This document shows, one piece after another, positions 1-64,000 of a DNA stretch of 64,000 bases. How positions within the stretch are numbered: position 1 is the first letter of the stretch; every line of letters begins with the position of its first letter. The notes beneath the pieces were generated by a model. It searched no databases. It was given only the letters and a program-made list of their open reading frames with translations, and had not been told where the DNA came from. This DNA comes from Arthrobacter endolithicus (GTDB taxonomy: Bacteria > Actinomycetota > Actinomycetes > Actinomycetales > Micrococcaceae): positions 124,001 to 188,000 of the forward strand of contig NZ_JAPNLH010000001.1 in assembly GCF_026627425.1 (NCBI RefSeq), read 5' to 3'. Position numbers and translations under genes: made by a program.

Positions 1-22
1 GGGTGAAACCGGATGGAGACGT

Positions 23-1279
23 ATGGATGCTGACGTAATCGTCATCGGAGCGGGCCTGGCGGGTCTGCAGTGCGCACGTCGTGCGCAGCGAAGCGGCCAC
101 AGTGTCCTGATCCTTGAGGCTGAGGACGCCGTTGGTGGTCGTGTTCGGACCGACCGAGTCGACGGATTCCTGTGCGACAGGGGTTTTCAGTTGCTGAACC
201 CGGCGTACCCGGCGGTGCGCCAATGGATCGATGTGCCCGCGCTCGAGCTGCAGAAGTTCGGCGTGGGGGTGGTGGTCCGCAAGGGTCAGACCGCCACCAC
301 TCTTGCTCATCCGATCCGCCATCCGCGACATGCCCTCGCCACCTTGCGTAGTCAGCTCACCCCCGTCTCTGACGTCGTCGCCTTTGCCCGGTGGATGGTA
401 CCGGCCCTGCTGCGTCACTCCACAGCCTCCACGTCCGCACGCGATGAAATGCTAGCTGCCTCATTTGACGCGGCTGGGTTTACCGGTCGGCTCCGACGCG
501 ACGTGATCGATACTTTCCTGGCGGGGGTTCTTGCCGATACTTCCGGGGAAAGCTCCGCCAACTATGTACGTCAGCTGATGCGTTTCTTCGCGGCCGGTGC
601 ACCGGGGCTTCCACGCGCCGGAATGCAGGCACTGCCGGAACAAATGGCAGCGTCGCTCGTCAAGCCAGTGCGGCTGGGGACTGCGGCGCGGGACCTGCGG
701 GAGACGGCCGACGGCGTCAAGGTCATGACGGATAACGGAACGATCCGGGCGCGCGTCGCCGTGGTCGCCGTCGGAGCTCAGAATGTGGCTGAACTGACAG
801 GACTGCCTACTCCGGTCACCCGAGGGTTGACCACGTGGTGGTTCCGGGCCCCGGCTCGTCCGCGGTCAGGTCCTTTCCTCATGGTGGACGCCACACGACC
901 CGGCGGCGGACCGGCCGGACCAATCTGGCACACGGCCGTGGTCTCCGAAGCTGCGCCTTCGTACGCTCCGGGTGGAGAAAACCTCGTCGAAGCGACGACC
1001 TTATTGGACCGTCCTGACGGCCTTGCAGGAGAAGCCGACGTGCGCCGGGACCTTGCACGTCTCTATCTGACCTCCACTGACGATTGGGAGGTGCTCGTCC
1101 ACCACGTGGTACCGCACGCGCTCCCGGCTCAGCCACCGCCGCTTGAGGCCCCCGGTCCCAAGTGGATGGGCCGGAGGATACTTGTCGCAGGAGATCACCG
1201 GGCCAGCGGCTCCATCCAGGGCGCACTGCACTCCGGAGAGCAAGCCGCCCGGACTGTGGAGAGTGTTCTGGCCTCTTGA
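23..1279 (+). CDS. FAD-dependent amine oxidase / protoporphyrinogen-oxidase-like oxidoreductase
   Basis: A 418-residue flavoprotein. The N-terminus holds a Rossmann FAD-binding motif (GAGLAG at residues 9-14, acidic E32 ending the second strand, then VGGR at 37-40). The C-terminus near residues 388-407 has the second FAD contact (AGDHRASGSIQGALHSG), as in NAD(P)-binding_8 / amino-oxidase family members. The substrate cannot be read from sequence; carotenoid-desaturase-like or amine-oxidase-like roles are both possible. ATG at 23 has a GGAG four bases upstream. The gene converges on the DUF2071 gene. The family call is firm, the function is not. Confidence 0.85.
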   Translation: MDADVIVIGAGLAGLQCARRAQRSGHSVLILEAEDAVGGRVRTDRVDGFLCDRGFQLLNPAYPAVRQWIDVPALELQKFGVGVVVRKGQTATTLAHPIRHPRHALATLRSQLTPVSDVVAFARWMVPALLRHSTASTSARDEMLAASFDAAGFTGRLRRDVIDTFLAGVLADTSGESSANYVRQLMRFFAAGAPGLPRAGMQALPEQMAASLVKPVRLGTAARDLRETADGVKVMTDNGTIRARVAVVAVGAQNVAELTGLPTPVTRGLTTWWFRAPARPRSGPFLMVDATRPGGGPAGPIWHTAVVSEAAPSYAPGGENLVEATTLLDRPDGLAGEADVRRDLARLYLTSTDDWEVLVHHVVPHALPAQPPPLEAPGPKWMGRRILVAGDHRASGSIQGALHSGEQAARTVESVLAS

Positions 1280-1390
1280 GAGAGGCGGCGCGCCCGGCCA
1301 CCCTTTTTCTGATCGCACGGGTTGACCCGGAACGGGCGAGCTGGTTCCGGGAGGCTGTCGAGCTGTGGGGACGGGTCTGCCGGCGGGTGA

Positions 1391-2146
1391 CTAGCGAAGG
1401 CGATTGCGCGCTTGCGGCGATGCGAAGACGGTTGTGACCCCGGGGGAGTACAGCACCGAGTCAGGCGCCCGATCAGCCAGCCCTGCCAATCCCGCAGCAG
1501 CCAGCAGCCCGTCGTTGAAGTAGAGAAGTTCAGCATGCCGGAGCGGCCATGGTTCATGATGATTACGGCAGTAAATGGTGTGACCGACGTGACTTTCGTG
1601 AAAACCCCAGCGTGCCGTCAAAAACGTCGAGATCGGGTCGGCCGCGATCGCAGCGTTCGCCACGCAGTCATCGCCGGGGCGCACGATGATGTGAGAGGCT
1701 GCATCGGGTTGACCGTGCCGCCTCGTGAGATACGCGACTTTGCCGTCACGTTTATCGAGTTTCATGGCCGCCCACTGATATTTCAGGCCAAATGCCGCCC
1801 GCGCAATAAGGACCGGGATGAAGTGCGAAGCCTCAAGACTGAGGAAGACAACTCCTCGATGGCCTTTCTCGTCAATGGAATAGAGACGAACATTGACTTC
1901 GGGAAAGTCACCGAGCCACGGGATACTTGGGCTGCCAAAGAAGGAACTCTTGGACATCTGAAACGCTATGATCCCCACCCACGCACTTGAGTCAATCACG
2001 TCGGGAGAGCAACCCGCGGGCATAAAAGGTTCAAGGGCTCTCGGGTCTATCCTCCAGTGCAGGAACGTCACTTCACTCCAACGTTGCCGCAGAATAGCGG
2101 CACTGCCCAGTGCCGGGGCCTGCGTGCCTGGGGCAACGGCGTTCAT
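1391..2146 (-). CDS. DUF2071 (YqjF-like) family protein
   Basis: A 251-residue protein of the DUF2071/YqjF family. The diagnostic start of the domain (RWSEVTFLHWRIDP, then LEPFMPAG) lies about 20-45 residues from the N-terminus, and the rest follows the family layout (a central strand-rich acetoacetate-decarboxylase-like fold, C-terminal LLYFNDGLL and YSPGVTTVFA). The frame is open to 2269, but the domain begins shortly after the internal ATG at 2146, so that start is preferred. The biochemical role of the family is unknown. Base composition looks less GC-rich than most of the window, as for the neighbouring deaminase, which could reflect transfer of the pair (inference). Confidence 0.78.
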   Translation of the reverse strand: MNAVAPGTQAPALGSAAILRQRWSEVTFLHWRIDPRALEPFMPAGCSPDVIDSSAWVGIIAFQMSKSSFFGSPSIPWLGDFPEVNVRLYSIDEKGHRGVVFLSLEASHFIPVLIARAAFGLKYQWAAMKLDKRDGKVAYLTRRHGQPDAASHIIVRPGDDCVANAAIAADPISTFLTARWGFHESHVGHTIYCRNHHEPWPLRHAELLYFNDGLLAAAGLAGLADRAPDSVLYSPGVTTVFASPQARNRLR

Positions 2147-2395
2147 TGTGACGCCTGCTGAAAGCGTCGGAATGTATACGGCGGCAGGCTCCGGTTGATT
2201 TCCGGTGAGCAAAACTCCAAGTCCCGCACCACCCATCTGAGAAATAACGCGCATCTGCGTCCGCTTCACGGTACAGGCGCGGGAGTTCGTGAGGATGAAC
2301 CGTGCGTTCGCCGTTTCATCAGTGTTATGGCCAGAATAGCAGTGCTGTCGAAGCTCCAGGTTGGCCGGGTTGGCCGTCCTTTTGGCTGAACGCCG

Positions 2396-2890
2396 CTAAC
2401 CGTTCTTTTGCGCGTAGTAGCGGAAGGGTGATGCGGGATCGGGGAGTAATCCATGGTGCATAGGAAGGGCCCGATCTGCCGGATCCTTGGGAAACTCGTC
2501 ATAGAATGTCGACAGTGACATGTACTTGTTGCCATCCTCGTAGTGCTCGGCTTCTGCCTCCCGAGAGGCCGCGTAGATGACAGCTCTGGGCGCCGCATAG
2601 TACAGCGCGCCCAAGCACATGGGACAAGGATGCGCGGTGATGTAAACATCGTATTCGCTGAGGTCGCGCAGTCCTTGTTCGGCGGCCAGGCGAAGCGCTT
2701 GAATTTCGGCGTGGGCCGTGACATCCCCTGTCTGCGCCACCTGGTTGGTCGCTTCAATGGCAACCTTTCCTTGGTGCACCAGGAGGCAGGCAAACGGCTT
2801 CCCGCCGGCGTCGACGTTCTCGTGTGCCAAATCCACTGAGCGCTGAACGAAGCGGCTTTCGGGGGTTACCGGCGAGTCTTCTGTGTCCAT
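2396..2890 (-). CDS. Nucleoside/guanine deaminase, CMP/dCMP deaminase superfamily
   Basis: A 164-residue zinc deaminase. The catalytic HAE (residues 60-62, His ligand plus proton-shuttling Glu) and the PCPMC pair (about 88-92, two Cys ligands) are intact. The C-terminal half (HYEDGNKY, STFYDEF) resembles guanine deaminase/TadA-like nucleoside deaminases rather than tRNA-editing TadA, so a soluble purine or pyrimidine deaminase is likely. A GTG at 2896 is also in frame; the ATG at 2890 fits better, with an AGGG about nine bases upstream. The start lies in a perfect 14-bp palindrome. The DUF2071 gene follows about 250 bases downstream on the same strand. Confidence 0.85.
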   Translation of the reverse strand: MDTEDSPVTPESRFVQRSVDLAHENVDAGGKPFACLLVHQGKVAIEATNQVAQTGDVTAHAEIQALRLAAEQGLRDLSEYDVYITAHPCPMCLGALYYAAPRAVIYAASREAEAEHYEDGNKYMSLSTFYDEFPKDPADRALPMHHGLLPDPASPFRYYAQKNG

Positions 2891-2896
2891 GGACAC
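2883..2896. repeat. 14-bp perfect palindrome over deaminase start
   Basis: GTGTCCATGGACAC is self-complementary over all 14 bases and contains the proposed deaminase start codon. It could be an operator or simply reflect the codons used; nothing else supports a role. Confidence 0.3.
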
Positions 2897-3213
2897 TCAC
2901 CCTACCGGGACTATAGGCGAGGTGGAACAGACTGAGGTGCCCAAGTCAGGAGTACTTCAGCGCTGGACGTGGCGGCGGTGTGTCTGCTGGCAGGGTCTTT
3001 GGTGGAACGGACGGGAACTGCGGTGCGCGCGCTCCCGGAGTACCCTCCCGCTCCTGGCGAAACCGCTGTTCTGCGCACTCTCGGCCCCGTTGATGACAGG
3101 ATGTACTTCATCTCGATAACGAGTTCCCAATGCAGGTTGTACCCGGCCGGCCGGCAGCAAGAACCCGGCCTAGGCTTGCACCGGCGCGGTGCCACAACAC
3201 CTAAGGAGGAGAA
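2897..3213. other. Intergenic region upstream of the peptide importer
   Basis: A divergent spacer between the deaminase and the first binding-protein gene. On the minus strand a TATAGT at about 2911-2916 could be the deaminase -10. On the plus strand a TAGGCT at 3171-3176 could be a -10, but no convincing -35 sits at the right distance. A very strong Shine-Dalgarno (AAGGAGGAG, 3203-3211) precedes the ATG at 3214. No small ORF with recognisable content was found. Confidence 0.35.
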
Positions 3214-5013
3214 ATGCGTTTCGGACGTATTTCCAGAGCCGTGGGCGCGGCGGCAACAGCGGTGCTCATCCTGAGTGCTTGTACGGGCGCGCCGGGCAGC
3301 GTCAGCACCAGTTCCGGCACGTCCGGCGGGGCCGTCGGGGGTAGGGTGACACTGGCCGAGACGAATGGGTTCACCTCGTTCAACCCCAATGCCGGCACCG
3401 GCAGTGCGGACATCAATTCCAAAATTGCCTACGCCACGCACAGCGGGTTCAACTACGTCGACAACAAGCTTAACGTGGTCAAGAACGACAAATTCGGCAA
3501 ATACGAGAAGGTCTCGGACAATCCGCTGACCATTAAATACACGATCAACGACGACGTTAAATGGTCCGACGGCGCACCGGTGGACGCCAACGATCTCATG
3601 CTCGCCTGGGCGGCCCAGTCGGCCTATTTCAATGACGCAGCCCTGGACAGCGGCGGGAAAGTGCTCAAAGGTACGCAGTATTTCGATTACGGCGGCGCGG
3701 CCCTTGGCAACGGCTCTGCGCTGGCCATGACGGACCTTCCGGAAATCGGCGACAACGGGCATTCCCTGACGCTGAAATACGCCAAGCCCTTCGCGGACTG
3801 GGAGATCGCGTTTGGTTCGCTGGTGGATATTCCGGCCCATGTTGTGGCCCAGAAGGCGGGCCTGAAAGATGCCGCCGCGCTCAGCGCCCTCTTTAAGGAG
3901 CTGCCCAAGGGCAACCCGGACGTCCCGGCAGCGCCGAATACGGACCTCGAGAAGATTGCCCAGTACTGGAATTCCGGCTTTGCTGCCAGCACCATGCCCA
4001 CGGACACCTCGGTCTTTCTGTCCAACGGCCCGTATATCGTCACCAGCATGGTGCCCGGACAGTCGCTCACGCTAAGCCGCAACACGGACTATAAGTGGGG
4101 ACCCACCGCGCAACTGGACGGTATCAACGTCCGTTTCATTGCCGATGCTTCCGCCCAGGTCACGGCCTTGAAGAACGGCGAAACTGACATTATTTCACCC
4201 CAGCCCACCGCCGACACTGCGGCAGCACTGCAGGCACTCTCCGGGCAGGGCATTGCTTTAGAGCAGTTCTCGAAGCTTTCCTACGATCACCTGGACCTGA
4301 GTTTTTCCGGCGTTTTTGCCGACCAGAATGTCCGCAAGGCGTTCTTAAAGACCATCCCGCGCCAGGACATAGTGCGCCAAACAGTCCAAAGGACGGATGC
4401 CAGTGCCCAGCCGCTGGAGTCCGAGGTCTTCCTGCCCGAGCAGCCGGGATACGACGACACGGTCAAGGACAATGGCTCGTCCGCGTTTGCCGGTGTGGAC
4501 ATTGAAGGAGCCAAGAGACTGCTTAACGGCGCGACGCCGACGGTGCGTGTCATGTACAGCAAAGCGAACACGAACCGTGCGGACGCGTTCACGCTGATTG
4601 CACAGTCGGCCTCCCTCGCGGGTTTTAAGGTCGTCGACGGCGGACTGGGCGCGGACTGGCCCCAGCACCTTGGTGACGGCAGCTACGATGCAGCAATCTT
4701 CGGCTGGAACAGTGTGGGAGTTGGCATCAGCCAGATTCCGCAGCTGTTCAGAACCGGCAGCGCCTCGAACTACAACAACTTCTCCGACTCGGAGGCGGAC
4801 AAGCTGATGGACCAGTTGACCGTCATCGACAACAAGACCAAGCAGGAAGAGCTGCTCCGTGCGCTGGACAAGACCATTTGGGCCGCTGACTATGGTCTGC
4901 CCCTGTTCCAAACTCCCGGGGCCGTGGCGCACGATGCCGCCATCACCGGGGTGGAGCCGATGCCCGGCGAGACCGGCGTCTGGTGGAACTACTGGCAGTG
5001 GGCGCGAAAGTAG
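3214..5013 (+). CDS. ABC importer solute-binding lipoprotein (family 5, LpqW/oligopeptide type)
   Basis: A 599-residue extracytoplasmic binding protein. The signal peptide ends in a lipobox (ILSAC, lipidated Cys23), followed by a Ser/Gly/Thr-rich linker. The body has the SBP_bac_5 layout (a VKWSDGAPVDANDLMLAW segment around residue 110, later NGPYIVTSM and a PYD-like C-terminal lobe). The length is usual for the family. It resembles the LpqW-like binding proteins found near typA in actinobacteria as well as classical peptide binding proteins. It heads the importer cluster. Its N-terminus closely matches that of the second binding protein (MRFxRISxAxG), although the bodies differ strongly, so ligand sharing is not assured. 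Confidence 0.9.
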   Translation: MRFGRISRAVGAAATAVLILSACTGAPGSVSTSSGTSGGAVGGRVTLAETNGFTSFNPNAGTGSADINSKIAYATHSGFNYVDNKLNVVKNDKFGKYEKVSDNPLTIKYTINDDVKWSDGAPVDANDLMLAWAAQSAYFNDAALDSGGKVLKGTQYFDYGGAALGNGSALAMTDLPEIGDNGHSLTLKYAKPFADWEIAFGSLVDIPAHVVAQKAGLKDAAALSALFKELPKGNPDVPAAPNTDLEKIAQYWNSGFAASTMPTDTSVFLSNGPYIVTSMVPGQSLTLSRNTDYKWGPTAQLDGINVRFIADASAQVTALKNGETDIISPQPTADTAAALQALSGQGIALEQFSKLSYDHLDLSFSGVFADQNVRKAFLKTIPRQDIVRQTVQRTDASAQPLESEVFLPEQPGYDDTVKDNGSSAFAGVDIEGAKRLLNGATPTVRVMYSKANTNRADAFTLIAQSASLAGFKVVDGGLGADWPQHLGDGSYDAAIFGWNSVGVGISQIPQLFRTGSASNYNNFSDSEADKLMDQLTVIDNKTKQEELLRALDKTIWAADYGLPLFQTPGAVAHDAAITGVEPMPGETGVWWNYWQWARK

Positions 5014-5175
5014 CGGTCGGTGTCAACAGTATCCTCGAGGAAATCAAAGGTTACATCTCGGTAACAAGATCAGCACAAGAGGCGTCTGCGTATCCTGCGG
5101 GATGTCATTGGGGTTTAGGCTCGTGTTTACGTGATGCTGGCCACATACCTGTGGTGAACGACCTCAGCACAAAAA

Positions 5176-5203
5176 AACTCCGGCACAAATCAATGCCGGA
5201 GTT
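5176..5203 (-). terminator. Intrinsic-terminator-shaped hairpin facing the minus strand
   Basis: AACTCCGGCA (5176-5185), an 8-base loop and TGCCGGAGTT (5194-5203) form a perfect 10-bp stem. On the plus strand it is preceded by a run of A, so read on the minus strand it is followed by a run of T, the classic Rho-independent layout. No minus-strand gene is seen nearby. On the plus strand it would sit as a hairpin about 26 bases before the second binding-protein start, and there it lacks a T tract. Confidence 0.55.
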
Positions 5204-5229
5204 CACTCGCACAGAAAATAGGAGGCGGA

Positions 5230-6885
5230 ATGCGTTTTTCGCGTATTTCCAAAGCTCTCGGCGTTGCCGCAGTTGTAGCCATGGGCATAACAGCCTGCAG
5301 TGGCGGCGGTACCGGCAGCAGCAGCACCGGCGCCGGCTCGGGCAACACCAGCAAAGTTATCAACGCATATGGTGGAGAACCGCAGAACCCGTTGCTCCCG
5401 GCCAACACGAATGAGGTGTATGGCGGCCGTGTGATGGACATGATCTACTCCGGTCTGGTCAGTTACGACGCCTCCGGCAAGACGGTGAACGAGCTGGCGG
5501 ATTCCATCAAAACCACCGATTCGCAGACCTACACCATCAAGCTGAAAACCGGTGAAAAGTTCAGCGACGGCTCGCCCGTTACGGCCAAGAACTTCGTGGA
5601 TGCCTGGAACTTCGGTGCGCTGAGTACGAACGCCCAGCTGAACTCCTACTTCTTCGAGTCCATCGAGGGCTATGACGCGGTAAGCGCGATGGCTCCGGAC
5701 AAGAAGACCGCAGCCCCTACGGCGCAGACGATGTCCGGTCTAAAGGTCGTCGATGACAGCACCTTCACGGTGAAGCTGACGCAGCCCGAATCGGACTTCC
5801 CGCTCCGTCTGGGCTACACCGCGTTCTACCCGCTGACCGAAGCAGCCATTGCCGATCCCAAGGCCTCCGGCGAGAAGCCGGTCAGCACCGGGCCGTACAT
5901 GCTCAAGACCTGGACCCATAACTCTTCACTTGAGCTCGTGCCGAACCCGAACTACACCGGTCCGCGTAAGCCCAAGAACGCCGGTATCACGTTCAAGGTC
6001 TACACCACGGCAGATGCCGCGTATTCGGATCTTCAGTCCAACAACCTGGATGTTCTGGACGGCATTCCCGCGGCCAGCCTGAAGTCCTTCCAGCAGGATC
6101 TGGGCGACCGCAGCATCATCAAGCCCTACGCCGGCAATGCCACGCTGACCATCCCGAGCTACCTTCCCGCTTTCCAGGGCGAGGCGGGCAAACTCCGCCG
6201 CCAGGCGATCTCTAAGTCGATTGACCGCCAGCTGATCATTGACAAGATCTTCAATAAGACCAAGCAGATCGCCAAGGACTTCACCGCCCCTGTCATTGAG
6301 GGTTACTCCGACAGCATCCCGGGCGCCGACGTCCTGAAGTTCGATGCCACGGCCGCCAAGAAGCTGTGGGATCAGGCAAACGCCATCACCCCGTGGGATG
6401 ACTCGACCTTTACGATCGCTTACAACGTTGACGGCGCCGGCAACAAGGAATACGTCGATGCGGCCACGAACGAGATCAAGAATGCACTGGGCATCAAGGC
6501 CGAGGGCAAGCCGTACGCGACCTTCAAGGAGCTGCGCAACGACGTGAACAAGAAGCAGCTGACCGGAGCTTCACGCGCCGGCTGGCAGGCAGACTACCCG
6601 TCGCTGTACAACTTCCTCGGGCCGCTGTACGGCACCGGAGCCGGTTCCAACGACGGAAGCTACTCGAACCCCGCCTTCGACGCGAAGCTGAAGGAGGGCC
6701 TGTCGGCCAAGAGCACGGACGAAGGCAATAAGATCTTCAACCAGGCTCAGGAGATCCTGTTCAAGGATCTGCCGGTTATCCCGCTGTGGTACCAGGAGCA
6801 GACGGGTGGCTGGAGCACCAACGTCACCGGTGTTGACTTCGGCTGGAATGGCGTTCCGCTGTACCAGAACATCACGGGCAAATAA
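5230..6885 (+). CDS. Oligopeptide/dipeptide ABC importer solute-binding lipoprotein
   Basis: A 551-residue SBP_bac_5 family binding protein. The signal peptide ends in GITAC with lipidated Cys23, followed by a Gly/Ser linker. EKFSDGSPVTAKNFVDAW near residue 115, STGPYMLKTW near 220 and a C-terminal RAGWQADYPSLYNFL region match DppA/OppA-type proteins. A strong GGAGG precedes the ATG. It lies immediately upstream of the permease and ATPase genes, with a strong intercistronic hairpin between, an arrangement that usually leaves binding protein in excess over the transporter. It is probably the main ligand-binding subunit of this importer. Confidence 0.92.
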   Translation: MRFSRISKALGVAAVVAMGITACSGGGTGSSSTGAGSGNTSKVINAYGGEPQNPLLPANTNEVYGGRVMDMIYSGLVSYDASGKTVNELADSIKTTDSQTYTIKLKTGEKFSDGSPVTAKNFVDAWNFGALSTNAQLNSYFFESIEGYDAVSAMAPDKKTAAPTAQTMSGLKVVDDSTFTVKLTQPESDFPLRLGYTAFYPLTEAAIADPKASGEKPVSTGPYMLKTWTHNSSLELVPNPNYTGPRKPKNAGITFKVYTTADAAYSDLQSNNLDVLDGIPAASLKSFQQDLGDRSIIKPYAGNATLTIPSYLPAFQGEAGKLRRQAISKSIDRQLIIDKIFNKTKQIAKDFTAPVIEGYSDSIPGADVLKFDATAAKKLWDQANAITPWDDSTFTIAYNVDGAGNKEYVDAATNEIKNALGIKAEGKPYATFKELRNDVNKKQLTGASRAGWQADYPSLYNFLGPLYGTGAGSNDGSYSNPAFDAKLKEGLSAKSTDEGNKIFNQAQEILFKDLPVIPLWYQEQTGGWSTNVTGVDFGWNGVPLYQNITGK

Positions 6886-6900
6886 ATCTAGTCGTACACT

Positions 6901-6932
6901 GATGGGGCCCGGCCTTTTGGTCGGGCCCCATC
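6901..6932 (+). terminator. Intercistronic GC-rich hairpin after binding-protein gene
   Basis: GATGGGGCCCG and CGGGCCCCATC pair as an 11-bp stem just after the second binding-protein stop. No T tract follows, so partial termination or protection of the upstream mRNA is more likely than full termination. The permease starts 80 bases downstream on the same strand. Confidence 0.65.
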
Positions 6933-7011
6933 GCATGGCTGAACAAGAAATCACTGCAAAGGTATCCATGTCACTCTTTGTCGTTTACTTCGATTCCACC
7001 AGGATCTCGTA

Positions 7012-7938
7012 ATGCTACGGTTCATCCTCCGGCGGGTGCTTCAGGTAATCCCTGTCTTCGTCGGATCTACACTCCTTGTATATTTCCTGGTTTTTTCCAT
7101 GGCAGGCAATCCAATCGATGCCTTGTCGGGGGGAAAACCCATTAGCCCGGCCGTGGTAGCCCAGCTCACAGCCCAGTATCATCTGGACCAGCCGTTCATT
7201 GTGCAATACGGCATCTTCATCAAAAATCTCTTCACTTTCAATCTGGGTACCAGCTTTTCCGGACGTCCCATAGCCGCCATCATCGGACAGGCCTTTCCGG
7301 TTACGGCGCGTTTGGCGATCATGGCTCTGGCCATTGAGGCCATTTTCGGTGTCACCGCCGGCGTGATTGCCGGCCTGCGCAAGGGCAAGCTTTTCGACGG
7401 CACCGTCCTCCTCGCCTCCTTGGTGGTTATCGCCATTCCGACCTTTGTGCTCGGCTTCCTGCTGCAGTTCGTCGTCGGGGTCAAGCTTGGCTGGGCCAAA
7501 CCGACGGTCAGCTCCGGCGCTGACTGGGGGGACCTGATCCTTCCGGCCGTCGTTCTGGGTCTTGTCTCCTTCGCTTATGTCCTCCGCCTGACCCGGACCA
7601 GCATCCTGGAAAACATGAATGCTGACTACGTCCGTACCGCGACGGCGAAAGGCCTGTCGCGTCCACGGGTGATCATGGTCCATATTTTGCGGAACTCGCT
7701 CATTCCCGTCGTCACCTTCCTCGGTGCCGATCTTGGCGGCCTGATGGGCGGAGCCATCGTCACGGAGGGCATTTTCAACGTCCCCGGTGTCGGTAATACT
7801 TTGTATCGTGCAGTTCTCTCGGGCGAGGGTCCGATGGTCGTTTCGATCGTCAGTATTCTCGTGCTTGTGTTCGTGCTCGCCAACCTGCTGGTGGACCTGC
7901 TGTACGCCTGGCTAGACCCAAGGATTCGTTATGCCTGA
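7012..7938 (+). CDS. Peptide ABC transporter permease, DppB/OppB type
   Basis: A 308-residue inner-membrane permease. The N-terminal membrane segment begins at about residue 10 (LQVIPVFVGSTLLVYFLV), followed by the periplasmic region typical of DppB (AQYHLDQPFIVQYGIFIKNL). The BPD_transp_1 core has the cytoplasmic EAA-like loop near residue 200 (ADYVRTATAKGLSRPRVI) that docks on the ATPase. The start at 7012 has AGGA upstream. The last codons overlap the next permease by 8 bases, so the two are translationally coupled. The family is firm; the substrate is inferred from the binding proteins. Confidence 0.92.
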   Translation: MLRFILRRVLQVIPVFVGSTLLVYFLVFSMAGNPIDALSGGKPISPAVVAQLTAQYHLDQPFIVQYGIFIKNLFTFNLGTSFSGRPIAAIIGQAFPVTARLAIMALAIEAIFGVTAGVIAGLRKGKLFDGTVLLASLVVIAIPTFVLGFLLQFVVGVKLGWAKPTVSSGADWGDLILPAVVLGLVSFAYVLRLTRTSILENMNADYVRTATAKGLSRPRVIMVHILRNSLIPVVTFLGADLGGLMGGAIVTEGIFNVPGVGNTLYRAVLSGEGPMVVSIVSILVLVFVLANLLVDLLYAWLDPRIRYA

Positions 7939-8914
7939 AAATTCGCCTCTCAGAGATACCCAAAGTTTGCGCGCGTTGCCCAAAATGGAACATTTTGTTG
8001 CCGACATCGAGCAGACGCCGCTGCAGGCCACCGATTCGCTTAACGAACAGGCGGCGCCGCTGAGCATGTGGGCGGAGGCGTGGAAGAACCTGCGCCGGCA
8101 GCCGCTGTTCATAATTTCGGCGCTCCTGATTCTGCTGGCTCTGGTCGTGGCTTTCTTTCCGGGACTGTTTGTCCAGGTCTCGCCCACGCAGTGTGATCTG
8201 ATCAACTCCAATGCCGGCCCGTCCGGTGGGCATCCGCTTGGCTTCACGCTCCAGGGCTGTGACGTTTATGCCCGCGTCATCCAAGGCACCCAGGCATCCC
8301 TTGCCGTTGGAGTCTTCTCCACGATCGGCGTCGTCATCATCGGCGGCATTTTGGGCGCCGTCGCAGGCTACTACGGCGGTTGGATCGATGCCGTTCTCGC
8401 GCGGCTGGCGGACATCTTCTTTGCCTTGCCTCTGATCCTTGGTGCAATCGTCATCAACTCCCTGCCGTACGTCCGCGAACACCGTAGCGTATGGACGGTG
8501 GTGGCCACGCTCGTGGTCCTGGGTTGGCCGCAGATTGCGCGCATCACTCGAGGTGCCGTCATCGAGGTCCGCAACGCTGATTTTGTGGTGGCCGCGAAGT
8601 CTTTGGGAGTTTCGCGGGTGAAGGCGTTAATCACGCACGTAATTCCAAACTCGCTCTCACCCGTCATTGTTATCGCGACGGTGTCGTTGGGTATCTTCAT
8701 CGTGGCCGAGGCGACCATGTCCTTCTTGGGCATCGGTCTCCCGGGATCGGTGATGTCGTGGGGTAATGACATTGCCTCCGCGCAGACTTCCCTCCGGGAT
8801 AACCCGACAACCCTGCTGTGGCCGGCACTGGCACTGTCGATTACCGTACTGAGCTTCATTATGCTCGGCGACGCCGTGCGTGATGCTCTTGATCCGAAGG
8901 CACGTAAACGATGA
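7931..8914 (+). CDS. Peptide ABC transporter permease, DppC/OppC type
   Basis: A 327-residue partner permease. A roughly 45-residue cytoplasmic N-terminal extension precedes the OppC_N segment (WKNLRRQPLFIISALLIL). Later come the periplasmic HPLGFTLQGCDVYARVI signature of DppC proteins and the EAA loop (ADFVVAAKSLGVSRVKAL, near residue 217). AAGGA lies at the expected distance before the ATG at 7931, inside the end of the upstream gene. The stop overlaps the start of the ATPase gene (ATGA), confirming one operon. It forms the heterodimeric channel with the DppB-type permease. Confidence 0.92.
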   Translation: MPENSPLRDTQSLRALPKMEHFVADIEQTPLQATDSLNEQAAPLSMWAEAWKNLRRQPLFIISALLILLALVVAFFPGLFVQVSPTQCDLINSNAGPSGGHPLGFTLQGCDVYARVIQGTQASLAVGVFSTIGVVIIGGILGAVAGYYGGWIDAVLARLADIFFALPLILGAIVINSLPYVREHRSVWTVVATLVVLGWPQIARITRGAVIEVRNADFVVAAKSLGVSRVKALITHVIPNSLSPVIVIATVSLGIFIVAEATMSFLGIGLPGSVMSWGNDIASAQTSLRDNPTTLLWPALALSITVLSFIMLGDAVRDALDPKARKR

Positions 8915-10629
8915 GCAAAGACCGAGTGCAGATCACCGAAGAAGCTACGTCCGAACCGCGTCCGCTGCTGGAGCTGCGGGACCTGGCCATCACGTTTGAC
9001 ACCTCCTCCGGAGAAGTCCCGGCGGTGCGCAATGCGAACCTGACCATCATGCCGGGTGAGACCGTGGCAATAGTGGGTGAGTCGGGGTCGGGAAAGTCGA
9101 CGACGGCGCTGGCCGCCATCGGGCTGCTGCCCGAAAACGGCCGCGTCAGCGGCGGCAGGATTCTCTTTGACGGTGAGGACCTGACCAAGGCGGACAGCAA
9201 GCGCATCATTGAGCTGCGTGGACGCTCCATCGGGATGGTCCCGCAGGATCCGATGTCCAACCTGAATCCGGTCTGGAAGATCGGGTATCAGGTCAGGGAA
9301 ACCCTTCGAGCGAACAATCTGGCGCGTAAGGATGTTGATGTGCAGGTGGCGGAGGTGCTGGCCGACGCCGGGCTGCCGGACGCGGCTCAGCGTGCCAAGC
9401 AGTATCCGCACGAATTTTCCGGCGGTATGCGCCAGCGGGCGCTCATCGCCATCGGACTGTCCTGCAGCCCCAGGCTGCTGATTGCGGACGAACCAACGTC
9501 CGCCTTGGATGTGACCGTCCAGCGCCAGATTCTGGACCACTTGGCAACCATGACAGCGGATCTGGGGACGGCCGTCCTGTTGATCACGCATGATCTCGGT
9601 CTGGCCGCAGAGCGCGCCGAGAAGGTTGTTGTCATGTACAAGGGACGGGTGGTGGAATCGGGGCCTGCGCTGGAGATCCTGCGCAACCCCCAGCACCCCT
9701 ATACCCAGCGCCTGGTGGCTTCGGCACCGTCGCTGGCCTCGCAGCGGATTAAGTCGGCCAAATCGGCGGGCGTGAAATCCGCGGACATTCTGACGCCGGA
9801 GTCAGGGGCCACGAAGGCGAAGTCCGACGACGTCATTGAGGTCAAAAATCTGACCAAGGTGTACAAACTCCGGGGCGGGAAAGGTGCCGGCGCGGACTTC
9901 AAGGCCGTGGATGACGTCTCCTTCAACATCAAGCGCGGAACCACGCTGGCCGTGGTGGGAGAATCCGGTTCGGGTAAATCCACGGTTGCCAAAATGGTGC
10001 TGAACCTGGAGAAGCCCACCGGTGGAAACATTATCTTCGACGGCATTGACCTCACAGCGCTGGATAAAAAGGCGCTGTTCAACTTCCGTCGACGGGTGCA
10101 GCCGATCTTCCAGGATCCTTATGGCTCGCTGGATCCGATGTACAACATCTACCGGACCATCGAAGAACCGCTGCGGGTGCATGGCATCGGGGACAAGAAG
10201 AGCAGGGAAGCGAAGGTCCGCGAGTTGCTGGACCAGGTTGCCCTGCCCGCCTCGTCGATGCGGCGCTTCCCGAACGAGCTCTCCGGCGGTCAGCGCCAGC
10301 GTGTGGCGGTAGCCCGGGCCTTGGCGTTGGACCCGGAAATCGTCATCTGCGATGAGGCTGTCTCCGCGCTGGACGTTTTGGTGCAGGCGCAGATCCTAAA
10401 CCTGCTGGCGGACCTGCAGGCGGAGTTGGGGCTGACCTACCTGTTCATCACCCATGACCTGGCCGTGGTCCGTCAGATTGCCGACCATGTCTGCGTGATG
10501 GAAAAGGGCAAAGTGGTGGAAGCCGGCACCACGGACCAGGTCTTCAATGCCCCGGCCGAGGCCTACACCCGCGCTCTGCTGGACGCGATCCCAGGGTCCC
10601 GGCTGGAACTGCGTCCCGAGGTGGCTTAG
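8911..10629 (+). CDS. Fused double ATPase of the peptide ABC importer (DppD-DppF type)
   Basis: A 572-residue protein with two complete ABC cassettes in one chain. The first Walker A (GESGSGKST) is at residues 56-64, with signature SGGMRQR near 170. The second Walker A is near 350-358, with signature LSGGQRQRV near 456. The C-terminal oligo_HPY extension of the first cassette (HPYTQRLVASAP) is present. The halves are joined by a Lys/Ser/Ala-rich linker at about residues 275-305. Separate DppD and DppF proteins are fused here, which is common in actinobacteria. It energises the upstream permeases and starts inside the end of the DppC-type gene. Confidence 0.93.
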   Translation: MSKDRVQITEEATSEPRPLLELRDLAITFDTSSGEVPAVRNANLTIMPGETVAIVGESGSGKSTTALAAIGLLPENGRVSGGRILFDGEDLTKADSKRIIELRGRSIGMVPQDPMSNLNPVWKIGYQVRETLRANNLARKDVDVQVAEVLADAGLPDAAQRAKQYPHEFSGGMRQRALIAIGLSCSPRLLIADEPTSALDVTVQRQILDHLATMTADLGTAVLLITHDLGLAAERAEKVVVMYKGRVVESGPALEILRNPQHPYTQRLVASAPSLASQRIKSAKSAGVKSADILTPESGATKAKSDDVIEVKNLTKVYKLRGGKGAGADFKAVDDVSFNIKRGTTLAVVGESGSGKSTVAKMVLNLEKPTGGNIIFDGIDLTALDKKALFNFRRRVQPIFQDPYGSLDPMYNIYRTIEEPLRVHGIGDKKSREAKVRELLDQVALPASSMRRFPNELSGGQRQRVAVARALALDPEIVICDEAVSALDVLVQAQILNLLADLQAELGLTYLFITHDLAVVRQIADHVCVMEKGKVVEAGTTDQVFNAPAEAYTRALLDAIPGSRLELRPEVA

Positions 10630-10664
10630 CCCCTCAGCGGTACATCCTTTTGGTCGGCAGTTGT

Positions 10665-10689
10665 GGTTCCTCGGACGTCCCTTGGAACC
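10665..10689. terminator. Candidate hairpin between convergent genes
   Basis: GGTTCC (10665-10670) and GGAACC (10684-10689) enclose the palindrome GGACGTCC. It lies between the convergent ATPase and SGNH genes and could end transcription from either side. There is no clear T tract. Confidence 0.35.
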
Positions 10690-10711
10690 TCAGCTGCCGG
10701 CCAATTGGCGT

Positions 10712-11686
10712 TTAGGGGGCCGCAACGCCCAGGGCCGTGAGCCTGTGGACCAAGACATCGGAAAGGATCCGGTGGCCTGCTCCGGTGAGATGAACGCCGT
10801 CGGCCATCTTGTCCGTCAGTGAATAGGCGGTCAGCCAATCGCCGGCGGAAATGAAAGGAATGCTGTTTTTCTCGGCGAACGCCCGGAGCAAGGAATCCAC
10901 TTGCGTGCGTCGGCCGCCACCATACTTCGGGCCCTTCGCGAGCGTGCCAATCATGACAAACCGCGCGGTCGGGTACGTTTGCCGCAGATCCTTCACCAGC
11001 CGCGACGCATTAGCCACGATCTGATCGTCCGTGGCACCGCGACCGGCATCATTACCTCCGCCCTCAATCACCACCAAGGGAGCCGGACCGTAGGGCACGT
11101 TCCAATTGCCCTTTTCCAACGCGTCCGGATAATTGCCGATCGGACCGTTCGCTGTAACAAAACCGGTGCCGCCGCGCCCGCAGAAGACGACGTTGTAGCC
11201 CAGTTTCGCCAGAGCCGTGTTCGTCCAGGTGTCCTTAGTGGACACTCCCGCCGCACCCTCGGACTGGGAGTCGCCAATCAGAACGGCAGTGCGCGCGATC
11301 GCGGCCACGACCCGTTCCTTCCGACCGGTCGCCGGATTCAGGTACAACGTGCCCGCCGGCAGGCCGGCAGGGCCCGTTGTTGGGCCCGCAGCGGTCGCCG
11401 GAACGTTGCTGGTCATCGACTGTCCGCTGGCTGATGGCCTGTGGGCCGCTCCCTGTATTCCAGCCGCTTGCACACCGGCTCCCGGAGCGGCCGCATGTGA
11501 TGAAACAGGCGGAGAGGGAGCCAGAGCCGGGGCGCAGCCGGCGCAGAGCAACGAAAGGGCCACGAGAGGTATCGCCGTTTTATTTACTGCCCCGACGGCC
11601 CGGCCCACTGATCTGGCACTTCGTTGAGGGGCAGCCGCGGGTTCACCGCGCCGCAGGACGGTGGACGGAGCAAAATTTCCGCGCAT
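10712..11686 (-). CDS. SGNH/GDSL-family hydrolase, probable lipoprotein
   Basis: A 324-residue protein. Block I (LIGDSQSEG, nucleophile Ser near residue 137), a GGNDAG block and the C-terminal block V (GVHLTGAGH, catalytic Asp/His near 300) are all visible, giving an esterase/acyl-hydrolase of the SGNH superfamily. A hydrophobic segment ending in LLCAGC at about residue 50 looks like a lipobox, so surface anchoring is likely, though the region before it is long. The ATG at 11686 has GGAG five bases upstream and is preferred over the in-frame ATG at 11710. The substrate is unknown; cell-envelope O-acyl groups are a reasonable guess. Confidence 0.8.
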   Translation of the reverse strand: MRGNFAPSTVLRRGEPAAAPQRSARSVGRAVGAVNKTAIPLVALSLLCAGCAPALAPSPPVSSHAAAPGAGVQAAGIQGAAHRPSASGQSMTSNVPATAAGPTTGPAGLPAGTLYLNPATGRKERVVAAIARTAVLIGDSQSEGAAGVSTKDTWTNTALAKLGYNVVFCGRGGTGFVTANGPIGNYPDALEKGNWNVPYGPAPLVVIEGGGNDAGRGATDDQIVANASRLVKDLRQTYPTARFVMIGTLAKGPKYGGGRRTQVDSLLRAFAEKNSIPFISAGDWLTAYSLTDKMADGVHLTGAGHRILSDVLVHRLTALGVAAP

Positions 11687-12007
11687 TCTGACTCCATCAT
11701 GTGCAAACATATCTATTAAGCGCTACTATCCGGCAAGGACGGGTAAAAATCCAACCGAGTCCGCAATGATGCGCGCGACTTTTTGTGCGGCGTTCTCCGG
11801 CACGCGTCCGGAACACAGCACGCGGGCCAAAAAAATGTCCCCGGGACCGGTAATTTAGGCCATCGATGGCCGAATCCAGTAGACTAACGTCATGTGCCCG
11901 TTTTGAGGGCCACCCGATGTCCGCGTTTAGTGCTGCGATGTCTGGGATTAATACCGTGACGGCCTACGGGTCTTCCACCGGGAACATACTGAAACGAGCC
12001 TTAGCGC
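11687..12007 (+). promoter_or_regulatory. typA upstream region with candidate -10
   Basis: A 321-base divergent spacer. A TAGACT at 11880-11885 is a plausible -10 for typA and would give a leader of about 115 bases; no good -35 is visible. Just upstream, GGCCATCGATGGCC (11858-11871) is a perfect 14-bp palindrome that could be an operator. No ORF with recognisable content was found. Confidence 0.35.
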
Positions 12008-13924
12008 ATGTCTGAAACCACCGCCAAATTAGCCTCACGCAATGATCTGCGTAACGTCGCCATCGTGGCGCACGTTGACCATGGCAAAACGACCCTGGTC
12101 GACGCCATGCTGAAGCAGACCCATTCGTTTGCTGCCCACGGCAACGTGGCGGACCGTGTCATGGACTCCGGCGATCTGGAACGTGAAAAAGGCATTACGA
12201 TTCTGGCCAAGAACACTACCGTTGCGTACAACGGACCGGCCTCCAACGGTGAAACCATCACCATCTCCGTCATTGACACTCCCGGCCACGCCGATTTTGG
12301 CGGCGAGGTTGAGCGCGGGCTTTCCATGGTTGACGGTGTCGTTCTGCTGGTCGACGCTTCCGAAGGTCCGCTGCCGCAGACCCGTTTTGTACTCCGCAAG
12401 GCGCTGGCCGCCAAACTCCCCGTCATCTTGCTGGTGAACAAGACGGACCGGCCCGACTCCCGCATCGACGAGGTCGTGCATGAGTCCATGGACCTGCTCC
12501 TGGGCCTGGCCTCAGACCTTGCTGATGAGGTTCCGGACCTGGACCTGGACGCCGTCCTGAACGTCCCGGTCGTTTACGCCGCAGCCAAAGTGGGCGCGGC
12601 TTCGCTGGACCAGCCGGAGAATGGCACGGTGCCGAACAACGACGATCTGGAGCCGCTGTTCAAAGCGATCATCGACCATATCCCTGCCCCGACGTACGAC
12701 CCCGAGGGTGTCCTGCAGGCCCACGTGACCAACCTGGACGCCTCGCCGTTCCTGGGACGCCTGGCGCTGCTGCGCATTTTCAACGGCACCCTGCGCAAGG
12801 GCCAGACCGTGGCGTGGGCCCGTCATGACGGCGAGCTGAAAAACGTCAAAATCACCGAGCTGCTGGCCACCAAGGCCCTTGAGCGTGTCTCGGTCGAGTC
12901 GGCCGGCCCCGGTGAGATTGTCGCCGTCGCCGGTATAGAAGACATCACCATCGGTGAGACGCTGACGGACCCGGACAACCCGAAGCCGCTGCCGCTGATC
13001 AAGGTTGACGACCCGGCCATCTCGATGACTATCGGTATTAACACCTCCCCGCTGGCCGGCCGTGTCAAGGGCCACAAGGTCACTGCCCGGCAGGTCAAGG
13101 ACCGCCTGGATAAGGAACTGATCGGTAACGTTTCCCTGCAGGTTCTGCCCACCGAGCGTCCCGATGCCTGGGAAGTCCAGGGCCGTGGCGAGCTGGCGCT
13201 TGCCATCCTGGTCGAGCAGATGCGCCGCGAAGGCTTCGAGCTGACCGTGGGCAAGCCGCAGGTGGTCACCCGGATCATCGACGGCAAGATCAACGAGCCG
13301 ATGGACCACATGACCATCGACGTGCCCGAGGAATACCTCGGCAATGTCACCCAGCTGATGGCTGCCCGCAAGGGCCGCATGGTCAACATGGCCAACCACG
13401 GCACCGGCTGGGTCCGGATGGAATTCATTGTTCCCGCCCGCGGCCTGATCGGCTTCCGGACCCGCTTCCTGACGGATACCCGCGGCGCCGGAATTGCCGC
13501 GTCCATTGGTGAAGGTTACGAGCCGTGGCACGGCCCGATCGAGTACCGGACCAACGGCTCCATGATCGCGGACCGCTCCGGCGTGGTGACTCCATTCGCC
13601 ATGATCAACCTGCAGGAGCGAGGCTCCTTCTTCGTCCAGCCCACCACCGAGGTGTACGAGGGCATGATCGTCGGCGAGAACTCCCGCGCCGACGACATGG
13701 ACGTGAACATCACGAAGGAAAAGAAGCTCACCAACATGCGTGCGGCGTCGTCGGACACGTTTGAAAACCTGACCCCGCCGCGCAACCTGACGCTGGAGGA
13801 ATCACTGGAATTCTCCCGGGAGGACGAGTGTGTTGAGGTCACGCCCGAGTCCATCCGGATCCGTAAGCTCATTCTGGACGCCAGCGAACGCGCCAAGGCG
13901 TACCGCAGCCGCGCCAAGGCATAG
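12008..13924 (+). CDS. typA: Ribosome-associated translational GTPase TypA/BipA
   Basis: A 638-residue EF-G-like GTPase. G1 is AHVDHGKT (residues 21-28), G3 DTPGHADFGG (about 90-99) and G4 NKTDRPD (about 143). They are followed by the domain II barrel, EF-G III/V-like domains and the BipA-specific C-terminal domain (GRGELALAILVEQMRREG; later LTNMRAASSD and LTLEESLEF). TypA binds the ribosome and matters for 50S assembly and for stress or cold growth in other bacteria. Length matches the family. It lies next to mshB and near a binding-protein gene, an order also seen in Mycobacterium. Confidence 0.97.
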   Translation: MSETTAKLASRNDLRNVAIVAHVDHGKTTLVDAMLKQTHSFAAHGNVADRVMDSGDLEREKGITILAKNTTVAYNGPASNGETITISVIDTPGHADFGGEVERGLSMVDGVVLLVDASEGPLPQTRFVLRKALAAKLPVILLVNKTDRPDSRIDEVVHESMDLLLGLASDLADEVPDLDLDAVLNVPVVYAAAKVGAASLDQPENGTVPNNDDLEPLFKAIIDHIPAPTYDPEGVLQAHVTNLDASPFLGRLALLRIFNGTLRKGQTVAWARHDGELKNVKITELLATKALERVSVESAGPGEIVAVAGIEDITIGETLTDPDNPKPLPLIKVDDPAISMTIGINTSPLAGRVKGHKVTARQVKDRLDKELIGNVSLQVLPTERPDAWEVQGRGELALAILVEQMRREGFELTVGKPQVVTRIIDGKINEPMDHMTIDVPEEYLGNVTQLMAARKGRMVNMANHGTGWVRMEFIVPARGLIGFRTRFLTDTRGAGIAASIGEGYEPWHGPIEYRTNGSMIADRSGVVTPFAMINLQERGSFFVQPTTEVYEGMIVGENSRADDMDVNITKEKKLTNMRAASSDTFENLTPPRNLTLEESLEFSREDECVEVTPESIRIRKLILDASERAKAYRSRAKA

Positions 13925-14004
13925 CAGCTTCCGCGCAGGCACCGCGCAACATTGCCGGAGCGTCGTCGGCCAGCCAGCGGCGGAAAGTCCGGCAAAATAG
14001 AGTC

Positions 14005-15348
14005 ATGACCCCACAGCAGCCCGTCCCCGAACTTTCCAGGGGCGGGCTGCTGCCGTTAACGCAGGCGGCCGGCCACCGGTTGCTCTTCGTCCACGCCCAC
14101 CCGGATGACGAAACACTGGTGACCGGGGCGACTATGGCGCTGTATGCTGCTGCCGGTGCCGACGTGGCGCTGCTGACCTGCACCCGCGGTGAACTCGGTG
14201 AAGTCATCCCGGTGGAACTGCAGTATTTAGAGGTCCACCAGCAGGGGAACGACGACGGCGGGAACGTCGGAGCCGGGCTGGCCGCAGTCCGGGAACTCGA
14301 GCTTGCGGCCGCGCTTGAAGAACTCGGCGTCCAGCAGCATTTCTGGCTCGGCCAGGGCCTTGCCAAGGCAGCACCCGGTCCGGATATGGTGTACCGCGAC
14401 TCGGGCATGTCATGGGGTCCCGATGGCCGCGCCAGAGCAGCAGCCACCGTCCTTCCCGGCTCACTGTCCCGGGCTCCGCTGGAGGAAGCAGCCAGCCACG
14501 CGGCGCAGCTCATTCGCAGTCTGCGCCCGCACGCCATCATCACCTACGCGGCCGACGGCGGCTACGGGCACCCGGACCACATCCGCGCCCACGAACTGAC
14601 GGTTCGGGCCGTGGAGCTGGCTGGAATGGAGGTACCGCCCTCGTTCTACACTATCGTCAGCGACCGGCCGGAACGGCCCCTGACGGAGGACGTCGCGCTG
14701 ATTACCGTCCACGGTGACTTCGAGGCCAAACGTGCTGCCATGGCAGCCCACAGAACGCAGGTGTCCGTTCAGGGGGACCGCTATGCCCTGTCTGACGGCG
14801 TATGGAAAGACATCTCCGGAACGGAAACTTTTCAGGTGCTGCGCCAGTCTGCAGCGCCGGCTGGATTCCGTCCCCTCAGCTCCGAAAGCAGCAGCCACCC
14901 TCCGGTCCGGGACGAGCCTGCACAGGGTGGGCTGCTCCCGCCTGGTAAGCCAGCGCCTTCCCGGCGGCTCACCACCGCCGCAGCTACCGTCGGGCTGGGG
15001 GTGCTTGCCGGGCTGCTGGGTACCGCACTGCATGGGCATGCCTTTGCCGCGACCGGCCTGCTGCTTCCCTGGGGCTCCGCCTTGGCCCTGCTGCTGCTCC
15101 TTTGCCTTTCTCTCTTCATGGGTCTGTGGCGCCGATCGGCGTGGCTCAGTGCCGTCAGCGGATTCGTCGCCTACCTCGTCGCCGGGACTCTCTCTCTTCC
15201 CCGCGGCGACAACGCTCTGATCATCGGGAATGTGCAGGGGAACGTGTGGCTCTACGGTATCGCCGTCGTGACCCCGGTATCGGCCGTCATCTGCGCGTAT
15301 CTCCTGCGCAGACAATCACGACGTCCCGAGACACGGCTTGACAGCTGA
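14005..15348 (+). CDS. mshB: Mycothiol-pathway GlcNAc-Ins deacetylase MshB with C-terminal four-helix membrane domain
   Basis: A 447-residue PIG-L family zinc deacetylase. Zinc ligands are in HAHPDDE (residues 30-36) and in GYGHPDH (near 185-191). CTRGELGEVIP and the VYRDSGM segment are typical of MshB, which deacetylates GlcNAc-inositol in mycothiol synthesis. The catalytic domain ends near residue 290. A Ser/Pro-rich linker and about four hydrophobic helices (about 325-437) follow, absent from classical MshB. This tail resembles a small membrane protein (DUF6113-like, from memory) encoded beside mshB elsewhere, so a fusion is likely. fdxA-dapC follow after a short divergent gene. Confidence 0.88.
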   Translation: MTPQQPVPELSRGGLLPLTQAAGHRLLFVHAHPDDETLVTGATMALYAAAGADVALLTCTRGELGEVIPVELQYLEVHQQGNDDGGNVGAGLAAVRELELAAALEELGVQQHFWLGQGLAKAAPGPDMVYRDSGMSWGPDGRARAAATVLPGSLSRAPLEEAASHAAQLIRSLRPHAIITYAADGGYGHPDHIRAHELTVRAVELAGMEVPPSFYTIVSDRPERPLTEDVALITVHGDFEAKRAAMAAHRTQVSVQGDRYALSDGVWKDISGTETFQVLRQSAAPAGFRPLSSESSSHPPVRDEPAQGGLLPPGKPAPSRRLTTAAATVGLGVLAGLLGTALHGHAFAATGLLLPWGSALALLLLLCLSLFMGLWRRSAWLSAVSGFVAYLVAGTLSLPRGDNALIIGNVQGNVWLYGIAVVTPVSAVICAYLLRRQSRRPETRLDS

Positions 15349-15414
15349 ACGCCGGCTGCGGGAGTAGTTCCCAACGCAATGGTCGGATGGAAAGTCGCGA
15401 CGAAGCTACTAAAG

Positions 15415-15708
15415 CTAGCGGGCTGGCGGCCGGCGTACCGGTGCCGGTGGAACGGACTTGGCCGCCTGGACATCCGCTAATGCAATGTGGACCTCGCCTG
15501 CTCGTGTCCCCACCGTGCAACGGTGGGCATCAATGGCAGTGAGGAAGCCTAAAGCATCCGTAAGGCCGCCGGGAATCCTGTACCGAACCACCACCCGAGT
15601 GCCGATCGGGAGATGCTTGAGGTTTTCCGCCGCAGTATCCACCAGTTCATAGTAGGTCTTCAATGTCTGGTGGATTGCCGGCGGTGGGGGATAATGGGAG
15701 AAACCCAC
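15415..15708 (-). CDS. Conserved small protein, unknown function
   Basis: A protein of up to 97 residues. Its core (LPIGTRVVVRYRIPGG, then DALGFLTAID and CTVGTRAGEVHIALADVQAAK) looks like a small beta-barrel module of the kind found at the N-terminus of some actinobacterial GNAT acetyltransferases, but no acetyltransferase domain is attached. It ends in a basic Pro-rich tail. The start is uncertain: GTG at 15708 has GGGGAG close upstream, and a TTG at 15663 is an alternative. It is divergent from fdxA, so its 5' end overlaps the fdxA promoter region. The repeated small-domain pattern and codon use favour a real gene; no function is assigned. Confidence 0.55.
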   Translation of the reverse strand: MGFSHYPPPPAIHQTLKTYYELVDTAAENLKHLPIGTRVVVRYRIPGGLTDALGFLTAIDAHRCTVGTRAGEVHIALADVQAAKSVPPAPVRRPPAR

Positions 15709-15764
15709 TCACTCCCCGGGCATATGGCTTGCCCGGGCGCATTAAGTCTAAGGAAGGTCCGGAC

Positions 15765-16085
15765 GTGACGTATGTAATTGCGCAGCCGTGCGTGGATGTC
15801 AAGGACAAGGCGTGCATTGAAGAATGCCCCGTCGACTGCATTTACGAAGGAGAGCGTTCGCTCTACATCCACCCGGATGAATGCGTGGACTGCGGTGCGT
15901 GTGAACCCGTCTGCCCGGTGGAGGCCATCTATTACGAGGATGACACACCGGAAGAGTGGGCGGAATACTACAAAGCAAACGTCGAGTTCTTCGATGAACT
16001 GGGCTCTCCGGGCGGTGCTGCGAAGATCGGCAATACGCACACGGACCACCCCATCATTTCGGTGCTCCCCCCGCAGAACCAGTGA
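15765..16085 (+). CDS. fdxA: 7Fe (3Fe-4S/4Fe-4S) ferredoxin
   Basis: A 106-residue ferredoxin. The first cluster Cys set is C9, C17, C21, C25, with the spacing of seven-iron ferredoxins where one cluster is 3Fe-4S. The second set is C40-xx-C43-xx-C46-xxx-C50. A C-terminal extension of about 50 residues (TPEEWAEYYKANVEFFDELGSP) is usual for actinobacterial FdxA. The GTG at 15765 has AGGAAGG seven bases upstream; the frame is open further 5' but the protein clearly begins TYVIAQPC. It overlaps dapC by four bases (GTGA), a pairing conserved in actinobacteria. It is a soluble electron carrier; partners are unknown. Confidence 0.95.
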   Translation: MTYVIAQPCVDVKDKACIEECPVDCIYEGERSLYIHPDECVDCGACEPVCPVEAIYYEDDTPEEWAEYYKANVEFFDELGSPGGAAKIGNTHTDHPIISVLPPQNQ

Positions 16086-17227
16086 CGGGGCGGACTTTCG
16101 GGCTGGCGTTGCCCGAGTACCCGTGGGACGCCATGGCACCCTACCTCCGGACGGCTTCCGGACACCCTGACGGCGTCGTCAATCTTTCGATCGGTACTCC
16201 GGTCGATCCGACGCCATCGGTGATTAGACGGGCGCTGGCCGATGCCGCCGACGCTCCCGGTTATCCAACTACGCACGGCACGCACGCGTTGCGGCGGGCG
16301 ATCGTGGCCTGGTTTGAGCGCCGCCGTGGCGTTCCGGGGCTGAGCCCGGCCGATGTCATGCCCACGGTGGGATCAAAGGAATTGGTGGCGTGGCTGCCGT
16401 TGCTGCTGGGACTGGGCGAGGGCGACGTGGTGGTGCGACCCTCTGTTGCCTACCCAACCTACGATATTGGTGCGACACTGGCCGGGGCTGCGTCGGTGGC
16501 AGCGGATTCACTGGATGACCTGGACGCCGCCACCCGGGCGCGGGTACGGCTGGTGTGGGTCAATTCCCCGGCTAATCCAACCGGCATGGTCCGGACAGCG
16601 GCTGAGCTGAAAGCCTTGGTGGACCAGGCCCGGGGACTGGGTGCCGTGGTGGCTTCGGACGAATGCTACGCAGAGCTCGGTTGGGGACCGTGGGATCCGC
16701 AGCGGGGCGGGGATCCGGTGCCCAGTGTGCTGGATCCGCGGGTCTGTGGAAGCTCCACGGCGAATCTGCTGGCCGTCTATTCGCTCAGCAAACAGTCCAA
16801 CGTTGCCGGCTACCGTGCTGCGTTTGTGGCCGGAGATTCGGCCATAATGACGAATTTGATCAACAGCCGCAAGCATGCGGGAATGATTGTGCCGTATCCC
16901 GTTCAGGAAGCGATGCGGGTTGCCTTGGGGGAGGACGGCCACGTGCAAGCGCAGAAGGACCTCTACCGCAACCGTCGCGACATCCTGATTCCGGCGCTGC
17001 AGGCCTTCGGTCTGCACATCCATCACTCCGAGGCCGGCCTGTACCTGTGGTGCACCGCGGGCGAAGATACCTGGCTGACGATTGGCCGGTTGGCCGAACT
17101 CGGAATCGTCGCCGGCCCCGGTGTGTTCTATGGGGAAGCCGGGAACGGGTTCATCCGGGTCGCGCTCACCGGCTCGGATGAACGCATCGGGGCTGCTGCG
17201 GCGAGGTTGCATTCATCAGCTCATTAG
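16082..17227 (+). CDS. dapC: N-succinyldiaminopimelate aminotransferase
   Basis: A 381-residue fold-type I PLP aminotransferase. Visible motifs are LSIGTPVDPTP near the N-terminus, YPTTHG, VNSPANPTG (Asn/Pro PLP contacts near residue 161), SDECYAELGW and SLSKQSNVAGYR with the Schiff-base Lys near residue 236. DapC converts succinyl-2-amino-6-oxopimelate to succinyl-DAP in the succinylase lysine pathway. The subfamily is supported by its place directly behind fdxA and by the presence of dapD and dapE in the same window. Translation starts at a GTG overlapping the fdxA stop, so the two are coupled. Confidence 0.93.
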   Translation: MTGRTFGLALPEYPWDAMAPYLRTASGHPDGVVNLSIGTPVDPTPSVIRRALADAADAPGYPTTHGTHALRRAIVAWFERRRGVPGLSPADVMPTVGSKELVAWLPLLLGLGEGDVVVRPSVAYPTYDIGATLAGAASVAADSLDDLDAATRARVRLVWVNSPANPTGMVRTAAELKALVDQARGLGAVVASDECYAELGWGPWDPQRGGDPVPSVLDPRVCGSSTANLLAVYSLSKQSNVAGYRAAFVAGDSAIMTNLINSRKHAGMIVPYPVQEAMRVALGEDGHVQAQKDLYRNRRDILIPALQAFGLHIHHSEAGLYLWCTAGEDTWLTIGRLAELGIVAGPGVFYGEAGNGFIRVALTGSDERIGAAAARLHSSAH

Positions 17228-17305
17228 TTTGTGAACCCGTCGTGCCCGGATAACCTGCGCGTGCGTGACGGTACTCTCGTTTTGGGCCATCCGTCGCCGT
17301 TGCCG

Positions 17306-17370
17306 GTCCTCAGGATTAGTCCTCAGGACCCACAGCGAGGTAGTTTCTTAACTGACCGCGGTAGTTTCTT
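17306..17370 (+). promoter_or_regulatory. Two pairs of direct repeats upstream of citrate synthase
   Basis: GTCCTCAGGA occurs at 17306-17315 and 17319-17328, 13 bp apart; each copy contains the near-palindrome TCCTcAGGA. GGTAGTTTCTT occurs at 17339-17349 and 17360-17370, 21 bp apart, about two helical turns. Both pairs lie 95-160 bases before the gltA start, where a transcription factor or overlapping promoters could act. No known binding motif was matched. Confidence 0.4.
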
Positions 17371-17464
17371 CTTGACTGCGCGGGCAACCAGCAGCCACAT
17401 CAATAAGGCCCCTGATGCTCCTAATGCTGCCAACGGGGCTGGGCTACCTCATGAAGGGGACTCC

Positions 17465-18748
17465 ATGACTGAATCGACGGGCGCATCCCTGCGCTACGAC
17501 GGCGGAGAGCTTGCGCTGCCGCGGATTGCTGCCGCACAGGGCAACGACGGATTTGACGTTTCCAAGCTCCTGACGGCCACCGGTGCTGTCACTTATGACC
17601 CGGGTTTCATGAATACCGCGGCGACCACGTCCGCCATCACTTACATCGACGGCGACAAAGGAATTCTGCGCTACCGCGGCTACCCCATCGAAGAGCTGGC
17701 GGCGCATTCGAACTTCCTGGAGGTTTCCTACCTCTTGATTTACGGCAACCTGCCCACGCCGGCGGAGTATGCCACCTTTGACCAGCGCATCCGCCGGCAC
17801 ACGCTGCTGCACGAGGACCTCAAGGGCTTCTTTGGCGGGTTCCCGCGCGACGCGCACCCGATGCCGGTGCTCTCCTCGGCGGTCTCGGCGCTCTCCACGT
17901 TCTACCAGGATTCACTGGATCCTTTCGATGACGAGCAGGTGGAACTTTCCACCTACCGGCTGCTGGCAAAGATGCCGGTCATTGCCGCCTACGCCCTGAA
18001 AAAGTCACTCGGGCAGCCGATGCTGTACCCGGACAACTCCATGAGCATGGTGGAAAACTTCCTGCGGCTGAGCTTTGGCCTGCCGGCGGAGCCCTATGAC
18101 CTGGACCCGACGGTGGTGAAGGCACTGGACCTGCTGCTGATTTTGCACGCGGACCACGAGCAAAACTGCTCCACATCCACGGTCCGTTTGGTCGGCAGTT
18201 CCAATGCAAACATGTTTGCCTCGGTCTCCGCAGGGATCAACGCACTGTTCGGGCCGCTGCACGGCGGTGCCAATGAGGCCGTGCTCAATATGCTCCGCCA
18301 GATCCAGGCCAGCGGCGAACCGGTGGAGAAGTTCGTGGAGCGCGTGAAGAACAAGGAAGCCGGCGTGAAGCTGATGGGCTTCGGGCACCGGGTTTACAAG
18401 AACTACGATCCGCGCGCCAAAATTGTCAAGGAAACGGCCCACGAGATCCTCGCGAAGCTGGGCGGCAATGACGAACTGCTGGACATTGCCATGCGGTTGG
18501 AGGAAGTTGCCCTCACGGATGAGTACTTTATTTCCCGCAAGCTGTATCCCAACGTGGACTTCTACACGGGTCTGATTTACAAGGCCATGGGCTTCCCGGA
18601 GAAGATGTTCACGGTGCTGTTTGCCATTGGCCGGCTGCCGGGCTGGATTGCGCAGTGGCGGGAAATGATGAAGGATCCGCAGACCAAGATCGGCCGGCCG
18701 CGCCAGCTGTACACCGGCGAAGCGGAGCGCATGTACCCCTCGCGCTAG
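17465..18748 (+). CDS. gltA: Citrate synthase
   Basis: A 427-residue type II citrate synthase. Catalytic regions are visible: LHADHEQNCSTSTVR (active-site His), FGPLHGGANEAV (second His) and MGFGHRVYKNYDPRA (third His and Arg). An N-terminal beta segment (residues 1-60) is typical of the hexameric NADH-sensitive type. It condenses acetyl-CoA with oxaloacetate at the head of the TCA cycle in the cytoplasm. The frame is open back to 17231, but ATG 17465 has AAGGGG just upstream and gives the normal family length. A strong terminator follows. Direct repeats in the upstream region suggest regulation. Confidence 0.96.
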   Translation: MTESTGASLRYDGGELALPRIAAAQGNDGFDVSKLLTATGAVTYDPGFMNTAATTSAITYIDGDKGILRYRGYPIEELAAHSNFLEVSYLLIYGNLPTPAEYATFDQRIRRHTLLHEDLKGFFGGFPRDAHPMPVLSSAVSALSTFYQDSLDPFDDEQVELSTYRLLAKMPVIAAYALKKSLGQPMLYPDNSMSMVENFLRLSFGLPAEPYDLDPTVVKALDLLLILHADHEQNCSTSTVRLVGSSNANMFASVSAGINALFGPLHGGANEAVLNMLRQIQASGEPVEKFVERVKNKEAGVKLMGFGHRVYKNYDPRAKIVKETAHEILAKLGGNDELLDIAMRLEEVALTDEYFISRKLYPNVDFYTGLIYKAMGFPEKMFTVLFAIGRLPGWIAQWREMMKDPQTKIGRPRQLYTGEAERMYPSR

Positions 18749-18764
18749 TTGGTCAGGAATGAGT

Positions 18765-18821
18765 ACGACGGCGGCGGGTCACCTTCCCCAGGAAGGTGGC
18801 CCGCCGTCGTCGTCCGTTTTT
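18765..18821. terminator. Strong terminator between convergent gltA and galE
   Basis: A long stem (ACGACGGCGGCGGG then CACCTTCC, pairing with GGAAGGTG then CCCGCCGTCGT, with small bulges) is followed on the plus strand by GTTTTT. It ends gltA transcription and, by position, could also stop galE transcription from the other side. Confidence 0.85.
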
Positions 18822-18881
18822 CGAGACCGCTGCAGTCCCTCCTGCCGCCCCTCGTCAGGGCATCTGCGGCAGGCTCGACGA

Positions 18882-19922
18882 TCAGGGGGCGGCGTAGCCG
18901 GTGGGGTTGTTCTTCTGCCAGCGCCAGTGGTCCTGGCACATCTGATCGAGCCTCTTATTTGTGGACCAACCCAGATCCGCCAAGGCAGCGGACGGGTCGG
19001 CCCAGAAGGCGGGAAGATCACCGGGCCTGCGTGCGGCTACTTCATACGGCAGGGCATGGCCCACGGCCCGCTCGAACGCGTGCAGGACGTCAAAGACCGA
19101 CGAGCCGATCCCGGAGCCAAGGTTCCAGCGGTACACCCCGGGCTGCTGCGCCACATAATTGACCGCGGCAACGTGGCCCTCGGCAAGATCCATCACATGG
19201 ATATAGTCCCGAAGGCAGGTTCCATCCGGGGTGTCATAGTCGCCGCCGAAGACCATGAGCTTTTCACGCCGGCCGACGGCAACCTGGGCAATGAAGGGCA
19301 CCAAATTATTCGGAATGCCCAACGGGTCCTCGCCAATCAGCCCCGAATCGTGCGCCCCGACGGGGTTGAAGTACCGCAGCAGGGCGATGTGCCAGCGGCT
19401 GTCAGCGGCCCCGATGTCGCTGAGAACATCCTCGATCTGCTCCTTGGTGCGGCCGTACGGGTTATTGGCGCCGATCTCCATCTTCTCGACATACGGCACG
19501 GCGTTGTTCTCGCCGTAGACCGTGGCCGAGGAGCTGAAAACCATGGTCCGCACACCGTAGTCGTCCATCACGCGGAGCAGGTTCAGGGTGCCGGCAACGT
19601 TGTTGTGGTAGTACTTCAGCGGCTGGCTGACCGATTCCCCAACGGCTTTCAAACCGGCAAAATGGACGACAGCATCAATCCGGCTTTCCGAGCCGGCCTC
19701 GCCGCTGTTGAGGGCAAAGACCGTCCGCAAAGCGGCTTCATCGAGCAGGTCCACGGCGTGGAAGGCGGCGGCCTTGCCGGTGATGTGCTGCACCCGGCGG
19801 AGCGATTCCTCACTGGAGTTCACCAGGTTGTCCACCACGAGCACATCGTGGCCTGCCTCCAAAAGGCTGAGAACTGTGTGTGAGCCGATGTAACCGGTCC
19901 CGCCGGTAACCAGAACTTTCAT
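18882..19922 (-). CDS. galE: UDP-glucose 4-epimerase
   Basis: A 346-residue extended SDR epimerase. The NAD-binding GGTGYIGSH is at residues 7-15, the catalytic YxxxK (YGRTK) is near residue 156 with SSATVYGE before it, and the family-specific LRYFNPVGAHDSG and VRDYIHVMDLA-like block (LRDYIHVMDLAEGHV) are present. It interconverts UDP-glucose and UDP-galactose for galactose use and for cell-envelope glycans. It is transcribed divergently from a TetR regulator whose start is only about 75 bases away, so that regulator may control it (inference). Confidence 0.95.
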   Translation of the reverse strand: MKVLVTGGTGYIGSHTVLSLLEAGHDVLVVDNLVNSSEESLRRVQHITGKAAAFHAVDLLDEAALRTVFALNSGEAGSESRIDAVVHFAGLKAVGESVSQPLKYYHNNVAGTLNLLRVMDDYGVRTMVFSSSATVYGENNAVPYVEKMEIGANNPYGRTKEQIEDVLSDIGAADSRWHIALLRYFNPVGAHDSGLIGEDPLGIPNNLVPFIAQVAVGRREKLMVFGGDYDTPDGTCLRDYIHVMDLAEGHVAAVNYVAQQPGVYRWNLGSGIGSSVFDVLHAFERAVGHALPYEVAARRPGDLPAFWADPSAALADLGWSTNKRLDQMCQDHWRWQKNNPTGYAAP

Positions 19923-19997
19923 CCCCCCAGCCTACCGGCCCGCGAATCGTGGGTCGGTCGTGCCAAGTAATTTGGTCTGTGTGTGCTAAAAAAGAGT

Positions 19998-20681
19998 ATG
20001 CCCAAAATTGTGGATCCGCTGGTCCGTCGCGAAGAGGTGGCGGAAGCGCTCTTCCGTGTTGTCGCGGCGTCCGGCCTGGAGGCCGCGTCATTGCGTACCG
20101 TTGCCGCCGAGGCTGGACTGGCGGTGGGATCCGTGCGGCATTACTTTCAGGACCAGCCCGAGCTGATGATCTTTGCGTTCCGCACTGTCTCGTCGCGGAT
20201 TCGCGGGCGGGTGGAAAAGCGCGTGGCGGCGTTGGAAGCGGTGCGGGAGGACGACGGCGGCGCCGGACGGGGCAACAAAGGACAGGGCAGCAACAGGCAG
20301 GGCAGCAAGGGGCAGGGCAGCGCATGGCCGGCTGCATCGTGTGCGGATGTCCTGATGGAGCTCCTGCCGGTGGATTCCGAACGCCGGGTGGAATCGAGCG
20401 TGCTGCTTTCCTTCGTCACGGCGGCCAGAACCAACAGTGCGCTCCGCGGCGAGGCCGACGGTGGCTACCGGCGAACGGCGATATTGTTGGGCCGGATCAT
20501 CACGGTGCTGCTCGCCGCTCCTGACGCACGGGTGGAGCTCGAGCCCGTACTGGAGGCCGAGCGGCTGTTGGCGTTGATTGACGGACTGTGCCTGCACATG
20601 CTGCTGCAGCCGGGCTGGAGCACCGAGGATCTTAGCCGTGCCGTGCTTGAGACCCATTTAGCCTCGCTGAAGAGCAGCTGA
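19998..20681 (+). CDS. TetR/AcrR-family transcriptional regulator with internal pentapeptide repeat
   Basis: A 227-residue regulator. The N-terminal TetR helix-turn-helix spans about residues 8-55 (ALFRVVAASGLEAASLRTVAAEAGLAVGSVRHYF), and the C-terminal part resembles BetI-type ligand domains. At residues 90-109 an insertion reads GRGNK-GQGSN-RQGSK-GQGSA, encoded by four 15-bp tandem units, in the loop after the first helices of the ligand domain. ATG at 19998 with AAGAG upstream is preferred to the ATG at 19983. It is divergent from galE; the next gene follows 49 bases on. The ligand is unknown. Confidence 0.85.
   Translation: MPKIVDPLVRREEVAEALFRVVAASGLEAASLRTVAAEAGLAVGSVRHYFQDQPELMIFAFRTVSSRIRGRVEKRVAALEAVREDDGGAGRGNKGQGSNRQGSKGQGSAWPAASCADVLMELLPVDSERRVESSVLLSFVTAARTNSALRGEADGGYRRTAILLGRIITVLLAAPDARVELEPVLEAERLLALIDGLCLHMLLQPGWSTEDLSRAVLETHLASLKSS
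20265..20324 (+). repeat. 15-bp tandem repeat, 4 units, inside TetR gene
   Basis: Units start at 20265, 20280, 20295 and 20310; the consensus is close to GGGCAGGGCAGCAAC. In frame it encodes the pentapeptide G/R-Q-G-S-N/K. Length changes would keep the reading frame. Confidence 0.85.
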
Positions 20682-20730
20682 GGAGAGTATTCTAGGTTCT
20701 GTTGTGGAGGCACAGGGCGGAGGGCAGCAG

Positions 20731-21342
20731 ATGCATCACACCGGTGGCCCGGGCTGGCGCATCACCATGGACACCTCATCGGCGCTCATGGTGGCTCTCC
20801 ATCTGCGGGACATGGCCGCGTTGGCCGGGGCGGGGAATCCTGCTCTGTGCGCTACTGAGCCGCCGGCGCGCACCGCGGATCCGCACCAGTTGACCGCCGG
20901 GGTAGGCGGCACGGCTTCGCTCCGCCGGGAATGGGAGCAATGGTGGGAATTACTGTTGCGGAGCCACCCGGCCAGCCACCCCGAGCTCCTGCCGCCGGAA
21001 TTCCAGGCCTTCAGCGGATCTCCGGCCCTGCAACGCCTTCTGCAGGCACATTTCGGCACCGCGCTGAGCTGGGCCCGGGAGCGGCACAGTGAGTACGCCC
21101 TGCTCACGGCTGACCGGGAAGCGATGGGAAAGACAGGCATCCTGGCGCAGCTCGTGCAGGACCGGGAGATGGAGTTGGGCCGGAACGCCCGCGATTTCAC
21201 GCTGACTATTATCGAATTGCCGCTGGCCGAGCCACGGGCGTGGTTCTTGGAGCCGGACCGGTTGTTGATGAGTTCGCAGCTTTTGGAAGACCAGCTCAAT
21301 TTCCGCAGCTATGTTCAGCCCGTGGTTGAACTGCTGGTCTGA
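20731..21342 (+). CDS. Conserved hypothetical protein
   Basis: A 203-residue soluble protein with no signal peptide or membrane segment. It has a Trp-rich N-terminal half (LRREWEQWWELLLRSHP) and a C-terminal half with a strand-rich LTIIELPLAEPRAWFLEPDRLLMSSQLL. No family was recognised. ATG at 20731 has GGAGGG six bases upstream and is favoured over the GTG at 20704. It lies directly behind the TetR gene on the same strand, possibly cotranscribed, and converges with the lysozyme-like gene. Codon use matches the neighbours, so it is probably real. Confidence 0.65.
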   Translation: MHHTGGPGWRITMDTSSALMVALHLRDMAALAGAGNPALCATEPPARTADPHQLTAGVGGTASLRREWEQWWELLLRSHPASHPELLPPEFQAFSGSPALQRLLQAHFGTALSWARERHSEYALLTADREAMGKTGILAQLVQDREMELGRNARDFTLTIIELPLAEPRAWFLEPDRLLMSSQLLEDQLNFRSYVQPVVELLV

Positions 21343-21366
21343 GAAAATTTCGAGGTGACCGGCCGG

Positions 21367-22233
21367 CTACTGGCCGGGGACGCTTACGGTGATCCGGACC
21401 TGGTCCGCTGGCGCGTCGGAAACTTGCCAGCCCTTGTTCACTCCGCCGTCGACATCCGCTCTGATCCAGCTCTTACCGTCGAAGGCGACGCCGGTGATCT
21501 GCAGCGACGCGGCATTTGCCACGGCCCATTGCGCAAAGCTCCAGCCGGCTGTGCCCGTGGCGCTAATGGTCAGAGTGTTGGTCTCGCTGGAGGACTGGAC
21601 CGGTCCATAGACGAGCTGCAGCCCGCTGAGCACGGCCGCCGGATCGCCGGACCCGCTGACCGGATTCAAAGTGCAGTCCAAGGCGGCGGGGGAGAGTCCT
21701 GTCAGTGCTGAGGCGAACGCACGGCCCTGTGGCTCCCGCTGGGCATAGGCCTCCGGGTAGGCAGAACGCTGTACCTTCTGCGCGGCCTCGGTAATAGGCA
21801 GCGTTTCATACCCGCTGACCGTGACGAGCACATTGAAGAAAGCATTCGTGGAGTAGACCGGATCGAGTATTTCCTCCGCGGTGCCCCAATCCTGCGAGGG
21901 ACGTTGCTGGAAAAGTCCGAGCGAATCCATATCCCCGTGCGTGATGTTGCGCAGCTTGGATTCCTGCAGGGCCACCGCAAGTCCGATTGAAGCGGCGCGC
22001 GCCGGAAGGCCCCGGCGGACGGAGATGGCAGCGATCAGGGCAGCGTTCTGAGTTTGGTCTACCGCGAGCGGGTAAGTAACGCCGGCCGAGGATGCCGTGC
22101 AGCCTACTGAAAGCGGCGCAGGCCCGGGTTTGAAGTAGCCGACGGCCCAGAGACCGGCAGCCACGACCAGCACAATGACCACGCCGATCGACAGAAGCCA
22201 GATCAGGGCGGCCCGGAGACGGGGTGGGGTCAT
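21367..22233 (-). CDS. Membrane-anchored lysozyme-fold protein
   Basis: A 288-residue protein with one N-terminal membrane helix (residues 9-33, WLLSIGVVIVLVVAAGLWAV), so the body is outside the cell. Residues about 85-180 carry a transglycosylase-like signature: VALQESKLRN with a candidate catalytic Glu, GDMDSLGLFQQRPSQDWGT, then ILDPVYSTNAFF. It is seen in actinobacterial peptidase-associated or conjugation-type muralytic domains. The C-terminal 80 residues are an uncharacterised strand-rich region. Peptidoglycan cleavage is inferred from the motif only. It starts 37 bases after dapD on the same strand and could share its transcript. Confidence 0.72.
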   Translation of the reverse strand: MTPPRLRAALIWLLSIGVVIVLVVAAGLWAVGYFKPGPAPLSVGCTASSAGVTYPLAVDQTQNAALIAAISVRRGLPARAASIGLAVALQESKLRNITHGDMDSLGLFQQRPSQDWGTAEEILDPVYSTNAFFNVLVTVSGYETLPITEAAQKVQRSAYPEAYAQREPQGRAFASALTGLSPAALDCTLNPVSGSGDPAAVLSGLQLVYGPVQSSSETNTLTISATGTAGWSFAQWAVANAASLQITGVAFDGKSWIRADVDGGVNKGWQVSDAPADQVRITVSVPGQ

Positions 22234-22270
22234 AGTCGAAACTCGATCAGTTTAACGCCTGTGGACTGCG

Positions 22271-23302
22271 TCAGTTGGCGTGCAGGGCCGCGTTGAGTTC
22301 CACGTTCTGCCCGTGGCGAGGCAGGACCTCGACCTCGCCGGTCCCGGAGTTCCGGCGGAACAACAGATTTGCGACGCCGGACAGTTCGGCTGCCTTGACG
22401 ACACGGGAGGTTTCCCCGCCGTCGCCGTTGCCGGCGTCGTCCTGCGGCCGCACCACGCGGACCCGGGTGCCGGCAGTAACATACAGCCCGGCCTCGACGA
22501 CGGAGTCGTCACCGATGCTGATGCCCACGCCGGAGTTGGCACCCAAAAGGACGCGCTCTCCGAGAGTGATTTTCGCCTTGCCACCGCCGGAAAGGGTGCC
22601 CATGATGGAAGCGCCGCCGCCGACGTCGGTGCCGTTGCCCACAACTACCCCGGCGGAGATCCGGCCCTCCACCATGGATTCGCCCCGCGTACCGGCGTTG
22701 AAATTCACAAAGCCTTCGTGCATGACGGTGGTTCCCTCAGCCAGGTATGCGCCGAGCCTGACCCGGTCTGCGTCCGCAACCCGGACGCCGGAGGGCACGA
22801 CGTAGTCCAGCATCCGGGGAAATTTATCCAAGCCGTAAACCGTCACGGGGCCGCGCCGACGCAGCTTGGCCCTGGTCAGTTCAAAGCCCTCGGGCGCTGT
22901 GGGGCCAAAGTTGGTCCAGACGACATTGGGAAGTTTGCCGAAAATACCGTCCAGATTCAGGCTGTTCGGTTCCGCAAGCCGGTGCGAGAGCAGATGCAGG
23001 CGCAGGTAGGCGTCGGCCGTATCCGCCGGGGCCTGGTCCAGGTCGATTTGCACAAAGACCACCTTCTGGCCAACGCCGCGATCCGCGTCGTTGCCGAGCT
23101 CCGCGAGAGCGCTCAGCTCGGGATCCGCCTCCGGCGCGTCACCAAGGGATCCGACGGCGAACCCCAGCGCCGGCGACGGGAACCAGACGTCCAGAACGGT
23201 TCCGCTGTCCGTGACGGTGGCCAGGCCGAAGCCGTGGGCGGTTCGTTCCGAGCGGGCATGCTGCTGCGGGACAGGGGGCATCGCGGGTGCGGTCTCAGTC
23301 AT
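22271..23302 (-). CDS. dapD: 2,3,4,5-tetrahydropyridine-2,6-dicarboxylate N-succinyltransferase, actinobacterial type
   Basis: A 343-residue left-handed beta-helix acyltransferase. An actinobacterial N-terminal domain (residues 1-175) leads into hexapeptide repeats ([23 protein letters not shown], then [32 protein letters not shown]) typical of the long DapD form in Mycobacterium and Corynebacterium. It transfers succinyl from succinyl-CoA to tetrahydrodipicolinate, the entry to the succinylase DAP route completed by DapC and DapE. It is divergent from dapE with a 189-base spacer, so the two may share a control region. Confidence 0.95.
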
Positions 23303-23491
23303 AAGTGAAGTTTACCGGTTGACCGTTCGTTGAGCCGACTGCAACCCGGCTCATGACCTCCGAGCCGTGGTTCCCTTCCCACGAAAGGACAAATCGTTGG
23401 GGAAAAGCTGCCCGAGACGGCCGTGAAACGGACGGGTGCTGCGTAGTCTGTAGCGGACAATGCTGCGGCGGAGGGTGGTTAGGCTGGGTTC

Positions 23492-24643
23492 ATGACCTAT
23501 GCATTGGACTTGCGGCAGGATATTGCCCGGTTGACCGCTGACCTGATCGACATCCAGAGCGTTTCCGGCGGCGAAGGTCCGCTGGCCGACGCGGTGGAAG
23601 CCGCACTGCGCGTGCTGCCGCACCTGGAGGTGCTGCGCAACGGCGACTCCATCATGGCGCGGACCCGGCTGGGACGGGCCGAGCGCGTGATTCTGGCCGG
23701 TCATCTGGATACGGTGCCGCTGCCGACTGTGGCAGGCTCGCGCGGCACCGTCCCGTCGAGTTGGTCCGGAGCGCCCGACGGCGGCGTGCCGGACGGTAAG
23801 GCGACTGCCCTCGGGCGCACCGAAGGTGTCCCTGATGACAACGCGTTGCTCTTCGGCCGTGGGACCACGGATATGAAGGGTGGGGTGGCCGTCCAGCTCG
23901 CCCTTGCGGCGGCCGTGACGGAACCTGCCAGGGATGTGACCTTTGTTTTTTACGATCACGAAGAGGTGGAGGCGTCCAAGAGCGGTCTCGGCCGGTTGAT
24001 CCGGGACCACCCGGAGTGGTTTAGTGCAGATTTCGGCATCCTGCTGGAACCGACCAACGGCACTGTGGAGGGCGGCTGCAACGGCACCATCCGCTTCGAG
24101 GCCCGCACGCGGGGGAAGGCGGCGCATTCGGCCCGCGCATGGATGGGGGAAAATGCCATCCATGCCGCGGCCGAGATTCTGGCACGTTTGCGGGATTACC
24201 GGCCGCAAACGGTGATGGTGGATGGATTGGCGTACCGGGAAAGCCTTAACGCCGTCCGGATCAAGGGCGGTACGGCCGGAAACGTCATCCCGGACGCGTG
24301 CGTGGTGGAGATCAATTACCGGTTTGCCCCGGACAAGACCCCCGACCAGGCCGAGGCCGTGGTACGCGCGGTACTGGACGGATTCGACGTCGTGCGTACG
24401 GATGCTGCCGCCGGAGCCCGCCCGGGGCTTAACCATCCGGCCGCTGCCGGCTTTGTCGCCGCCGTCGGCGCTGAGCCCAAACCCAAGTACGGCTGGACGG
24501 ACGTCGCCCGGCTCAGCGAGTTGGGCATTCCGGCGGTGAACTTTGGGCCGGGGGATCCGCTGCTGGCGCACAGCGATGACGAACACGTACGCGCCGGCGA
24601 CATCAGGACCTGCCTGTTGGCTTTGGCCGGCTGGCTTTCCTAG
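23492..24643 (+). CDS. dapE: Succinyl-diaminopimelate desuccinylase
   Basis: A 383-residue M20 dimetal hydrolase. Metal and catalytic motifs are LAGHLDTVPL (His near residue 70), GTTDMKGG (bridging Asp near 126), DHEEVEA (catalytic Glu near 156), LEPTNGTVEGGCNG and a C-terminal LAHSDDEHV His. It releases succinate from N-succinyl-LL-DAP. Between the first two motifs (about residues 80-115) there is a Gly/Pro-rich insertion (SRGTVPSSWSGAPDGG and following) longer than in typical DapE, probably a surface loop. It converges on gluD with 6 bases between them. Confidence 0.94.
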   Translation: MTYALDLRQDIARLTADLIDIQSVSGGEGPLADAVEAALRVLPHLEVLRNGDSIMARTRLGRAERVILAGHLDTVPLPTVAGSRGTVPSSWSGAPDGGVPDGKATALGRTEGVPDDNALLFGRGTTDMKGGVAVQLALAAAVTEPARDVTFVFYDHEEVEASKSGLGRLIRDHPEWFSADFGILLEPTNGTVEGGCNGTIRFEARTRGKAAHSARAWMGENAIHAAAEILARLRDYRPQTVMVDGLAYRESLNAVRIKGGTAGNVIPDACVVEINYRFAPDKTPDQAEAVVRAVLDGFDVVRTDAAAGARPGLNHPAAAGFVAAVGAEPKPKYGWTDVARLSELGIPAVNFGPGDPLLAHSDDEHVRAGDIRTCLLALAGWLS

Positions 24644-24649
24644 CCGGTC

Positions 24650-25528
24650 TTAGCTGCCGGCGGAGAGACCAACGCCGGAGTCTACGTCCAGGTTCATGGG
24701 TGCGGCAGTCTTGAGCGATTTCGGCCCGCGGCGCAGGCGCCATTCCAGCCACCTGGCGACCCCTGAAAGCAGCAGGCACAGCACAATATAGGTGGCGCCG
24801 GCGACCATCAGAGCCGGCAGGACGGGAGACCCATACTGGGCCTGGGTGCCGAAGTAATTTGCCTGGAACAGGATTTCATTGAACGTGATGATGAAGCCCA
24901 GCGCGGTGTCCTTGAGGATGACCACCAGCTGGGCGATAATGACCGGCAGCATGGCGCGCACGGCCTGGGGCAGCAGGATCAGCCGCTGCACCTTGCCCTT
25001 GGAGAGCCCAATGGCAAAGCCGGCTTCCTTCTGTCCCTTGGGCAGCGACTCAATTCCGGCACGGAAGATCTCTGCGAGCACGGATCCGTTGTAGGCAATG
25101 AGGGCGACGACGACGGCGGTGAAGGGGGTGATTCCGTGAACGCCCAGCGGGGGGAGCCCGTAGTAGAGGATCATCATCATGATCAGCACGGGAATGGCGC
25201 GCAGCAGTTCGGTCACCCAGTAGCACGGCAGGCTGATCCAGCGGTAGTCGGAGAGTCGCCCAAAGGCGAGAATGATGCCGAAGAGCAGGCTGCCGACGGC
25301 GGCGGCGGCGAAGGCACTGAGTGTGATCCCGATACTGGACACGATGGTCTTTTGGACCAGCGGAAAGGTGAAAATTTTCCATTTCGCCGCGGTGAACTGT
25401 CCGCTTTGGGTAAAACGCACGATGATGAAACCGATTATGGCCAGCACCACCAGCACGGTGATGACGCTCAGGACCACATTGCGGGAGCGGGCGCGGGGCC
25501 CGGGGGCGTCAAAAAGAATCGAGGTCAT
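24650..25528 (-). CDS. gluD: Glutamate-type amino acid ABC transporter permease
   Basis: A 292-residue HisM-like inner-membrane permease. A first helix at about 20-42 (VVLSVITVLVVLAIIGFIIV) precedes the BPD_transp_1 core. The EAA loop (SLPKGQKEAGFAIGLSKGKVQRLILLPQAVRAMLP) is near residue 170. Order and similarity follow gluABCD of corynebacteria. ATG at 25528 overlaps the gluC stop (ATGA), so the two permeases are coupled and form the channel. A further in-frame ATG at 25543 lies inside gluC and is less likely. Confidence 0.9.
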   Translation of the reverse strand: MTSILFDAPGPRARSRNVVLSVITVLVVLAIIGFIIVRFTQSGQFTAAKWKIFTFPLVQKTIVSSIGITLSAFAAAAVGSLLFGIILAFGRLSDYRWISLPCYWVTELLRAIPVLIMMMILYYGLPPLGVHGITPFTAVVVALIAYNGSVLAEIFRAGIESLPKGQKEAGFAIGLSKGKVQRLILLPQAVRAMLPVIIAQLVVILKDTALGFIITFNEILFQANYFGTQAQYGSPVLPALMVAGATYIVLCLLLSGVARWLEWRLRRGPKSLKTAAPMNLDVDSGVGLSAGS

Positions 25529-26175
25529 CGTGCAACCCTCCACTTGTTCTCGAAATAGCGCTGCAACGGGGACAGGACGCCGATGACCAGGATGACAAAA
25601 ATGAGGGCTACCCAGAGCAGCCCGGTGAGAGCCGGGTAGCCGCGTTCACTCAGATTCGCCCTGATGGCGCCGGCCTCCAAGACGGAAAAGCCCGCCGCAA
25701 CGGTGGTGTTTTTCAACAGGGCGATGAAAACGTTAAACAGCGGCGGAATGACGGAGCGAAATGCCTGCGGAAGGATCACCAGCGTCAGAGACTGCATAAA
25801 CGGCAGGCCAATCGCTCGGGCCGCCTCCGCCTGGCCGACGGGGACCGTGTTGATGCCGGAGCGGATCGCCTCCGCCACGTACGTGGCCGTGTAGAGGGAA
25901 AGCCCGATAGTGGCCGCCGTAATGAAATTGACCGGCACCAAGCCAAGCTTGGGATAGCCCAGGGCAAAGAACGCCAGGATCACCGTCAGCGGCATATTGC
26001 GGACGGTGTTGACGTACAGTGTTCCCGTGCCGCGCATGGCGGGAACGGGGGAGACCCGCATCGCCGCAACCACGGTGCCCAGGATTAAGGCAAAAAAAGC
26101 CGAGACAACGAAAAGTATCCCGGTGTTCTTAAACCCCGTCGTGAACAGCTCGAGGTTGTCGGTAAGTGTGTTCAC
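25525..26175 (-). CDS. gluC: Glutamate-type amino acid ABC transporter permease
   Basis: A 216-residue HisM/GlnP-type permease. It has a first membrane segment at about 15-40 (NTGILFVVSAFFALILGTVV), an EAA loop near residue 115 (VPVGQAEAARAIGLPFMQSLTLVILPQAFRSVIP) and a final helix at about 185-205. It starts with GTG at 26175 with an AGGG upstream. It sits between the binding-protein gene (94 bases away) and gluD (overlapping), which fixes its role as one half of the membrane channel of a polar amino acid importer. Confidence 0.9.
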   Translation of the reverse strand: MNTLTDNLELFTTGFKNTGILFVVSAFFALILGTVVAAMRVSPVPAMRGTGTLYVNTVRNMPLTVILAFFALGYPKLGLVPVNFITAATIGLSLYTATYVAEAIRSGINTVPVGQAEAARAIGLPFMQSLTLVILPQAFRSVIPPLFNVFIALLKNTTVAAGFSVLEAGAIRANLSERGYPALTGLLWVALIFVILVIGVLSPLQRYFENKWRVAR

Positions 26176-26269
26176 AATGCCCTGTCTTCTTCAATTCCGT
26201 CCGGTACTGGTGGAACCGGTGGTCCCGGCCGCTGCCTGCGGCCGGGACCACCGGTTATCAATCAGGAAT

Positions 26270-27184
26270 TTAGTACTGGTCGACCTTGGGCTGATCCACC
26301 TTGGTCCCGGACTTGCCGAGCGTGTCGTTGTAGATCTTCGTCCAAGTGGCCGAGCCATCGGTGAACATCTTGTTGATGAATGTTCGCAGCGCGGTGTCGC
26401 CCTTGGGCAGGCCAACACCATACTTTTCAGTCGTGAAGGGCTCGCCGACAACCTTGAAGGCATCCGGTTCCTGGGCGGCGTAACCGATCAGAATGGCCTG
26501 GTCGGTGGTGACCGCGTCAACCTGACCGCCCCGGAGTGCTTCGATGCACTTGGAGTAGGTATCAAATTCCGTGGTCTTTGTATCAGGGAAGTTTGTCTTG
26601 ATGTTTTGGATCGGAGTTGAACCGGTAGCCGAGCAAACGTTCTTACCCGCGAGATCCTTCTCACTCTTGATGGTCGTGTTGTCCTTCTTCACCAGCAGGC
26701 CCTGGCCCGTGACGAAGTACGGCCCAGCGAAGTCGATCAGCTGCTTGCGCTTGTCTGTGATCGAGTACGTACCGACGTAGTAGTCGATGTCGCCGTTGGT
26801 GATGGCCGATTCACGGCTGGCCGAGGGGATCGGCTTGAACTCGATTTTGTCCTTGGCTACGCCCAACGATGCCGCGATCCACTCGGCGATCTGAATGTCG
26901 AACCCGGTGTATTCCCCGGTGGCGGCATCCTTGAACCCGAGCCCGGGCTGATCCTGCTTGACGCCGATCCGGACAGTGCCGCTGGACTTGATCTTGTCGA
27001 AGGTCGGGCTGCCGGTGAGGCTGACGTCCTTGGCGACGGTAAAGGAAGGGCCGGATCCGGCGTCGGCTCCCGGGCCACTGGCGCCCCCGCCGCCGGAGCC
27101 GCCGCCGCAGGCGGTCAGCGCCAATGCTGCCGCCGCGATAACGGCTGCGGCACCCAGCCGCTTTTTGGCAAAGAATGCCTTCAT
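26270..27184 (-). CDS. gluB: Glutamate-type ABC transporter solute-binding lipoprotein
   Basis: A 304-residue SBP_bac_3 protein. The signal peptide (FFAKKRLGAAAVIAAAALALTAC) ends in a lipobox, then comes a Gly/Ala-rich linker. Binding-domain motifs are VRIGVKQDQPGLGF, GEYTGFDIQIAEWIA, SRESAITNGDIDYYVGTYSIT and KNVCSATGSTPIQNI, matching GluB/glutamate-aspartate binding proteins. The frame is open far upstream, but ATG 27184 with AAAGGAAA before it and a complete signal peptide behind it is clearly the start. A 169-base spacer with inverted repeats separates it from gluA. Confidence 0.93.
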   Translation of the reverse strand: MKAFFAKKRLGAAAVIAAAALALTACGGGSGGGGASGPGADAGSGPSFTVAKDVSLTGSPTFDKIKSSGTVRIGVKQDQPGLGFKDAATGEYTGFDIQIAEWIAASLGVAKDKIEFKPIPSASRESAITNGDIDYYVGTYSITDKRKQLIDFAGPYFVTGQGLLVKKDNTTIKSEKDLAGKNVCSATGSTPIQNIKTNFPDTKTTEFDTYSKCIEALRGGQVDAVTTDQAILIGYAAQEPDAFKVVGEPFTTEKYGVGLPKGDTALRTFINKMFTDGSATWTKIYNDTLGKSGTKVDQPKVDQY

Positions 27185-27353
27185 GATTTTCCTTTCGTTG
27201 TTCGGCCGCAACTGCGGCCTGGATGCGAGTTCATTGCTGCCGCCATGCGGTTGGACGCATGCGGAAAAATGCTCAGCGGCTGGATCAGGACCGGTGCACT
27301 GCTGCCGGGACTCAAAGCCGGCACCCGGCTTCGGCGCTTTGCATCGGGTTGCG

Positions 27354-28109
27354 TTAGTGCGTGAGGATCTTGGAGAGGAAGTCTTTGGCACGCTCACTCT
27401 TGGGATGGGTGAAGAATTCCTCCGGCTGGCTGTCTTCGACGATCTGGCCGTCGGCCATGAAGACAACCCTGTCCGCGGCCTTCCGGGCAAAGCCCATTTC
27501 ATGAGTGACAACGATCATTGTCATCCCGTCCTTGGCCAGGCCGATCATGACGTCGAGGACTTCGTTGATCATTTCCGGATCCAGCGCGGACGTCGGCTCG
27601 TCAAAGAGCATGACCTTGGGCTTCATCGCCAGCGCCCGCGCGATCGCGACACGCTGCTGCTGCCCACCGGAAAGCTGGGCGGGCAGCTTCTGCGCCTGAT
27701 GTCCGACACCGACACGTTTCAGCAGTTCCATCGCCTGCCCATCCGCTTCCGCTTTCGCCAGGCCCTTGACCTTGATTGGGCCGAGCGTCACGTTTTCCAG
27801 GATGGTCTTGTGCGCGAAGAGGTTAAAAGACTGGAAAACCATGCCGACGTCGGCACGCAGCCGGGCCAGTTCCTTGCCCTCGGCGGGAAGTTTCTTGCCG
27901 TCGATCCGGATTTCGCCGTCGTCGATGGTCTCCAGGCGGTTGATCGCCCGGCACAGCGTTGACTTACCGGAACCCGACGGGCCGATGACGACAACGACTT
28001 CGCCCTTCTTGACCTGCAGATTGATGTTCTGCAAAACGTGCAACGAACCGTAGTGCTTATTAACGGCGGTCAGTTCCACGAGCGCAGGCGCAGCAGCTTC
28101 ACTTGTCAT
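27354..28109 (-). CDS. gluA: Glutamate-type amino acid ABC transporter ATPase
   Basis: A 251-residue ABC ATPase of the polar amino acid importer class. Walker A is GPSGSGKST (residues 43-51), the Q-loop MVFQSFNLF, the signature [15 protein letters not shown], Walker [15 protein letters not shown] and the H-loop VVTHEM. Length is typical for GlnQ/GluA. It is the first gene of the minus-strand gluABCD cluster and so carries the main promoter region (about 28110-28230), shared with the divergent LOG gene. The spacer to gluB holds CATGCG...CGCATG (27244-27261), which may adjust expression of the binding protein. Confidence 0.94.
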
Positions 28110-28233
28110 AAGGAGAATCTACCTAATCTTCTCAGCCGGTTGGAGGTTTGTGGGTGTACGGGCTTTGATCGTAACTCGAAAGAGACCTAAACCACGGCAA
28201 CGGGCCGTACCGATGGTGGCATAGCCTTAGGGA

Positions 28234-28995
28234 ATGAGCGCACCAACCGAATCAAACCGCCACAGATCCCCACGCCGCAAAGGCCCCGTCGAGCTCCGCC
28301 GTGACCAGGCACAGGGTTCCACGGCAGATGCCCGTCTGCTGGATTCACGCAATGGCGGGGACTTCACGCACACAGATCCATGGCGGGTGATGCGAATCCA
28401 AAGCGAATTCGTCGAGGGATTCGGTGCACTGGCGAACGTTGGCCCGGCGGTGAGCGTGTTCGGATCGGCGCGCACGAAGCCAGGAAGCATCCACTATGAG
28501 ATGGGCGTCGAAGTGGGCCGCAGACTGGCCGAAGCCGGAATCGGCGTGATTACCGGAGGCGGTCCCGGTTCGATGGAAGCTGCCAACAGGGGCGCCTGCG
28601 AGGCAGGTGGGCTGTCGGTGGGCCTTGGAATCGAGCTCCCTTTCGAACAGGGGATGAATGAGTGGGTGGATCTGGGCATCAACTTCCGCTATTTTTTCGC
28701 CCGGAAAACCATGTTCGTCAAATATGCACAGGGCTTCATCGTCCTTCCCGGCGGCCTGGGGACGCTGGATGAGCTTTTCGAAGCCATGGTGCTGGTGCAG
28801 ACGCAGAAAGTCACCTCGTTTCCCATTGTCCTGATCGGCAAAGAGTTCTGGGGCCCGCTGCTGGAGTGGATTTCCAGCAGGTTGGTGGCCGATGGACTAG
28901 TGTCGTCGAAAGATTTGAACATCGTCGCGTTGGCGGACTCCGCTGAGGAAGCCGTGGACATGATGCTGGCCGGCGGCGTGACCGGCCGGCATTAG
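28234..28995 (+). CDS. LOG-family Rossmann-fold protein (TIGR00730, nucleoside monophosphate phosphoribohydrolase type)
   Basis: A 253-residue protein with the LOG/lysine-decarboxylase-like fold. Signature motifs are GGGPGSMEAANRGA and PGGLGTLDELFE, the PGGxGTxxE active-site block of cytokinin riboside 5'-monophosphate phosphoribohydrolases. A roughly 50-residue polar N-terminal extension precedes the domain. In bacteria these enzymes hydrolyse AMP-type nucleotides at the N-glycosidic bond; the older lysine decarboxylase label is wrong for this family. The Mycobacterium homologue lies in the same neighbourhood (near dapE and tag). Confidence 0.88.
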   Translation: MSAPTESNRHRSPRRKGPVELRRDQAQGSTADARLLDSRNGGDFTHTDPWRVMRIQSEFVEGFGALANVGPAVSVFGSARTKPGSIHYEMGVEVGRRLAEAGIGVITGGGPGSMEAANRGACEAGGLSVGLGIELPFEQGMNEWVDLGINFRYFFARKTMFVKYAQGFIVLPGGLGTLDELFEAMVLVQTQKVTSFPIVLIGKEFWGPLLEWISSRLVADGLVSSKDLNIVALADSAEEAVDMMLAGGVTGRH

Positions 28996-29056
28996 GGCGC
29001 CATCTGCGGCGCCTGAAGGACAGCCAGGATTCAGCGGGATCTGGCACCATGGGTCA

Positions 29057-29395
29057 GTGACTTATTTCCTGATCTTTCTGGCCCTTGTGGTGGCCGGGGC
29101 CGTGGCCTTATACGTCGTGGGGCTGGCCAAGCCTGCCGCCAGAGACTCGGCCGCCGGTGGCCGTGCCGCGTTCGAGGACGGGTTCACCACGCCCGTGGCC
29201 AATTTGCCGCCCGTGCTGCTGCCGGAAATCCCGCAGCCCGAAGATGTGGACCGGCTGCGGTTCTCCCTGGGTCTGCGTGGCTACCGGATGGACCAGGTCG
29301 ACGACGTCCTGGACCGGTTGCGGGACCAGCTGGCAGCCAAGGACGCGCGGATCGCCGAGCTGGAAGCACAGCCCCCTGTGGGCAGCGCACCGTGA
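29057..29395 (+). CDS. DivIVA-domain membrane protein
   Basis: A 112-residue protein. One N-terminal membrane helix (residues 3-24) is followed by a linker and a DivIVA-like segment (RLRFSLGLRGYRMDQVDDVLDRLRDQLAAKDARIAELE), with the conserved Phe-x-x-x-x-RGY core and a short coiled coil. Such proteins may mark curved or septal membranes, but this is a short version without a long coiled coil. It starts with GTG at 29057, and its stop overlaps the start of tag, so the two are cotranscribed. The same pair occurs in Mycobacterium. Confidence 0.82.
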   Translation: MTYFLIFLALVVAGAVALYVVGLAKPAARDSAAGGRAAFEDGFTTPVANLPPVLLPEIPQPEDVDRLRFSLGLRGYRMDQVDDVLDRLRDQLAAKDARIAELEAQPPVGSAP

Positions 29396-29976
29396 GCGCC
29401 CTGATTGTCGGAACGGACGGTAAGGCACGCTGCGGGTGGGCCGGCATGAGTTCCGATTCGGACTACGAGCGCTACCACGATCAGGAGTGGGGCCGTCCGG
29501 TCACTGGCGAGCGCGATTTGTTCGAGCGGCTCAGCCTGGAAGCGTTCCAGTCAGGCTTGAGCTGGATCACCATATTGCGTAAACGCGAGGCATTCCGGAG
29601 CGCCTTCAGCGACTTTGAGCCCGCTGCCGTGGCGGCATTCGATGAAGCTGACGTCCAGCGCCTGCTCAGTGATGCCGCGATCGTCCGCAACGGCGCCAAG
29701 ATTAGGGCCACCATTTCCAACGCGCAAGCCGTGGAGAACCTCCAGGACGGCGAAACGCTCACCAGCATCGTGTATTCATTTGCTCCGATGGGTGCATCGA
29801 CTGCTGGGCCAGGTGCAGACGTGCCATCGTCCACCGTGGAATCCGCTGCCCTGGCTGTCGCTCTGAAGAAACGCGGCTTCCGGTTTGTGGGCCCGACTAC
29901 GGCCTATGCGATGATGCAGGCAATAGGGTTGGTCAATGACCATCTGGTGGGTTGCTGGGTCCGTGGAGATGCCTGA
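29392..29976 (+). CDS. tag: DNA-3-methyladenine glycosylase I
   Basis: A 194-residue base-excision repair enzyme. The TAG family zinc site is visible: an N-terminal Cys in CGWAG, His in YHDQEWG, and the C-terminal His and Cys of DHLVGCW. The core LEAFQSGLSWITILRKREAFRSAFSDF is diagnostic. It removes 3-methyladenine from DNA. A short Ala/Gly/Pro loop (about residues 134-148, TAGPGADVPSS) is less usual. GTG 29392 overlaps the DivIVA-like stop, and the mannosyltransferase start overlaps its end, making a three-gene coupled unit. Confidence 0.94.
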   Translation: MSALIVGTDGKARCGWAGMSSDSDYERYHDQEWGRPVTGERDLFERLSLEAFQSGLSWITILRKREAFRSAFSDFEPAAVAAFDEADVQRLLSDAAIVRNGAKIRATISNAQAVENLQDGETLTSIVYSFAPMGASTAGPGADVPSSTVESAALAVALKKRGFRFVGPTTAYAMMQAIGLVNDHLVGCWVRGDA

Positions 29977-31291
29977 CCCCGAAACCTCCAGGCCCGAAAC
30001 CTCCAGGCCCGAAACCTCCAGGCCGGAAACCTTCAGGCCGGAAACCCCGGGCGGTAAAACTCCGGGCCCGGGCAGCGCCGTGACGTTCAACGATCTCCTG
30101 TGGAAACGCCTGGCCCGTGGAACAGACGCGGCCCGGCGCTGGCCATGGTGGATCCGCATTGCTGTGATTTACTTGGCGGCGAGGTTCGTCTCGTACTGCA
30201 TTTTCGAAGCCGTCTCACTGCATCAAGGGATCAGTCCCTGGGGCGGCGCGCAGCCGGATTATCTGCATTTTATCGGGATCTGGGACAGCACTTGGTACAG
30301 AGACGTCTTTGACAACGGCTATCCGAGTGTCATTCCACGGGATGCCGCTGGCGTAGCGCGGGAAAATCCGTGGGCGTTTTACCCTCTGTATCCTTTTTTG
30401 GTCCGTGGGCTGGGCGCCGTCACCTCCCTGGGCTGGCTGGTGCTGGCTCCGGCGGTCTCGCTGGCGGCCGGCTTGGCCGCCTCCCTGCTGATCTACCGGC
30501 TCTTTAGCCGCTTTGCCTCAACTTCGACGGCGACGTGGGGCACCGTCTTCTTCGTCACGTTCCCCGTTTCTCCCGTCCTGCAGGTGCCCTACGCCGAATC
30601 CCTGAGCCTGCTGCTCTTGGCCGCGGCGCTCTACCTGCTGGTCCGGCAGCGGTATCTGTGGGCGATGCCGGTCGTCGTCCTGATGTGCCTGAGCCGCCCG
30701 GCAGGCGTTCCGTTTGCCGCCGTCGTCGGTGCGCATCTTCTGTTCCGGTTTCTGCGTCGAAGAACCGTCCAGATCCGGACCACTGAGCTGCTCAGCGGCA
30801 TGGCGCTGCTGTTCGTTAGCGCGCTGGCTGCATTTGCATGGCCGTTGATCGCCTGGGCCGCGACGGGTCAACTCTCGGCCTACACTGACACTGAGACTGC
30901 GTGGCGCGGGACTGGGCTACAGCTTTTCTCGCCATGGTTCGCCACCGGACGGCAGCTGTTTGGCCCGGTGCTGGGGCCAGTGGCGCCCGTGGTTCTGGTG
31001 CTGCTGTTCGCGTTGTACATAGGCTCACGCGGCGTGCGGAACATCGGCAGCGATCTGCAGCTGTGGTGCATCGCGTACTTCGGGTACATTCTGGCGGTCC
31101 TGCAGCCGCAGACGAGCACCTTCCGAATGCTGCTGCCGTTCTTTCCGCTGGCCCTTGCGGCCGCCTTCGTTTCGGATTCGCGGGCTTACCGCGGCACTGT
31201 TGTGGTCCTGTTCATCCTGCTGCAGATTGTCTGGGTCGCCTGGCTGTGGTCTTGGGCCGAGCTGCCTGGCGGGGGAGACTATCCGCCGTAG
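29969..31291 (+). CDS. PIG-V-like membrane mannosyltransferase with repeated N-terminus
   Basis: A protein of about 440 residues. The first 30 residues are low complexity, mostly RPETS repeated, coded by 15-bp units. The body is a multi-helix membrane protein, with the loop GIWDSTWYRDVFDNGYP after the first helix and ENPWAFYPLYPFLVRGL after it. This is the arrangement of PIG-V/GPI-mannosyltransferase-like GT-C enzymes that use polyprenyl-phosphate-mannose. About nine more helices follow. The start is uncertain: ATG 29969 is preferred, but its Shine-Dalgarno is only GGAG immediately before it; GTG at 29963 is another option. It overlaps tag. The acceptor is unknown. Confidence 0.8.
   Translation: MPDPETSRPETSRPETSRPETFRPETPGGKTPGPGSAVTFNDLLWKRLARGTDAARRWPWWIRIAVIYLAARFVSYCIFEAVSLHQGISPWGGAQPDYLHFIGIWDSTWYRDVFDNGYPSVIPRDAAGVARENPWAFYPLYPFLVRGLGAVTSLGWLVLAPAVSLAAGLAASLLIYRLFSRFASTSTATWGTVFFVTFPVSPVLQVPYAESLSLLLLAAALYLLVRQRYLWAMPVVVLMCLSRPAGVPFAAVVGAHLLFRFLRRRTVQIRTTELLSGMALLFVSALAAFAWPLIAWAATGQLSAYTDTETAWRGTGLQLFSPWFATGRQLFGPVLGPVAPVVLVLLFALYIGSRGVRNIGSDLQLWCIAYFGYILAVLQPQTSTFRMLLPFFPLALAAAFVSDSRAYRGTVVVLFILLQIVWVAWLWSWAELPGGGDYPP
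29981..30048 (+). repeat. 15-bp tandem repeat, about 4.5 units, at mannosyltransferase N-terminus
   Basis: Units GAAACCTCCAGGCCC begin at 29981, 29996, 30011 and 30026, with a partial unit to 30048; the last ones differ by one or two bases. They encode ETSRP in frame. Confidence 0.9.
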
Positions 31292-31508
31292 GGCCGCGCT
31301 CCAGACGGCGGGAGCTGGCGCCGTCGGCTGGTGCTGCGATTAGCCCCCGGCCCATTTCTGCAGGATAATGGTGTGAGCGAACCAACAGGGCAGCCGAAGA
31401 TTGCCCCGGGTGCACGGCCCTACTGAGGGCTGTGCGGCCGACGTTACCTCGCGGTCGGGGGGATCTGCCAAGAGACCAGCGTCCGCATACTGTGAAGGGA
31501 AATTCCTT

Positions 31509-31676
31509 ATGGCGGCGATGAAACCCAGAACCGGCGACGGTCCGATGGAAGTTACTAAAGAAGGACGCAGCCTGATTATGCGAGTTCCACTGGAAGGCGG
31601 CGGACGTCTGGTAGTAGAACTCAAGGTGGCGGAGGCAGTCAACCTTAAGGAATGCCTGATCGGCGCAACGGAGTAA
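31509..31676 (+). CDS. DUF3117 family small protein
   Basis: A 55-residue protein (MAAMKPRTGDGPMEVTKEGR at the N-terminus, then MRVPLEGGGRLVVEL and a C-terminal NLKECLIGATE). It matches the actinobacterial DUF3117 family in length and sequence almost end to end. The function of the family is unknown. ATG 31509 has GAAGGGA at a good distance. It stands alone, with a 217-base spacer upstream and the convergent S53 peptidase gene four bases downstream. The Mycobacterium homologue also follows tag. Confidence 0.9.
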   Translation: MAAMKPRTGDGPMEVTKEGRSLIMRVPLEGGGRLVVELKVAEAVNLKECLIGATE

Positions 31677-31679
31677 TCG

Positions 31680-33347
31680 CTAGGCGGCCGGCCCTGCGCT
31701 GGGGATTAGTACTTTCAATAGTGTTGATCCATCCGGAACTCCCAATCCGGTGCAGGCGTCCCAGCCAGGACCGGCAGTATAAGCCCCGTTGTTTCCGCTG
31801 GTGATATCCCGAAAACCGGCCGGAACGGCACCCTGGCCGGTTTTTCCGTAGAGGGCTGGCTGCAGGAGACCTAACCCGTGTCCGGCTGCCTGCGCCAGCC
31901 GGGCGATCAGGGCCGCCCACAATGGTGCCACGGCGCTGGTGCCGCCGATCACCATATCCTGACCGTCCACTCGGACCCGGTATCCCGTCTGCGGATCTGC
32001 GACCGCGGAGACATCCGGGACTCCGCGTCCGCTCTTCCCTGCCGGAGTCGGAACACCTACGCGGGCCTGCCATGGTGGGAGGGCGAAAGCTGTGCTGACC
32101 CCACCGCCAGTGGCTCCGCCGGAAGCTCCGTTGTTCCAGACTGTTTCGGATTTGACGGCACCGGTTGCCGGGGCTGCGTCCAAGCGGGTCCCGCCGCAGG
32201 CCAGAGCGTGCGGGCTGGAAGCGGGGAAGTCCACGTGTGCCTTCTTGTCCGTCGCGCGGTCGGTGCTGCCGTCATCGCCCGCCGCTGCCGTCACGCTCAC
32301 ACCCAGAATCGCCGCATCCTGCATTGCTTGATCCATAGCATTGCGCGCCTGTCCAGTCCAGGCGTCTTCGCTTTGTCCCCAGCTGATGCTGATGGCTGCC
32401 GGAGCAGGAACGGCGTGGGCCGCGGTGCTGACTGCGTCCAGGAACCCGGCATCCGTATTGGGCGCAAAATAGACAATAATCTGCGCTCCGGGCGCCAGCG
32501 CGCCAGCGACTTCGATGTCCAAAAGTACTTCCCCATCCGCGCCCGAAGGGTCCTGCCCCGGGCGGTTGTCCGCTCCATCGACTCCGACCGCGTGGACCAC
32601 GGGGGCAGTGATGCCGAGGCCCCCGAAATACGTATCCAGATCGCTTTGCTGGTAGCCGCCACCGAGTTCGATGATGGCGATTCTCTGGCCGGACCCGTCG
32701 TAGCCGGTGGGGAACTTATAAACGCGGCCCAGATCCAGCGGCGTGTACGAGACCGACTGCGCAGCAGCCGGCACTAGCCGAAAACGCGTACGGGACTGCG
32801 GCCTGTCGTCGAGCCCGAGCACCGCTGTTATTACGCCGTCCAGATTGGCCGGGACGCTCAGCGAGCCGGTGCGGCGGCGCTGCGTTCCGCCTTTGCCGGG
32901 GCCCTCCGCCGCGTCACTTTGCTTCAGCTGGGTGCCGAATATGCGGTTCATGACTCCTGCGCTGGCCCTGACTCTCACACGCCGGGAGGCGGCATCGCTG
33001 TCAAGCACGGTAACCCCCAGCGAGCTGAGCGTTGAGGTCACGAGGTCAAGATCCTCCGGCGCCGCGCCGAAGGCGTCCGCGAGTTCCTGGGAATTCCGCG
33101 GTGTGGCGAACGCGTCTTGGCCTGGCTCGGCCCTGCGCCGCAGGATGACCGTAGCGTCCACTTGAACGGAGGGATGCAGGGGTTGTGCCGCGGGAGCCAC
33201 CCCCGTGACCTCGGCCCGGTGGCTCCCGGGAAGCTCGCGCAGATCCAGCGGTTGGGCGCTGCCTGCTGGTTGGGTGGGATCTGCCGGCTGTGTAGCGTCC
33301 GTCGGCTGCGTGGGGTTGTCCTGATGATCCGGCTGTGACGTATTCAT
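31680..33347 (-). CDS. Sedolisin (S53) serine-carboxyl peptidase with propeptide
   Basis: A 555-residue S53 protease. The N-terminal part is the pro-kumamolisin propeptide (LPGSHRAEVTGVAPA onward, ending near residue 200). In the mature part, GEVLLDIEVAGAL carries the catalytic Glu and Asp four residues apart, ISWGQSEDAW carries the oxyanion Asp, and GGTSAVAPLWAAL carries the nucleophile Ser. A C-terminal calcium-site segment (FRDITSGNNGAY) is present. Such enzymes are acid-active endopeptidases. The first 30 residues are Thr-Gln-Pro repeats coded by 18-bp units, and no signal peptide is evident, so the export route is unclear. Confidence 0.9.
   Translation of the reverse strand: MNTSQPDHQDNPTQPTDATQPADPTQPAGSAQPLDLRELPGSHRAEVTGVAPAAQPLHPSVQVDATVILRRRAEPGQDAFATPRNSQELADAFGAAPEDLDLVTSTLSSLGVTVLDSDAASRRVRVRASAGVMNRIFGTQLKQSDAAEGPGKGGTQRRRTGSLSVPANLDGVITAVLGLDDRPQSRTRFRLVPAAAQSVSYTPLDLGRVYKFPTGYDGSGQRIAIIELGGGYQQSDLDTYFGGLGITAPVVHAVGVDGADNRPGQDPSGADGEVLLDIEVAGALAPGAQIIVYFAPNTDAGFLDAVSTAAHAVPAPAAISISWGQSEDAWTGQARNAMDQAMQDAAILGVSVTAAAGDDGSTDRATDKKAHVDFPASSPHALACGGTRLDAAPATGAVKSETVWNNGASGGATGGGVSTAFALPPWQARVGVPTPAGKSGRGVPDVSAVADPQTGYRVRVDGQDMVIGGTSAVAPLWAALIARLAQAAGHGLGLLQPALYGKTGQGAVPAGFRDITSGNNGAYTAGPGWDACTGLGVPDGSTLLKVLIPSAGPAA
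33250..33321 (-). repeat. 18-bp degenerate tandem repeat, 4 units, at S53 peptidase N-terminus
   Basis: On the plus strand units begin at 33250, 33268, 33286 and 33304. Read on the coding strand they give hexapeptides ending TQP or AQP (DNPTQP, TDATQP, ADPTQP, AGSAQP). The frame is preserved. Confidence 0.75.
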
Positions 33348-33463
33348 GTACCCGGTCTACCACCGGGAACGGACAAGGAGAAGAGGCGCCCCGATTCGGG
33401 GGTACCCTTTCGTGCCCGTGAGGACTGGTCAACCCCGCGAAGACGCAGTTGATTAGCCCCCCT

Positions 33464-33534
33464 TCGTGGGGCCGCCCCGTCGTCATAGTTCTTCACGGTC
33501 CCGCAGTACCTGCTTTGTGGGGCGGCCCCGCCGT
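33464..33534. repeat. Pair of related GC-rich inverted-repeat elements
   Basis: TTCGTGGGGCCGCCCCGTCG (from about 33463) and TTTGTGGGGCGGCCCCGCCG (from about 33514) are two near copies 51 bp apart in the spacer after the O-methyltransferase gene. Each contains a GGGGC/GCCCC palindrome. They may act as terminators for the methyltransferase transcript or as a dispersed repeat. Confidence 0.5.
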
Positions 33535-33548
33535 CGCGGTGACGGAGC

Positions 33549-34181
33549 CTAGCGCTTGACGGCGAGCAGCAGTCCGTCGCCGGTAGGCAGCAGGGCACTC
33601 ATCAGCCGGTCGTCCTCGCGGACAGTTTTCCCCACTTGGCGCAGGACCACGGTTCCAGCGTCGCGGATGGCAGGATCAGATACCCGGTCCTTATCCAGCG
33701 CGTCATTGACGATCAGCAGGCCGCCGGGCTTCAGCAACCGGATGGCCTGTTCGACGTACCCGGGGTAGGAGGGCTTGTCTGCGTCGATGAAGACCAGATC
33801 GTAGGCGGAATCCGTCAAGCGCGGCAACACATCCGCCGCCCGCCCGGAGATGGTGCGCGTCCGGTTGGCAGGAGATCCGGATTCGACGAAGGCCTCACGC
33901 GCGGCCTTGAGGTGGTCGACGTCGACGTCGATGGTGGTCAGAACGGACTGTCGACTCAGCCCCCGGAGCAGGCAGACGCCAGAGACGCCCGCCCCCGTCC
34001 CGATTTCCACGGCGGTCTGAGCCTTGGACGCTGCAGCCAGCACGGTGAGGGCCGAACCGACGCCGGGGCTGACCGGAAAAATTCCTAGCTCATGGGAACG
34101 CTCACGGGCGCGCAATAAAACATCGTCCTCGGTCGGCAGGCCTTCGGTATAGGACCAGCTGGTGGACTTGTCGGCACTCAT
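33549..34181 (-). CDS. Class I SAM-dependent O-methyltransferase
   Basis: A 210-residue methyltransferase_3 (COMT-like) protein. Motif I is VEIGTGAGVSG (near 58-68), then TTIDVDVDHLKAAREAF, the metal/substrate block LVFIDADKPSYPGYVEQAIRLLKPGGLLIVNDAL (near 125-158) and a C-terminal PTGDGLLLAVKR. The substrate is not known. The frame is open to 34208, but ATG 34181 starts the usual protein. Its position divergent from sigE is conserved in Mycobacterium (Rv1220c-sigE, from memory). Confidence 0.9.
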   Translation of the reverse strand: MSADKSTSWSYTEGLPTEDDVLLRARERSHELGIFPVSPGVGSALTVLAAASKAQTAVEIGTGAGVSGVCLLRGLSRQSVLTTIDVDVDHLKAAREAFVESGSPANRTRTISGRAADVLPRLTDSAYDLVFIDADKPSYPGYVEQAIRLLKPGGLLIVNDALDKDRVSDPAIRDAGTVVLRQVGKTVREDDRLMSALLPTGDGLLLAVKR

Positions 34182-34491
34182 GATTCTAAGTTTCCTACTC
34201 TGTTGCACGGATTGCTTCCAAGCCTACTGCCTGGCGGAATGCTGCCCTGTTACGCACTGGGTAAGCCTGTCAGTGTGTATTCAGTTTGATTTGACATACT
34301 TAAGACCCATCGAATATTACCGGCAGACGTGACACAGCAGCGGACCATCCGGCAGGGGAGCGGCAACGAATAGCCATAAAGACGCCGTCAATGACGGAGT
34401 CCTGACCGGACTGACAGCTCCGGCGGCACGTTTTAGCTCAACTGTGCCGACCCCGCCAAGCGGGGAAGGCCAAGGACAGAAAGGAGCGGCC
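34182..34491 (+). promoter_or_regulatory. sigE upstream region with consensus-like promoter
   Basis: A 310-base divergent spacer. TTGACA (34291-34296), an 18-base spacer and TATTAC (34315-34320) form a good housekeeping promoter reading toward sigE and imply a leader of about 165 bases. A strong AAGGAG (34481-34486) lies six bases before the start. No ECF-type autoregulatory motif was evident. Confidence 0.5.
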
Positions 34492-35214
34492 ATGACTGCA
34501 ACAGCAGCGGCTGCGGTAAACGGACCGGTCCGCTCGACGTCCACGTCCGGTTCTTCAGGCAGGACCCCCGACGGCGGAACGGTAGAGCAGCAGGTGAATT
34601 TTGAGCCCGCGGGTGATCCCGCATGGGTGGCACCTTCCTGGGAGGAAGTGGTCACCAATCATTCCGCCAAGGTCTTCCGCCTGGCCTACCGGCTGACCGG
34701 AAACAGATACGACGCCGAGGACCTCACCCAGGAGGTCTTTGTCCGCGTTTTCCGTTCACTGGCAAACTTCAAGCCGGGGACGCTGGACGGCTGGCTGCAC
34801 CGGATCACCACTAATCTTTTCCTGGACCAGGCACGCCGCAAGAGCCGGATCCGTTTCGATGCGCTGGGCGAAGACGCCGAGACTCGGCTGCCTGGCAGGG
34901 ACCCCGGGCCGGAGCGTCTCTTCGAATACAACAATCTGGACATCGATGTGCAGGCCGCGCTGGAGGCGCTGCCGCCGGACTTCCGCGCCGCCGTCGTGCT
35001 CTGTGACCTGGAAGGTCTTTCCTACGATGAGGTCGCCGCTGCGCTGGGAATAAAGCTCGGCACGGTGCGATCGCGCATTCACCGCGGGAGGACCATGCTG
35101 CGCGAGTCGCTGGCCCACCGTGCGCCCGCCGGCACGTCCGGTGGGCAGGCGGATTCCGCTCGGAAAACCGCCAAGCCAAGGCTAAAGCTGCCGCGCATTG
35201 CCGGCATCCACTAG
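34492..35214 (+). CDS. sigE: ECF RNA polymerase sigma factor, SigE type
   Basis: A 240-residue ECF sigma factor. A roughly 45-residue Ala/Ser/Thr-rich N-terminus precedes region 2 ([30 protein letters not shown], then [19 protein letters not shown]). Region 4 ([44 protein letters not shown]) is followed by a basic tail. Context (O-methyltransferase upstream, tatB and mrp downstream) matches mycobacterial sigE, an envelope-stress sigma factor. The cognate zinc-finger anti-sigma gene (rseA) that follows it there is missing: only 75 bases lie between sigE and tatB. ATG 34492 is fixed by AAGGAG. Confidence 0.93.
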
Positions 35215-35289
35215 CCGTCGCTAACCCGTGGCGGGGATTATGCGGCGCTAAGTCGCTGCAATTGAGCCGGAGAGGGTAATCTTCCTAAG

Positions 35290-35748
35290 GTGTTTGGAAT
35301 CAATACTCCGGAGCTGATCATCATTGCCATTGTGGCAGTCCTGGTGATTGGCCCCCAGCGGCTGCCCGAATACGTTGAAAAGCTCAAAAACCTGATCCGC
35401 GAGGTTCGTCGGATGGCGGCCGGCGCCCGGGAAACCATCAAGGACGAGGCCGGTCTCGATCTTGATGAGATCGACTGGAAAAAGCTCGATCCACGCCAGT
35501 ACGATCCCCGCCGGATCATCCGCGATGCACTGATGGACGACGACGAAACCCCGGTCAAGCCGGTCAGTGCAGTGGGCCCCGCGGCGGCTGCAGTGGGCGC
35601 GGCAGTACCGGAGAGTCTGTCTCTGGAAAAAAACGGTGACTCCACACTCATGTGGGGCGGTCCGGGGAGTGCTGGCGCCGCCAACGGTAGGGTTCTGGAC
35701 CGGCTGGCTGTCGGAGAACAGGCTCCTTTCGACGTCGAAGCCACCTAA
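35290..35748 (+). CDS. tatB: Twin-arginine translocase subunit TatB
   Basis: A 152-residue protein. A short N-terminal membrane helix (PELIIIAIVAVLVIGPQRLP) with the Gly-Pro hinge is followed by the amphipathic helix (YVEKLKNLIREVRRMAAGARET) and a charged C-terminal tail (IDWKKLDPRQYDPRRIIRDALMDDD). This gives the TatA/B fold, and the long acidic tail and conserved place after sigE favour TatB. It helps receive folded Tat substrates at the membrane with TatC, which is not in this window. It starts with GTG at 35290 with a weak ribosome site. Confidence 0.88.
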   Translation: MFGINTPELIIIAIVAVLVIGPQRLPEYVEKLKNLIREVRRMAAGARETIKDEAGLDLDEIDWKKLDPRQYDPRRIIRDALMDDDETPVKPVSAVGPAAAAVGAAVPESLSLEKNGDSTLMWGGPGSAGAANGRVLDRLAVGEQAPFDVEAT

Positions 35749-35780
35749 AGCCCGAGTGTGAAGCCCGAAGCGAGCTGACG

Positions 35781-36959
35781 CTAGCCGGGCCTGACGTCGA
35801 GTTTGAGCCCGGCGAGCCCGCGCGGGCGCAGCGCCAACCGGTCTGCAATCCCCTGCAGAGCCGTTGCGCTGGCCGCCTCCGGAGAGGCCAGTACTATGGG
35901 CGAACCGCTGTCGCCGCCCTCCCGCAGGGCAATTTCCAGCGGGATCTGGCCCAGCAGCGGGACCGGCGCGTTCATGGTCTGGCTCAGCCTTTCGGCCAGG
36001 AGTGCGCCGCCGCCGGAGCCGAACAGGTCCATGGTGCTTCCGTCCGGCAACATCAGAAATGACATATTTTCGATTACTCCCGCGACTTTCTGACCGGTCT
36101 GCAGCGCGATGGCACCGGCACGTTCTGCCACCTCCGCCGCCGCTGCCTGGGGAGTGGTGACCACCAAAATCTCCGCCTTCGGCAGCAACTGGGCGACGGA
36201 AATCGCCACGTCGCCCGTTCCGGGGGGCAAATCCAGGAACAGCGCGTCCAGATCCCCGAAGTAGACGTCGGTCAGGAACTGCTCCAGCGCCCGGTGCAGC
36301 ATCGGTCCCCGCCAGGCGACGGGCTGGTTACCGGTGATAAACATGCCGATGGAGATGACCTTGACGCCGTAGGCCACCGGTGGCAGGATCATTTCGTCCA
36401 CGCGGGTAGGACTCTGGGTAACGCCGTTCGACGTCAATCCCATCAGACCGGGTACGGAAAAGCCGTAGATGTCGGCGTCCACAATGCCCACCCGAAGGCC
36501 CTTGGCCGCCATGGCACAGGCCAGATTCACCGTGACACTTGACTTCCCAACGCCGCCCTTGCCGCTGGCCACCGCGTAGACACGGGTGAGGGAGCCGGGG
36601 TCGTTAAAGACAATGCCGCGGGTTGCGCCGGCTCCCTGGAGTTGTTCTTTCAGCGCCTGACGTTGCGCCACAGTCATCACGATGAGCTCCACTTCGACCC
36701 CGGTCACGCCGTGGACGCCGGCAAGCGCGCGGGCAGCATTGGTACGAATGGTGTCCCGCATCGGGCAGCCCGCGATGGTGAGCAGGACGACGGCGTGTAC
36801 CCGGCCGTCATCGTCGATGGTGACCTCTTTGACCATGCCCAACTCGGTGATCGGGCGCCGCAACTCGGGATCGATCACCGACGCCAAGGCGGCCTTCAGC
36901 GCGGCAGCCGATGGCAGAACCCCGCTTCCAGACGCCGTCAATCCTTCGGTTTCCGGCAT
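35781..36959 (-). CDS. mrp: Mrp/NBP35-family Fe-S carrier ATPase
   Basis: A 392-residue protein. An N-terminal MIP18/DUF59 domain (about residues 15-95, ASVIDPELRRPITELGMVKEV) is joined to a ParA-like P-loop domain with deviant Walker A GKGGVGKSS near 131-139. Motifs MFITGNQPVAWRGPM and LFLDLPPGTGD are typical of Mrp. It probably carries Fe-S clusters to apoproteins; the C-terminal CxxC of eukaryotic NBP35 is not seen. ATG 36959 follows the DUF1003 stop by one base, so the two genes are coupled. It is convergent with tatB. Confidence 0.93.
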   Translation of the reverse strand: MPETEGLTASGSGVLPSAAALKAALASVIDPELRRPITELGMVKEVTIDDDGRVHAVVLLTIAGCPMRDTIRTNAARALAGVHGVTGVEVELIVMTVAQRQALKEQLQGAGATRGIVFNDPGSLTRVYAVASGKGGVGKSSVTVNLACAMAAKGLRVGIVDADIYGFSVPGLMGLTSNGVTQSPTRVDEMILPPVAYGVKVISIGMFITGNQPVAWRGPMLHRALEQFLTDVYFGDLDALFLDLPPGTGDVAISVAQLLPKAEILVVTTPQAAAAEVAERAGAIALQTGQKVAGVIENMSFLMLPDGSTMDLFGSGGGALLAERLSQTMNAPVPLLGQIPLEIALREGGDSGSPIVLASPEAASATALQGIADRLALRPRGLAGLKLDVRPG

Positions 36960-36960
36960 A

Positions 36961-37584
36961 CTAGTTTCCCGATCTGGACCGCGCGCCGGCATTCCTGCCC
37001 GCCGGGACGCGCGGAAGGGAGGTGGTTTTCGGGGAGCCCTTACTGTCCCGGGAACTTTCCCGGACCGGCTGGGCATCGGCGTCCGCCTCGTTATCTTGGG
37101 CCGTGAGCAGCTCCTCCAGCAGCGACCGCAGCTCTGAGCGGACAAAATCGCGGGTTGCTACTTCGCGCAGCGAGATCCGCAGCGCGGCCACTTCGCGAGT
37201 GAGGTATTCCGTGTCGGCGAGGTTGCGCTCGTCCCGGGCACGGTCCTGCTCGATCGTCACCCGGTCCCGGTCGTCCTGCCGGTTCTGCGCCAGCAAAATC
37301 AAAGGTGCGGCGTACGAAGCCTGTGTGGAGAAGAACAGGTTCAGCAGGATAAAAGGGTACGGATCCCATTGGAAGCCGAACAGCCCGATCACGTTGAAGG
37401 CGATCCAGACAATGACAAAAATCGTCATGTAGAGCAGGAAATTTGCCGTGCCCATGTATCGGGCGAAGCGTTCGGCAAAGCGGCCGAACGTGTCAGGATC
37501 GGACGCGAAATTAGGCAGCATCCGGGAGCGCAGCTCGCGGGGGGTGTCCAGACCGCCGAGCTTGGTAGGGTGCTTCTCAGCCAA
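36961..37584 (-). CDS. DUF1003 membrane protein
   Basis: A 207-residue protein. The DUF1003 core has two membrane helices (about residues 48-68 and 77-97: LLYMTIFVIVWIAFNVIGLFGF, then the conserved WDPYPFILLNLFFSTQASYAAPLILLAQNRQ). A cytoplasmic charged helical region (RDRVTIEQDRARDERNLADTEYLTREVAALR) and a disordered basic tail follow. The function of the family is unknown. The start overlaps the end of the CBS/MgtE-N gene by 8 bases and the stop abuts mrp, so the three form one operon, as in Mycobacterium. Confidence 0.9.
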   Translation of the reverse strand: MAEKHPTKLGGLDTPRELRSRMLPNFASDPDTFGRFAERFARYMGTANFLLYMTIFVIVWIAFNVIGLFGFQWDPYPFILLNLFFSTQASYAAPLILLAQNRQDDRDRVTIEQDRARDERNLADTEYLTREVAALRISLREVATRDFVRSELRSLLEELLTAQDNEADADAQPVRESSRDSKGSPKTTSLPRVPAGRNAGARSRSGN

Positions 37585-38860
37585 AGCGGCCTCCTAGTTT
37601 TCTGATCGGGGCGCCGTCATCGTGGGTTCGCCAGTCGTCCGGGAGCAGATGGTCCAAGAGGTCGTCAACAGTCACCGCCCCCACCAAACGGCCGGCCTTA
37701 TTAACCACCGGCAGCGAGTTGAGGTTGTAGGAGGCCATGATATGGCTTACCTCGCTGACACTGGCGTGGTCCGAAACCGGCTCCAGCATGGTGTCTACAA
37801 TGCTTCCCAGCTGTTCTGGCGGGGCGCTGCGCAGCAGCTGCTGGATATGCACCACACCCAGGAATCGACCTGTCGGTGTCTCCAGCGGGGGCCGGCAAAT
37901 GAAAATAGCGGAGGCGAGCGCGGGGGAGAGTTCCTCGCTGCGCACATGCGCCAGCGCCTCGGCCACCGTCGCCTCCGGCGGGAGGATCACCGGTACCGGC
38001 GTCATCAGACCGCCGGCCGTGTCGTCGTCGTACTGCAGCAGCCTGCGGACGTCGTCGGCGTCGTCGGGATTCATCAACGCCAGCAGTTGTTCCGCCTTCG
38101 CGGGCGCCAGATCCGCCAGCAGGTCAGCGGCGTCGTCCGGGTCCATTTCCTCCAGCACGTCCGCCGCGCGCTCATTGTCCAGGGCGGAGAGCAGCTGAAC
38201 CTGGTCTTCCTCGGGGAGCTCCTGCAGCACATCGGCCAGGCGCTCATCCTGGAGCTCGCTGGCAACCTCGATGCGCCGCTTGTCCGACATTTCCTGCAGC
38301 GCGTCGGCGAAGTCCGCGGGCTTGAGGTCCTCATGCGTGGCAACAAACTGCCCGGCACCTTGCGGCTCGGTGTTCTCACCCTGATTCGCATCCGACCAGT
38401 CGATCAGCATGGTGTGCCCGCGGCGCAGACCCCGCAGCCGCGAGGTGGAGGATCCGCGGCGCACGAACAGCTGGCAGATCAGCCAGTCCCCGTTGCGCTG
38501 CTCTTCGAGGGCAATGTCCTCTACCACCGCGTCCCCGCTGCCATCGGTCAGTGTCACCTTGCGGTCAAAGAGCTCACCGACCACCAGCATTTCGGCGCCG
38601 CGCTGGTCAAAGCGGCGCAGGTTGACCAGCCCGGTGCAGATGATCTGCGTCTGCTCCATGGACGTCACACGGGTCATCGGCACAAAAACCCGCTTCTTGC
38701 CGGGAACCTCGACGACGATGCCGACGGCGTGCGGTGCGCCGGTGACGCCGCGGGCAAGCACGACAACGTCACGTAGTCGCCCCAGCCGGTCACCCAGCGG
38801 GTCGAAAACGTCGAGTCCGAGAAGGCGCGCAACAAAGACGCGCGAGGGATTGGTGCTCAC
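37577..38860 (-). CDS. PRC-barrel / MgtE N-domain / CBS-pair protein without membrane channel
   Basis: A 427-residue soluble protein. An N-terminal PRC-barrel-like region spans about residues 10-90 (LGLDVFDPLGDRLGRLRDVVV) and a second such half extends to about 165. An MgtE_N superhelix covers about 185-290, with repeated LQEL and DDAADLLADL units. A CBS pair covers about 295-410. The transmembrane channel of true MgtE is absent, so it is not a magnesium transporter by itself; it may sense Mg or nucleotides and regulate a partner. It starts with GTG at 38860 and is first gene of the operon with DUF1003 and mrp. Confidence 0.88.
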   Translation of the reverse strand: MSTNPSRVFVARLLGLDVFDPLGDRLGRLRDVVVLARGVTGAPHAVGIVVEVPGKKRVFVPMTRVTSMEQTQIICTGLVNLRRFDQRGAEMLVVGELFDRKVTLTDGSGDAVVEDIALEEQRNGDWLICQLFVRRGSSTSRLRGLRRGHTMLIDWSDANQGENTEPQGAGQFVATHEDLKPADFADALQEMSDKRRIEVASELQDERLADVLQELPEEDQVQLLSALDNERAADVLEEMDPDDAADLLADLAPAKAEQLLALMNPDDADDVRRLLQYDDDTAGGLMTPVPVILPPEATVAEALAHVRSEELSPALASAIFICRPPLETPTGRFLGVVHIQQLLRSAPPEQLGSIVDTMLEPVSDHASVSEVSHIMASYNLNSLPVVNKAGRLVGAVTVDDLLDHLLPDDWRTHDDGAPIRKLGGRFG

Positions 38861-39033
38861 TAGTACAGGCTACGTCGCGGGCCGCCGAATGCGGGAATTC
38901 CGGGCCGGATGTGGCCTTTGTTTCGGCCCCGAGGGCCTCCCGGCGGCGACGGGCGGGTCGGCGGCGGGGCGGGCGCGGGTTCACTGCCAGCGATATCCCT
39001 GCGCACCGTCAGCATCATGGGAGACAATGAAGT

Positions 39034-39957
39034 ATGGCAAACCTTTTTGGACGCACCCGCGGCGTGGACTCAGCTCGTGCTGTTCCCGCCGGAGACACCG
39101 TAGGCTCTTACACCTCCTACCTTGATGCCCAGAAGGCAGTGGACTACCTCGCGGACCAGAAATTCCCCGTTCAGCAGGTCTCGATTGTCGGCAATGATTT
39201 GAAAATGGTGGAACGGGTCACCGGTAAGCTCAGCTATCCCCGCGTAGCGCTCTCCGGGGCTTTGACCGGTGCCTGGTTCGGACTGTTCGTTGGCGTACTG
39301 CTCTCCTTCTTCGGCCCCAGCTCGGCCGGCGGCGGGGTCTCTTTGATGACTTCGATCCTGATGGGCGCCGCGTTCTGGATGCTGTTCGGTATTGCCAGCT
39401 ATGCAACACAGCGCGGGAAGCGGGACTTCACCTCGACCAGCCAGGTCCTGGCCTCCAGTTATGACGTTATTGTGGCCCCAGATGTTTCCTCCGACGCGCG
39501 CCGGCTGTTGTCCCAGCTGCCGATGAGCAAAGGCGCGGCGCATCCGGTCCAGGCAGCCCGGACGTATCAGCCGCCGGCTGCGCCCAACCAGCCGGGGCAG
39601 AACTACCCCGTTCAGAACTACCCCGGCCAGAATCAGCCGGCGCCGACTCCGCCGGACCGGCCGAATGGCTGGACCGATCCTTATGGCGCGTCCGGTGAAA
39701 CGGGCCAGAGCGCACCCGGCAACTCCCACGGCGTCCCCGTTGACGAGGCGCCGGTAGAAGGGGCTGTCGTGCCCCCCTCCGGCAAAACTCCCGGCACCTA
39801 CTCCGACCTGCCCGACGGCCGCCCGCAGTATGGCATCCGTCTGCCGCAGAACGCGCAGGACCAGCCGGCGGTGGAGGTCCCGCCCGTTCCGCAGCAGCAG
39901 CCGGCGGACGTTCCTGCCGAAGATTCCCGGCAGCCCGCGCCGCCTGCCGACAGGTAG
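39034..39957 (+). CDS. General-stress-protein-like membrane protein with repeated Pro/Gln tail
   Basis: A 307-residue protein. An N-terminal domain resembling GS-17M/heat-induced stress proteins (YTSYLDAQKAVDYLADQKFPVQQVSIVGNDLKMVERVTG) precedes two membrane helices (about 73-95 and 103-125), and a short strand-rich part follows. From about residue 175 the chain is disordered and Pro/Gln/Asn-rich, with QNYPV-QNYPG-QNQPA coded by 15-bp units. The homologue in Mycobacterium lies beside the CBS/MgtE-N gene too. It is divergent from that operon and ends before a strong hairpin. Function unknown. Confidence 0.85.
   Translation: MANLFGRTRGVDSARAVPAGDTVGSYTSYLDAQKAVDYLADQKFPVQQVSIVGNDLKMVERVTGKLSYPRVALSGALTGAWFGLFVGVLLSFFGPSSAGGGVSLMTSILMGAAFWMLFGIASYATQRGKRDFTSTSQVLASSYDVIVAPDVSSDARRLLSQLPMSKGAAHPVQAARTYQPPAAPNQPGQNYPVQNYPGQNQPAPTPPDRPNGWTDPYGASGETGQSAPGNSHGVPVDEAPVEGAVVPPSGKTPGTYSDLPDGRPQYGIRLPQNAQDQPAVEVPPVPQQQPADVPAEDSRQPAPPADR
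39598..39642 (+). repeat. 15-bp tandem repeat, 3 units, in stress-protein tail
   Basis: CAGAACTACCCCGTT, CAGAACTACCCCGGC and CAGAATCAGCCGGCG follow each other in frame, and a weaker related unit precedes them. They encode QNYPV, QNYPG and QNQPA. Confidence 0.8.
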
Positions 39958-40007
39958 CCGGTCAGCGCGAAACAGGGGCGTTCCCCCGAGGCCGGTTATG
40001 GCCCAAG

Positions 40008-40048
40008 ACGACGGCGGCCCGCACCGAAAAGGTGCGGGCCGCCGTCGT
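40008..40048. terminator. Long perfect hairpin between convergent genes
   Basis: An 18-bp perfect stem (ACGACGGCGGCCCGCACC and its complement) closes a GAAAA loop. It lies after the stress-protein stop and before the end of pepP. There is no T tract, but the stem strength and convergent position fit a bidirectional terminator of actinobacterial type. Confidence 0.75.
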
Positions 40049-40087
40049 CGTCGTGGCTCGGATGGGATGCGTGGCTTTGCCGAAACG

Positions 40088-41680
40088 TCAGTTGCCGGCT
40101 GCTGCTTCGGCACCGTAGATGCCGGCCATCCAGGATTCAACCTCGTCCGGGGTGCGGGGCAACGCCTCGCTCAGGTTAACCGGACCACTAGCGGTGATCA
40201 GGATGTCGTCCTCGATCCGGACGCCGATGCCGCGGTATTCGGCACCAATTCCCAGATCTTCTTCCTTGAAGTACAGTCCCGGTTCGATGGTGAAAATCAT
40301 CCCCTCGGTGATGACGCCGTCCAGGTACAGGTCCCGCTTGGCCTGCGCGCAGTCGTGCACGTCCAGGCCAAGGTGATGGCTGGTGCCGTGCGGCATCCAG
40401 CGACGGTGGTGCTGGCCTTCATCAGAGAGGGCGACTTCGGCGGAAACCGGCAACAACCCCCACTCTTGGAGCCGTGCAGCGAGGACCTCCATGGCCGCGT
40501 TGTGGACATCGCGGAACTTCCGGCCTGGGACGGCGACGGCGAAGGCGGCATCGGCAGCGTCCAGCACGGCCTGGTAGACCTTGCGTTGGATTTCGGTGTA
40601 TTTGCCGTTCACGGGAACGGTGCGCGTGACGTCTGCGGTGTAGAGTGACTCAGCCTCGACTCCTGCGTCGACCAGGATCAGCTCGCCTGCCTTGACCGCG
40701 CCGGTGTTCCGGGTCCAGTGCAGGATGGTGGCGTTGTTGCCGGCCGCGGCAATGGTGTCGTAACCGAGTTCGTTACCCTCCTCACGGGCCCGGGCAAAAA
40801 ACGCACCCTCCACGACACGTTCCCCGCGGGCATGGGTGATGGCGCGCGGAAGGGCCTTGATGATTTCCTCAAAGCCGGCAACGGTCGCTGCGACCGCAAG
40901 CTCCATCTGGCGCACTTCCCAGTCGTCCTTGATCAGCCGCAGCTCGGAAAGCGCCTCGGTGAGCTTGTCGTCGAGGGCGTCGAGGGCGCTCAGATCCAGC
41001 TGCTCGGGATCTTTGGCCGTGTTGTATCGGGCGGTGTCAACAAGGGCGTCAATGTTCTCATCAACCTTGCGGACCAGGCGGATGGAGACTCCGCCGACGG
41101 AAGGCTCCCCAACGTTCTTGGTGACAGCGATCTCCAATTCATCAAGGTGAGCCGTGGCCAGTCCCAATCGAGCGGTGAATTCCTCCAGCGTAGGCCGCGG
41201 GCCGATCCAGAATTCCCCCGAGCGGGCGTCGGCATAGAACTGCGTGGTGTCCCGGCCGGCCAGCGGGCGGAAGTACAGCGTCGCGTGATGGTTGCCGCCG
41301 TCATCGCCGGTGCCAACATCTGCCGGCTCCATGACCAGGACGGCGTCCGGTTCGTGATCCACGCCCAGACCCGTCAGGTGGGCGAACCCCGAATGCGGGC
41401 GGAAGCGGTAATCGGTGTCATTGGAGCGGACCTTCAATGGGCCCGCAGGAATAATCAAGCGCTCGCCCGGGAACTGCACAGACACGGCACGACGGCGGCG
41501 GCCGGCATGGTCTGCGACCTCCGCACGCTCCGGCAGGGTGAGCGGGGACGGCGCCCAGTTGCTGGCCATGAAAGCGCGGAAGGCCTCCGATTGAGGCTTC
41601 TGCGACCGGTTGTTCACGCGGTCCTCAAGGGGCTGTTGTGCGGATGCGGACTCTGGGGTGCTCTGCTGGGACTCATTCAC
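40088..41680 (-). CDS. pepP: Xaa-Pro aminopeptidase (aminopeptidase P)
   Basis: A 530-residue M24B metallopeptidase. The N-terminal aminopeptidase P domain (about 40-200) has FRPHSGFAHLTG. The pita-bread catalytic domain shows the first metal Asp in LILVDAGVEAESLYTADVTRTVPV, the His block in HGTSHHLGLDVHD, the Glu in FTIEPGLYF and the final Glu in GVRIEDDILIT. It removes the N-terminal residue from peptides with Pro in position two. A Ser/Gln-rich N-terminal 20 residues is extra. ATG 41680 is divergent from the PHP gene. Confidence 0.94.
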   Translation of the reverse strand: MNESQQSTPESASAQQPLEDRVNNRSQKPQSEAFRAFMASNWAPSPLTLPERAEVADHAGRRRRAVSVQFPGERLIIPAGPLKVRSNDTDYRFRPHSGFAHLTGLGVDHEPDAVLVMEPADVGTGDDGGNHHATLYFRPLAGRDTTQFYADARSGEFWIGPRPTLEEFTARLGLATAHLDELEIAVTKNVGEPSVGGVSIRLVRKVDENIDALVDTARYNTAKDPEQLDLSALDALDDKLTEALSELRLIKDDWEVRQMELAVAATVAGFEEIIKALPRAITHARGERVVEGAFFARAREEGNELGYDTIAAAGNNATILHWTRNTGAVKAGELILVDAGVEAESLYTADVTRTVPVNGKYTEIQRKVYQAVLDAADAAFAVAVPGRKFRDVHNAAMEVLAARLQEWGLLPVSAEVALSDEGQHHRRWMPHGTSHHLGLDVHDCAQAKRDLYLDGVITEGMIFTIEPGLYFKEEDLGIGAEYRGIGVRIEDDILITASGPVNLSEALPRTPDEVESWMAGIYGAEAAAGN

Positions 41681-41791
41681 CCCTTAAGTCTCTCACCGCG
41701 CCCCGACATGGGGCCACCGGCGGCAAGAAGCGGTTACCGGCGGCCCAGCCATGCGCGGGCGCACGCATCCGGGAGCGGCCGGACGTAGGCT

Positions 41792-42646
41792 GTGAGGGTG
41801 AGGATCGATCTGCATACCCATTCCAATGTTTCGGACGGAACCCAGCCGCCGGCCGTTTTGCTGGCCGCGGCTAGAGACGCGGCCCTGGATGTGCTGGCGT
41901 TAACCGACCATGATTCCACCGCAGGCTGGGCGGAAGCTGCCGCGGCAGCACGAGAGCTTGGGGTAGTGCTGGTCCCCGGCATGGAAGTGTCCTGCCGTAC
42001 GGCCGAGGGTATCAGCGTTCATTTGCTCTCCTACCTGCATGATCCGGCCGATCCCGGTCTACTCGAGGAAATCACCAAGGCCAAGGATGCCCGCCTTTCC
42101 CGCGCGACCCGGCTCGTGGAGCGGCTGGCCGAGGATTACCCGCTGAACTGGGATGACGTCACGCAGCATATTGCTCCCGGCGCAACAGTTGGACGGCCAC
42201 ATATTGCCGACGCCCTGGTGGCCGCCGGAATTGTGGAAGACAGGGCTGAGGCCTTTGGAACCATGCTCTCCTCCCATTCGCGGTACTACGTGTCGCATTA
42301 TGCGCCGGACCCGATACTGGCGGTTGAGCTGGTGCGGGCGGCCGGGGGAGTGCCGGTTTTTGCCCATCCAGTCGCCTCGGCCCGGGGACGTGTGGTTTCG
42401 GACCAGACGTTCGAGGACATGATTGACGCCGGACTGCTGGGCGTTGAGGTGGATCACCGGGATAATCCGGAGGAGGGCCGTGTACGGCTACGGGCCCTGG
42501 CGGCGCGGCACGGTTTGCTGATGACCGGTTCGTCGGATTACCACGGTGCCGGGAAGCCTAATTTGCTGGGGGAAAACCTCACGGCGCCGGAGGTGCTGAG
42601 GCGGATTGAGGAGCTGGCCAGCGGCACACCGGTGATTCGCCCTTAG
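41792..42646 (+). CDS. PHP-domain phosphoesterase
   Basis: A 284-residue PHP-family hydrolase. Metal-binding motifs are DLHTHSNVSDG (near residues 6-16), LTDHDS (near 36-41), VPGMEVSC, FAHPVA and the C-terminal TGSSDYHG. The stand-alone size and order of motifs match the YciV/RNase AM and 3',5'-nucleotide bisphosphate phosphatase group rather than DNA polymerase or histidinol phosphatase. It starts with GTG at 41792 (a second GTG at 41798 is possible). It is followed by a toxin-gene remnant on the other strand. Confidence 0.88.
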   Translation: MRVRIDLHTHSNVSDGTQPPAVLLAAARDAALDVLALTDHDSTAGWAEAAAAARELGVVLVPGMEVSCRTAEGISVHLLSYLHDPADPGLLEEITKAKDARLSRATRLVERLAEDYPLNWDDVTQHIAPGATVGRPHIADALVAAGIVEDRAEAFGTMLSSHSRYYVSHYAPDPILAVELVRAAGGVPVFAHPVASARGRVVSDQTFEDMIDAGLLGVEVDHRDNPEEGRVRLRALAARHGLLMTGSSDYHGAGKPNLLGENLTAPEVLRRIEELASGTPVIRP

Positions 42647-42682
42647 CCGGAATTGGTATTTCGGACTGGTCGTGTCCCGGGA

Positions 42683-42840
42683 TCAGACGGCGATCACGCG
42701 GACCAGGTCTTCGAGGCCCGCGAAGTCCTCGGCGTTACGGGTATACAGATCGTGACCTTTTGCGTATGCGGTTGCCAGCGCGCCGACCTCCTCACGGGAG
42801 ATGATGAAGTTTCCCCCGTGGCAGCCGCGAGCTCAGCTCA
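42683..42840 (-). pseudogene. Remnant of a VapC-type PIN-domain toxin gene
   Basis: Read on the minus strand, the frame ending with TGA at 42685-42683 gives the C-terminus of a PIN ribonuclease: REEVGALATAYAKGHDLY, then TRNAEDFAGL and LVRVIAV before the stop. LYTRNxxDF is the usual last active-site block of VapC toxins. The frame is closed by a stop about 50 codons upstream with no start, and no antitoxin or N-terminal PIN half is nearby. This looks like the 3' third of a decayed toxin gene. It was too short and lacked a start for routine gene calling. Confidence 0.65.
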
Positions 42841-42848
42841 ATGACGCC

Positions 42849-42880
42849 GCTGGCCAACACACCGAAGTGTGCGGGCCAGC
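42849..42880 (-). terminator. Helicase terminator hairpin with UUCG loop
   Basis: On the minus strand GCTGGCC-CGCACAC, loop TTCG, GTGTG-TT-GGCCAGC fold into a strong hairpin 25 bases after the helicase stop. C(UUCG)G is an extra-stable tetraloop. No long T run follows. Confidence 0.65.
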
Positions 42881-42904
42881 ACCGATGTCTCATTGGGTTT
42901 TGTG

Positions 42905-44680
42905 CTACTCAGTGGCCTGCGTTTCGGCGCCTGCCACGACCTCGCCGTTGCGCCGTCGCGTCCGGCTGCGGTTGCGTCGGGGGCGCGCCGGCTGGGCCAA
43001 GCCGTCCGCGTCGTTGCCTGCCGTCGTGGTGTCGGTTTCGGTGGTGCCGGGGGCTTCGGTGGACGGCCGACGGCGGCTTCGTTCCGCGCCGCTGCCTGCC
43101 GAACCAGCGCGCGCACGGCTGCGTTGGCCCTCGCCGCCGGACGTGCGGTCACTGTCCGTGGAACGCGCGCCGGAAGTGCGCCCGCCGGATCGGCCATCGG
43201 CGTCGGACTTCCTGCCGGCTTCACGTCCGGTTGTGCGGCCGGCATCCCGCCCGCCGGAACGGCCAGTCTGCGGTGCTGCAGTGCGTTTGCCCGTCTCGCC
43301 CAAATCCTCGAGGACCTCGGCATCGATTCCGGCGTGCGTGCGCTGGTTCCGCGGCAGCCGTCCCTTGGTACCCTCGGGGATATCCAGGTCTTCGTAGAGG
43401 TGCGGCGAGGAGGAATACGTCTCCACCGGCTCCGGAACGTTCAGGCCCAGCGCCTTGTTAATCAGGGCCCAGCGCGGCATGTCATCCCAGTCCACAAAGG
43501 TCACCGCGGTGCCCTTATTGCCGGCCCGGCCGGTGCGGCCCACCCGGTGCAGATAGATCTTTTCGTCCTCGACGCATTGGTAATTGATCACGTGCGTGAC
43601 GTCGTCAACGTCAATGCCGCGGGCGGCAACGTCGGTGGCCACGAGCACATCGACCTTGTTGTTGCGGAAGGCACGCAGCGCCTGCTCGCGCGCTCCCTGG
43701 CCCAGGTCCCCATGGATGGCGGCGGCGGCAAAACCGCGGTCAATGAGCTCATCGGAGACCTTGGCCGCAGTGCGCTTGGTCTTGGTGAAGATGATGGTCC
43801 GGCCGCGTCCACGGGCCTGTAGGATGCGCGAGACAACTTCGGCCTTGTCCATGCTGTGCGCCCGGTAAACCAGCTGGCGGATGTCGCGCTTGGTCAGGCC
43901 CTCGTCATCCGGGTCGGCGGCGCGGATGTGGGTTGGCTGCGTCATGTACCGCCGGGCCATGGCAACGACGGCGCCGGGCATGGTGGCGGAGAACAGTAGC
44001 GTCTGGCGGACTGCAGGCGTGCCGGCGATCAGCGTTTCGACGTCGGGCAGGAAACCCAGGTCCAGCATTTCGTCCGCCTCGTCCAGCACGACGATTTTGA
44101 CGCTTTTGAGGTTCAGGTGTTTTTGCTTATACAAATCAATCAGGCGTCCGGGAGTGCCGACCACTACCTCGACGCCCTTTTGCAGGGATTCTATCTGTGG
44201 CTCGTAAGCGCGGCCACCGTAGATGGTGACGATCCGCGCACCCCGCTGCCGGGACGCCGTTGCCAGATCGTTGGCCACCTGGACGGCCAGTTCGCGGGTC
44301 GGCACAATCACCATGGCCTGCGGGGCGCCCGGCGTGGTGAGCTTGTCGTACCCCGGGTCCTTGGGAGCCACAACGCGCTGCAGCGCCGGAATGCCAAAGC
44401 CAAGGGTCTTACCGGTTCCGGTTTTTGCCTGGCCGATAATGTCGTGGCCGGCCAGTGCGATCGGCAGCGTCATGGACTGGATCGGGAAAGGGTGGGTAAT
44501 GCCGGCTGCGGTGAGCGAGGCAACGATGTCCTCGCGGACATTGAAGTCGGCGAAAGTCTGCGCCACTTCCTGGTGCGGTTCCGCCGTGGTGGTCAGTGTT
44601 GCTTCAACAGTGAGCTCGTCGTCGCTGTTATCGGCGTGCAGTCGGGTTTCGCCGCCGGTGTTCGTGGTGTCAGTTTCCAA
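42905..44680 (-). CDS. DEAD-box ATP-dependent RNA helicase, RhlE/DeaD-like, with basic tail
   Basis: A 591-residue helicase. The core has the Q motif (FADFNVREDIVASLTAAGITHPFPIQ), motif I AKTGTGKT, Ia PTRELA, II DEAD, III SAT, V TDVAARGID and VI HRVGRTGR. The last 150 residues are disordered, rich in Gly/Arg/Ser, with GRxx tetrapeptide runs (DAGRTTGREAGRKS), a likely RNA-binding tail. It starts at TTG 44680 with a weak ribosome site; no ATG exists near the N-terminus. A long leader precedes it. The Mycobacterium rhlE neighbour is a MiaE_2 gene, also nearby here. Confidence 0.92.
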   Translation of the reverse strand: METDTTNTGGETRLHADNSDDELTVEATLTTTAEPHQEVAQTFADFNVREDIVASLTAAGITHPFPIQSMTLPIALAGHDIIGQAKTGTGKTLGFGIPALQRVVAPKDPGYDKLTTPGAPQAMVIVPTRELAVQVANDLATASRQRGARIVTIYGGRAYEPQIESLQKGVEVVVGTPGRLIDLYKQKHLNLKSVKIVVLDEADEMLDLGFLPDVETLIAGTPAVRQTLLFSATMPGAVVAMARRYMTQPTHIRAADPDDEGLTKRDIRQLVYRAHSMDKAEVVSRILQARGRGRTIIFTKTKRTAAKVSDELIDRGFAAAAIHGDLGQGAREQALRAFRNNKVDVLVATDVAARGIDVDDVTHVINYQCVEDEKIYLHRVGRTGRAGNKGTAVTFVDWDDMPRWALINKALGLNVPEPVETYSSSPHLYEDLDIPEGTKGRLPRNQRTHAGIDAEVLEDLGETGKRTAAPQTGRSGGRDAGRTTGREAGRKSDADGRSGGRTSGARSTDSDRTSGGEGQRSRARAGSAGSGAERSRRRPSTEAPGTTETDTTTAGNDADGLAQPARPRRNRSRTRRRNGEVVAGAETQATE

Positions 44681-45025
44681 GTATTTTTACCGCTCAATTC
44701 GTCTATTCAGGTGCCGCTAACCAAGGCTTCGACGCCGGCCCGGAAGGGGTCGAACGGAGCCAGAGGCGGCACGTCCAGCGGAAGCCGATCGCGGGCTAAC
44801 AACTGCTTGCCGGCTGCCACTGCAGTTTTCCTGCGCAGCGCGCTGACATCTTAAGATCGCGTAGGGGCGGGCTTGAGAGAACTTTCGAAAAGGAAACAAT
44901 CAACGACCGGGCATCCATGTCTACAGTCCAAGTCTAACCGGTCACCCGGTGTTTCACCGTGCTTTGGGCCGATTCGCGCCCGCTCTGACACCTCGGACGG
45001 TCCTCAAAGGGTCCTCAGCGGTTCC
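44681..45025 (-). promoter_or_regulatory. Long leader and promoter region of the DEAD-box helicase
   Basis: A 345-base spacer after the RNB ribonuclease gene. On the minus strand GTGACC (44945-44940), a 16-base spacer and TAGACA (44923-44918) form a possible promoter, which would give a leader of about 230 bases. Long leaders on cold-type helicase mRNAs are known to be regulatory, but no specific element was recognised. A 60-codon frame within it (44899-44717) has no support as a gene. Confidence 0.35.
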
Positions 45026-46567
45026 TCACAAGGTCGTGAAGAGAACGGTCCGGGTCGCAATGTCCGCCTGCAGCAGCCGCACACGGACGTTCGTGCCGGG
45101 CTCCAGCGCACCCGCGCAATACGCCGAAACGGCAGGATCCTTGAGCTGGATGATGCTCTTGGGACTGGCAGGTGCATTACCGTTACCGTTGCTCTTGGGA
45201 CCGCTGATGACGACGGCGTCAAACTCGGCGCCGACATGAGCGCTCAGTACGGCAGCCTCAACGGTGTCAATGGCGGCCCTGTCCACCTTGTTGGCCAGCT
45301 GATCCGATGCCATCATGATCGACGGCAGCTGAGCTAAAGCATCGCGGGCCCATTGCGGAACGGATTCACCGGCGCACAAGGCGGCGCAGATCGCCAGCAC
45401 AAACCGGTCCACCAGACGGCGCAGCGGCGCGGTGGTATGCGCGTACGGCGCGGCAACGGCGGCCTGGACGCTGTGCGGCGGCAGCTCGCCGTCGAAGGGG
45501 GTGTAGCCAGCTCCGCGAAACAGCGACGTGGCCGCGTGCATTAGTGCGAGTTGCTGGGGATCGGAGGTATCCAAGGAGCGCAGATAATCGCCATAAGGTA
45601 TGTCCACGGGCCACGGTTTGGCCAGTACCACGGTCTGCCGCCGGTACCGGTCCACCGACGCCGCATCCGGCTCAGGCATGGTGCGCAGGATGCCGACCCT
45701 GCCTTCGAGCATCAGCGCCGCAGCGGCCATCCCGGTCAGCAGGGAGATCTGCGCGTTCCAGTCCTCTACCGGCAGCGCCGGCCGGAACACTAGCCGGTAC
45801 CGGTCGCCGTCGAACTCCACCTCTTGCCGGGGAACATTTAGGCTTGCCCCGCCGCGCTTGTGCTCCAGGGCAATGCGCTTGAGCCCGATCTCCTTGAGCA
45901 GGCACAGCGTTTGGGCGACGGCGCCATCGGTCTCGTTCGCCAGTTCCGGGCTGGAGTCGCCGTCGATCATGGCCTGTGCCTGAGCGTAGTCGAGCCTTGC
46001 CACGCTCCGGATCGCCGCGCGCCGCACCGTCGTCGAGATTTCTTCCCCGGCGGCGTCCAGGGCAATCTGCCATACAAACGCGGACCGGAGGCGGCCCGGC
46101 AGCAGGCTGGCCGCATCCTCGCTCATGCGCGCGGGATGAAGCGGTACACGGCCGTCGGGCGTGTACACCGTCTGCCCGCGGTGCCTGGTTTCCGAATCCA
46201 GGGCACCCGCCGGTGGGACGAAGGACGGGACATCCGCGATGGCATAGTGCACAAGGTAGGTCGGTGCAGGGCCGTCTGCCGTGTTCCGGCTGTCTGCCGC
46301 GTCCGGCACCGGATCCGGGCCGGCGAACGGCTCCAGAAACATCGCCTGGTCCAGGTCCATTGAGCCCGGCGGATCGATGCTAAGAAATGGCTGGGCCGTC
46401 AGATCGAGTTCGGGGAGCCGATGGGCGGCAATGGCGGCGCTCACCTCTGCCAATACCTCCTCGCTGAACCCTTGGGGAAGCTTGAATTCCGTCTTCAGGT
46501 TCGCCAGCGCCAGGGCAAGTTCCTGTTGGGCGGCACTGGAGTGCACATCAATGTGAGAGTAAGGCAC
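45026..46567 (-). CDS. RNB-domain exoribonuclease (RNase II/R-like)
   Basis: A 513-residue protein. The RNB catalytic block (LSIDPPGSMDLDQAM, near residue 63-77, with the metal-binding Asp residues) is followed by HYAIADVPSFV, RHRGQTVYTPDGRVPLHPARMSEDAASLLPG and the later PYAHTTAPLRRLVDRF substrate block. It is shorter than RNase R and lacks clear N-terminal cold-shock domains, a form common in actinobacteria. It degrades RNA 3' to 5'. GTG 46567 starts it. It is divergent from the MiaE_2 gene and upstream of the helicase on the same strand, suggesting a shared RNA-turnover role. Confidence 0.92.
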   Translation of the reverse strand: MPYSHIDVHSSAAQQELALALANLKTEFKLPQGFSEEVLAEVSAAIAAHRLPELDLTAQPFLSIDPPGSMDLDQAMFLEPFAGPDPVPDAADSRNTADGPAPTYLVHYAIADVPSFVPPAGALDSETRHRGQTVYTPDGRVPLHPARMSEDAASLLPGRLRSAFVWQIALDAAGEEISTTVRRAAIRSVARLDYAQAQAMIDGDSSPELANETDGAVAQTLCLLKEIGLKRIALEHKRGGASLNVPRQEVEFDGDRYRLVFRPALPVEDWNAQISLLTGMAAAALMLEGRVGILRTMPEPDAASVDRYRRQTVVLAKPWPVDIPYGDYLRSLDTSDPQQLALMHAATSLFRGAGYTPFDGELPPHSVQAAVAAPYAHTTAPLRRLVDRFVLAICAALCAGESVPQWARDALAQLPSIMMASDQLANKVDRAAIDTVEAAVLSAHVGAEFDAVVISGPKSNGNGNAPASPKSIIQLKDPAVSAYCAGALEPGTNVRVRLLQADIATRTVLFTTL

Positions 46568-46586
46568 CCGCTAAGCCTAGCGGCGA

Positions 46587-46672
46587 GGGCCCCGCCCCGC
46601 GGCTTTTTGGCGGGGTGGGTAGGGCGACGGCGCTAGCCCGAAGGCCCCGCCCGGCGGCTTTTGGCGGGGTGG
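46587..46672. repeat. Pair of near-identical GC-rich hairpin elements
   Basis: GGCCCCGCC and GGCGGGGTGGG flank a loop with GCTTTTT (46587-46618), and again with GCTTTT (46642-46672), 55 bp apart. They lie in the divergent spacer between the RNB and MiaE_2 starts. The T run is in the loop rather than after the stem, so they are not standard terminators. Confidence 0.6.
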
Positions 46673-46720
46673 GATCCCCCGTTCCACCGGTAGCGTACCG
46701 GACCCGTTACCCTAGGTTCT

Positions 46721-47425
46721 ATGAGTATTCCGCCGGGTGAGTCCGCCCCGAACGTCTCCGTCGGTGAGCTGAATGCACGCTATGACAAGTTCGTCGTAGA
46801 CCTCTTAGGCGTCATCGCTTACGGAGAACTTTCCGCCTTTGAGCGCTTGTCCTCCGACGCCCGGTATTCACCCACTCTGCATGACCGGGCCGCTCTGGGC
46901 CGGATGGCCGTGACAGAGTTCGAGCATTTTGAGGTGGTCCGGGGCCGGTTGGCTGAGATGAACATGGACGTAGAGCTCGCGATCCGCCCGTTCCAACCAT
47001 CAATTGACGCTTTCCATGACCGCACCCGGCCCGCGGACTGGTACGAATCGCTCATGAAGGCATACGTTGTCGACGCCATTTCCGAGGACTTCTACCGCGC
47101 CATCAGTGAATTTTTGGACCCACGCACACGCGAAATCATCAAGGCGGTCCAGACCAATGAGGAGTCCGGTAGGCTGCTGCAGGAGCGGCTGAAGAAAATG
47201 CTGGCCGACGACCCCCGGCTGGCCTCCCGGCTGGCTTTGTGGGGCAGACGATTGGTCGCGGAGGTGCTGACCCAGGCACGGCAAGTGGGGACGGAACACA
47301 CCTTCCTGCGTGGCTTAATGGCCGACGACGACGTTCCAGCCGCGCGCGACGAGGTCAGTACGCTGATGGCGCAGCTGACCAAGAACCACTCCCGGCGGAT
47401 GAGTCTGTTGGGCCTGACTGCCTGA
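46721..47425 (+). CDS. Ferritin-like MiaE_2 family protein
   Basis: A 234-residue helical protein. Ferritin-like carboxylate/His positions are visible (YGELSAFERL, then VTEFEHFEVVRGRL with ExxH, later SEDFYRAI and TEHTFLRGL), matching the actinobacterial MiaE_2 (ferritin-like fold, tRNA-hydroxylase-like) family; activity is unproven. ATG 46721 is clear. The last codons and the stop lie inside a 21-unit CTGN array, so the C-terminus (LGLTA) is partly coded by the repeat, and gain or loss of units there could change it. The Mycobacterium homologue neighbours rhlE. Confidence 0.85.
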   Translation: MSIPPGESAPNVSVGELNARYDKFVVDLLGVIAYGELSAFERLSSDARYSPTLHDRAALGRMAVTEFEHFEVVRGRLAEMNMDVELAIRPFQPSIDAFHDRTRPADWYESLMKAYVVDAISEDFYRAISEFLDPRTREIIKAVQTNEESGRLLQERLKKMLADDPRLASRLALWGRRLVAEVLTQARQVGTEHTFLRGLMADDDVPAARDEVSTLMAQLTKNHSRRMSLLGLTA

Positions 47426-47497
47426 CTGCCTGTCTGCCTGACTGCCTGCCTGACTGCCTGTCTGCCTGTCTGCCTGTCTGCCTGTCTGCCTGACTGT
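47414..47497 (+). repeat. 4-bp tandem array (CTGN), 21 units, across a stop codon
   Basis: Twenty-one consecutive tetranucleotides of form CTGA, CTGC or CTGT fill 84 bases. In the second half CTGCCTGT alternates regularly, giving an 8-bp period. The MiaE_2 stop codon (47423-47425) is in the third unit. Because units are 4 bp, changes in copy number before the stop would shift the frame. Confidence 0.95.
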
Positions 47498-47575
47498 CGT
47501 GGGCCGAGGAGCATCTCAGGCCATGCCAGGCGGCGCCGGCGGGAGAGTCTATCGAGCGAAAGGCGGCAGAGCCAG

Positions 47576-48619
47576 ATGGCGGTAGTCCGCGAGTTTTTTC
47601 GGCTGGGTCCGGCCCGGGACGACCACTATCCGGCGCTACGTTGCGCGATCGGAGTGGCCGTGCCGCTGCTGGTACTGCTGTTCCTGGGGCGTTCGGACCT
47701 TGCCATTTACGCCGTGTTCGGTGCCTTCACCGGGATCTTCGGCAGGGGTGAAAGCTACCGGCTCCGGATGGCGCACCAGCTGCAGGCCGGCCTGCTGATC
47801 CTGACGGCTGTAACGCTGGGCTCGCTCAATTCCCTGGCCGGGGCGGCGCCGTGGTGGATCATCTCAACGACTGCGGCGGTAGGGGCAGTTGGTGCGGTGG
47901 CCGCTGAGCGTCTCCGGCTGGGACCGGTAGGCCCATTCTTCTTCATCTTTCCCTTCGCGGCCACCTCCTACATACCCTTGACCGTCCCGCTCTCAGTCCC
48001 GCTGCTGACGACGGCGCTGCCCGTGGTGCTGGCCGTTGTCGTCGGGATTTCCGGTTGGTTCATCCGTCGGGCATTGGGCAAACCATCACGGCCGAGGCCG
48101 GCTACGGCGAGCCGGTCGGTCAACTCGCCCGCGGTCAGGCTGCAGGCGATGCGGTATGCGCTGGCCATCGCGGCAGCAGGCGCCCTGGCGACGATCACCG
48201 GGGTAGGGCACAGCTACTGGGCAATGGTGAGCGCGGCCGTGCCTCTGATGGGACCTGACATGGCCAAGCGGGTGATCCGAGGAGTGCACCGGATTCTTGG
48301 CACGCTGGCCGGACTAGGGGTGCTCTGGCTGGTATTGCTGCTGGCGCTGACGCCATGGCAAGTGGTGCTGCTGGTGGTGGTTCTGCAGTTCCTGGCGGAA
48401 GTATTCGTCGCCCGGCACTACGGGCTGGCCCTGCTGTTCATCACGCCGCTGGCACTGCTGATGACGGAACTGGCGCACCCGGGCAATGTGGGTCTTTTGA
48501 TGCTGGAGCGGGCCGTGGAAACCGGCATCGGCGCGGCGGTGGGCATCGCCGTCGCCCTTCTGTTGCGGGACCGGAATCGGCCGCGCGGCATGCCGCGCAC
48601 CGCCCGCCGGCTCCCATAG
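47576..48619 (+). CDS. FUSC-family membrane protein (aromatic-acid exporter like)
   Basis: A 347-residue membrane protein with two clusters of helices (about residues 15-165 and 195-335) around a cytoplasmic loop, as in FUSC_2/aromatic acid exporter proteins. YAVFGAFTGIFGRGESYRLR in the first half and HSYWAMVSAAVPLMGPDMAKRVIRGVHRILGTLAG in the second are family signatures. It probably exports small organic acids or drugs; the substrate is unknown. ATG 47576 has a purine-rich stretch upstream. It stands alone between the tetranucleotide array and an oxidoreductase gene. Confidence 0.87.
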   Translation: MAVVREFFRLGPARDDHYPALRCAIGVAVPLLVLLFLGRSDLAIYAVFGAFTGIFGRGESYRLRMAHQLQAGLLILTAVTLGSLNSLAGAAPWWIISTTAAVGAVGAVAAERLRLGPVGPFFFIFPFAATSYIPLTVPLSVPLLTTALPVVLAVVVGISGWFIRRALGKPSRPRPATASRSVNSPAVRLQAMRYALAIAAAGALATITGVGHSYWAMVSAAVPLMGPDMAKRVIRGVHRILGTLAGLGVLWLVLLLALTPWQVVLLVVVLQFLAEVFVARHYGLALLFITPLALLMTELAHPGNVGLLMLERAVETGIGAAVGIAVALLLRDRNRPRGMPRTARRLP

Positions 48620-48732
48620 TGGCCACCGCGGCCCCCGATGCCCGGAGCTGCGAAATATGCCGGGCCTGCTGACGGTTAGCACTTAGGAGCCCACCGAATT
48701 CGGCGCGTATCCCAACGAAAGGTCCACACCTG

Positions 48733-49722
48733 ATGACTGTTCCCCTCTCCATCCTCGACCTGGCCCACATTGGCCGAGGCGAAGCCGCCGAAAGTTTTAA
48801 AGCCAGCGTGGCACTGGCGCAGCGCGCGGAGGAGTGGGGCTACCGACGGATCTGGTATGCAGAACACCACAACATGCCCACCATCGCCTCCTCGGCCACC
48901 AGCGTTCTGATTGCCCATGTTGCTGCGAATACAACGAAGATCAGACTGGGCGCCGGCGGGATCATGCTGCCGAACCATGCGCCGCTGACCATTGCCGAGC
49001 AGTTTGGAACACTGGAAACCCTGCACCCGGGGCGCATTGACCTTGGTCTGGGCAGGGCGCCGGGAAGTGATCAGAAGACCATGCGTGCCTTGCGCCGGGA
49101 CCCGATGTCCTCGGACACGTTCCCGCAGGACGTTATGGAGCTGCAGGGATATCTCACCGGCAACACGCGGATCCCGGGCATTAACGCGATCCCCGGCCAG
49201 GGCACCAATGTGCCGCTGTATATTTTGGGATCTTCGTTGTTTGGCGCCAAGCTCGCCGCAGCGCTGGGACTACCGTATTCGTTTGCCTCGCACTTCGCGC
49301 CCAGTGCCCTTGAGGATGCGGTGAAGATTTACCGGCGAGAGTTCCAGCCTTCAGAGCAACTCGCCGAGCCGTATGTCATCGCCGGTGTCAATGTGATCGC
49401 AGCCGATACCGAGGAGGACGCACAGCGGCAGTTCCTGGCCGCCAAGCGCAACAGAATTTCCCAGATGGTAGGCCAGGGCCAAACCTTCACGGACGCTGAA
49501 GCGGACCTGCTGCTGGAATCCCCGGCGGGCCATCAGGTGCTGCAGATGGCCAGGTATTCCGCTGTCGGGACGGCCGCCCAGGTGAAGGAGTACCTGGATG
49601 ACTTCACCGCAGTAGCTCAGGCTGATGAGCTTATTGTGGCTACCCAGGCGAGCAGTGTGGACAGCTGGCTGCGGTCCTACCAGCTGTTGGCCGAGGTTGC
49701 CGGACTTGTGCCGGGAAAATGA
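48733..49722 (+). CDS. LLM-class flavin-dependent oxidoreductase
   Basis: A 329-residue luciferase-like monooxygenase. The TIM-barrel signature [50 protein letters not shown]-type region (about residues 42-92), the following [12 protein letters not shown] and the late ASHFAP segment match the group with a MsnO8-like annotation. It uses reduced flavin and probably oxygen on an unknown substrate. ATG 48733 follows an AAGG about ten bases upstream. No partner flavin reductase is nearby. Confidence 0.9.
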
Positions 49723-49871
49723 CCTCTGCCCGTGAGATGACGGCCGCCCGTGAAATAGGCGGCTGCGGCGCGCGTCGTTGTGCCGGAGGGGCGTTATTCG
49801 GGCTAGGCCGGCGCCATGCTACTGTCACGTCGGTAGGACGGATCCGGCGGCAGCAGTAAAAGGGCGGGAAA

Positions 49872-50630
49872 TTGATCGGTTCATCGGCAGCGCTCTGGGG
49901 AACGCAACTACTGTCCCTTTCTTTCGCTTTGTTGTTATCCACCGCGATCGGCTTCGAGCGGCAGCTGAAGAGCAAGTCCGCGGGAATGCGCACCCACGCG
50001 CTGGTCGGCACCGGCGCGGCGCTTTTTATGGTGGTCAGTAAATTTGGCTTTGACGACGTTTTGGTCAAGGACCTGGTCCGATTGGATCCCTCCCGGGTCG
50101 CGGCGCAGATCGTCTCCGGCATCGGCTTCATTGGGGCCGGTCTGGTGTTTGTCCGCCGGAACAAAGTGCGCGGATTGACGACGGCGGCGTCCATCTGGCT
50201 GACCGCCGGTGTTGGTACCGCCGCGGGAGCCGGCCTGATCATCCCCGCCGTCTTTGTGACGTTGGCGCACTTTTTGGTGGTGTTTCTCTACCCGTTCATC
50301 GTCAGCCGCACCCGGCTCGGAAACCTGAACGAGCACACCATCCACGTCCGCTATCTCGATGGGATCGGGGCGTTGCGGGTGATCATGCTGACCTGCACCG
50401 AACTTGGTTTTGCGATCATGGGATTCACCACCCGCGCCAGCGAGGACGGGACTTTGTACCGGGTGCTGGGGAACATTCCACCGGACGACGGCGGCGGGAC
50501 GGACATAGCGGAAGTCACCGTCGAGGTGGAGCTGGAAATCAGCGGCACCACGCCTATTAGCGTGTTGACCCATCGGCTGGGTTCAGTAGCCGGGGTGCGT
50601 GGGCTGTCCATCGACGACGACGCCGAATAG
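49872..50630 (+). CDS. MgtC/SapB-family membrane protein
   Basis: A 252-residue protein. The N-terminal membrane domain has STAIGFERQLKSKSAGMRTHALVGTGAALFMVVS, then VSGIGFIGAGLVFVRRNKVRGLTTAASIWLTAGVG, the MgtC signatures with about five helices in residues 1-150. A soluble C-terminal ACT-like region (HVRYLDGIGALRVIMLTCTELGF) completes it. MgtC proteins affect growth at low magnesium and ATP synthase activity in other bacteria. It starts with TTG at 49872 after an AAAAGGGCGGG stretch. It converges with the acyltransferase with 2 bases between. Confidence 0.9.
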   Translation: MIGSSAALWGTQLLSLSFALLLSTAIGFERQLKSKSAGMRTHALVGTGAALFMVVSKFGFDDVLVKDLVRLDPSRVAAQIVSGIGFIGAGLVFVRRNKVRGLTTAASIWLTAGVGTAAGAGLIIPAVFVTLAHFLVVFLYPFIVSRTRLGNLNEHTIHVRYLDGIGALRVIMLTCTELGFAIMGFTTRASEDGTLYRVLGNIPPDDGGGTDIAEVTVEVELEISGTTPISVLTHRLGSVAGVRGLSIDDDAE

Positions 50631-50632
50631 CG

Positions 50633-51829
50633 TCAGGTGCGTGGCCTGCGCAGGAATCTGCGCGCCGGCTCCTCGACGTAGTTGTAGAGCAGGAACGTCG
50701 ATAGACCGATAGCGGCCAGTGTCGAGGCGGCCAGGACGTTTTGCATGTTTGTGCCAGCCGGAGTGAGTACCTCAACGATGAGCCAGTGGTAAAGGTAAAT
50801 GAAAAGCATGTGCACCAGATACAGGCTGTAGGACGCGCGGCCGCCGGCCAGCAGCCAGGGGTGGCTCAAGAAGGCCTGCACCCGGCCGCGGGCCACGCTG
50901 AGAAGCGCTAAGAGGGCGGGAAAGAGCAGAACGACCAGCCGCCCAAATCCTCGCGACGGGCCCAGGACCAGCACACCGGTAATCAGCACAACAATGAGGA
51001 TGGCGGCGGGACCGGCGCGCGAGGAGTTGAAATGGATCCGTCCCCGGTTGCGGACCGCCAGAAGTGCGAAGGCACCGGCGGTAAAACAGCAGAATATTTG
51101 CACCAGCCAGCTGTACGGGTAGGGATGGACAGTGTCCAGGAGCTGGCCCGGTCCGAGCAAAGAAACCGGGAGCAGTACCAGCACCGACGCGGTCATGGCT
51201 GCCAACGGATGCAGTTGGCGCAGCCGGTAGAACCCCAACGCGGTCACCGGAAAGGCCAAATACGCCAACCATTCCGCGCTGACAGTCCAGCCCGGCCCAA
51301 ACCAGCTGGCGCCGTCGGTGAACGGCTGAAACCACAGGTGAATCATCAGCAGCTGCTTGATCAGTCCCCAGGCGGAGATATCAGGGGACCGCGCCTGCAG
51401 GGACCAGGCCAGCACCGAATGCTGTGTTGTGCCGAGCAGGAACCACAGACCCACTAGACCGATCAGCAAAGCGAACGCCGGCCACATCCGGGCAAACCGG
51501 GCCCAGACAAAGTCACGGTAGCCAGCCACGCTCAGCTTGGGCCCGAGGCGCTCCAGATACGTGTACGAGATGATGAACCCGCTGAGCACGAAAAACACGT
51601 CCACACCGAGGTCGCCACTGACTATGAGCGGATGGAACGCCGTAAAAACGGGTTTAAGGAACGTATTACTCAGGAGCTGGAGGTGGAACAGTACCACCCA
51701 GACGGCGGCAATTAGCCGCAATGAGGTTAAAGCTCCGATCTGCGGTTCTGCACCTGCCAGGCTTGTCTGCCGCGCAGGGCGTGCCTGTTTTGCCGCTGGT
51801 GGCCGGGGGAGGGTGATCTGGGCGAGCAT
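50633..51829 (-). CDS. Acyltransferase-3 family membrane protein
   Basis: A protein of about 398 residues with about ten membrane helices. The early block TSLRLIAAVWVVLFHLQLL contains the conserved catalytic His, followed by GVDVFFVLSGFIISYTYLERL and FVWARFARMWPAF, the acyltransferase_3 (OafA/YrhL) signature. It probably O-acetylates an envelope glycan or lipid. ATG 51829 is preceded by GGAG at short spacing; GTG 51838 is an alternative. It lies downstream of thiE on the same strand, 165 bases away, with a small 18-bp repeat between. Confidence 0.88.
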   Translation of the reverse strand: MLAQITLPRPPAAKQARPARQTSLAGAEPQIGALTSLRLIAAVWVVLFHLQLLSNTFLKPVFTAFHPLIVSGDLGVDVFFVLSGFIISYTYLERLGPKLSVAGYRDFVWARFARMWPAFALLIGLVGLWFLLGTTQHSVLAWSLQARSPDISAWGLIKQLLMIHLWFQPFTDGASWFGPGWTVSAEWLAYLAFPVTALGFYRLRQLHPLAAMTASVLVLLPVSLLGPGQLLDTVHPYPYSWLVQIFCCFTAGAFALLAVRNRGRIHFNSSRAGPAAILIVVLITGVLVLGPSRGFGRLVVLLFPALLALLSVARGRVQAFLSHPWLLAGGRASYSLYLVHMLFIYLYHWLIVEVLTPAGTNMQNVLAASTLAAIGLSTFLLYNYVEEPARRFLRRPRT

Positions 51830-51953
51830 TGACTCCACGCTACGTTACTGGTCCGCAGGGCGGCTGAGCGAAAGCTGGGAGTTGCGTGAACGGCCCTGCG
51901 GCGCCGGCAGGGCACAGCAACTGTGAACCCGGCTCTAGATATCCGGTATGGCT

Positions 51954-52005
51954 CCCGCTGAACGGTACTTTCCCGCTGAACGGTACATTCCCGCTGAACG
52001 ATATT
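51954..52005. repeat. 18-bp tandem repeat, about 3 units, at the thiE 3' end
   Basis: CCCGCTGAACGGTACTTT (51954), CCCGCTGAACGGTACATT (51972) and a shortened third copy (51990) reach the thiE stop codon at 52004-52006. It is mainly non-coding. Confidence 0.85.
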
Positions 52006-52765
52006 AGGCGGCGCTGAAAGCCGCCTCGCCAAGAGCGGCGCGCAGGGCCTGCGCGGCCGCCGTCGGATCCGTAGCCTCGGTAATGGCGCGTACGACGACG
52101 ACGCGGTCAGCCCCCGCGGCGACGACCTGTTCGATGTTGCCGAGGTCAATGCCGCCAATCGCGAACCAGGGAATCCGCGTTTTCAGCGAGGCGGCGTACC
52201 GCACCATTTCCAGCCCGACGGCGGCGCGGCCGGGCTTGGTGGGCGTGGCCCAGACCGGGCCGACGCAAAAGTAGTCCACGGCGCTGCCGGCTTCCGCGCG
52301 GGCCTGCGCGCCGTCGTCACCCGTCCAGCCCCCCGGGCCCGCCTGCACGCCGGCTGCGGCACTGGCCTGTTCCGGCGTGTGGCTGGAAAGACCAACCGCC
52401 GTGCTGTGCGGCAGGAGTGTCCTGGCATCAGCCACCGGCAGGTCCTGCTGACCGATATGAAAGACCGGCGCACCGGATAATGCGGCGATGTCCGCGCGGT
52501 CGTTAACGGCCCAGAGCCTGCCGTATTCGGCAGCAACGTCGCGTAACACAGCCAGCAATTCCAACTCCTCGGCGGCCTGCAGGGTCTTATCCCGCAGCTG
52601 GATGATGTCCACACCGCCGGCGTACGCTGCTCGCACAAAATCCGCAAAATCTCCTTGCTCCGCGCGGGCATTGGTGCACAGGTACAGTCTCGCGTCGGTG
52701 ACGGAGGGCTGCGTGGCAGGGGCCGGATCCGACGCGGTTAAGGGATTGGAATAAAGACTCGTCAT
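52004..52765 (-). CDS. thiE: Thiamine-phosphate synthase
   Basis: A 253-residue TIM-barrel enzyme. It shows [14 protein letters not shown] near the start, [10 protein letters not shown] (pyrimidine site), [40 protein letters not shown] and a C-terminal [27 protein letters not shown] phosphate loop. It joins HMP-PP and thiazole phosphate to thiamine phosphate. An Ala/Gly-rich insert (about 145-165) is longer than usual. The ATG at 52765 lies about seven bases from a TAGTCT -10, so the mRNA may be leaderless; the TPP riboswitch is transcribed away from it and would not control it. Confidence 0.95.
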
Positions 52766-52771
52766 GTCTCA

Positions 52772-52778
52772 TAGACTA
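52772..52778. promoter_or_regulatory. Overlapping divergent -10 elements of thiE and thiOSG
   Basis: ATAGACTAGT contains TAGACT on the plus strand (52772-52777), placed to start RNA right at the riboswitch, and TAGTCT on the minus strand (52778-52773), placed to start RNA at the A of the thiE ATG. The -35 boxes are weak on both sides. Polymerase could occupy only one of the two at a time. Confidence 0.45.
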
Positions 52779-52785
52779 GTTCAGT

Positions 52786-52912
52786 ACCGCGGGAGCCGGA
52801 GAAGCCGGCTGAGAGGGCACCTGGCGTCACGCCGTGTGCCGACCGAATTGTTCCGCTGGGCTTGGTCCCAGCGGACGGAACCTGATCCGGGTCATGCCGG
52901 CGTAGGGAAGGA
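52786..52912 (+). ncRNA. TPP riboswitch (THI element)
   Basis: The conserved core is present in order: GCGGGAGCCGG, GGCTGAGAGGGCAC (pyrimidine-sensing arm), a variable stem, CCGACCGAAT, an extra GC stem (CCGCTGGG...CCCAGCGG), ACCTGATCCGGGTCATGCCGGCG (pyrophosphate-sensing arm) and GTAGGGAAGG. It leads thiO-thiS-thiG. The 3' end contains the purine-rich stretch GGGAAGGAAAG, which is also the likely ribosome site of thiO, so control of translation start is plausible. Confidence 0.96.
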
Positions 52913-52922
52913 AAGCACGCGA

Positions 52923-54278
52923 GTGGACACTGAACGACTGGTCACTGAACGGCTAGTCACTGAACGGCTGGGCGAGGAACGTCTGGGCGAGGAACGTCTG
53001 GGCGAGGAACGTCGCGCCGAAGAACAGTGCATCGAAAAACAGTGCATCGAAACGGACGTCGCCGTGATCGGTGGTGGAATCGTTGGACTGGGCATCGCGT
53101 GGGAGGTTCAGCGGTCCGGCCGGTCTGTGACGGTTATTGATCCCGGTCCCGCCACAGGAGCGACCTTTGCTGCGGCAGGGATGCTGGCACCGGTCAGCGA
53201 GCTGCACTATCAGGAAGAGGAGTTGCTGGGGCTCACACTTGCCTCGGCCGCACTGTGGCCCGATTTTGTGGCGCCGCTGATTGCCGCCGGACATGTGGAC
53301 ACCGGGTTCCGGACGACGGCGACGCTGGTGGTGGGCGCCGACGCCGGCGATAGGCAGGCGCTGGCGGATCTGCGGCAGGTGCAGCTTTCGCACGGCCTGG
53401 ACGTGGAGCAGGTGAGTATCCGGACAGCCAGGGTGGAGGAACCGTTGCTGGGCCCGCAGCTTTCCTGCGTATACAGAATTGCACAGGACCACCAGGTGGA
53501 TCCCCGCGCGGTGGCGACGGCGCTGAGGGTGCAGCTGAACATCGTAGCCGGAGCGGGCGGCCGGCTGCGGGAAGAGCAGACGTCGATCCGCCGGATGGCG
53601 ACCGGATTGCTGCACGAAGACCCGGATAATCCATCCTCCCAAGTGAACGGGGTGCAGCTCGATGACGGGCGGACGGTGACCGCCGGGGAGGTGGTGGTGG
53701 CCAACGGGCTCGGTGCATCAGCGCTGGCGGGGCTTCCGACTGGACTGAATTTACCGCTGCGCCCGGTATACGGCGATATCCTCCGGCTTCGCGTCCCGGA
53801 ACATCTGCGACCGTTGCTCACTGCCACAGTTCGCGGGCTGGTCCGGGGCGTGCCGGTATACATCGTCCCGCGCAACGACGGCACCGTGGTGATTGGGGCA
53901 ACCCAGCGCGAGGATGATCCCGGCGGGCCAGGCGGCGGAAGTCCTGGCAGTGCAGGTCCGGGGCGGGTTTCGGCCGGCGGCGTGTATTCGCTCCTGCGCG
54001 ATGCCCAGACCCTGGTGCCGGCCGTTGCCGAGTTGGAACTGCTGGAGACCACCGCGCGCGCCCGGCCCGGAACGCCGGACAATGCGCCGCTGCTGGGCCG
54101 GGTTGCCGGAGTTGACGGGGACGTTGCGGGGCTCATTATTGCCACCGGATTTTTCCGGCATGGAGTACTCCTCACACCCATCGCGGCGCAGATCTGCCGG
54201 CAGCTGATGGACGGTATCACCGCACAGGACTGGACGGGTTTTCGGCCCGGCAGGTTTTCGGACAAGGAGAAAAAATGA
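52923..54278 (+). CDS. thiO: Glycine oxidase ThiO with repeated N-terminal extension
   Basis: A 451-residue flavoprotein. The FAD-binding motif VIGGGIVGLGIAWEVQRSG begins only near residue 48; before it stands an extension of eight degenerate pentapeptides (TERLV, EERLG, EEQCI types) coded by 15-bp units. Later motifs are ATFAAAGMLAPVSEL and the C-terminal IIATGFFRHGVLLTPI. ThiO makes dehydroglycine for thiazole synthesis. The frame is open upstream through the riboswitch, so the GTG at 52923 just after it is the sensible start; an internal start after the repeats is possible. It overlaps thiS (ATGA). Confidence 0.93.
   Translation: MDTERLVTERLVTERLGEERLGEERLGEERRAEEQCIEKQCIETDVAVIGGGIVGLGIAWEVQRSGRSVTVIDPGPATGATFAAAGMLAPVSELHYQEEELLGLTLASAALWPDFVAPLIAAGHVDTGFRTTATLVVGADAGDRQALADLRQVQLSHGLDVEQVSIRTARVEEPLLGPQLSCVYRIAQDHQVDPRAVATALRVQLNIVAGAGGRLREEQTSIRRMATGLLHEDPDNPSSQVNGVQLDDGRTVTAGEVVVANGLGASALAGLPTGLNLPLRPVYGDILRLRVPEHLRPLLTATVRGLVRGVPVYIVPRNDGTVVIGATQREDDPGGPGGGSPGSAGPGRVSAGGVYSLLRDAQTLVPAVAELELLETTARARPGTPDNAPLLGRVAGVDGDVAGLIIATGFFRHGVLLTPIAAQICRQLMDGITAQDWTGFRPGRFSDKEKK
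52929..53048 (+). repeat. 15-bp tandem repeat, 8 degenerate units, at start of thiO
   Basis: Units begin every 15 bases from 52929 to 53034. They fall in three sequence groups (ACTGAACGGCTAGTC type, GAGGAACGTCTGGGC type, GAAAAACAGTGCATC type) that grade into one another. The array starts two codons after the proposed GTG. Confidence 0.92.
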
Positions 54279-54514
54279 TTCAGATCCGGCTCAACGGTCA
54301 GCAGCACCAGGCTCCGGCCGGCCAACAGGTGGCTGACCTGGTGACTTTGCTGACAGGCAGGGCTATCGACGCGGCAGGGCGAGCGTGCGACGGCGGACGG
54401 CTGGGTGTTGCTGTTGCCCTCAACGCAGCCATTGTTCCGCGCAGCAGCTGGTCCGCCACCGAGCTGGCGGATAACGACGAGGTGGAAATCGTGACGGCTG
54501 TCCAGGGCGGATAG
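54275..54514 (+). CDS. thiS: Thiamine sulfur-carrier protein ThiS
   Basis: A 79-residue ubiquitin-like protein ending in Gly-Gly (TAVQGG), the residue pair that is adenylated and thiocarboxylated to deliver sulfur for the thiazole ring. The N-terminus IQIRLNGQQHQAPAGQQVADLV and a later GVAVALNAAIVPRSSW with DNDEVEIV fit ThiS. It is slightly longer than usual. ATG 54275 overlaps the thiO stop and has AAGGAG upstream. No thiF is present in the window; MoeZ 2.4 kb away may activate it. Confidence 0.95.
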   Translation: MIQIRLNGQQHQAPAGQQVADLVTLLTGRAIDAAGRACDGGRLGVAVALNAAIVPRSSWSATELADNDEVEIVTAVQGG

Positions 54515-54588
54515 CGGTATGGGTGCGGCCTTCCTTGGCTGCTCGAGGACAGATCCGGTCAGGAACGCAGCGTCACGGACGCCATTAG

Positions 54589-55440
<852 letters not shown>

Positions 55441-55490
55441 CGGCTTCGTTCGGGCACGGCGGCCGAGCAGGCCAGTTGGCAGCGGGGCGA

Positions 55491-55799
55491 CTAGCGGCTG
55501 CGGAGAATGGCCGTCAGTCGGGCGGTGTCCCGTGCTGTCCGGCTGCGTCCGAGCAGCAGCGAAGCGGCCATCGAGAAGACTATTGCGGCAACCATCGAAG
55601 CGATCCACGGGACCCAGGTGAGGCCCGGCTGATAGCTCAGCCCCGCGGCGACCGTAATGATCCAGGTCAGCAGGGCGGCCAGCACCGCGATGCCGGCCGG
55701 CAGCAACTCGCCGTACGCGTGGTGGTGTTTTTTGTCGGTCCCCCAGACGATCGCGCCAACCATACCGGACATCAAAGCGATAATCACCAGATCAACCAT
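55491..55799 (-). CDS. Small membrane protein, unknown function
   Basis: A 102-residue protein with about three hydrophobic helices (residues 3-19, 33-53 and 65-85). A conserved-looking WGTDKKHHHAYGELLPAGIAVLAALLTW links the first two, and it ends in a basic tail. Similar small proteins precede DUF3107 genes in related genomes (from memory), but no family name is given. It starts with ATG at 55799, 29 bases after the DUF3107 stop on the same strand, so it is probably the last gene of a TetR-DUF3107-membrane set. Confidence 0.7.
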   Translation of the reverse strand: MVDLVIIALMSGMVGAIVWGTDKKHHHAYGELLPAGIAVLAALLTWIITVAAGLSYQPGLTWVPWIASMVAAIVFSMAASLLLGRSRTARDTARLTAILRSR

Positions 55800-55828
55800 T
55801 TGCGCGGTCTTCCTGCTCGGCGGCCGGG

Positions 55829-56053
55829 TCAGAGGGCGCCGAAGCCGACGCGGCGTGATTCCTCGGCGCCGATTTCGACGTAGCCCAGAACGTTCGCCGG
55901 CACCAGGACGACCCGGCCTTTTTCGTCCGTGAGGCGAAGCTCGATGCCCTTGGCGATGGCTTCGGTCACCTTGGCAGCGACCTCATCGAGGGTCTGTGTG
56001 GATTCCAGCACAATTTCACGGCCGACGTTCTGAATTCCGATTTTAATTTCCAC
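55829..56053 (-). CDS. DUF3107 family small protein
   Basis: A 74-residue protein matching the actinobacterial DUF3107 family along its length (IKIGIQNVGREIVLESTQTLDEV, then LTDEKGRVVLVPANVLGYVEIGAEESRRVGFG). Function is unknown; the Mycobacterium homologue (Rv3208A/TB9.4, from memory) also lies beside a TetR gene and moeZ. ATG 56053 has AAGGAG upstream. The spacer to the TetR gene is about 110 bases. Confidence 0.92.
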   Translation of the reverse strand: MEIKIGIQNVGREIVLESTQTLDEVAAKVTEAIAKGIELRLTDEKGRVVLVPANVLGYVEIGAEESRRVGFGAL

Positions 56054-56162
56054 CGCGGTGTCTCCTTAATATGCCGCCATATTGGCGTAGCACTGAATTG
56101 AAACCAAACCCACCGGGTTCAGCTGGTACGAACTGGCTAGGGATCAGTCTAGGGCGTATGGC

Positions 56163-56798
56163 CTAGGGTTCCTTGGGGAACCGGCTGATTCCGCGCCAAG
56201 CTAAACGGTAGATCAGCTCACTGGCCACATCCAGGTCCAGACTCCCGTCCGTCTCCAGCCAGTAGCGGGCGCTGACCTGCGCCATTCCTGCCAGCGCGCG
56301 TCCCAGCAGGGTCGCTTCAATATGCGGGAGTTTGGTGTCCTCTGAAATGACGCAGGCAATGGCATCGGCGTAGGCGGCGTTGAAGGCCTCCAGCCGGGCA
56401 GCGACCTCGGGATCGTTGACCAGGTCGGATTCGAAGACCAGCCGATACGCTTGGTCATCCTTGGCGATGAACTCAAAGTAGGCCCGCATGGTGGCCTGAA
56501 CGCGAAGCTTGTTGTCCGTCGTCGAGCCCAAGGCTGTGATGAGGCGGCTGGTGAGCTCAGCCAGATGAGCGTCCAACAGTGCCAGATACAACTCGCGTTT
56601 GCTCGGGAAATGCTGGTACAGCACCGGTTTACTGACCCGTGCTGTTTCCGCGATCTCATCCATGGCGGTGCCGTGGTAGCCGTTGGCGACAAAGACTTCC
56701 TGGGCCGCGGCCAAGAGCTGGGCGCGGCGTTCATCGCGGGGCAACCGGGGCAGCCGCGGGCGGACCGGCGTTTGCGGAGTTCGGGATTCCTGGGTCAT
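56163..56798 (-). CDS. TetR-family transcriptional regulator (Rv3208-like)
   Basis: A 211-residue regulator. The helix-turn-helix spans about residues 20-67 (RRAQLLAAAQEVFVANGYHGTAMDEIAETARVSKPVLYQHFPSKRELYLALL). The C-terminal ligand domain (AYFEFIAKDDQAYRLVFESDLVNDPEVAARLEAF) is of the type found in regulators beside DUF3107 genes. ATG 56798 gives the normal length; the frame is open to 56876. It is divergent from moeZ with a 100-base gap, so it may regulate that gene as well as itself (inference). Confidence 0.88.
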   Translation of the reverse strand: MTQESRTPQTPVRPRLPRLPRDERRAQLLAAAQEVFVANGYHGTAMDEIAETARVSKPVLYQHFPSKRELYLALLDAHLAELTSRLITALGSTTDNKLRVQATMRAYFEFIAKDDQAYRLVFESDLVNDPEVAARLEAFNAAYADAIACVISEDTKLPHIEATLLGRALAGMAQVSARYWLETDGSLDLDVASELIYRLAWRGISRFPKEP

Positions 56799-56898
56799 GC
56801 CGTGGCGCCTCTCATCTCGCACGCCCCACCGGAGCGTAACCCTCACTTTACCGGCCGGTAATATGACTGAGTACACCTCCCGGGCATAGATTAAGGCT

Positions 56899-58128
56899 AT
56901 GTCGCCATCATTGCGGGCCGGTACCGCGCAGCATGACCACGATTTCCCGGCACTTCCCCCGTTGGTTGATCCCGGGCCGGAGCTGACCCGAACGGAGATT
57001 GAACGCTATTCGCGGCACCTGATTATCCCGGAGATTGGCGTTGAGGGGCAGCGTCGGCTGAAGAACGCCCGGGTGCTGGTGATCGGAGCGGGCGGGTTGG
57101 GTTCCCCGGCGCTGCTATACCTGGCTGCCGCCGGAGTCGGAACCATTGGCATCGTGGACGACGACGACGTGGACCTAAGTAATCTGCAGCGGCAGGTAAT
57201 CCATTCGGTGCCGGACGTGGGACGGAGCAAACTCGAATCCGCCCGGGATTCGATTGCCGCGCTGAACCCGCTGGTGACCGTGGTGCTGCATCCGGTGCGG
57301 CTGGATTCCACCAATGCGTTGGAGATCTTTGCCGACTATGACCTGATTCTGGACGGCGCGGATAACTTTGCCACCCGGTATCTGGTCAATGATGCGGCGG
57401 CGCTGCAGGGAAAGCCCTACGTGTGGGGTTCGATTTTGCGTTTTGACGGTCAGGTCAGCGTGTTCTGGGAGGAATTCGGTCCCAGCTACCGGGATTTGTA
57501 CCCCGAACCGCCGGCCGCAGGAACCGTACCGTCCTGCGCGGAAGGCGGTGTGTTCGGCATGCTCTGTGCCGCCGTCGGCTCGATGATGGTGATCGAAGCC
57601 GTGAAGCTGATTACCGGCGTTGGGCGGACCTTATTGGGCAGGCTGCTGATATTTGACGCGCTCGGCTCCAGCTGGCGGGAGATCGGCATCTCCAAGGATC
57701 CGGAAGGCTCGCCGGTGACGCAGCTGCTGGACTATGCCGATTTCTGCGGCGTGCAGGGGCCGGATTCCGACGCCACCACTGCTGACAGTTCCGCGGATAC
57801 GATTTCCGCGACGGTGCTGGCCGCCCGGCTGGCCGCACGGGAGCGGGGTGCAGACAGCTTCGAGCTGATCGATGTCCGCGAGCCCGGCGAGTTCGGGATT
57901 GTGCGGATCCCGGGCTCCGTTCTGGTGCCGCTCGGCGGGATTCAGACCGGCACCGCCCTCTCCGGGATCCCGCGGGATGTGCCGCTGGTACTGCACTGTA
58001 AATCCGGCGCCCGCTCGGCCCAGGCACTGGCGAGCCTGCGGGCTGCCGGGTATGCCGACGTCGTCCATCTCGACGGCGGCATTCTGACATGGGTGCGTGA
58101 GGTGGAACCCGACAAACCCATTTACTGA
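56899..58128 (+). CDS. moeZ: Adenylyltransferase/sulfurtransferase MoeZ
   Basis: A 409-residue fusion. The N-terminal ThiF/MoeB domain has RYSRHLIIPEIGVEGQRRLKNARVLVIGAGGLGSP, then DDDVDLSNLQRQVIH and LDGADNFATRYLVND. The C-terminal rhodanese domain (about 295-405) has FELIDVREPGEFGI and the active loop HCKSGARSAQAL, with its Cys near residue 366. MoeZ adenylates and sulfurates the C-terminus of small carriers such as MoaD and CysO. With thiS and no thiF nearby, it may also serve ThiS (inference). ATG 56899. Confidence 0.93.
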   Translation: MSPSLRAGTAQHDHDFPALPPLVDPGPELTRTEIERYSRHLIIPEIGVEGQRRLKNARVLVIGAGGLGSPALLYLAAAGVGTIGIVDDDDVDLSNLQRQVIHSVPDVGRSKLESARDSIAALNPLVTVVLHPVRLDSTNALEIFADYDLILDGADNFATRYLVNDAAALQGKPYVWGSILRFDGQVSVFWEEFGPSYRDLYPEPPAAGTVPSCAEGGVFGMLCAAVGSMMVIEAVKLITGVGRTLLGRLLIFDALGSSWREIGISKDPEGSPVTQLLDYADFCGVQGPDSDATTADSSADTISATVLAARLAARERGADSFELIDVREPGEFGIVRIPGSVLVPLGGIQTGTALSGIPRDVPLVLHCKSGARSAQALASLRAAGYADVVHLDGGILTWVREVEPDKPIY

Positions 58129-58165
58129 CACCCCACAGGCAGGAGCAAACCCGACAGGAGGAGAG

Positions 58166-59161
58166 ATGGACAACGTGGCAGACGAATTCACCGCTCAACA
58201 TAAGATCAACTCGGGCTTCGGTCCCGCGTCAACGGCGTCCGACGTGCTGCGGGGGATTGACCTGGCGGGAACCGTGGCCATGGTGACGGGCGGCTATTCG
58301 GGGCTCGGCCTGGAAACAACCAAGGCCCTCGCGGCGGCCGGGGCCTCGGTGCTGGTACCGGCCCGACGTCCTGAACACGCCCGCGAGGTTCTGGCGGCAG
58401 CCGGCCTCGCCGCTGACCGCGTGAGCGTCGATGCCCTGGATTTGGCGGATCAACAGAGCGTCAAGGAATTCAGTGCCCGCTTCCTCGACTCCGGGCACGG
58501 GCTGGACGTCCTGATCAACAATGCGGCGATCATGGCCAGCCCCGAGGCCCGGGTTGGCCCCGGGTGGGAGTCTCAGTTCGCCACTAATCATTTGGGTCAC
58601 TACGCCCTGACCAACCTGTTGTGGCCGGCCCTGAGTGCCGGAACCGGGGCACGCGTCGTCGCGCTCGCGTCCACCGGACACAAGCTTTCCGGCATCCGGT
58701 TCGATGATCCTCAGTTCAGCACGGGCTACGACAAATGGCAGGCCTACGGTCAGGCGAAGACAGCAGACAGCCTCTTTGCCGTGCAGCTGGACCGGCTGGG
58801 ACGCGACCGCGGCGTGCGGGCCTTCGCGGTGCATCCGGGCGCAATCATGACCGAGCTGCAGCGGCACCTGCCGGCGGCGGAAATGATGGCCGCGGGATGG
58901 ATCGATGACCAGGGCAATGTCGATCCGCGGTTCAAGTCCCCGGCACAGGGCGCCGCTACTTCCGTTTGGGCCGCGACGGCACCACAGCTGGCGGGGCTGG
59001 GCGGGGTTTACTGCGAGGACTGCGACATCGCCGAACCAACGGACACCGCTTCGCCGACCGCCCGGATGGCCGGAGTAGATGCCCACGCCGTGGACCGGGA
59101 CGCGGCGGCCCGACTCTGGGATCTTTCCGCGGAGCTCACCGGCATCAACGCCTTCGCCTAG
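58166..59161 (+). CDS. SDR-family NAD(P)-dependent oxidoreductase (retinol-dehydrogenase-like)
   Basis: A 331-residue classical SDR. The cofactor motif TGGYSGLG is at residues 41-48, INNAAIMASPE follows, and the catalytic YxxxK (YGQAK) is near residue 194. AVHPGAIMTELQRHLP is the usual post-catalytic block. Oxidoreductases of this WW-domain/retinol-dehydrogenase-like group act on unknown alcohols or ketones. ATG 58166 has a near-perfect AGGAGGAG upstream and is favoured over the earlier in-frame start. It abuts the M50 gene directly. Confidence 0.92.
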   Translation: MDNVADEFTAQHKINSGFGPASTASDVLRGIDLAGTVAMVTGGYSGLGLETTKALAAAGASVLVPARRPEHAREVLAAAGLAADRVSVDALDLADQQSVKEFSARFLDSGHGLDVLINNAAIMASPEARVGPGWESQFATNHLGHYALTNLLWPALSAGTGARVVALASTGHKLSGIRFDDPQFSTGYDKWQAYGQAKTADSLFAVQLDRLGRDRGVRAFAVHPGAIMTELQRHLPAAEMMAAGWIDDQGNVDPRFKSPAQGAATSVWAATAPQLAGLGGVYCEDCDIAEPTDTASPTARMAGVDAHAVDRDAAARLWDLSAELTGINAFA

Positions 59162-59899
59162 GTGCCGCCTTCGATGGATGGGTGGACGGGGAACCTCCTC
59201 CGCGCCACGGTCCAGGGCCCGCCGGTGGAACCGCCGCTGCAGGTCTTAATCCTGATCCTGGCGGCCGCCGTGTCGCTGGCGGTGCCCGGTGTCCTATGGC
59301 GGCACTTTGGGATTTACGTCACCGTGGTCCACGAACTAGGGCACGCCTTCGCCGCCTTGCTGACCGGGCAGCGGCTGACCGGTATCCGGATTCAACGCGA
59401 CCAATCCGGGACAACGCACAGCGTGGCCCGTGGCCGATGGCCCGCGGTGTGGTCCGGGTTCTGGGGCTATCCGGCCCCCGCGGTAGTGGGAGCGGCCATG
59501 GTGCTCTCAGCCCGCACCGGCTGGCAAAGCGCCGCGCTGCTGATCGGCGGGGCTCTCATAGTGCTGGCGCTGCTCTTTGTCCGTAACGCCTTCGGCGCAG
59601 TATCGGTGCTGTTCTGTGCCGGGGTGGCAGTGACGCTGCTGTATCTGGCCGACGCGCAGGTCCAGGGCTACGTACTCCTGGTACTGGGCACGGCACTGTT
59701 GGTGGGTGCCGCGCTGGCGTGGTTTACGGTGCTGAGCGTCCATGTCTCGCACCGGGACCGGCTGGCGACCTCGGATGCGTACCTGCTCTACCGGCGGACC
59801 GGAATACCGTCCGTGGTCTGGCTGCTGTTGATGGGCGCGGTGATCGCGGGGTCGGGGTGGGCCGCCGTCGGGGCCGCGCTCCCGGCTGGAACCGGCTAA
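59162..59899 (+). CDS. M50B-family membrane metallopeptidase-like protein
   Basis: A 245-residue membrane protein with about six helices. The zinc motif HELGH is at residues 57-61 after the first helix, as in M50B site-2-protease-like proteins; GFWGYPAPAVVGAAM further on is family-typical. A substrate is unknown, and such stand-alone proteins may cut membrane-bound regulators. GTG 59162 follows the SDR stop with no gap, so translation is probably coupled. It is convergent with hemA. Confidence 0.83.
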   Translation: MPPSMDGWTGNLLRATVQGPPVEPPLQVLILILAAAVSLAVPGVLWRHFGIYVTVVHELGHAFAALLTGQRLTGIRIQRDQSGTTHSVARGRWPAVWSGFWGYPAPAVVGAAMVLSARTGWQSAALLIGGALIVLALLFVRNAFGAVSVLFCAGVAVTLLYLADAQVQGYVLLVLGTALLVGAALAWFTVLSVHVSHRDRLATSDAYLLYRRTGIPSVVWLLLMGAVIAGSGWAAVGAALPAGTG

Positions 59900-59906
59900 C
59901 GTCGAT

Positions 59907-61232
59907 TCAGGCCGTCTCAGCGGCAGGATCCACGGGGCAATGCGCCGGTACGATGGCCACTGGCTCTTCGACCGTAATGCCGTACAGGGCTTCGAGGCCA
60001 GCAAGATAGCTGTCCTGCTCGCCGGCCGCCGCGAGCTCACGTGCCCTGACCGTAGGGATGTGCAGTAGAGACTTGACCATCCGACGCATCGCGAATTCGA
60101 CCTCTTCCGCCGCGGCGGTGCAGCCGTGTTGGGCCCGCACACGGGCAATTTCGGTGTCGAGCACGCTCATCGTGTGCCGGCGCAAAGCCACGATTGCGCC
60201 GTCGACCGAGCGCGCCTTGTGCTGTTCTTCAAAACTGTGGGCCGCTTTTGCCACAATGTCCGCCGCCTGGTTCATCGATTCTGTCTGCTCCGCGGGTGCG
60301 GCCAGCCGGACGGATTCCAGCGTCAGCAGTTCCACCTCGTCCAGCTCGGCAACAGCGGGATCAAAATCACGCGTCAAAGCCAGGTCAAGAATGACCAGCG
60401 GCTGCGGTGAGGCGCGGCGGAGACCGGCAATGTCAGCGGCCTGGACGCGGTTTTCGGAGCCGCTGCAGCCGATCAGGATATCCGCCGCCGCGACGGCGCT
60501 CTCAAGGCTTTCACGGCTCAGTGCGGTGCCGCCCCGGGTCGCCACGAACGTCTGGGCCCGGCCGGATGCGGAGAAGACCGAGATGTCAGTACAGCCGCGC
60601 CCTGTCAGCTGTGCCATCGTGGTGCCGGCATAGGCTCCGGTTCCGAAAATGACCACCCGGGAGTCCGTGAAATCAGCACCTGTAGCTGCCGGGCCGCCGC
60701 GCAGTTCGGCTGCCAGATCCAGCGCAACGGAAACAATGGATAGGCCCCTGCTGCCTAGCGCGGTTCGGGCGCCAACATCTTTGGCCGTCTTGGATGCGGC
60801 CTGGAACAGCCGCACCAGGGCCGGGCTCGCGGTGGAATCCCGCTGCGCGCCGGTCAGAGCGCGCCTAACCTGGCCGGCAATTTCGCGTTCCCCGACGACG
60901 GCGGAATCGAGTCCGGCGCTGACGGCAAAAAGGTGCCGGCTGACGGCTGGTCCGCGGCGCGTTTCGAAGGCCCGGGAGACAATATGTTCGGTCAGCCCGC
61001 TGCTCTCGCTGATCCGTGAGATGACGGCGGCACGTGCCGCCTCGACGTCGTCTTCCGTCCTTGCTTCCGCATAGATCTCGTAGCGGTTACACGTTGCCAA
61101 CGCCACCGCGCCAAGGATTTCCTGCTGGCGTCCGAGCACGGAAAGCGGGACCTCGGAGGCGCCGGCGCTCAGGCGGGCGACTGTCTCGAGATCTATTTCG
61201 GCGTGCGACGCCACGAGAGAGAAAAGGACCAC
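59907..61232 (-). CDS. hemA: Glutamyl-tRNA reductase
   Basis: A 441-residue enzyme, first step of C5 tetrapyrrole synthesis. The catalytic Cys48 lies in [13 protein letters not shown], followed by [21 protein letters not shown], the NADPH Rossmann segment ([17 protein letters not shown], where the usual GxGxMG is altered) and a C-terminal dimerisation helix region. The upstream frame is open to 61286, but GTG 61232 begins the conserved [16 protein letters not shown] -10 lies so close (about 15 bases) that a near-leaderless mRNA is possible. It is divergent from hemE. Confidence 0.93.
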
Positions 61233-61379
61233 AACACCTCTATAGTACCGACTTCGCACCCGCGTAGAACAAGCGAGGGTAGCCAAACCTGGCGTCCGCC
61301 GGGGTGATATTCGTTACCACTGGCCGCCTACAGCTGCGGCGGTTATCCAATTAGGCAGAACTTGGGCAGAATCAGAACC

Positions 61380-62444
61380 ATGACACTTAGCTCCAGGCAC
61401 CCCCTGATGGATGGCCGCACCGGCGATTCGCCGTTGATCACCGCTTACCGCGGCGGGAAACCGTCACGACGGCCGGTCTGGTTCATGCGCCAGGCGGGGC
61501 GCTCGCTGCCGGAATACCGCGAGCTGCGCAAGGGCGTGGCGATGCTGGATTCGTGCCTGGACCCGCAGCTGGCCTCGGAAATCACGCTGCAGCCCGTCCG
61601 CCGGCACGATGTGGACGCCGGCATTTTTTTCTCCGACATTGTCATCCCGCTCAAACTGGCCGGGGTAGGGGTGGACATTGTCCCCGGGGTAGGCCCGGTG
61701 CTGGACACGCCAATCCGCACGGCCGCTGACGTGGCAGCCCTTCCCACGCTGACCGACGAGGCGCTGGAGCCGATCCGCGAAGCCGTCCGGCTCACCGTTG
61801 ACCAGCTGGGGAAGACACCCTTGGTCGGGTTCGCCGGCGCGCCGTTCACACTAGCGGCCTACATGGTGGAAGGGAAGCCATCGCGTGATCATTTGGGCCC
61901 ACGCACCATGATGCACGCCGATCCGCTGGCCTGGCGGGCGCTGACCCAGTGGGCGGCGGATGCTTCCGGGATGTTCCTGCGTGCGCAATTGGAAGCCGGG
62001 GCCAGCGCCGGTCAGCTGTTCGATTCCTGGGCCGGATCGTTGGGTTTGGCGGACTACACCCGGTATGTGGCTCCCGCATCAGCACGGGCACTTGACCATG
62101 TGCGCGGTCTTGGTGCGCCGCTGGTCCACTTTGGTACCGGCACGTCGGAACTGCTGGGCGCTATGCACGACGTCGGCGTGGACGTCATGGGGGTCGATTA
62201 CCGGCTGCCGCTGGATGAGGCGAACCGGAGGCTGGGCGGAGCCGTGCCACTGCAGGGGAACATCGATCCTGCGCTGCTGTCCGCACCGTGGGAGGTCCTC
62301 GAAGCCCATGTGCGTGCGGTGATCGCGGCAGGGGAGGCCGCGCCCGGACACGTGCTCAATTTGGGTCACGGGGTGCCGCCGGAAACCGATCCTGATGTCC
62401 TCACCCGGATGGTGGAACTGATCCACTCAATTCAGCCCTCATGA
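61380..62444 (+). CDS. hemE: Uroporphyrinogen decarboxylase
   Basis: A 354-residue barrel enzyme. It shows PVWFMRQAGRSLPEYRELR (substrate-binding Arg residues, 34-52), the catalytic Asp in IFFSDIVIPL near residue 86, GFAGAPFTLAAYMVEG, and the C-terminal LNLGHGVPPETDP. It removes four acetate carboxyls from uroporphyrinogen III to give coproporphyrinogen III. ATG 61380 is taken rather than the upstream in-frame TTG at 61362. Its stop overlaps the ATGATG start of the oxidase gene. The promoter region is shared with hemA. Confidence 0.96.
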   Translation: MTLSSRHPLMDGRTGDSPLITAYRGGKPSRRPVWFMRQAGRSLPEYRELRKGVAMLDSCLDPQLASEITLQPVRRHDVDAGIFFSDIVIPLKLAGVGVDIVPGVGPVLDTPIRTAADVAALPTLTDEALEPIREAVRLTVDQLGKTPLVGFAGAPFTLAAYMVEGKPSRDHLGPRTMMHADPLAWRALTQWAADASGMFLRAQLEAGASAGQLFDSWAGSLGLADYTRYVAPASARALDHVRGLGAPLVHFGTGTSELLGAMHDVGVDVMGVDYRLPLDEANRRLGGAVPLQGNIDPALLSAPWEVLEAHVRAVIAAGEAAPGHVLNLGHGVPPETDPDVLTRMVELIHSIQPS

Positions 62445-64000
62445 TGGACAGCCCGATGCACAGTGCTGCTGCGCCGCGCGGACGGCGGCAGCGGCGTGCC
62501 GTCGTCGTCGGTGGCGGAATCTCCGGACTCGTGGCTGCCCGGGACCTGGTTCACGCCGGCTACCGGGTCACGGTGCTGGAGGCGTCGGGCGTTTTCGGCG
62601 GCTGCGTCGGTTCGCACATGGTGGCCGGCCTCTCGCTGGACAGCGGGGCGGAATCATTTGCCACGCGTTCGACGGCGGTCGCAGACCTGGTCACGGAGCT
62701 GGGTTTGGGGGCCCTCATCAGATCGCCGGACCCGTCCGGTGCCTGGGTTCAGCTGCCGACGGGAGCGCTGCCGCTGCCACGGACCGGGGTGTTGGGCATT
62801 CCGGCTGACCCCTGGGCGCCGGAAGTGCGCAGGGCGCTGGGGTTCGCCGGTTCGCTGCGGGCTGCGCTCGATGCGTCCCTACCGGCGTCGGTAGGGACGA
62901 GTGCGCAGGTGTGCAGCGTCGCGGACCTGGTCCGGGCGCGGATGGGCGCTCGTGTCCTGGAGCGTTTGGTGGCGCCTGTGGTCGCCGGAGTCCATTCGGC
63001 GGATCCGGAAGTTCTGGACGTTGACATGGTGGCGCCGGGGCTGCGCGAAGGCATTCTGAAACACGGTTCCTTGGCGGCCGCAGTGGCGGCGCAACGGGGT
63101 GCCGCCCGGCCGGGTGGTGCGCAGCCGGGCGGGGCACAGCCGCGCAGTGGCCCGCAGGGTGACGTCGAGCCGGGCGGTGCACAGCCGGGTATGGCAAAGG
63201 CCGGGGCGGCGGTGGGCGGCCTGGCCGGGGGGATGTTCATGCTCGTCGGGGCGCTGGCAGAAGATCTGCGGAAGGCGGGCGTTGAGATGCACACGGGGCA
63301 CCCGGCGACCGGGCTTTCACGCACGGCTTCGTCCGGTGCAGGCACTGAATGGACGGTAACCGCGGGGAAGTGGTCCGCGCGGGCAGAAGTTCTGGTGGTG
63401 GCCACGAATGGTCCGGCGGCGGTGCAACTGCTGGCCCCTGTGATCCCGGAGCTTGCCGGTCATGCCCCGGCGGCCGGGCCCGACGTTCGGCTGGTGACCC
63501 TCGTGGTGGATTTGCCCGGTCTGGATGTGAAACCCCGCGGTACCGGCATTCTGGTGGCGCCGCAGACCGCCGGGATCATGGCCAAAGCGCTGACACATGC
63601 GAGTGCGAAATGGGCCTGGCTGGCCGAGAAAGCCGGGGCCGGGAGGCACATCCTCAGGCTCTCCTACGGCAGGGCAGGAGACGGTGCAGGCAGGGCCGGA
63701 GACGGTGCAGGTCGATCCCCGCAACTTTCCGCAGCGGACGATGACCTGCTGACCGCTGCCCTCGCGGACGCTTCGACCCTGCTGGATCAGCCGATCACTG
63801 CGGATGTTCTGCTGGATTGGGACGTCGTGCGGTGGCCCGGTTCGCTGCCGTTTGCCGCGGTGGGACACCGGAAAGAAATGGCAAAGGTCCGCGACATTGC
63901 CCGCCAGCAGCCCGGACTGCTCCTGCTGGGTGGTTGGCTGGCCGGAAATGGTCTCGCCGCCGTGGTGGCGGATGCCCGTGCGGAAGTGGCGGGTGCACTC
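62441..64000 (+). CDS. hemG: Coproporphyrinogen/protoporphyrinogen oxidase (HemY/HemG type), cut by window end
   Basis: The frame stays open from ATG 62441 to the window end (520 codons), so the gene is 3' truncated here. It begins with a FAD motif (VVVGGGISGLVAARDL, residues 21-36), then VLEASGVFGGCVGSH, LDSGAESFATRS and VVAGVHSADPEVLDVDM, all typical of HemY oxidases; Gram-positives generally use them on coproporphyrinogen III. A loop at about residues 219-254 is expanded by six 15-bp units (PGGAQ), and two 21-bp units (GRAGDGA) occur at about 410-423, both outside known motifs. The start overlaps hemE. Confidence 0.93.
   Translation, partial: MMDSPMHSAAAPRGRRQRRAVVVGGGISGLVAARDLVHAGYRVTVLEASGVFGGCVGSHMVAGLSLDSGAESFATRSTAVADLVTELGLGALIRSPDPSGAWVQLPTGALPLPRTGVLGIPADPWAPEVRRALGFAGSLRAALDASLPASVGTSAQVCSVADLVRARMGARVLERLVAPVVAGVHSADPEVLDVDMVAPGLREGILKHGSLAAAVAAQRGAARPGGAQPGGAQPRSGPQGDVEPGGAQPGMAKAGAAVGGLAGGMFMLVGALAEDLRKAGVEMHTGHPATGLSRTASSGAGTEWTVTAGKWSARAEVLVVATNGPAAVQLLAPVIPELAGHAPAAGPDVRLVTLVVDLPGLDVKPRGTGILVAPQTAGIMAKALTHASAKWAWLAEKAGAGRHILRLSYGRAGDGAGRAGDGAGRSPQLSAADDDLLTAALADASTLLDQPITADVLLDWDVVRWPGSLPFAAVGHRKEMAKVRDIARQQPGLLLLGGWLAGNGLAAVVADARAEVAGAL
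63110..63199 (+). repeat. 15-bp tandem repeat, 6 degenerate units, inside haem oxidase gene
   Basis: Units begin at 63110, 63125, 63140, 63155, 63170 and 63185; four keep the form CCGGGYGGKGCRCAG (PGGAQ) closely, and the middle two have drifted. They lie in frame. Confidence 0.8.
63668..63709 (+). repeat. 21-bp tandem repeat, 2 units, inside haem oxidase gene
   Basis: Two copies differing at one base encode GRAGDGA twice in frame. Confidence 0.85.

Follow-up and report, generated by a model that had tools for sequence, protein, structure and literature searches.

The window, i.e. the whole stretch of DNA that was analysed, comprises 64,000 nt of the forward strand of Arthrobacter endolithicus (contig NZ_JAPNLH010000001.1, positions 124,001–188,000), and the part of it considered here carries genes of thiamine biosynthesis (Table 1). 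The product of the gene that starts at 52923 passes the curated cutoff of the ThiO profile TIGR02352 (280.5 bits against 250.8), and thiS and thiG lie downstream of it, which provides the thiazole operon context expected of thiO; the identification as ThiO in the preliminary description is thus borne out, and, judged by profile and context, the gene is a true ThiO, the first of the order thiO-thiS-thiG. The whole enzyme domain is that of glycine oxidase ThiO as represented by TIGR02352 and by the solved structures 6j38, 1ryi and 1ng3, with the Pfam DAO match starting at residue 45. Its nearest named relative by this gene is Arthrobacter terrae Z1-20, whose ThiO is 90% identical. The gene order and the TPP riboswitch upstream are shared with relatives; what differs here is the region ahead of the enzyme domain, which runs to 49 residues from the start to the GxGxxG motif and includes an array of pentapeptides, whereas the median in our survey is 19.

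Table 1. Features of the thiO locus, in window coordinates.
Feature	Position	Strand	Basis
thiE, divergent	52004..52765	-	TIGR00693, 182.5 bits, cutoff 145.1
TPP riboswitch aptamer (RF00059); long additional hairpin in the middle	52779..52925	+	cmscan span
Ribosome-binding site AAGGAAAG, 7 bases upstream of GTG	52908..52915	+	inspection of sequence
thiO, glycine oxidase, 451 codons, GTG start, TGA stop	52923..54278	+	TIGR02352, translation, ORF end
Array of eight in-frame 15-base units (pentapeptides), coding minisatellite	52929..53048	+	lag-15 identity, TRF, A. terrae version
First beta strand and GxGxxG FAD-binding motif (DVAVIGGGIVG), onset of the enzyme domain	53055..53087	+	Pfam DAO, alignment of 20 sequences
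thiS, overlapping the thiO stop	54275..54514	+	TIGR01683, 61.8 bits, cutoff 37.45
thiG	54610..55440	+	PF05690, 336.6 bits

At gathering scores, cmscan of the 64 kb window returned no match. A local cmscan search places a TPP aptamer directly upstream of thiO with 45.2 bits and an E-value of 1.2e-7, below the gathering score of 54.3, and the match is full-length (model positions 1–105 of 105). Because of this E-value and the full-length match, we treat the element at 52779–52925 as a real TPP riboswitch although it scores below the gathering line, in agreement with the earlier claim that such a riboswitch lies directly before the GTG. In other words, it resembles RF00059 in its complete aptamer and its position directly before a start codon, and it differs in its long extra hairpin and its score. 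The same element precedes thiO in nine of the ten loci scanned, this one included, with two scores above the gathering line and seven below; the tenth locus (L027) gave no TPP match at E 0.001.

The array itself begins two codons past GTG 52923 and reads, in frame, TERLV TERLV TERLG EERLG EERLG EERRA EEQCI EKQCI. Compared with itself at a lag of 15 bases, the array is 83% identical across its 120 bases, a value reached by none of 20000 codon shuffles (best 50%), and among the 120-base stretches of the 64 kb window it is the top lag-15 stretch, with no separate stretch its equal; Tandem Repeats Finder reports it in overlapping rows of period 15 and period 30. These results and the translation confirm the position and the eight repeats behind the GTG as originally described. 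With tandem units far above chance, a unit length that is a multiple of three and an open reading frame free of stops, the array has the properties of a coding minisatellite. A mobile or dispersed repeat family was considered as its source and rejected: a search of its own genome with the pentapeptide block gave no second convincing match, the next best having an E-value of 0.22. As a separate observation, another gene, in L075 (11113–11168), contains a 15-base unit, CGCTGAACCGGCTGG, that is repeated perfectly 3.7 times and looks like the opening units of the ThiO array (CACTGAACGGCTGG), by chance or through a shared seed.

How unusual such an N-terminus is can be gauged from a survey of 111 ThiO loci, 92 of them from family genomes (295 genomes searched, 171 with a ThiO match at 1e-60, loci being taken from 92 of these) and 19 from further named records, some of the same species. 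We parsed 105 of these loci, the other six having been dropped for want of a match to the patterns for the riboswitch end and the FAD motif, and define the leader as the residues from the start codon to the first G of GxGxxG. Leader length ranges from 8 to 52 residues, and the array-bearing leader is the second longest. The earlier figure of 46 extra residues was right in that the leader is lengthened and overstated in size, as the excess over the median is about 30. In A. terrae (G004, locus L014) five related units stand where there are eight here, and a terminal CAGTGCATCGAA piece that is doubled here is single; the three other genomes of the genus among the five searched have leaders of 11–16 residues and no array. 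Among the genomes examined, the array is thus found only in A. endolithicus and its closest relative. The preliminary description raised the possibility that every distant relative has an identical array. This is excluded: when the order was searched with the array and the enzyme start as query, 42 of 297 genomes matched, and only the genome of A. endolithicus matched from residue 1 (the A. terrae genome is not among the 42, presumably because it was not drawn into the search).

Repeats in the leader extend beyond these two species. Among 102 distinct leaders, seven show at least 13 of 15 bases matching at a lag of 9–30, where codon shuffles predict 0.15, and one of another genus (L040) carries a separate 18-base array of unrelated sequence. 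From these seven leaders, the unrelated array included, it follows that repeats arose in the ThiO leader on more than one occasion. Leader lengths also appeared to cluster at 11, 16, 21, 26, 31 and 36 residues; we rejected a rule of five-residue steps, since among 48 disjoint nearest pairs 26 differ in length and only six of those 26 differ by a multiple of five, with about five expected by chance. Shared ancestry best accounts for the clustering. Short repeats are also seen elsewhere in ThiO, in predicted surface loops of the enzyme from other Arthrobacter species (L019, L031 and L025), for example VPTGCVPTGC and APAGGTSTGAAPAGGT.

A good ribosome-binding site, AAGGAAAG, stands at the end of the riboswitch with GTG 52923 seven bases on, and all 105 parsed loci have an in-frame ATG, GTG or TTG 7–14 bases past the riboswitch's AGGGA; the proposed GTG start is therefore upheld by both its ribosome-binding site and the usual spacing of the family. 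From that start to the FAD motif, the only in-frame ATG, GTG or TTG in the thiO of the window is GTG 53064, and A. terrae has none. The argument from the lack of a later start rests on A. terrae, because 78 of 102 leaders do hold such a codon somewhere ahead of GxGxxG. Given the position of the start and the A. terrae sequence, the array is almost certainly translated, from GTG 52923. Since it lies downstream of the start codon, the distance from riboswitch to start is unaltered, and the suggestion that the array changes the spacing between the riboswitch and a later start is not supported.

Tandem repeats are abundant in the surrounding genome as well. Using Tandem Repeats Finder at score 50 with triplet-shuffled sequence as control, we counted 52 separate arrays in 364 kb of the A. 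endolithicus genome, window included, a density of 143 per Mb, compared with 13 per Mb for shuffled sequence, and period 15 was the most frequent (15 of the 52). The corresponding counts are 31 arrays, seven of period 15, in 160 kb of A. terrae; 19, six of period 15, in 240 kb of G238; 44, eight of period 15, in 200 kb of G225; and 15, four of period 15, in 200 kb of G226. When, more strictly, only exact runs of at least 16 bases are counted, period 15 has seven in A. endolithicus, the most among the periods tested, five in A. terrae (where period 21 has seven) and four in G225 (as many as at period 31), and G226 has none; one run is present at nearly every period in G238, in shuffled sequence too, and there is no excess at period 15, a pattern that probably stems from a masked stretch. 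The repeat excess is clear in three of the five sampled genomes and weak in two. Period 15 leads in A. endolithicus, ranks first or close to first in several relatives, and exceeds periods 12 and 18.

Several further arrays of the window sit in long open frames. For example, 4.6 copies of a 15-base unit encoding PETSR pentapeptides lie at 29978–30046 in an open frame of 454 codons and rank second among the lag-15 stretches of the window. At 47412–47498, an 8-base unit (GCCTGACT / GCCTGTCT) is repeated about eleven times across the 3' end of a MiaE-like gene (46721–47425) and the gap downstream; as eight is not a multiple of three, changes in copy number would alter the last residues of the MiaE-like protein. 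Additionally, 2.7 copies of an 18-base unit (TCCCGCTGAACGGTACAT) occupy 51953–52000, directly past the end of thiE, so that a second tandem repeat adjoins the same thiamine genes.

We consider the array to be an ordinary coding minisatellite that grew by slippage in the length-tolerant N-terminal leader of ThiO and probably has little functional weight, and we give this reading a probability of roughly 85%. A 15-base stretch near the start would have been duplicated in the common ancestor with A. terrae, through slippage or unequal recombination, and the array would then have lengthened separately in the two species. Frame-keeping changes would have been retained, because other changes would break the enzyme. 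The added piece would be translated into a charged tail, probably a helix, that lies apart from the catalytic fold and leaves catalysis and riboswitch control unaffected or nearly so. As judged from the leaders compared, the N-terminus accommodates the array just as it accommodates unrelated leaders of different length. The uneven strength of the repeat excess among the sampled genomes counts against this reading.

The most serious alternative, which we nevertheless think improbable, is that the array was selected as a part of the protein, a single charged helix serving oligomer contacts, solubility or contact with ThiS or ThiG. The extension had been described from the outset as strongly charged and helix-prone, and both properties hold up: the charged fraction of the leader is 0.50, more than in any other of the 99 leaders compared (median 0.15; 0.48 in A. 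terrae), and AlphaFold2, run with 20 sequences (mean pLDDT 77), predicts a single helix for residues 2–36 at modest confidence, with ten-residue block means of 75, 73, 62 and 50, followed by a well-modelled first strand. A charged helix is therefore a plausible model of the leader, and its high charge relative to the median could mean selection on that helix. By inspection, the arginine of one unit falls 3 and 4 residues ahead of the glutamates of the next. The acidic-plus-arginine pattern is also common to the arrays of A. endolithicus and A. terrae despite their differing DNA units, and its retention can be read as constraint on the sequence. Against selection, the majority of other species in the genus and family manage with 8–27 residues of unrelated sequence, several units of the array contain a glycine, and the leader is unconserved in the alignment.

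Less probable again is a role akin to that of contingency loci, in which slippage would shift the number of units between strains, alter the N-terminal 50 residues in charge and length, and thereby set ThiO yield or stability beyond the control exerted by the riboswitch. Copy number does differ between close relatives, eight units against five in A. terrae, a comparison between species, each being represented by a single genome in the collections. For the coding minisatellite that we favor, we infer that copy number varies within the species too and that the tail is neutral; the array is most likely not a new control device.

We give still less credence to a function of the array as RNA or DNA, whether as part of the expression platform of the riboswitch or as a spacer that tunes translation of the first codons. 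In the lowest-energy fold, ACUGAAC in unit 1 does pair with GUUCAGU, which lies at the riboswitch's 5' edge; however, the array alone shows no more stable folding than shuffled sequence does (z -0.69), the riboswitch and array together reach a z of only -1.77, and by inspection A. terrae has the same 5' edge with units that lack ACUGAAC, so that the pairing is lost there. The riboswitch is present in relatives without an array as well, and a promoter scan found no promoter. Folding thus lends an RNA function no support, and we set it aside. Finally, the earlier proposal that translation begins past the array, leaving it an untranslated spacer, has next to nothing in its favor, as its one candidate start, GTG 53064, lies downstream of the array but within beta strand 1 of the FAD fold, with no ribosome-binding site visible before it on inspection, A. 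terrae has no start-type codon in that stretch, GTG 52923 has the usual spacing, and the units of the array keep frame.

The coding minisatellite in ThiO belongs to a known kind. Prokaryotic satellites that encode amino-acid repeats, with repeat lengths divisible by three, have been described (PMC6749651), and the present array resembles them in having such a unit within a gene and a copy number that differs between relatives; it differs from them in its place at the very start of the coding sequence of a housekeeping enzyme, downstream of a riboswitch, and in a unit of only 15 bases. A literature search found no description of such an array in ThiO or of an N-terminal extension of ThiO, and the array adds another case to the coding satellites of prokaryotes. 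Its main value is as a caution: arrays as clean as this at the start of a gene look designed, yet short in-frame repeats are frequent in this soil actinobacterium and are located where a protein tolerates them. For the family, the leader of ThiO, from riboswitch to FAD motif, is free to vary over a sixfold range of length, which is useful to know when start codons are annotated.
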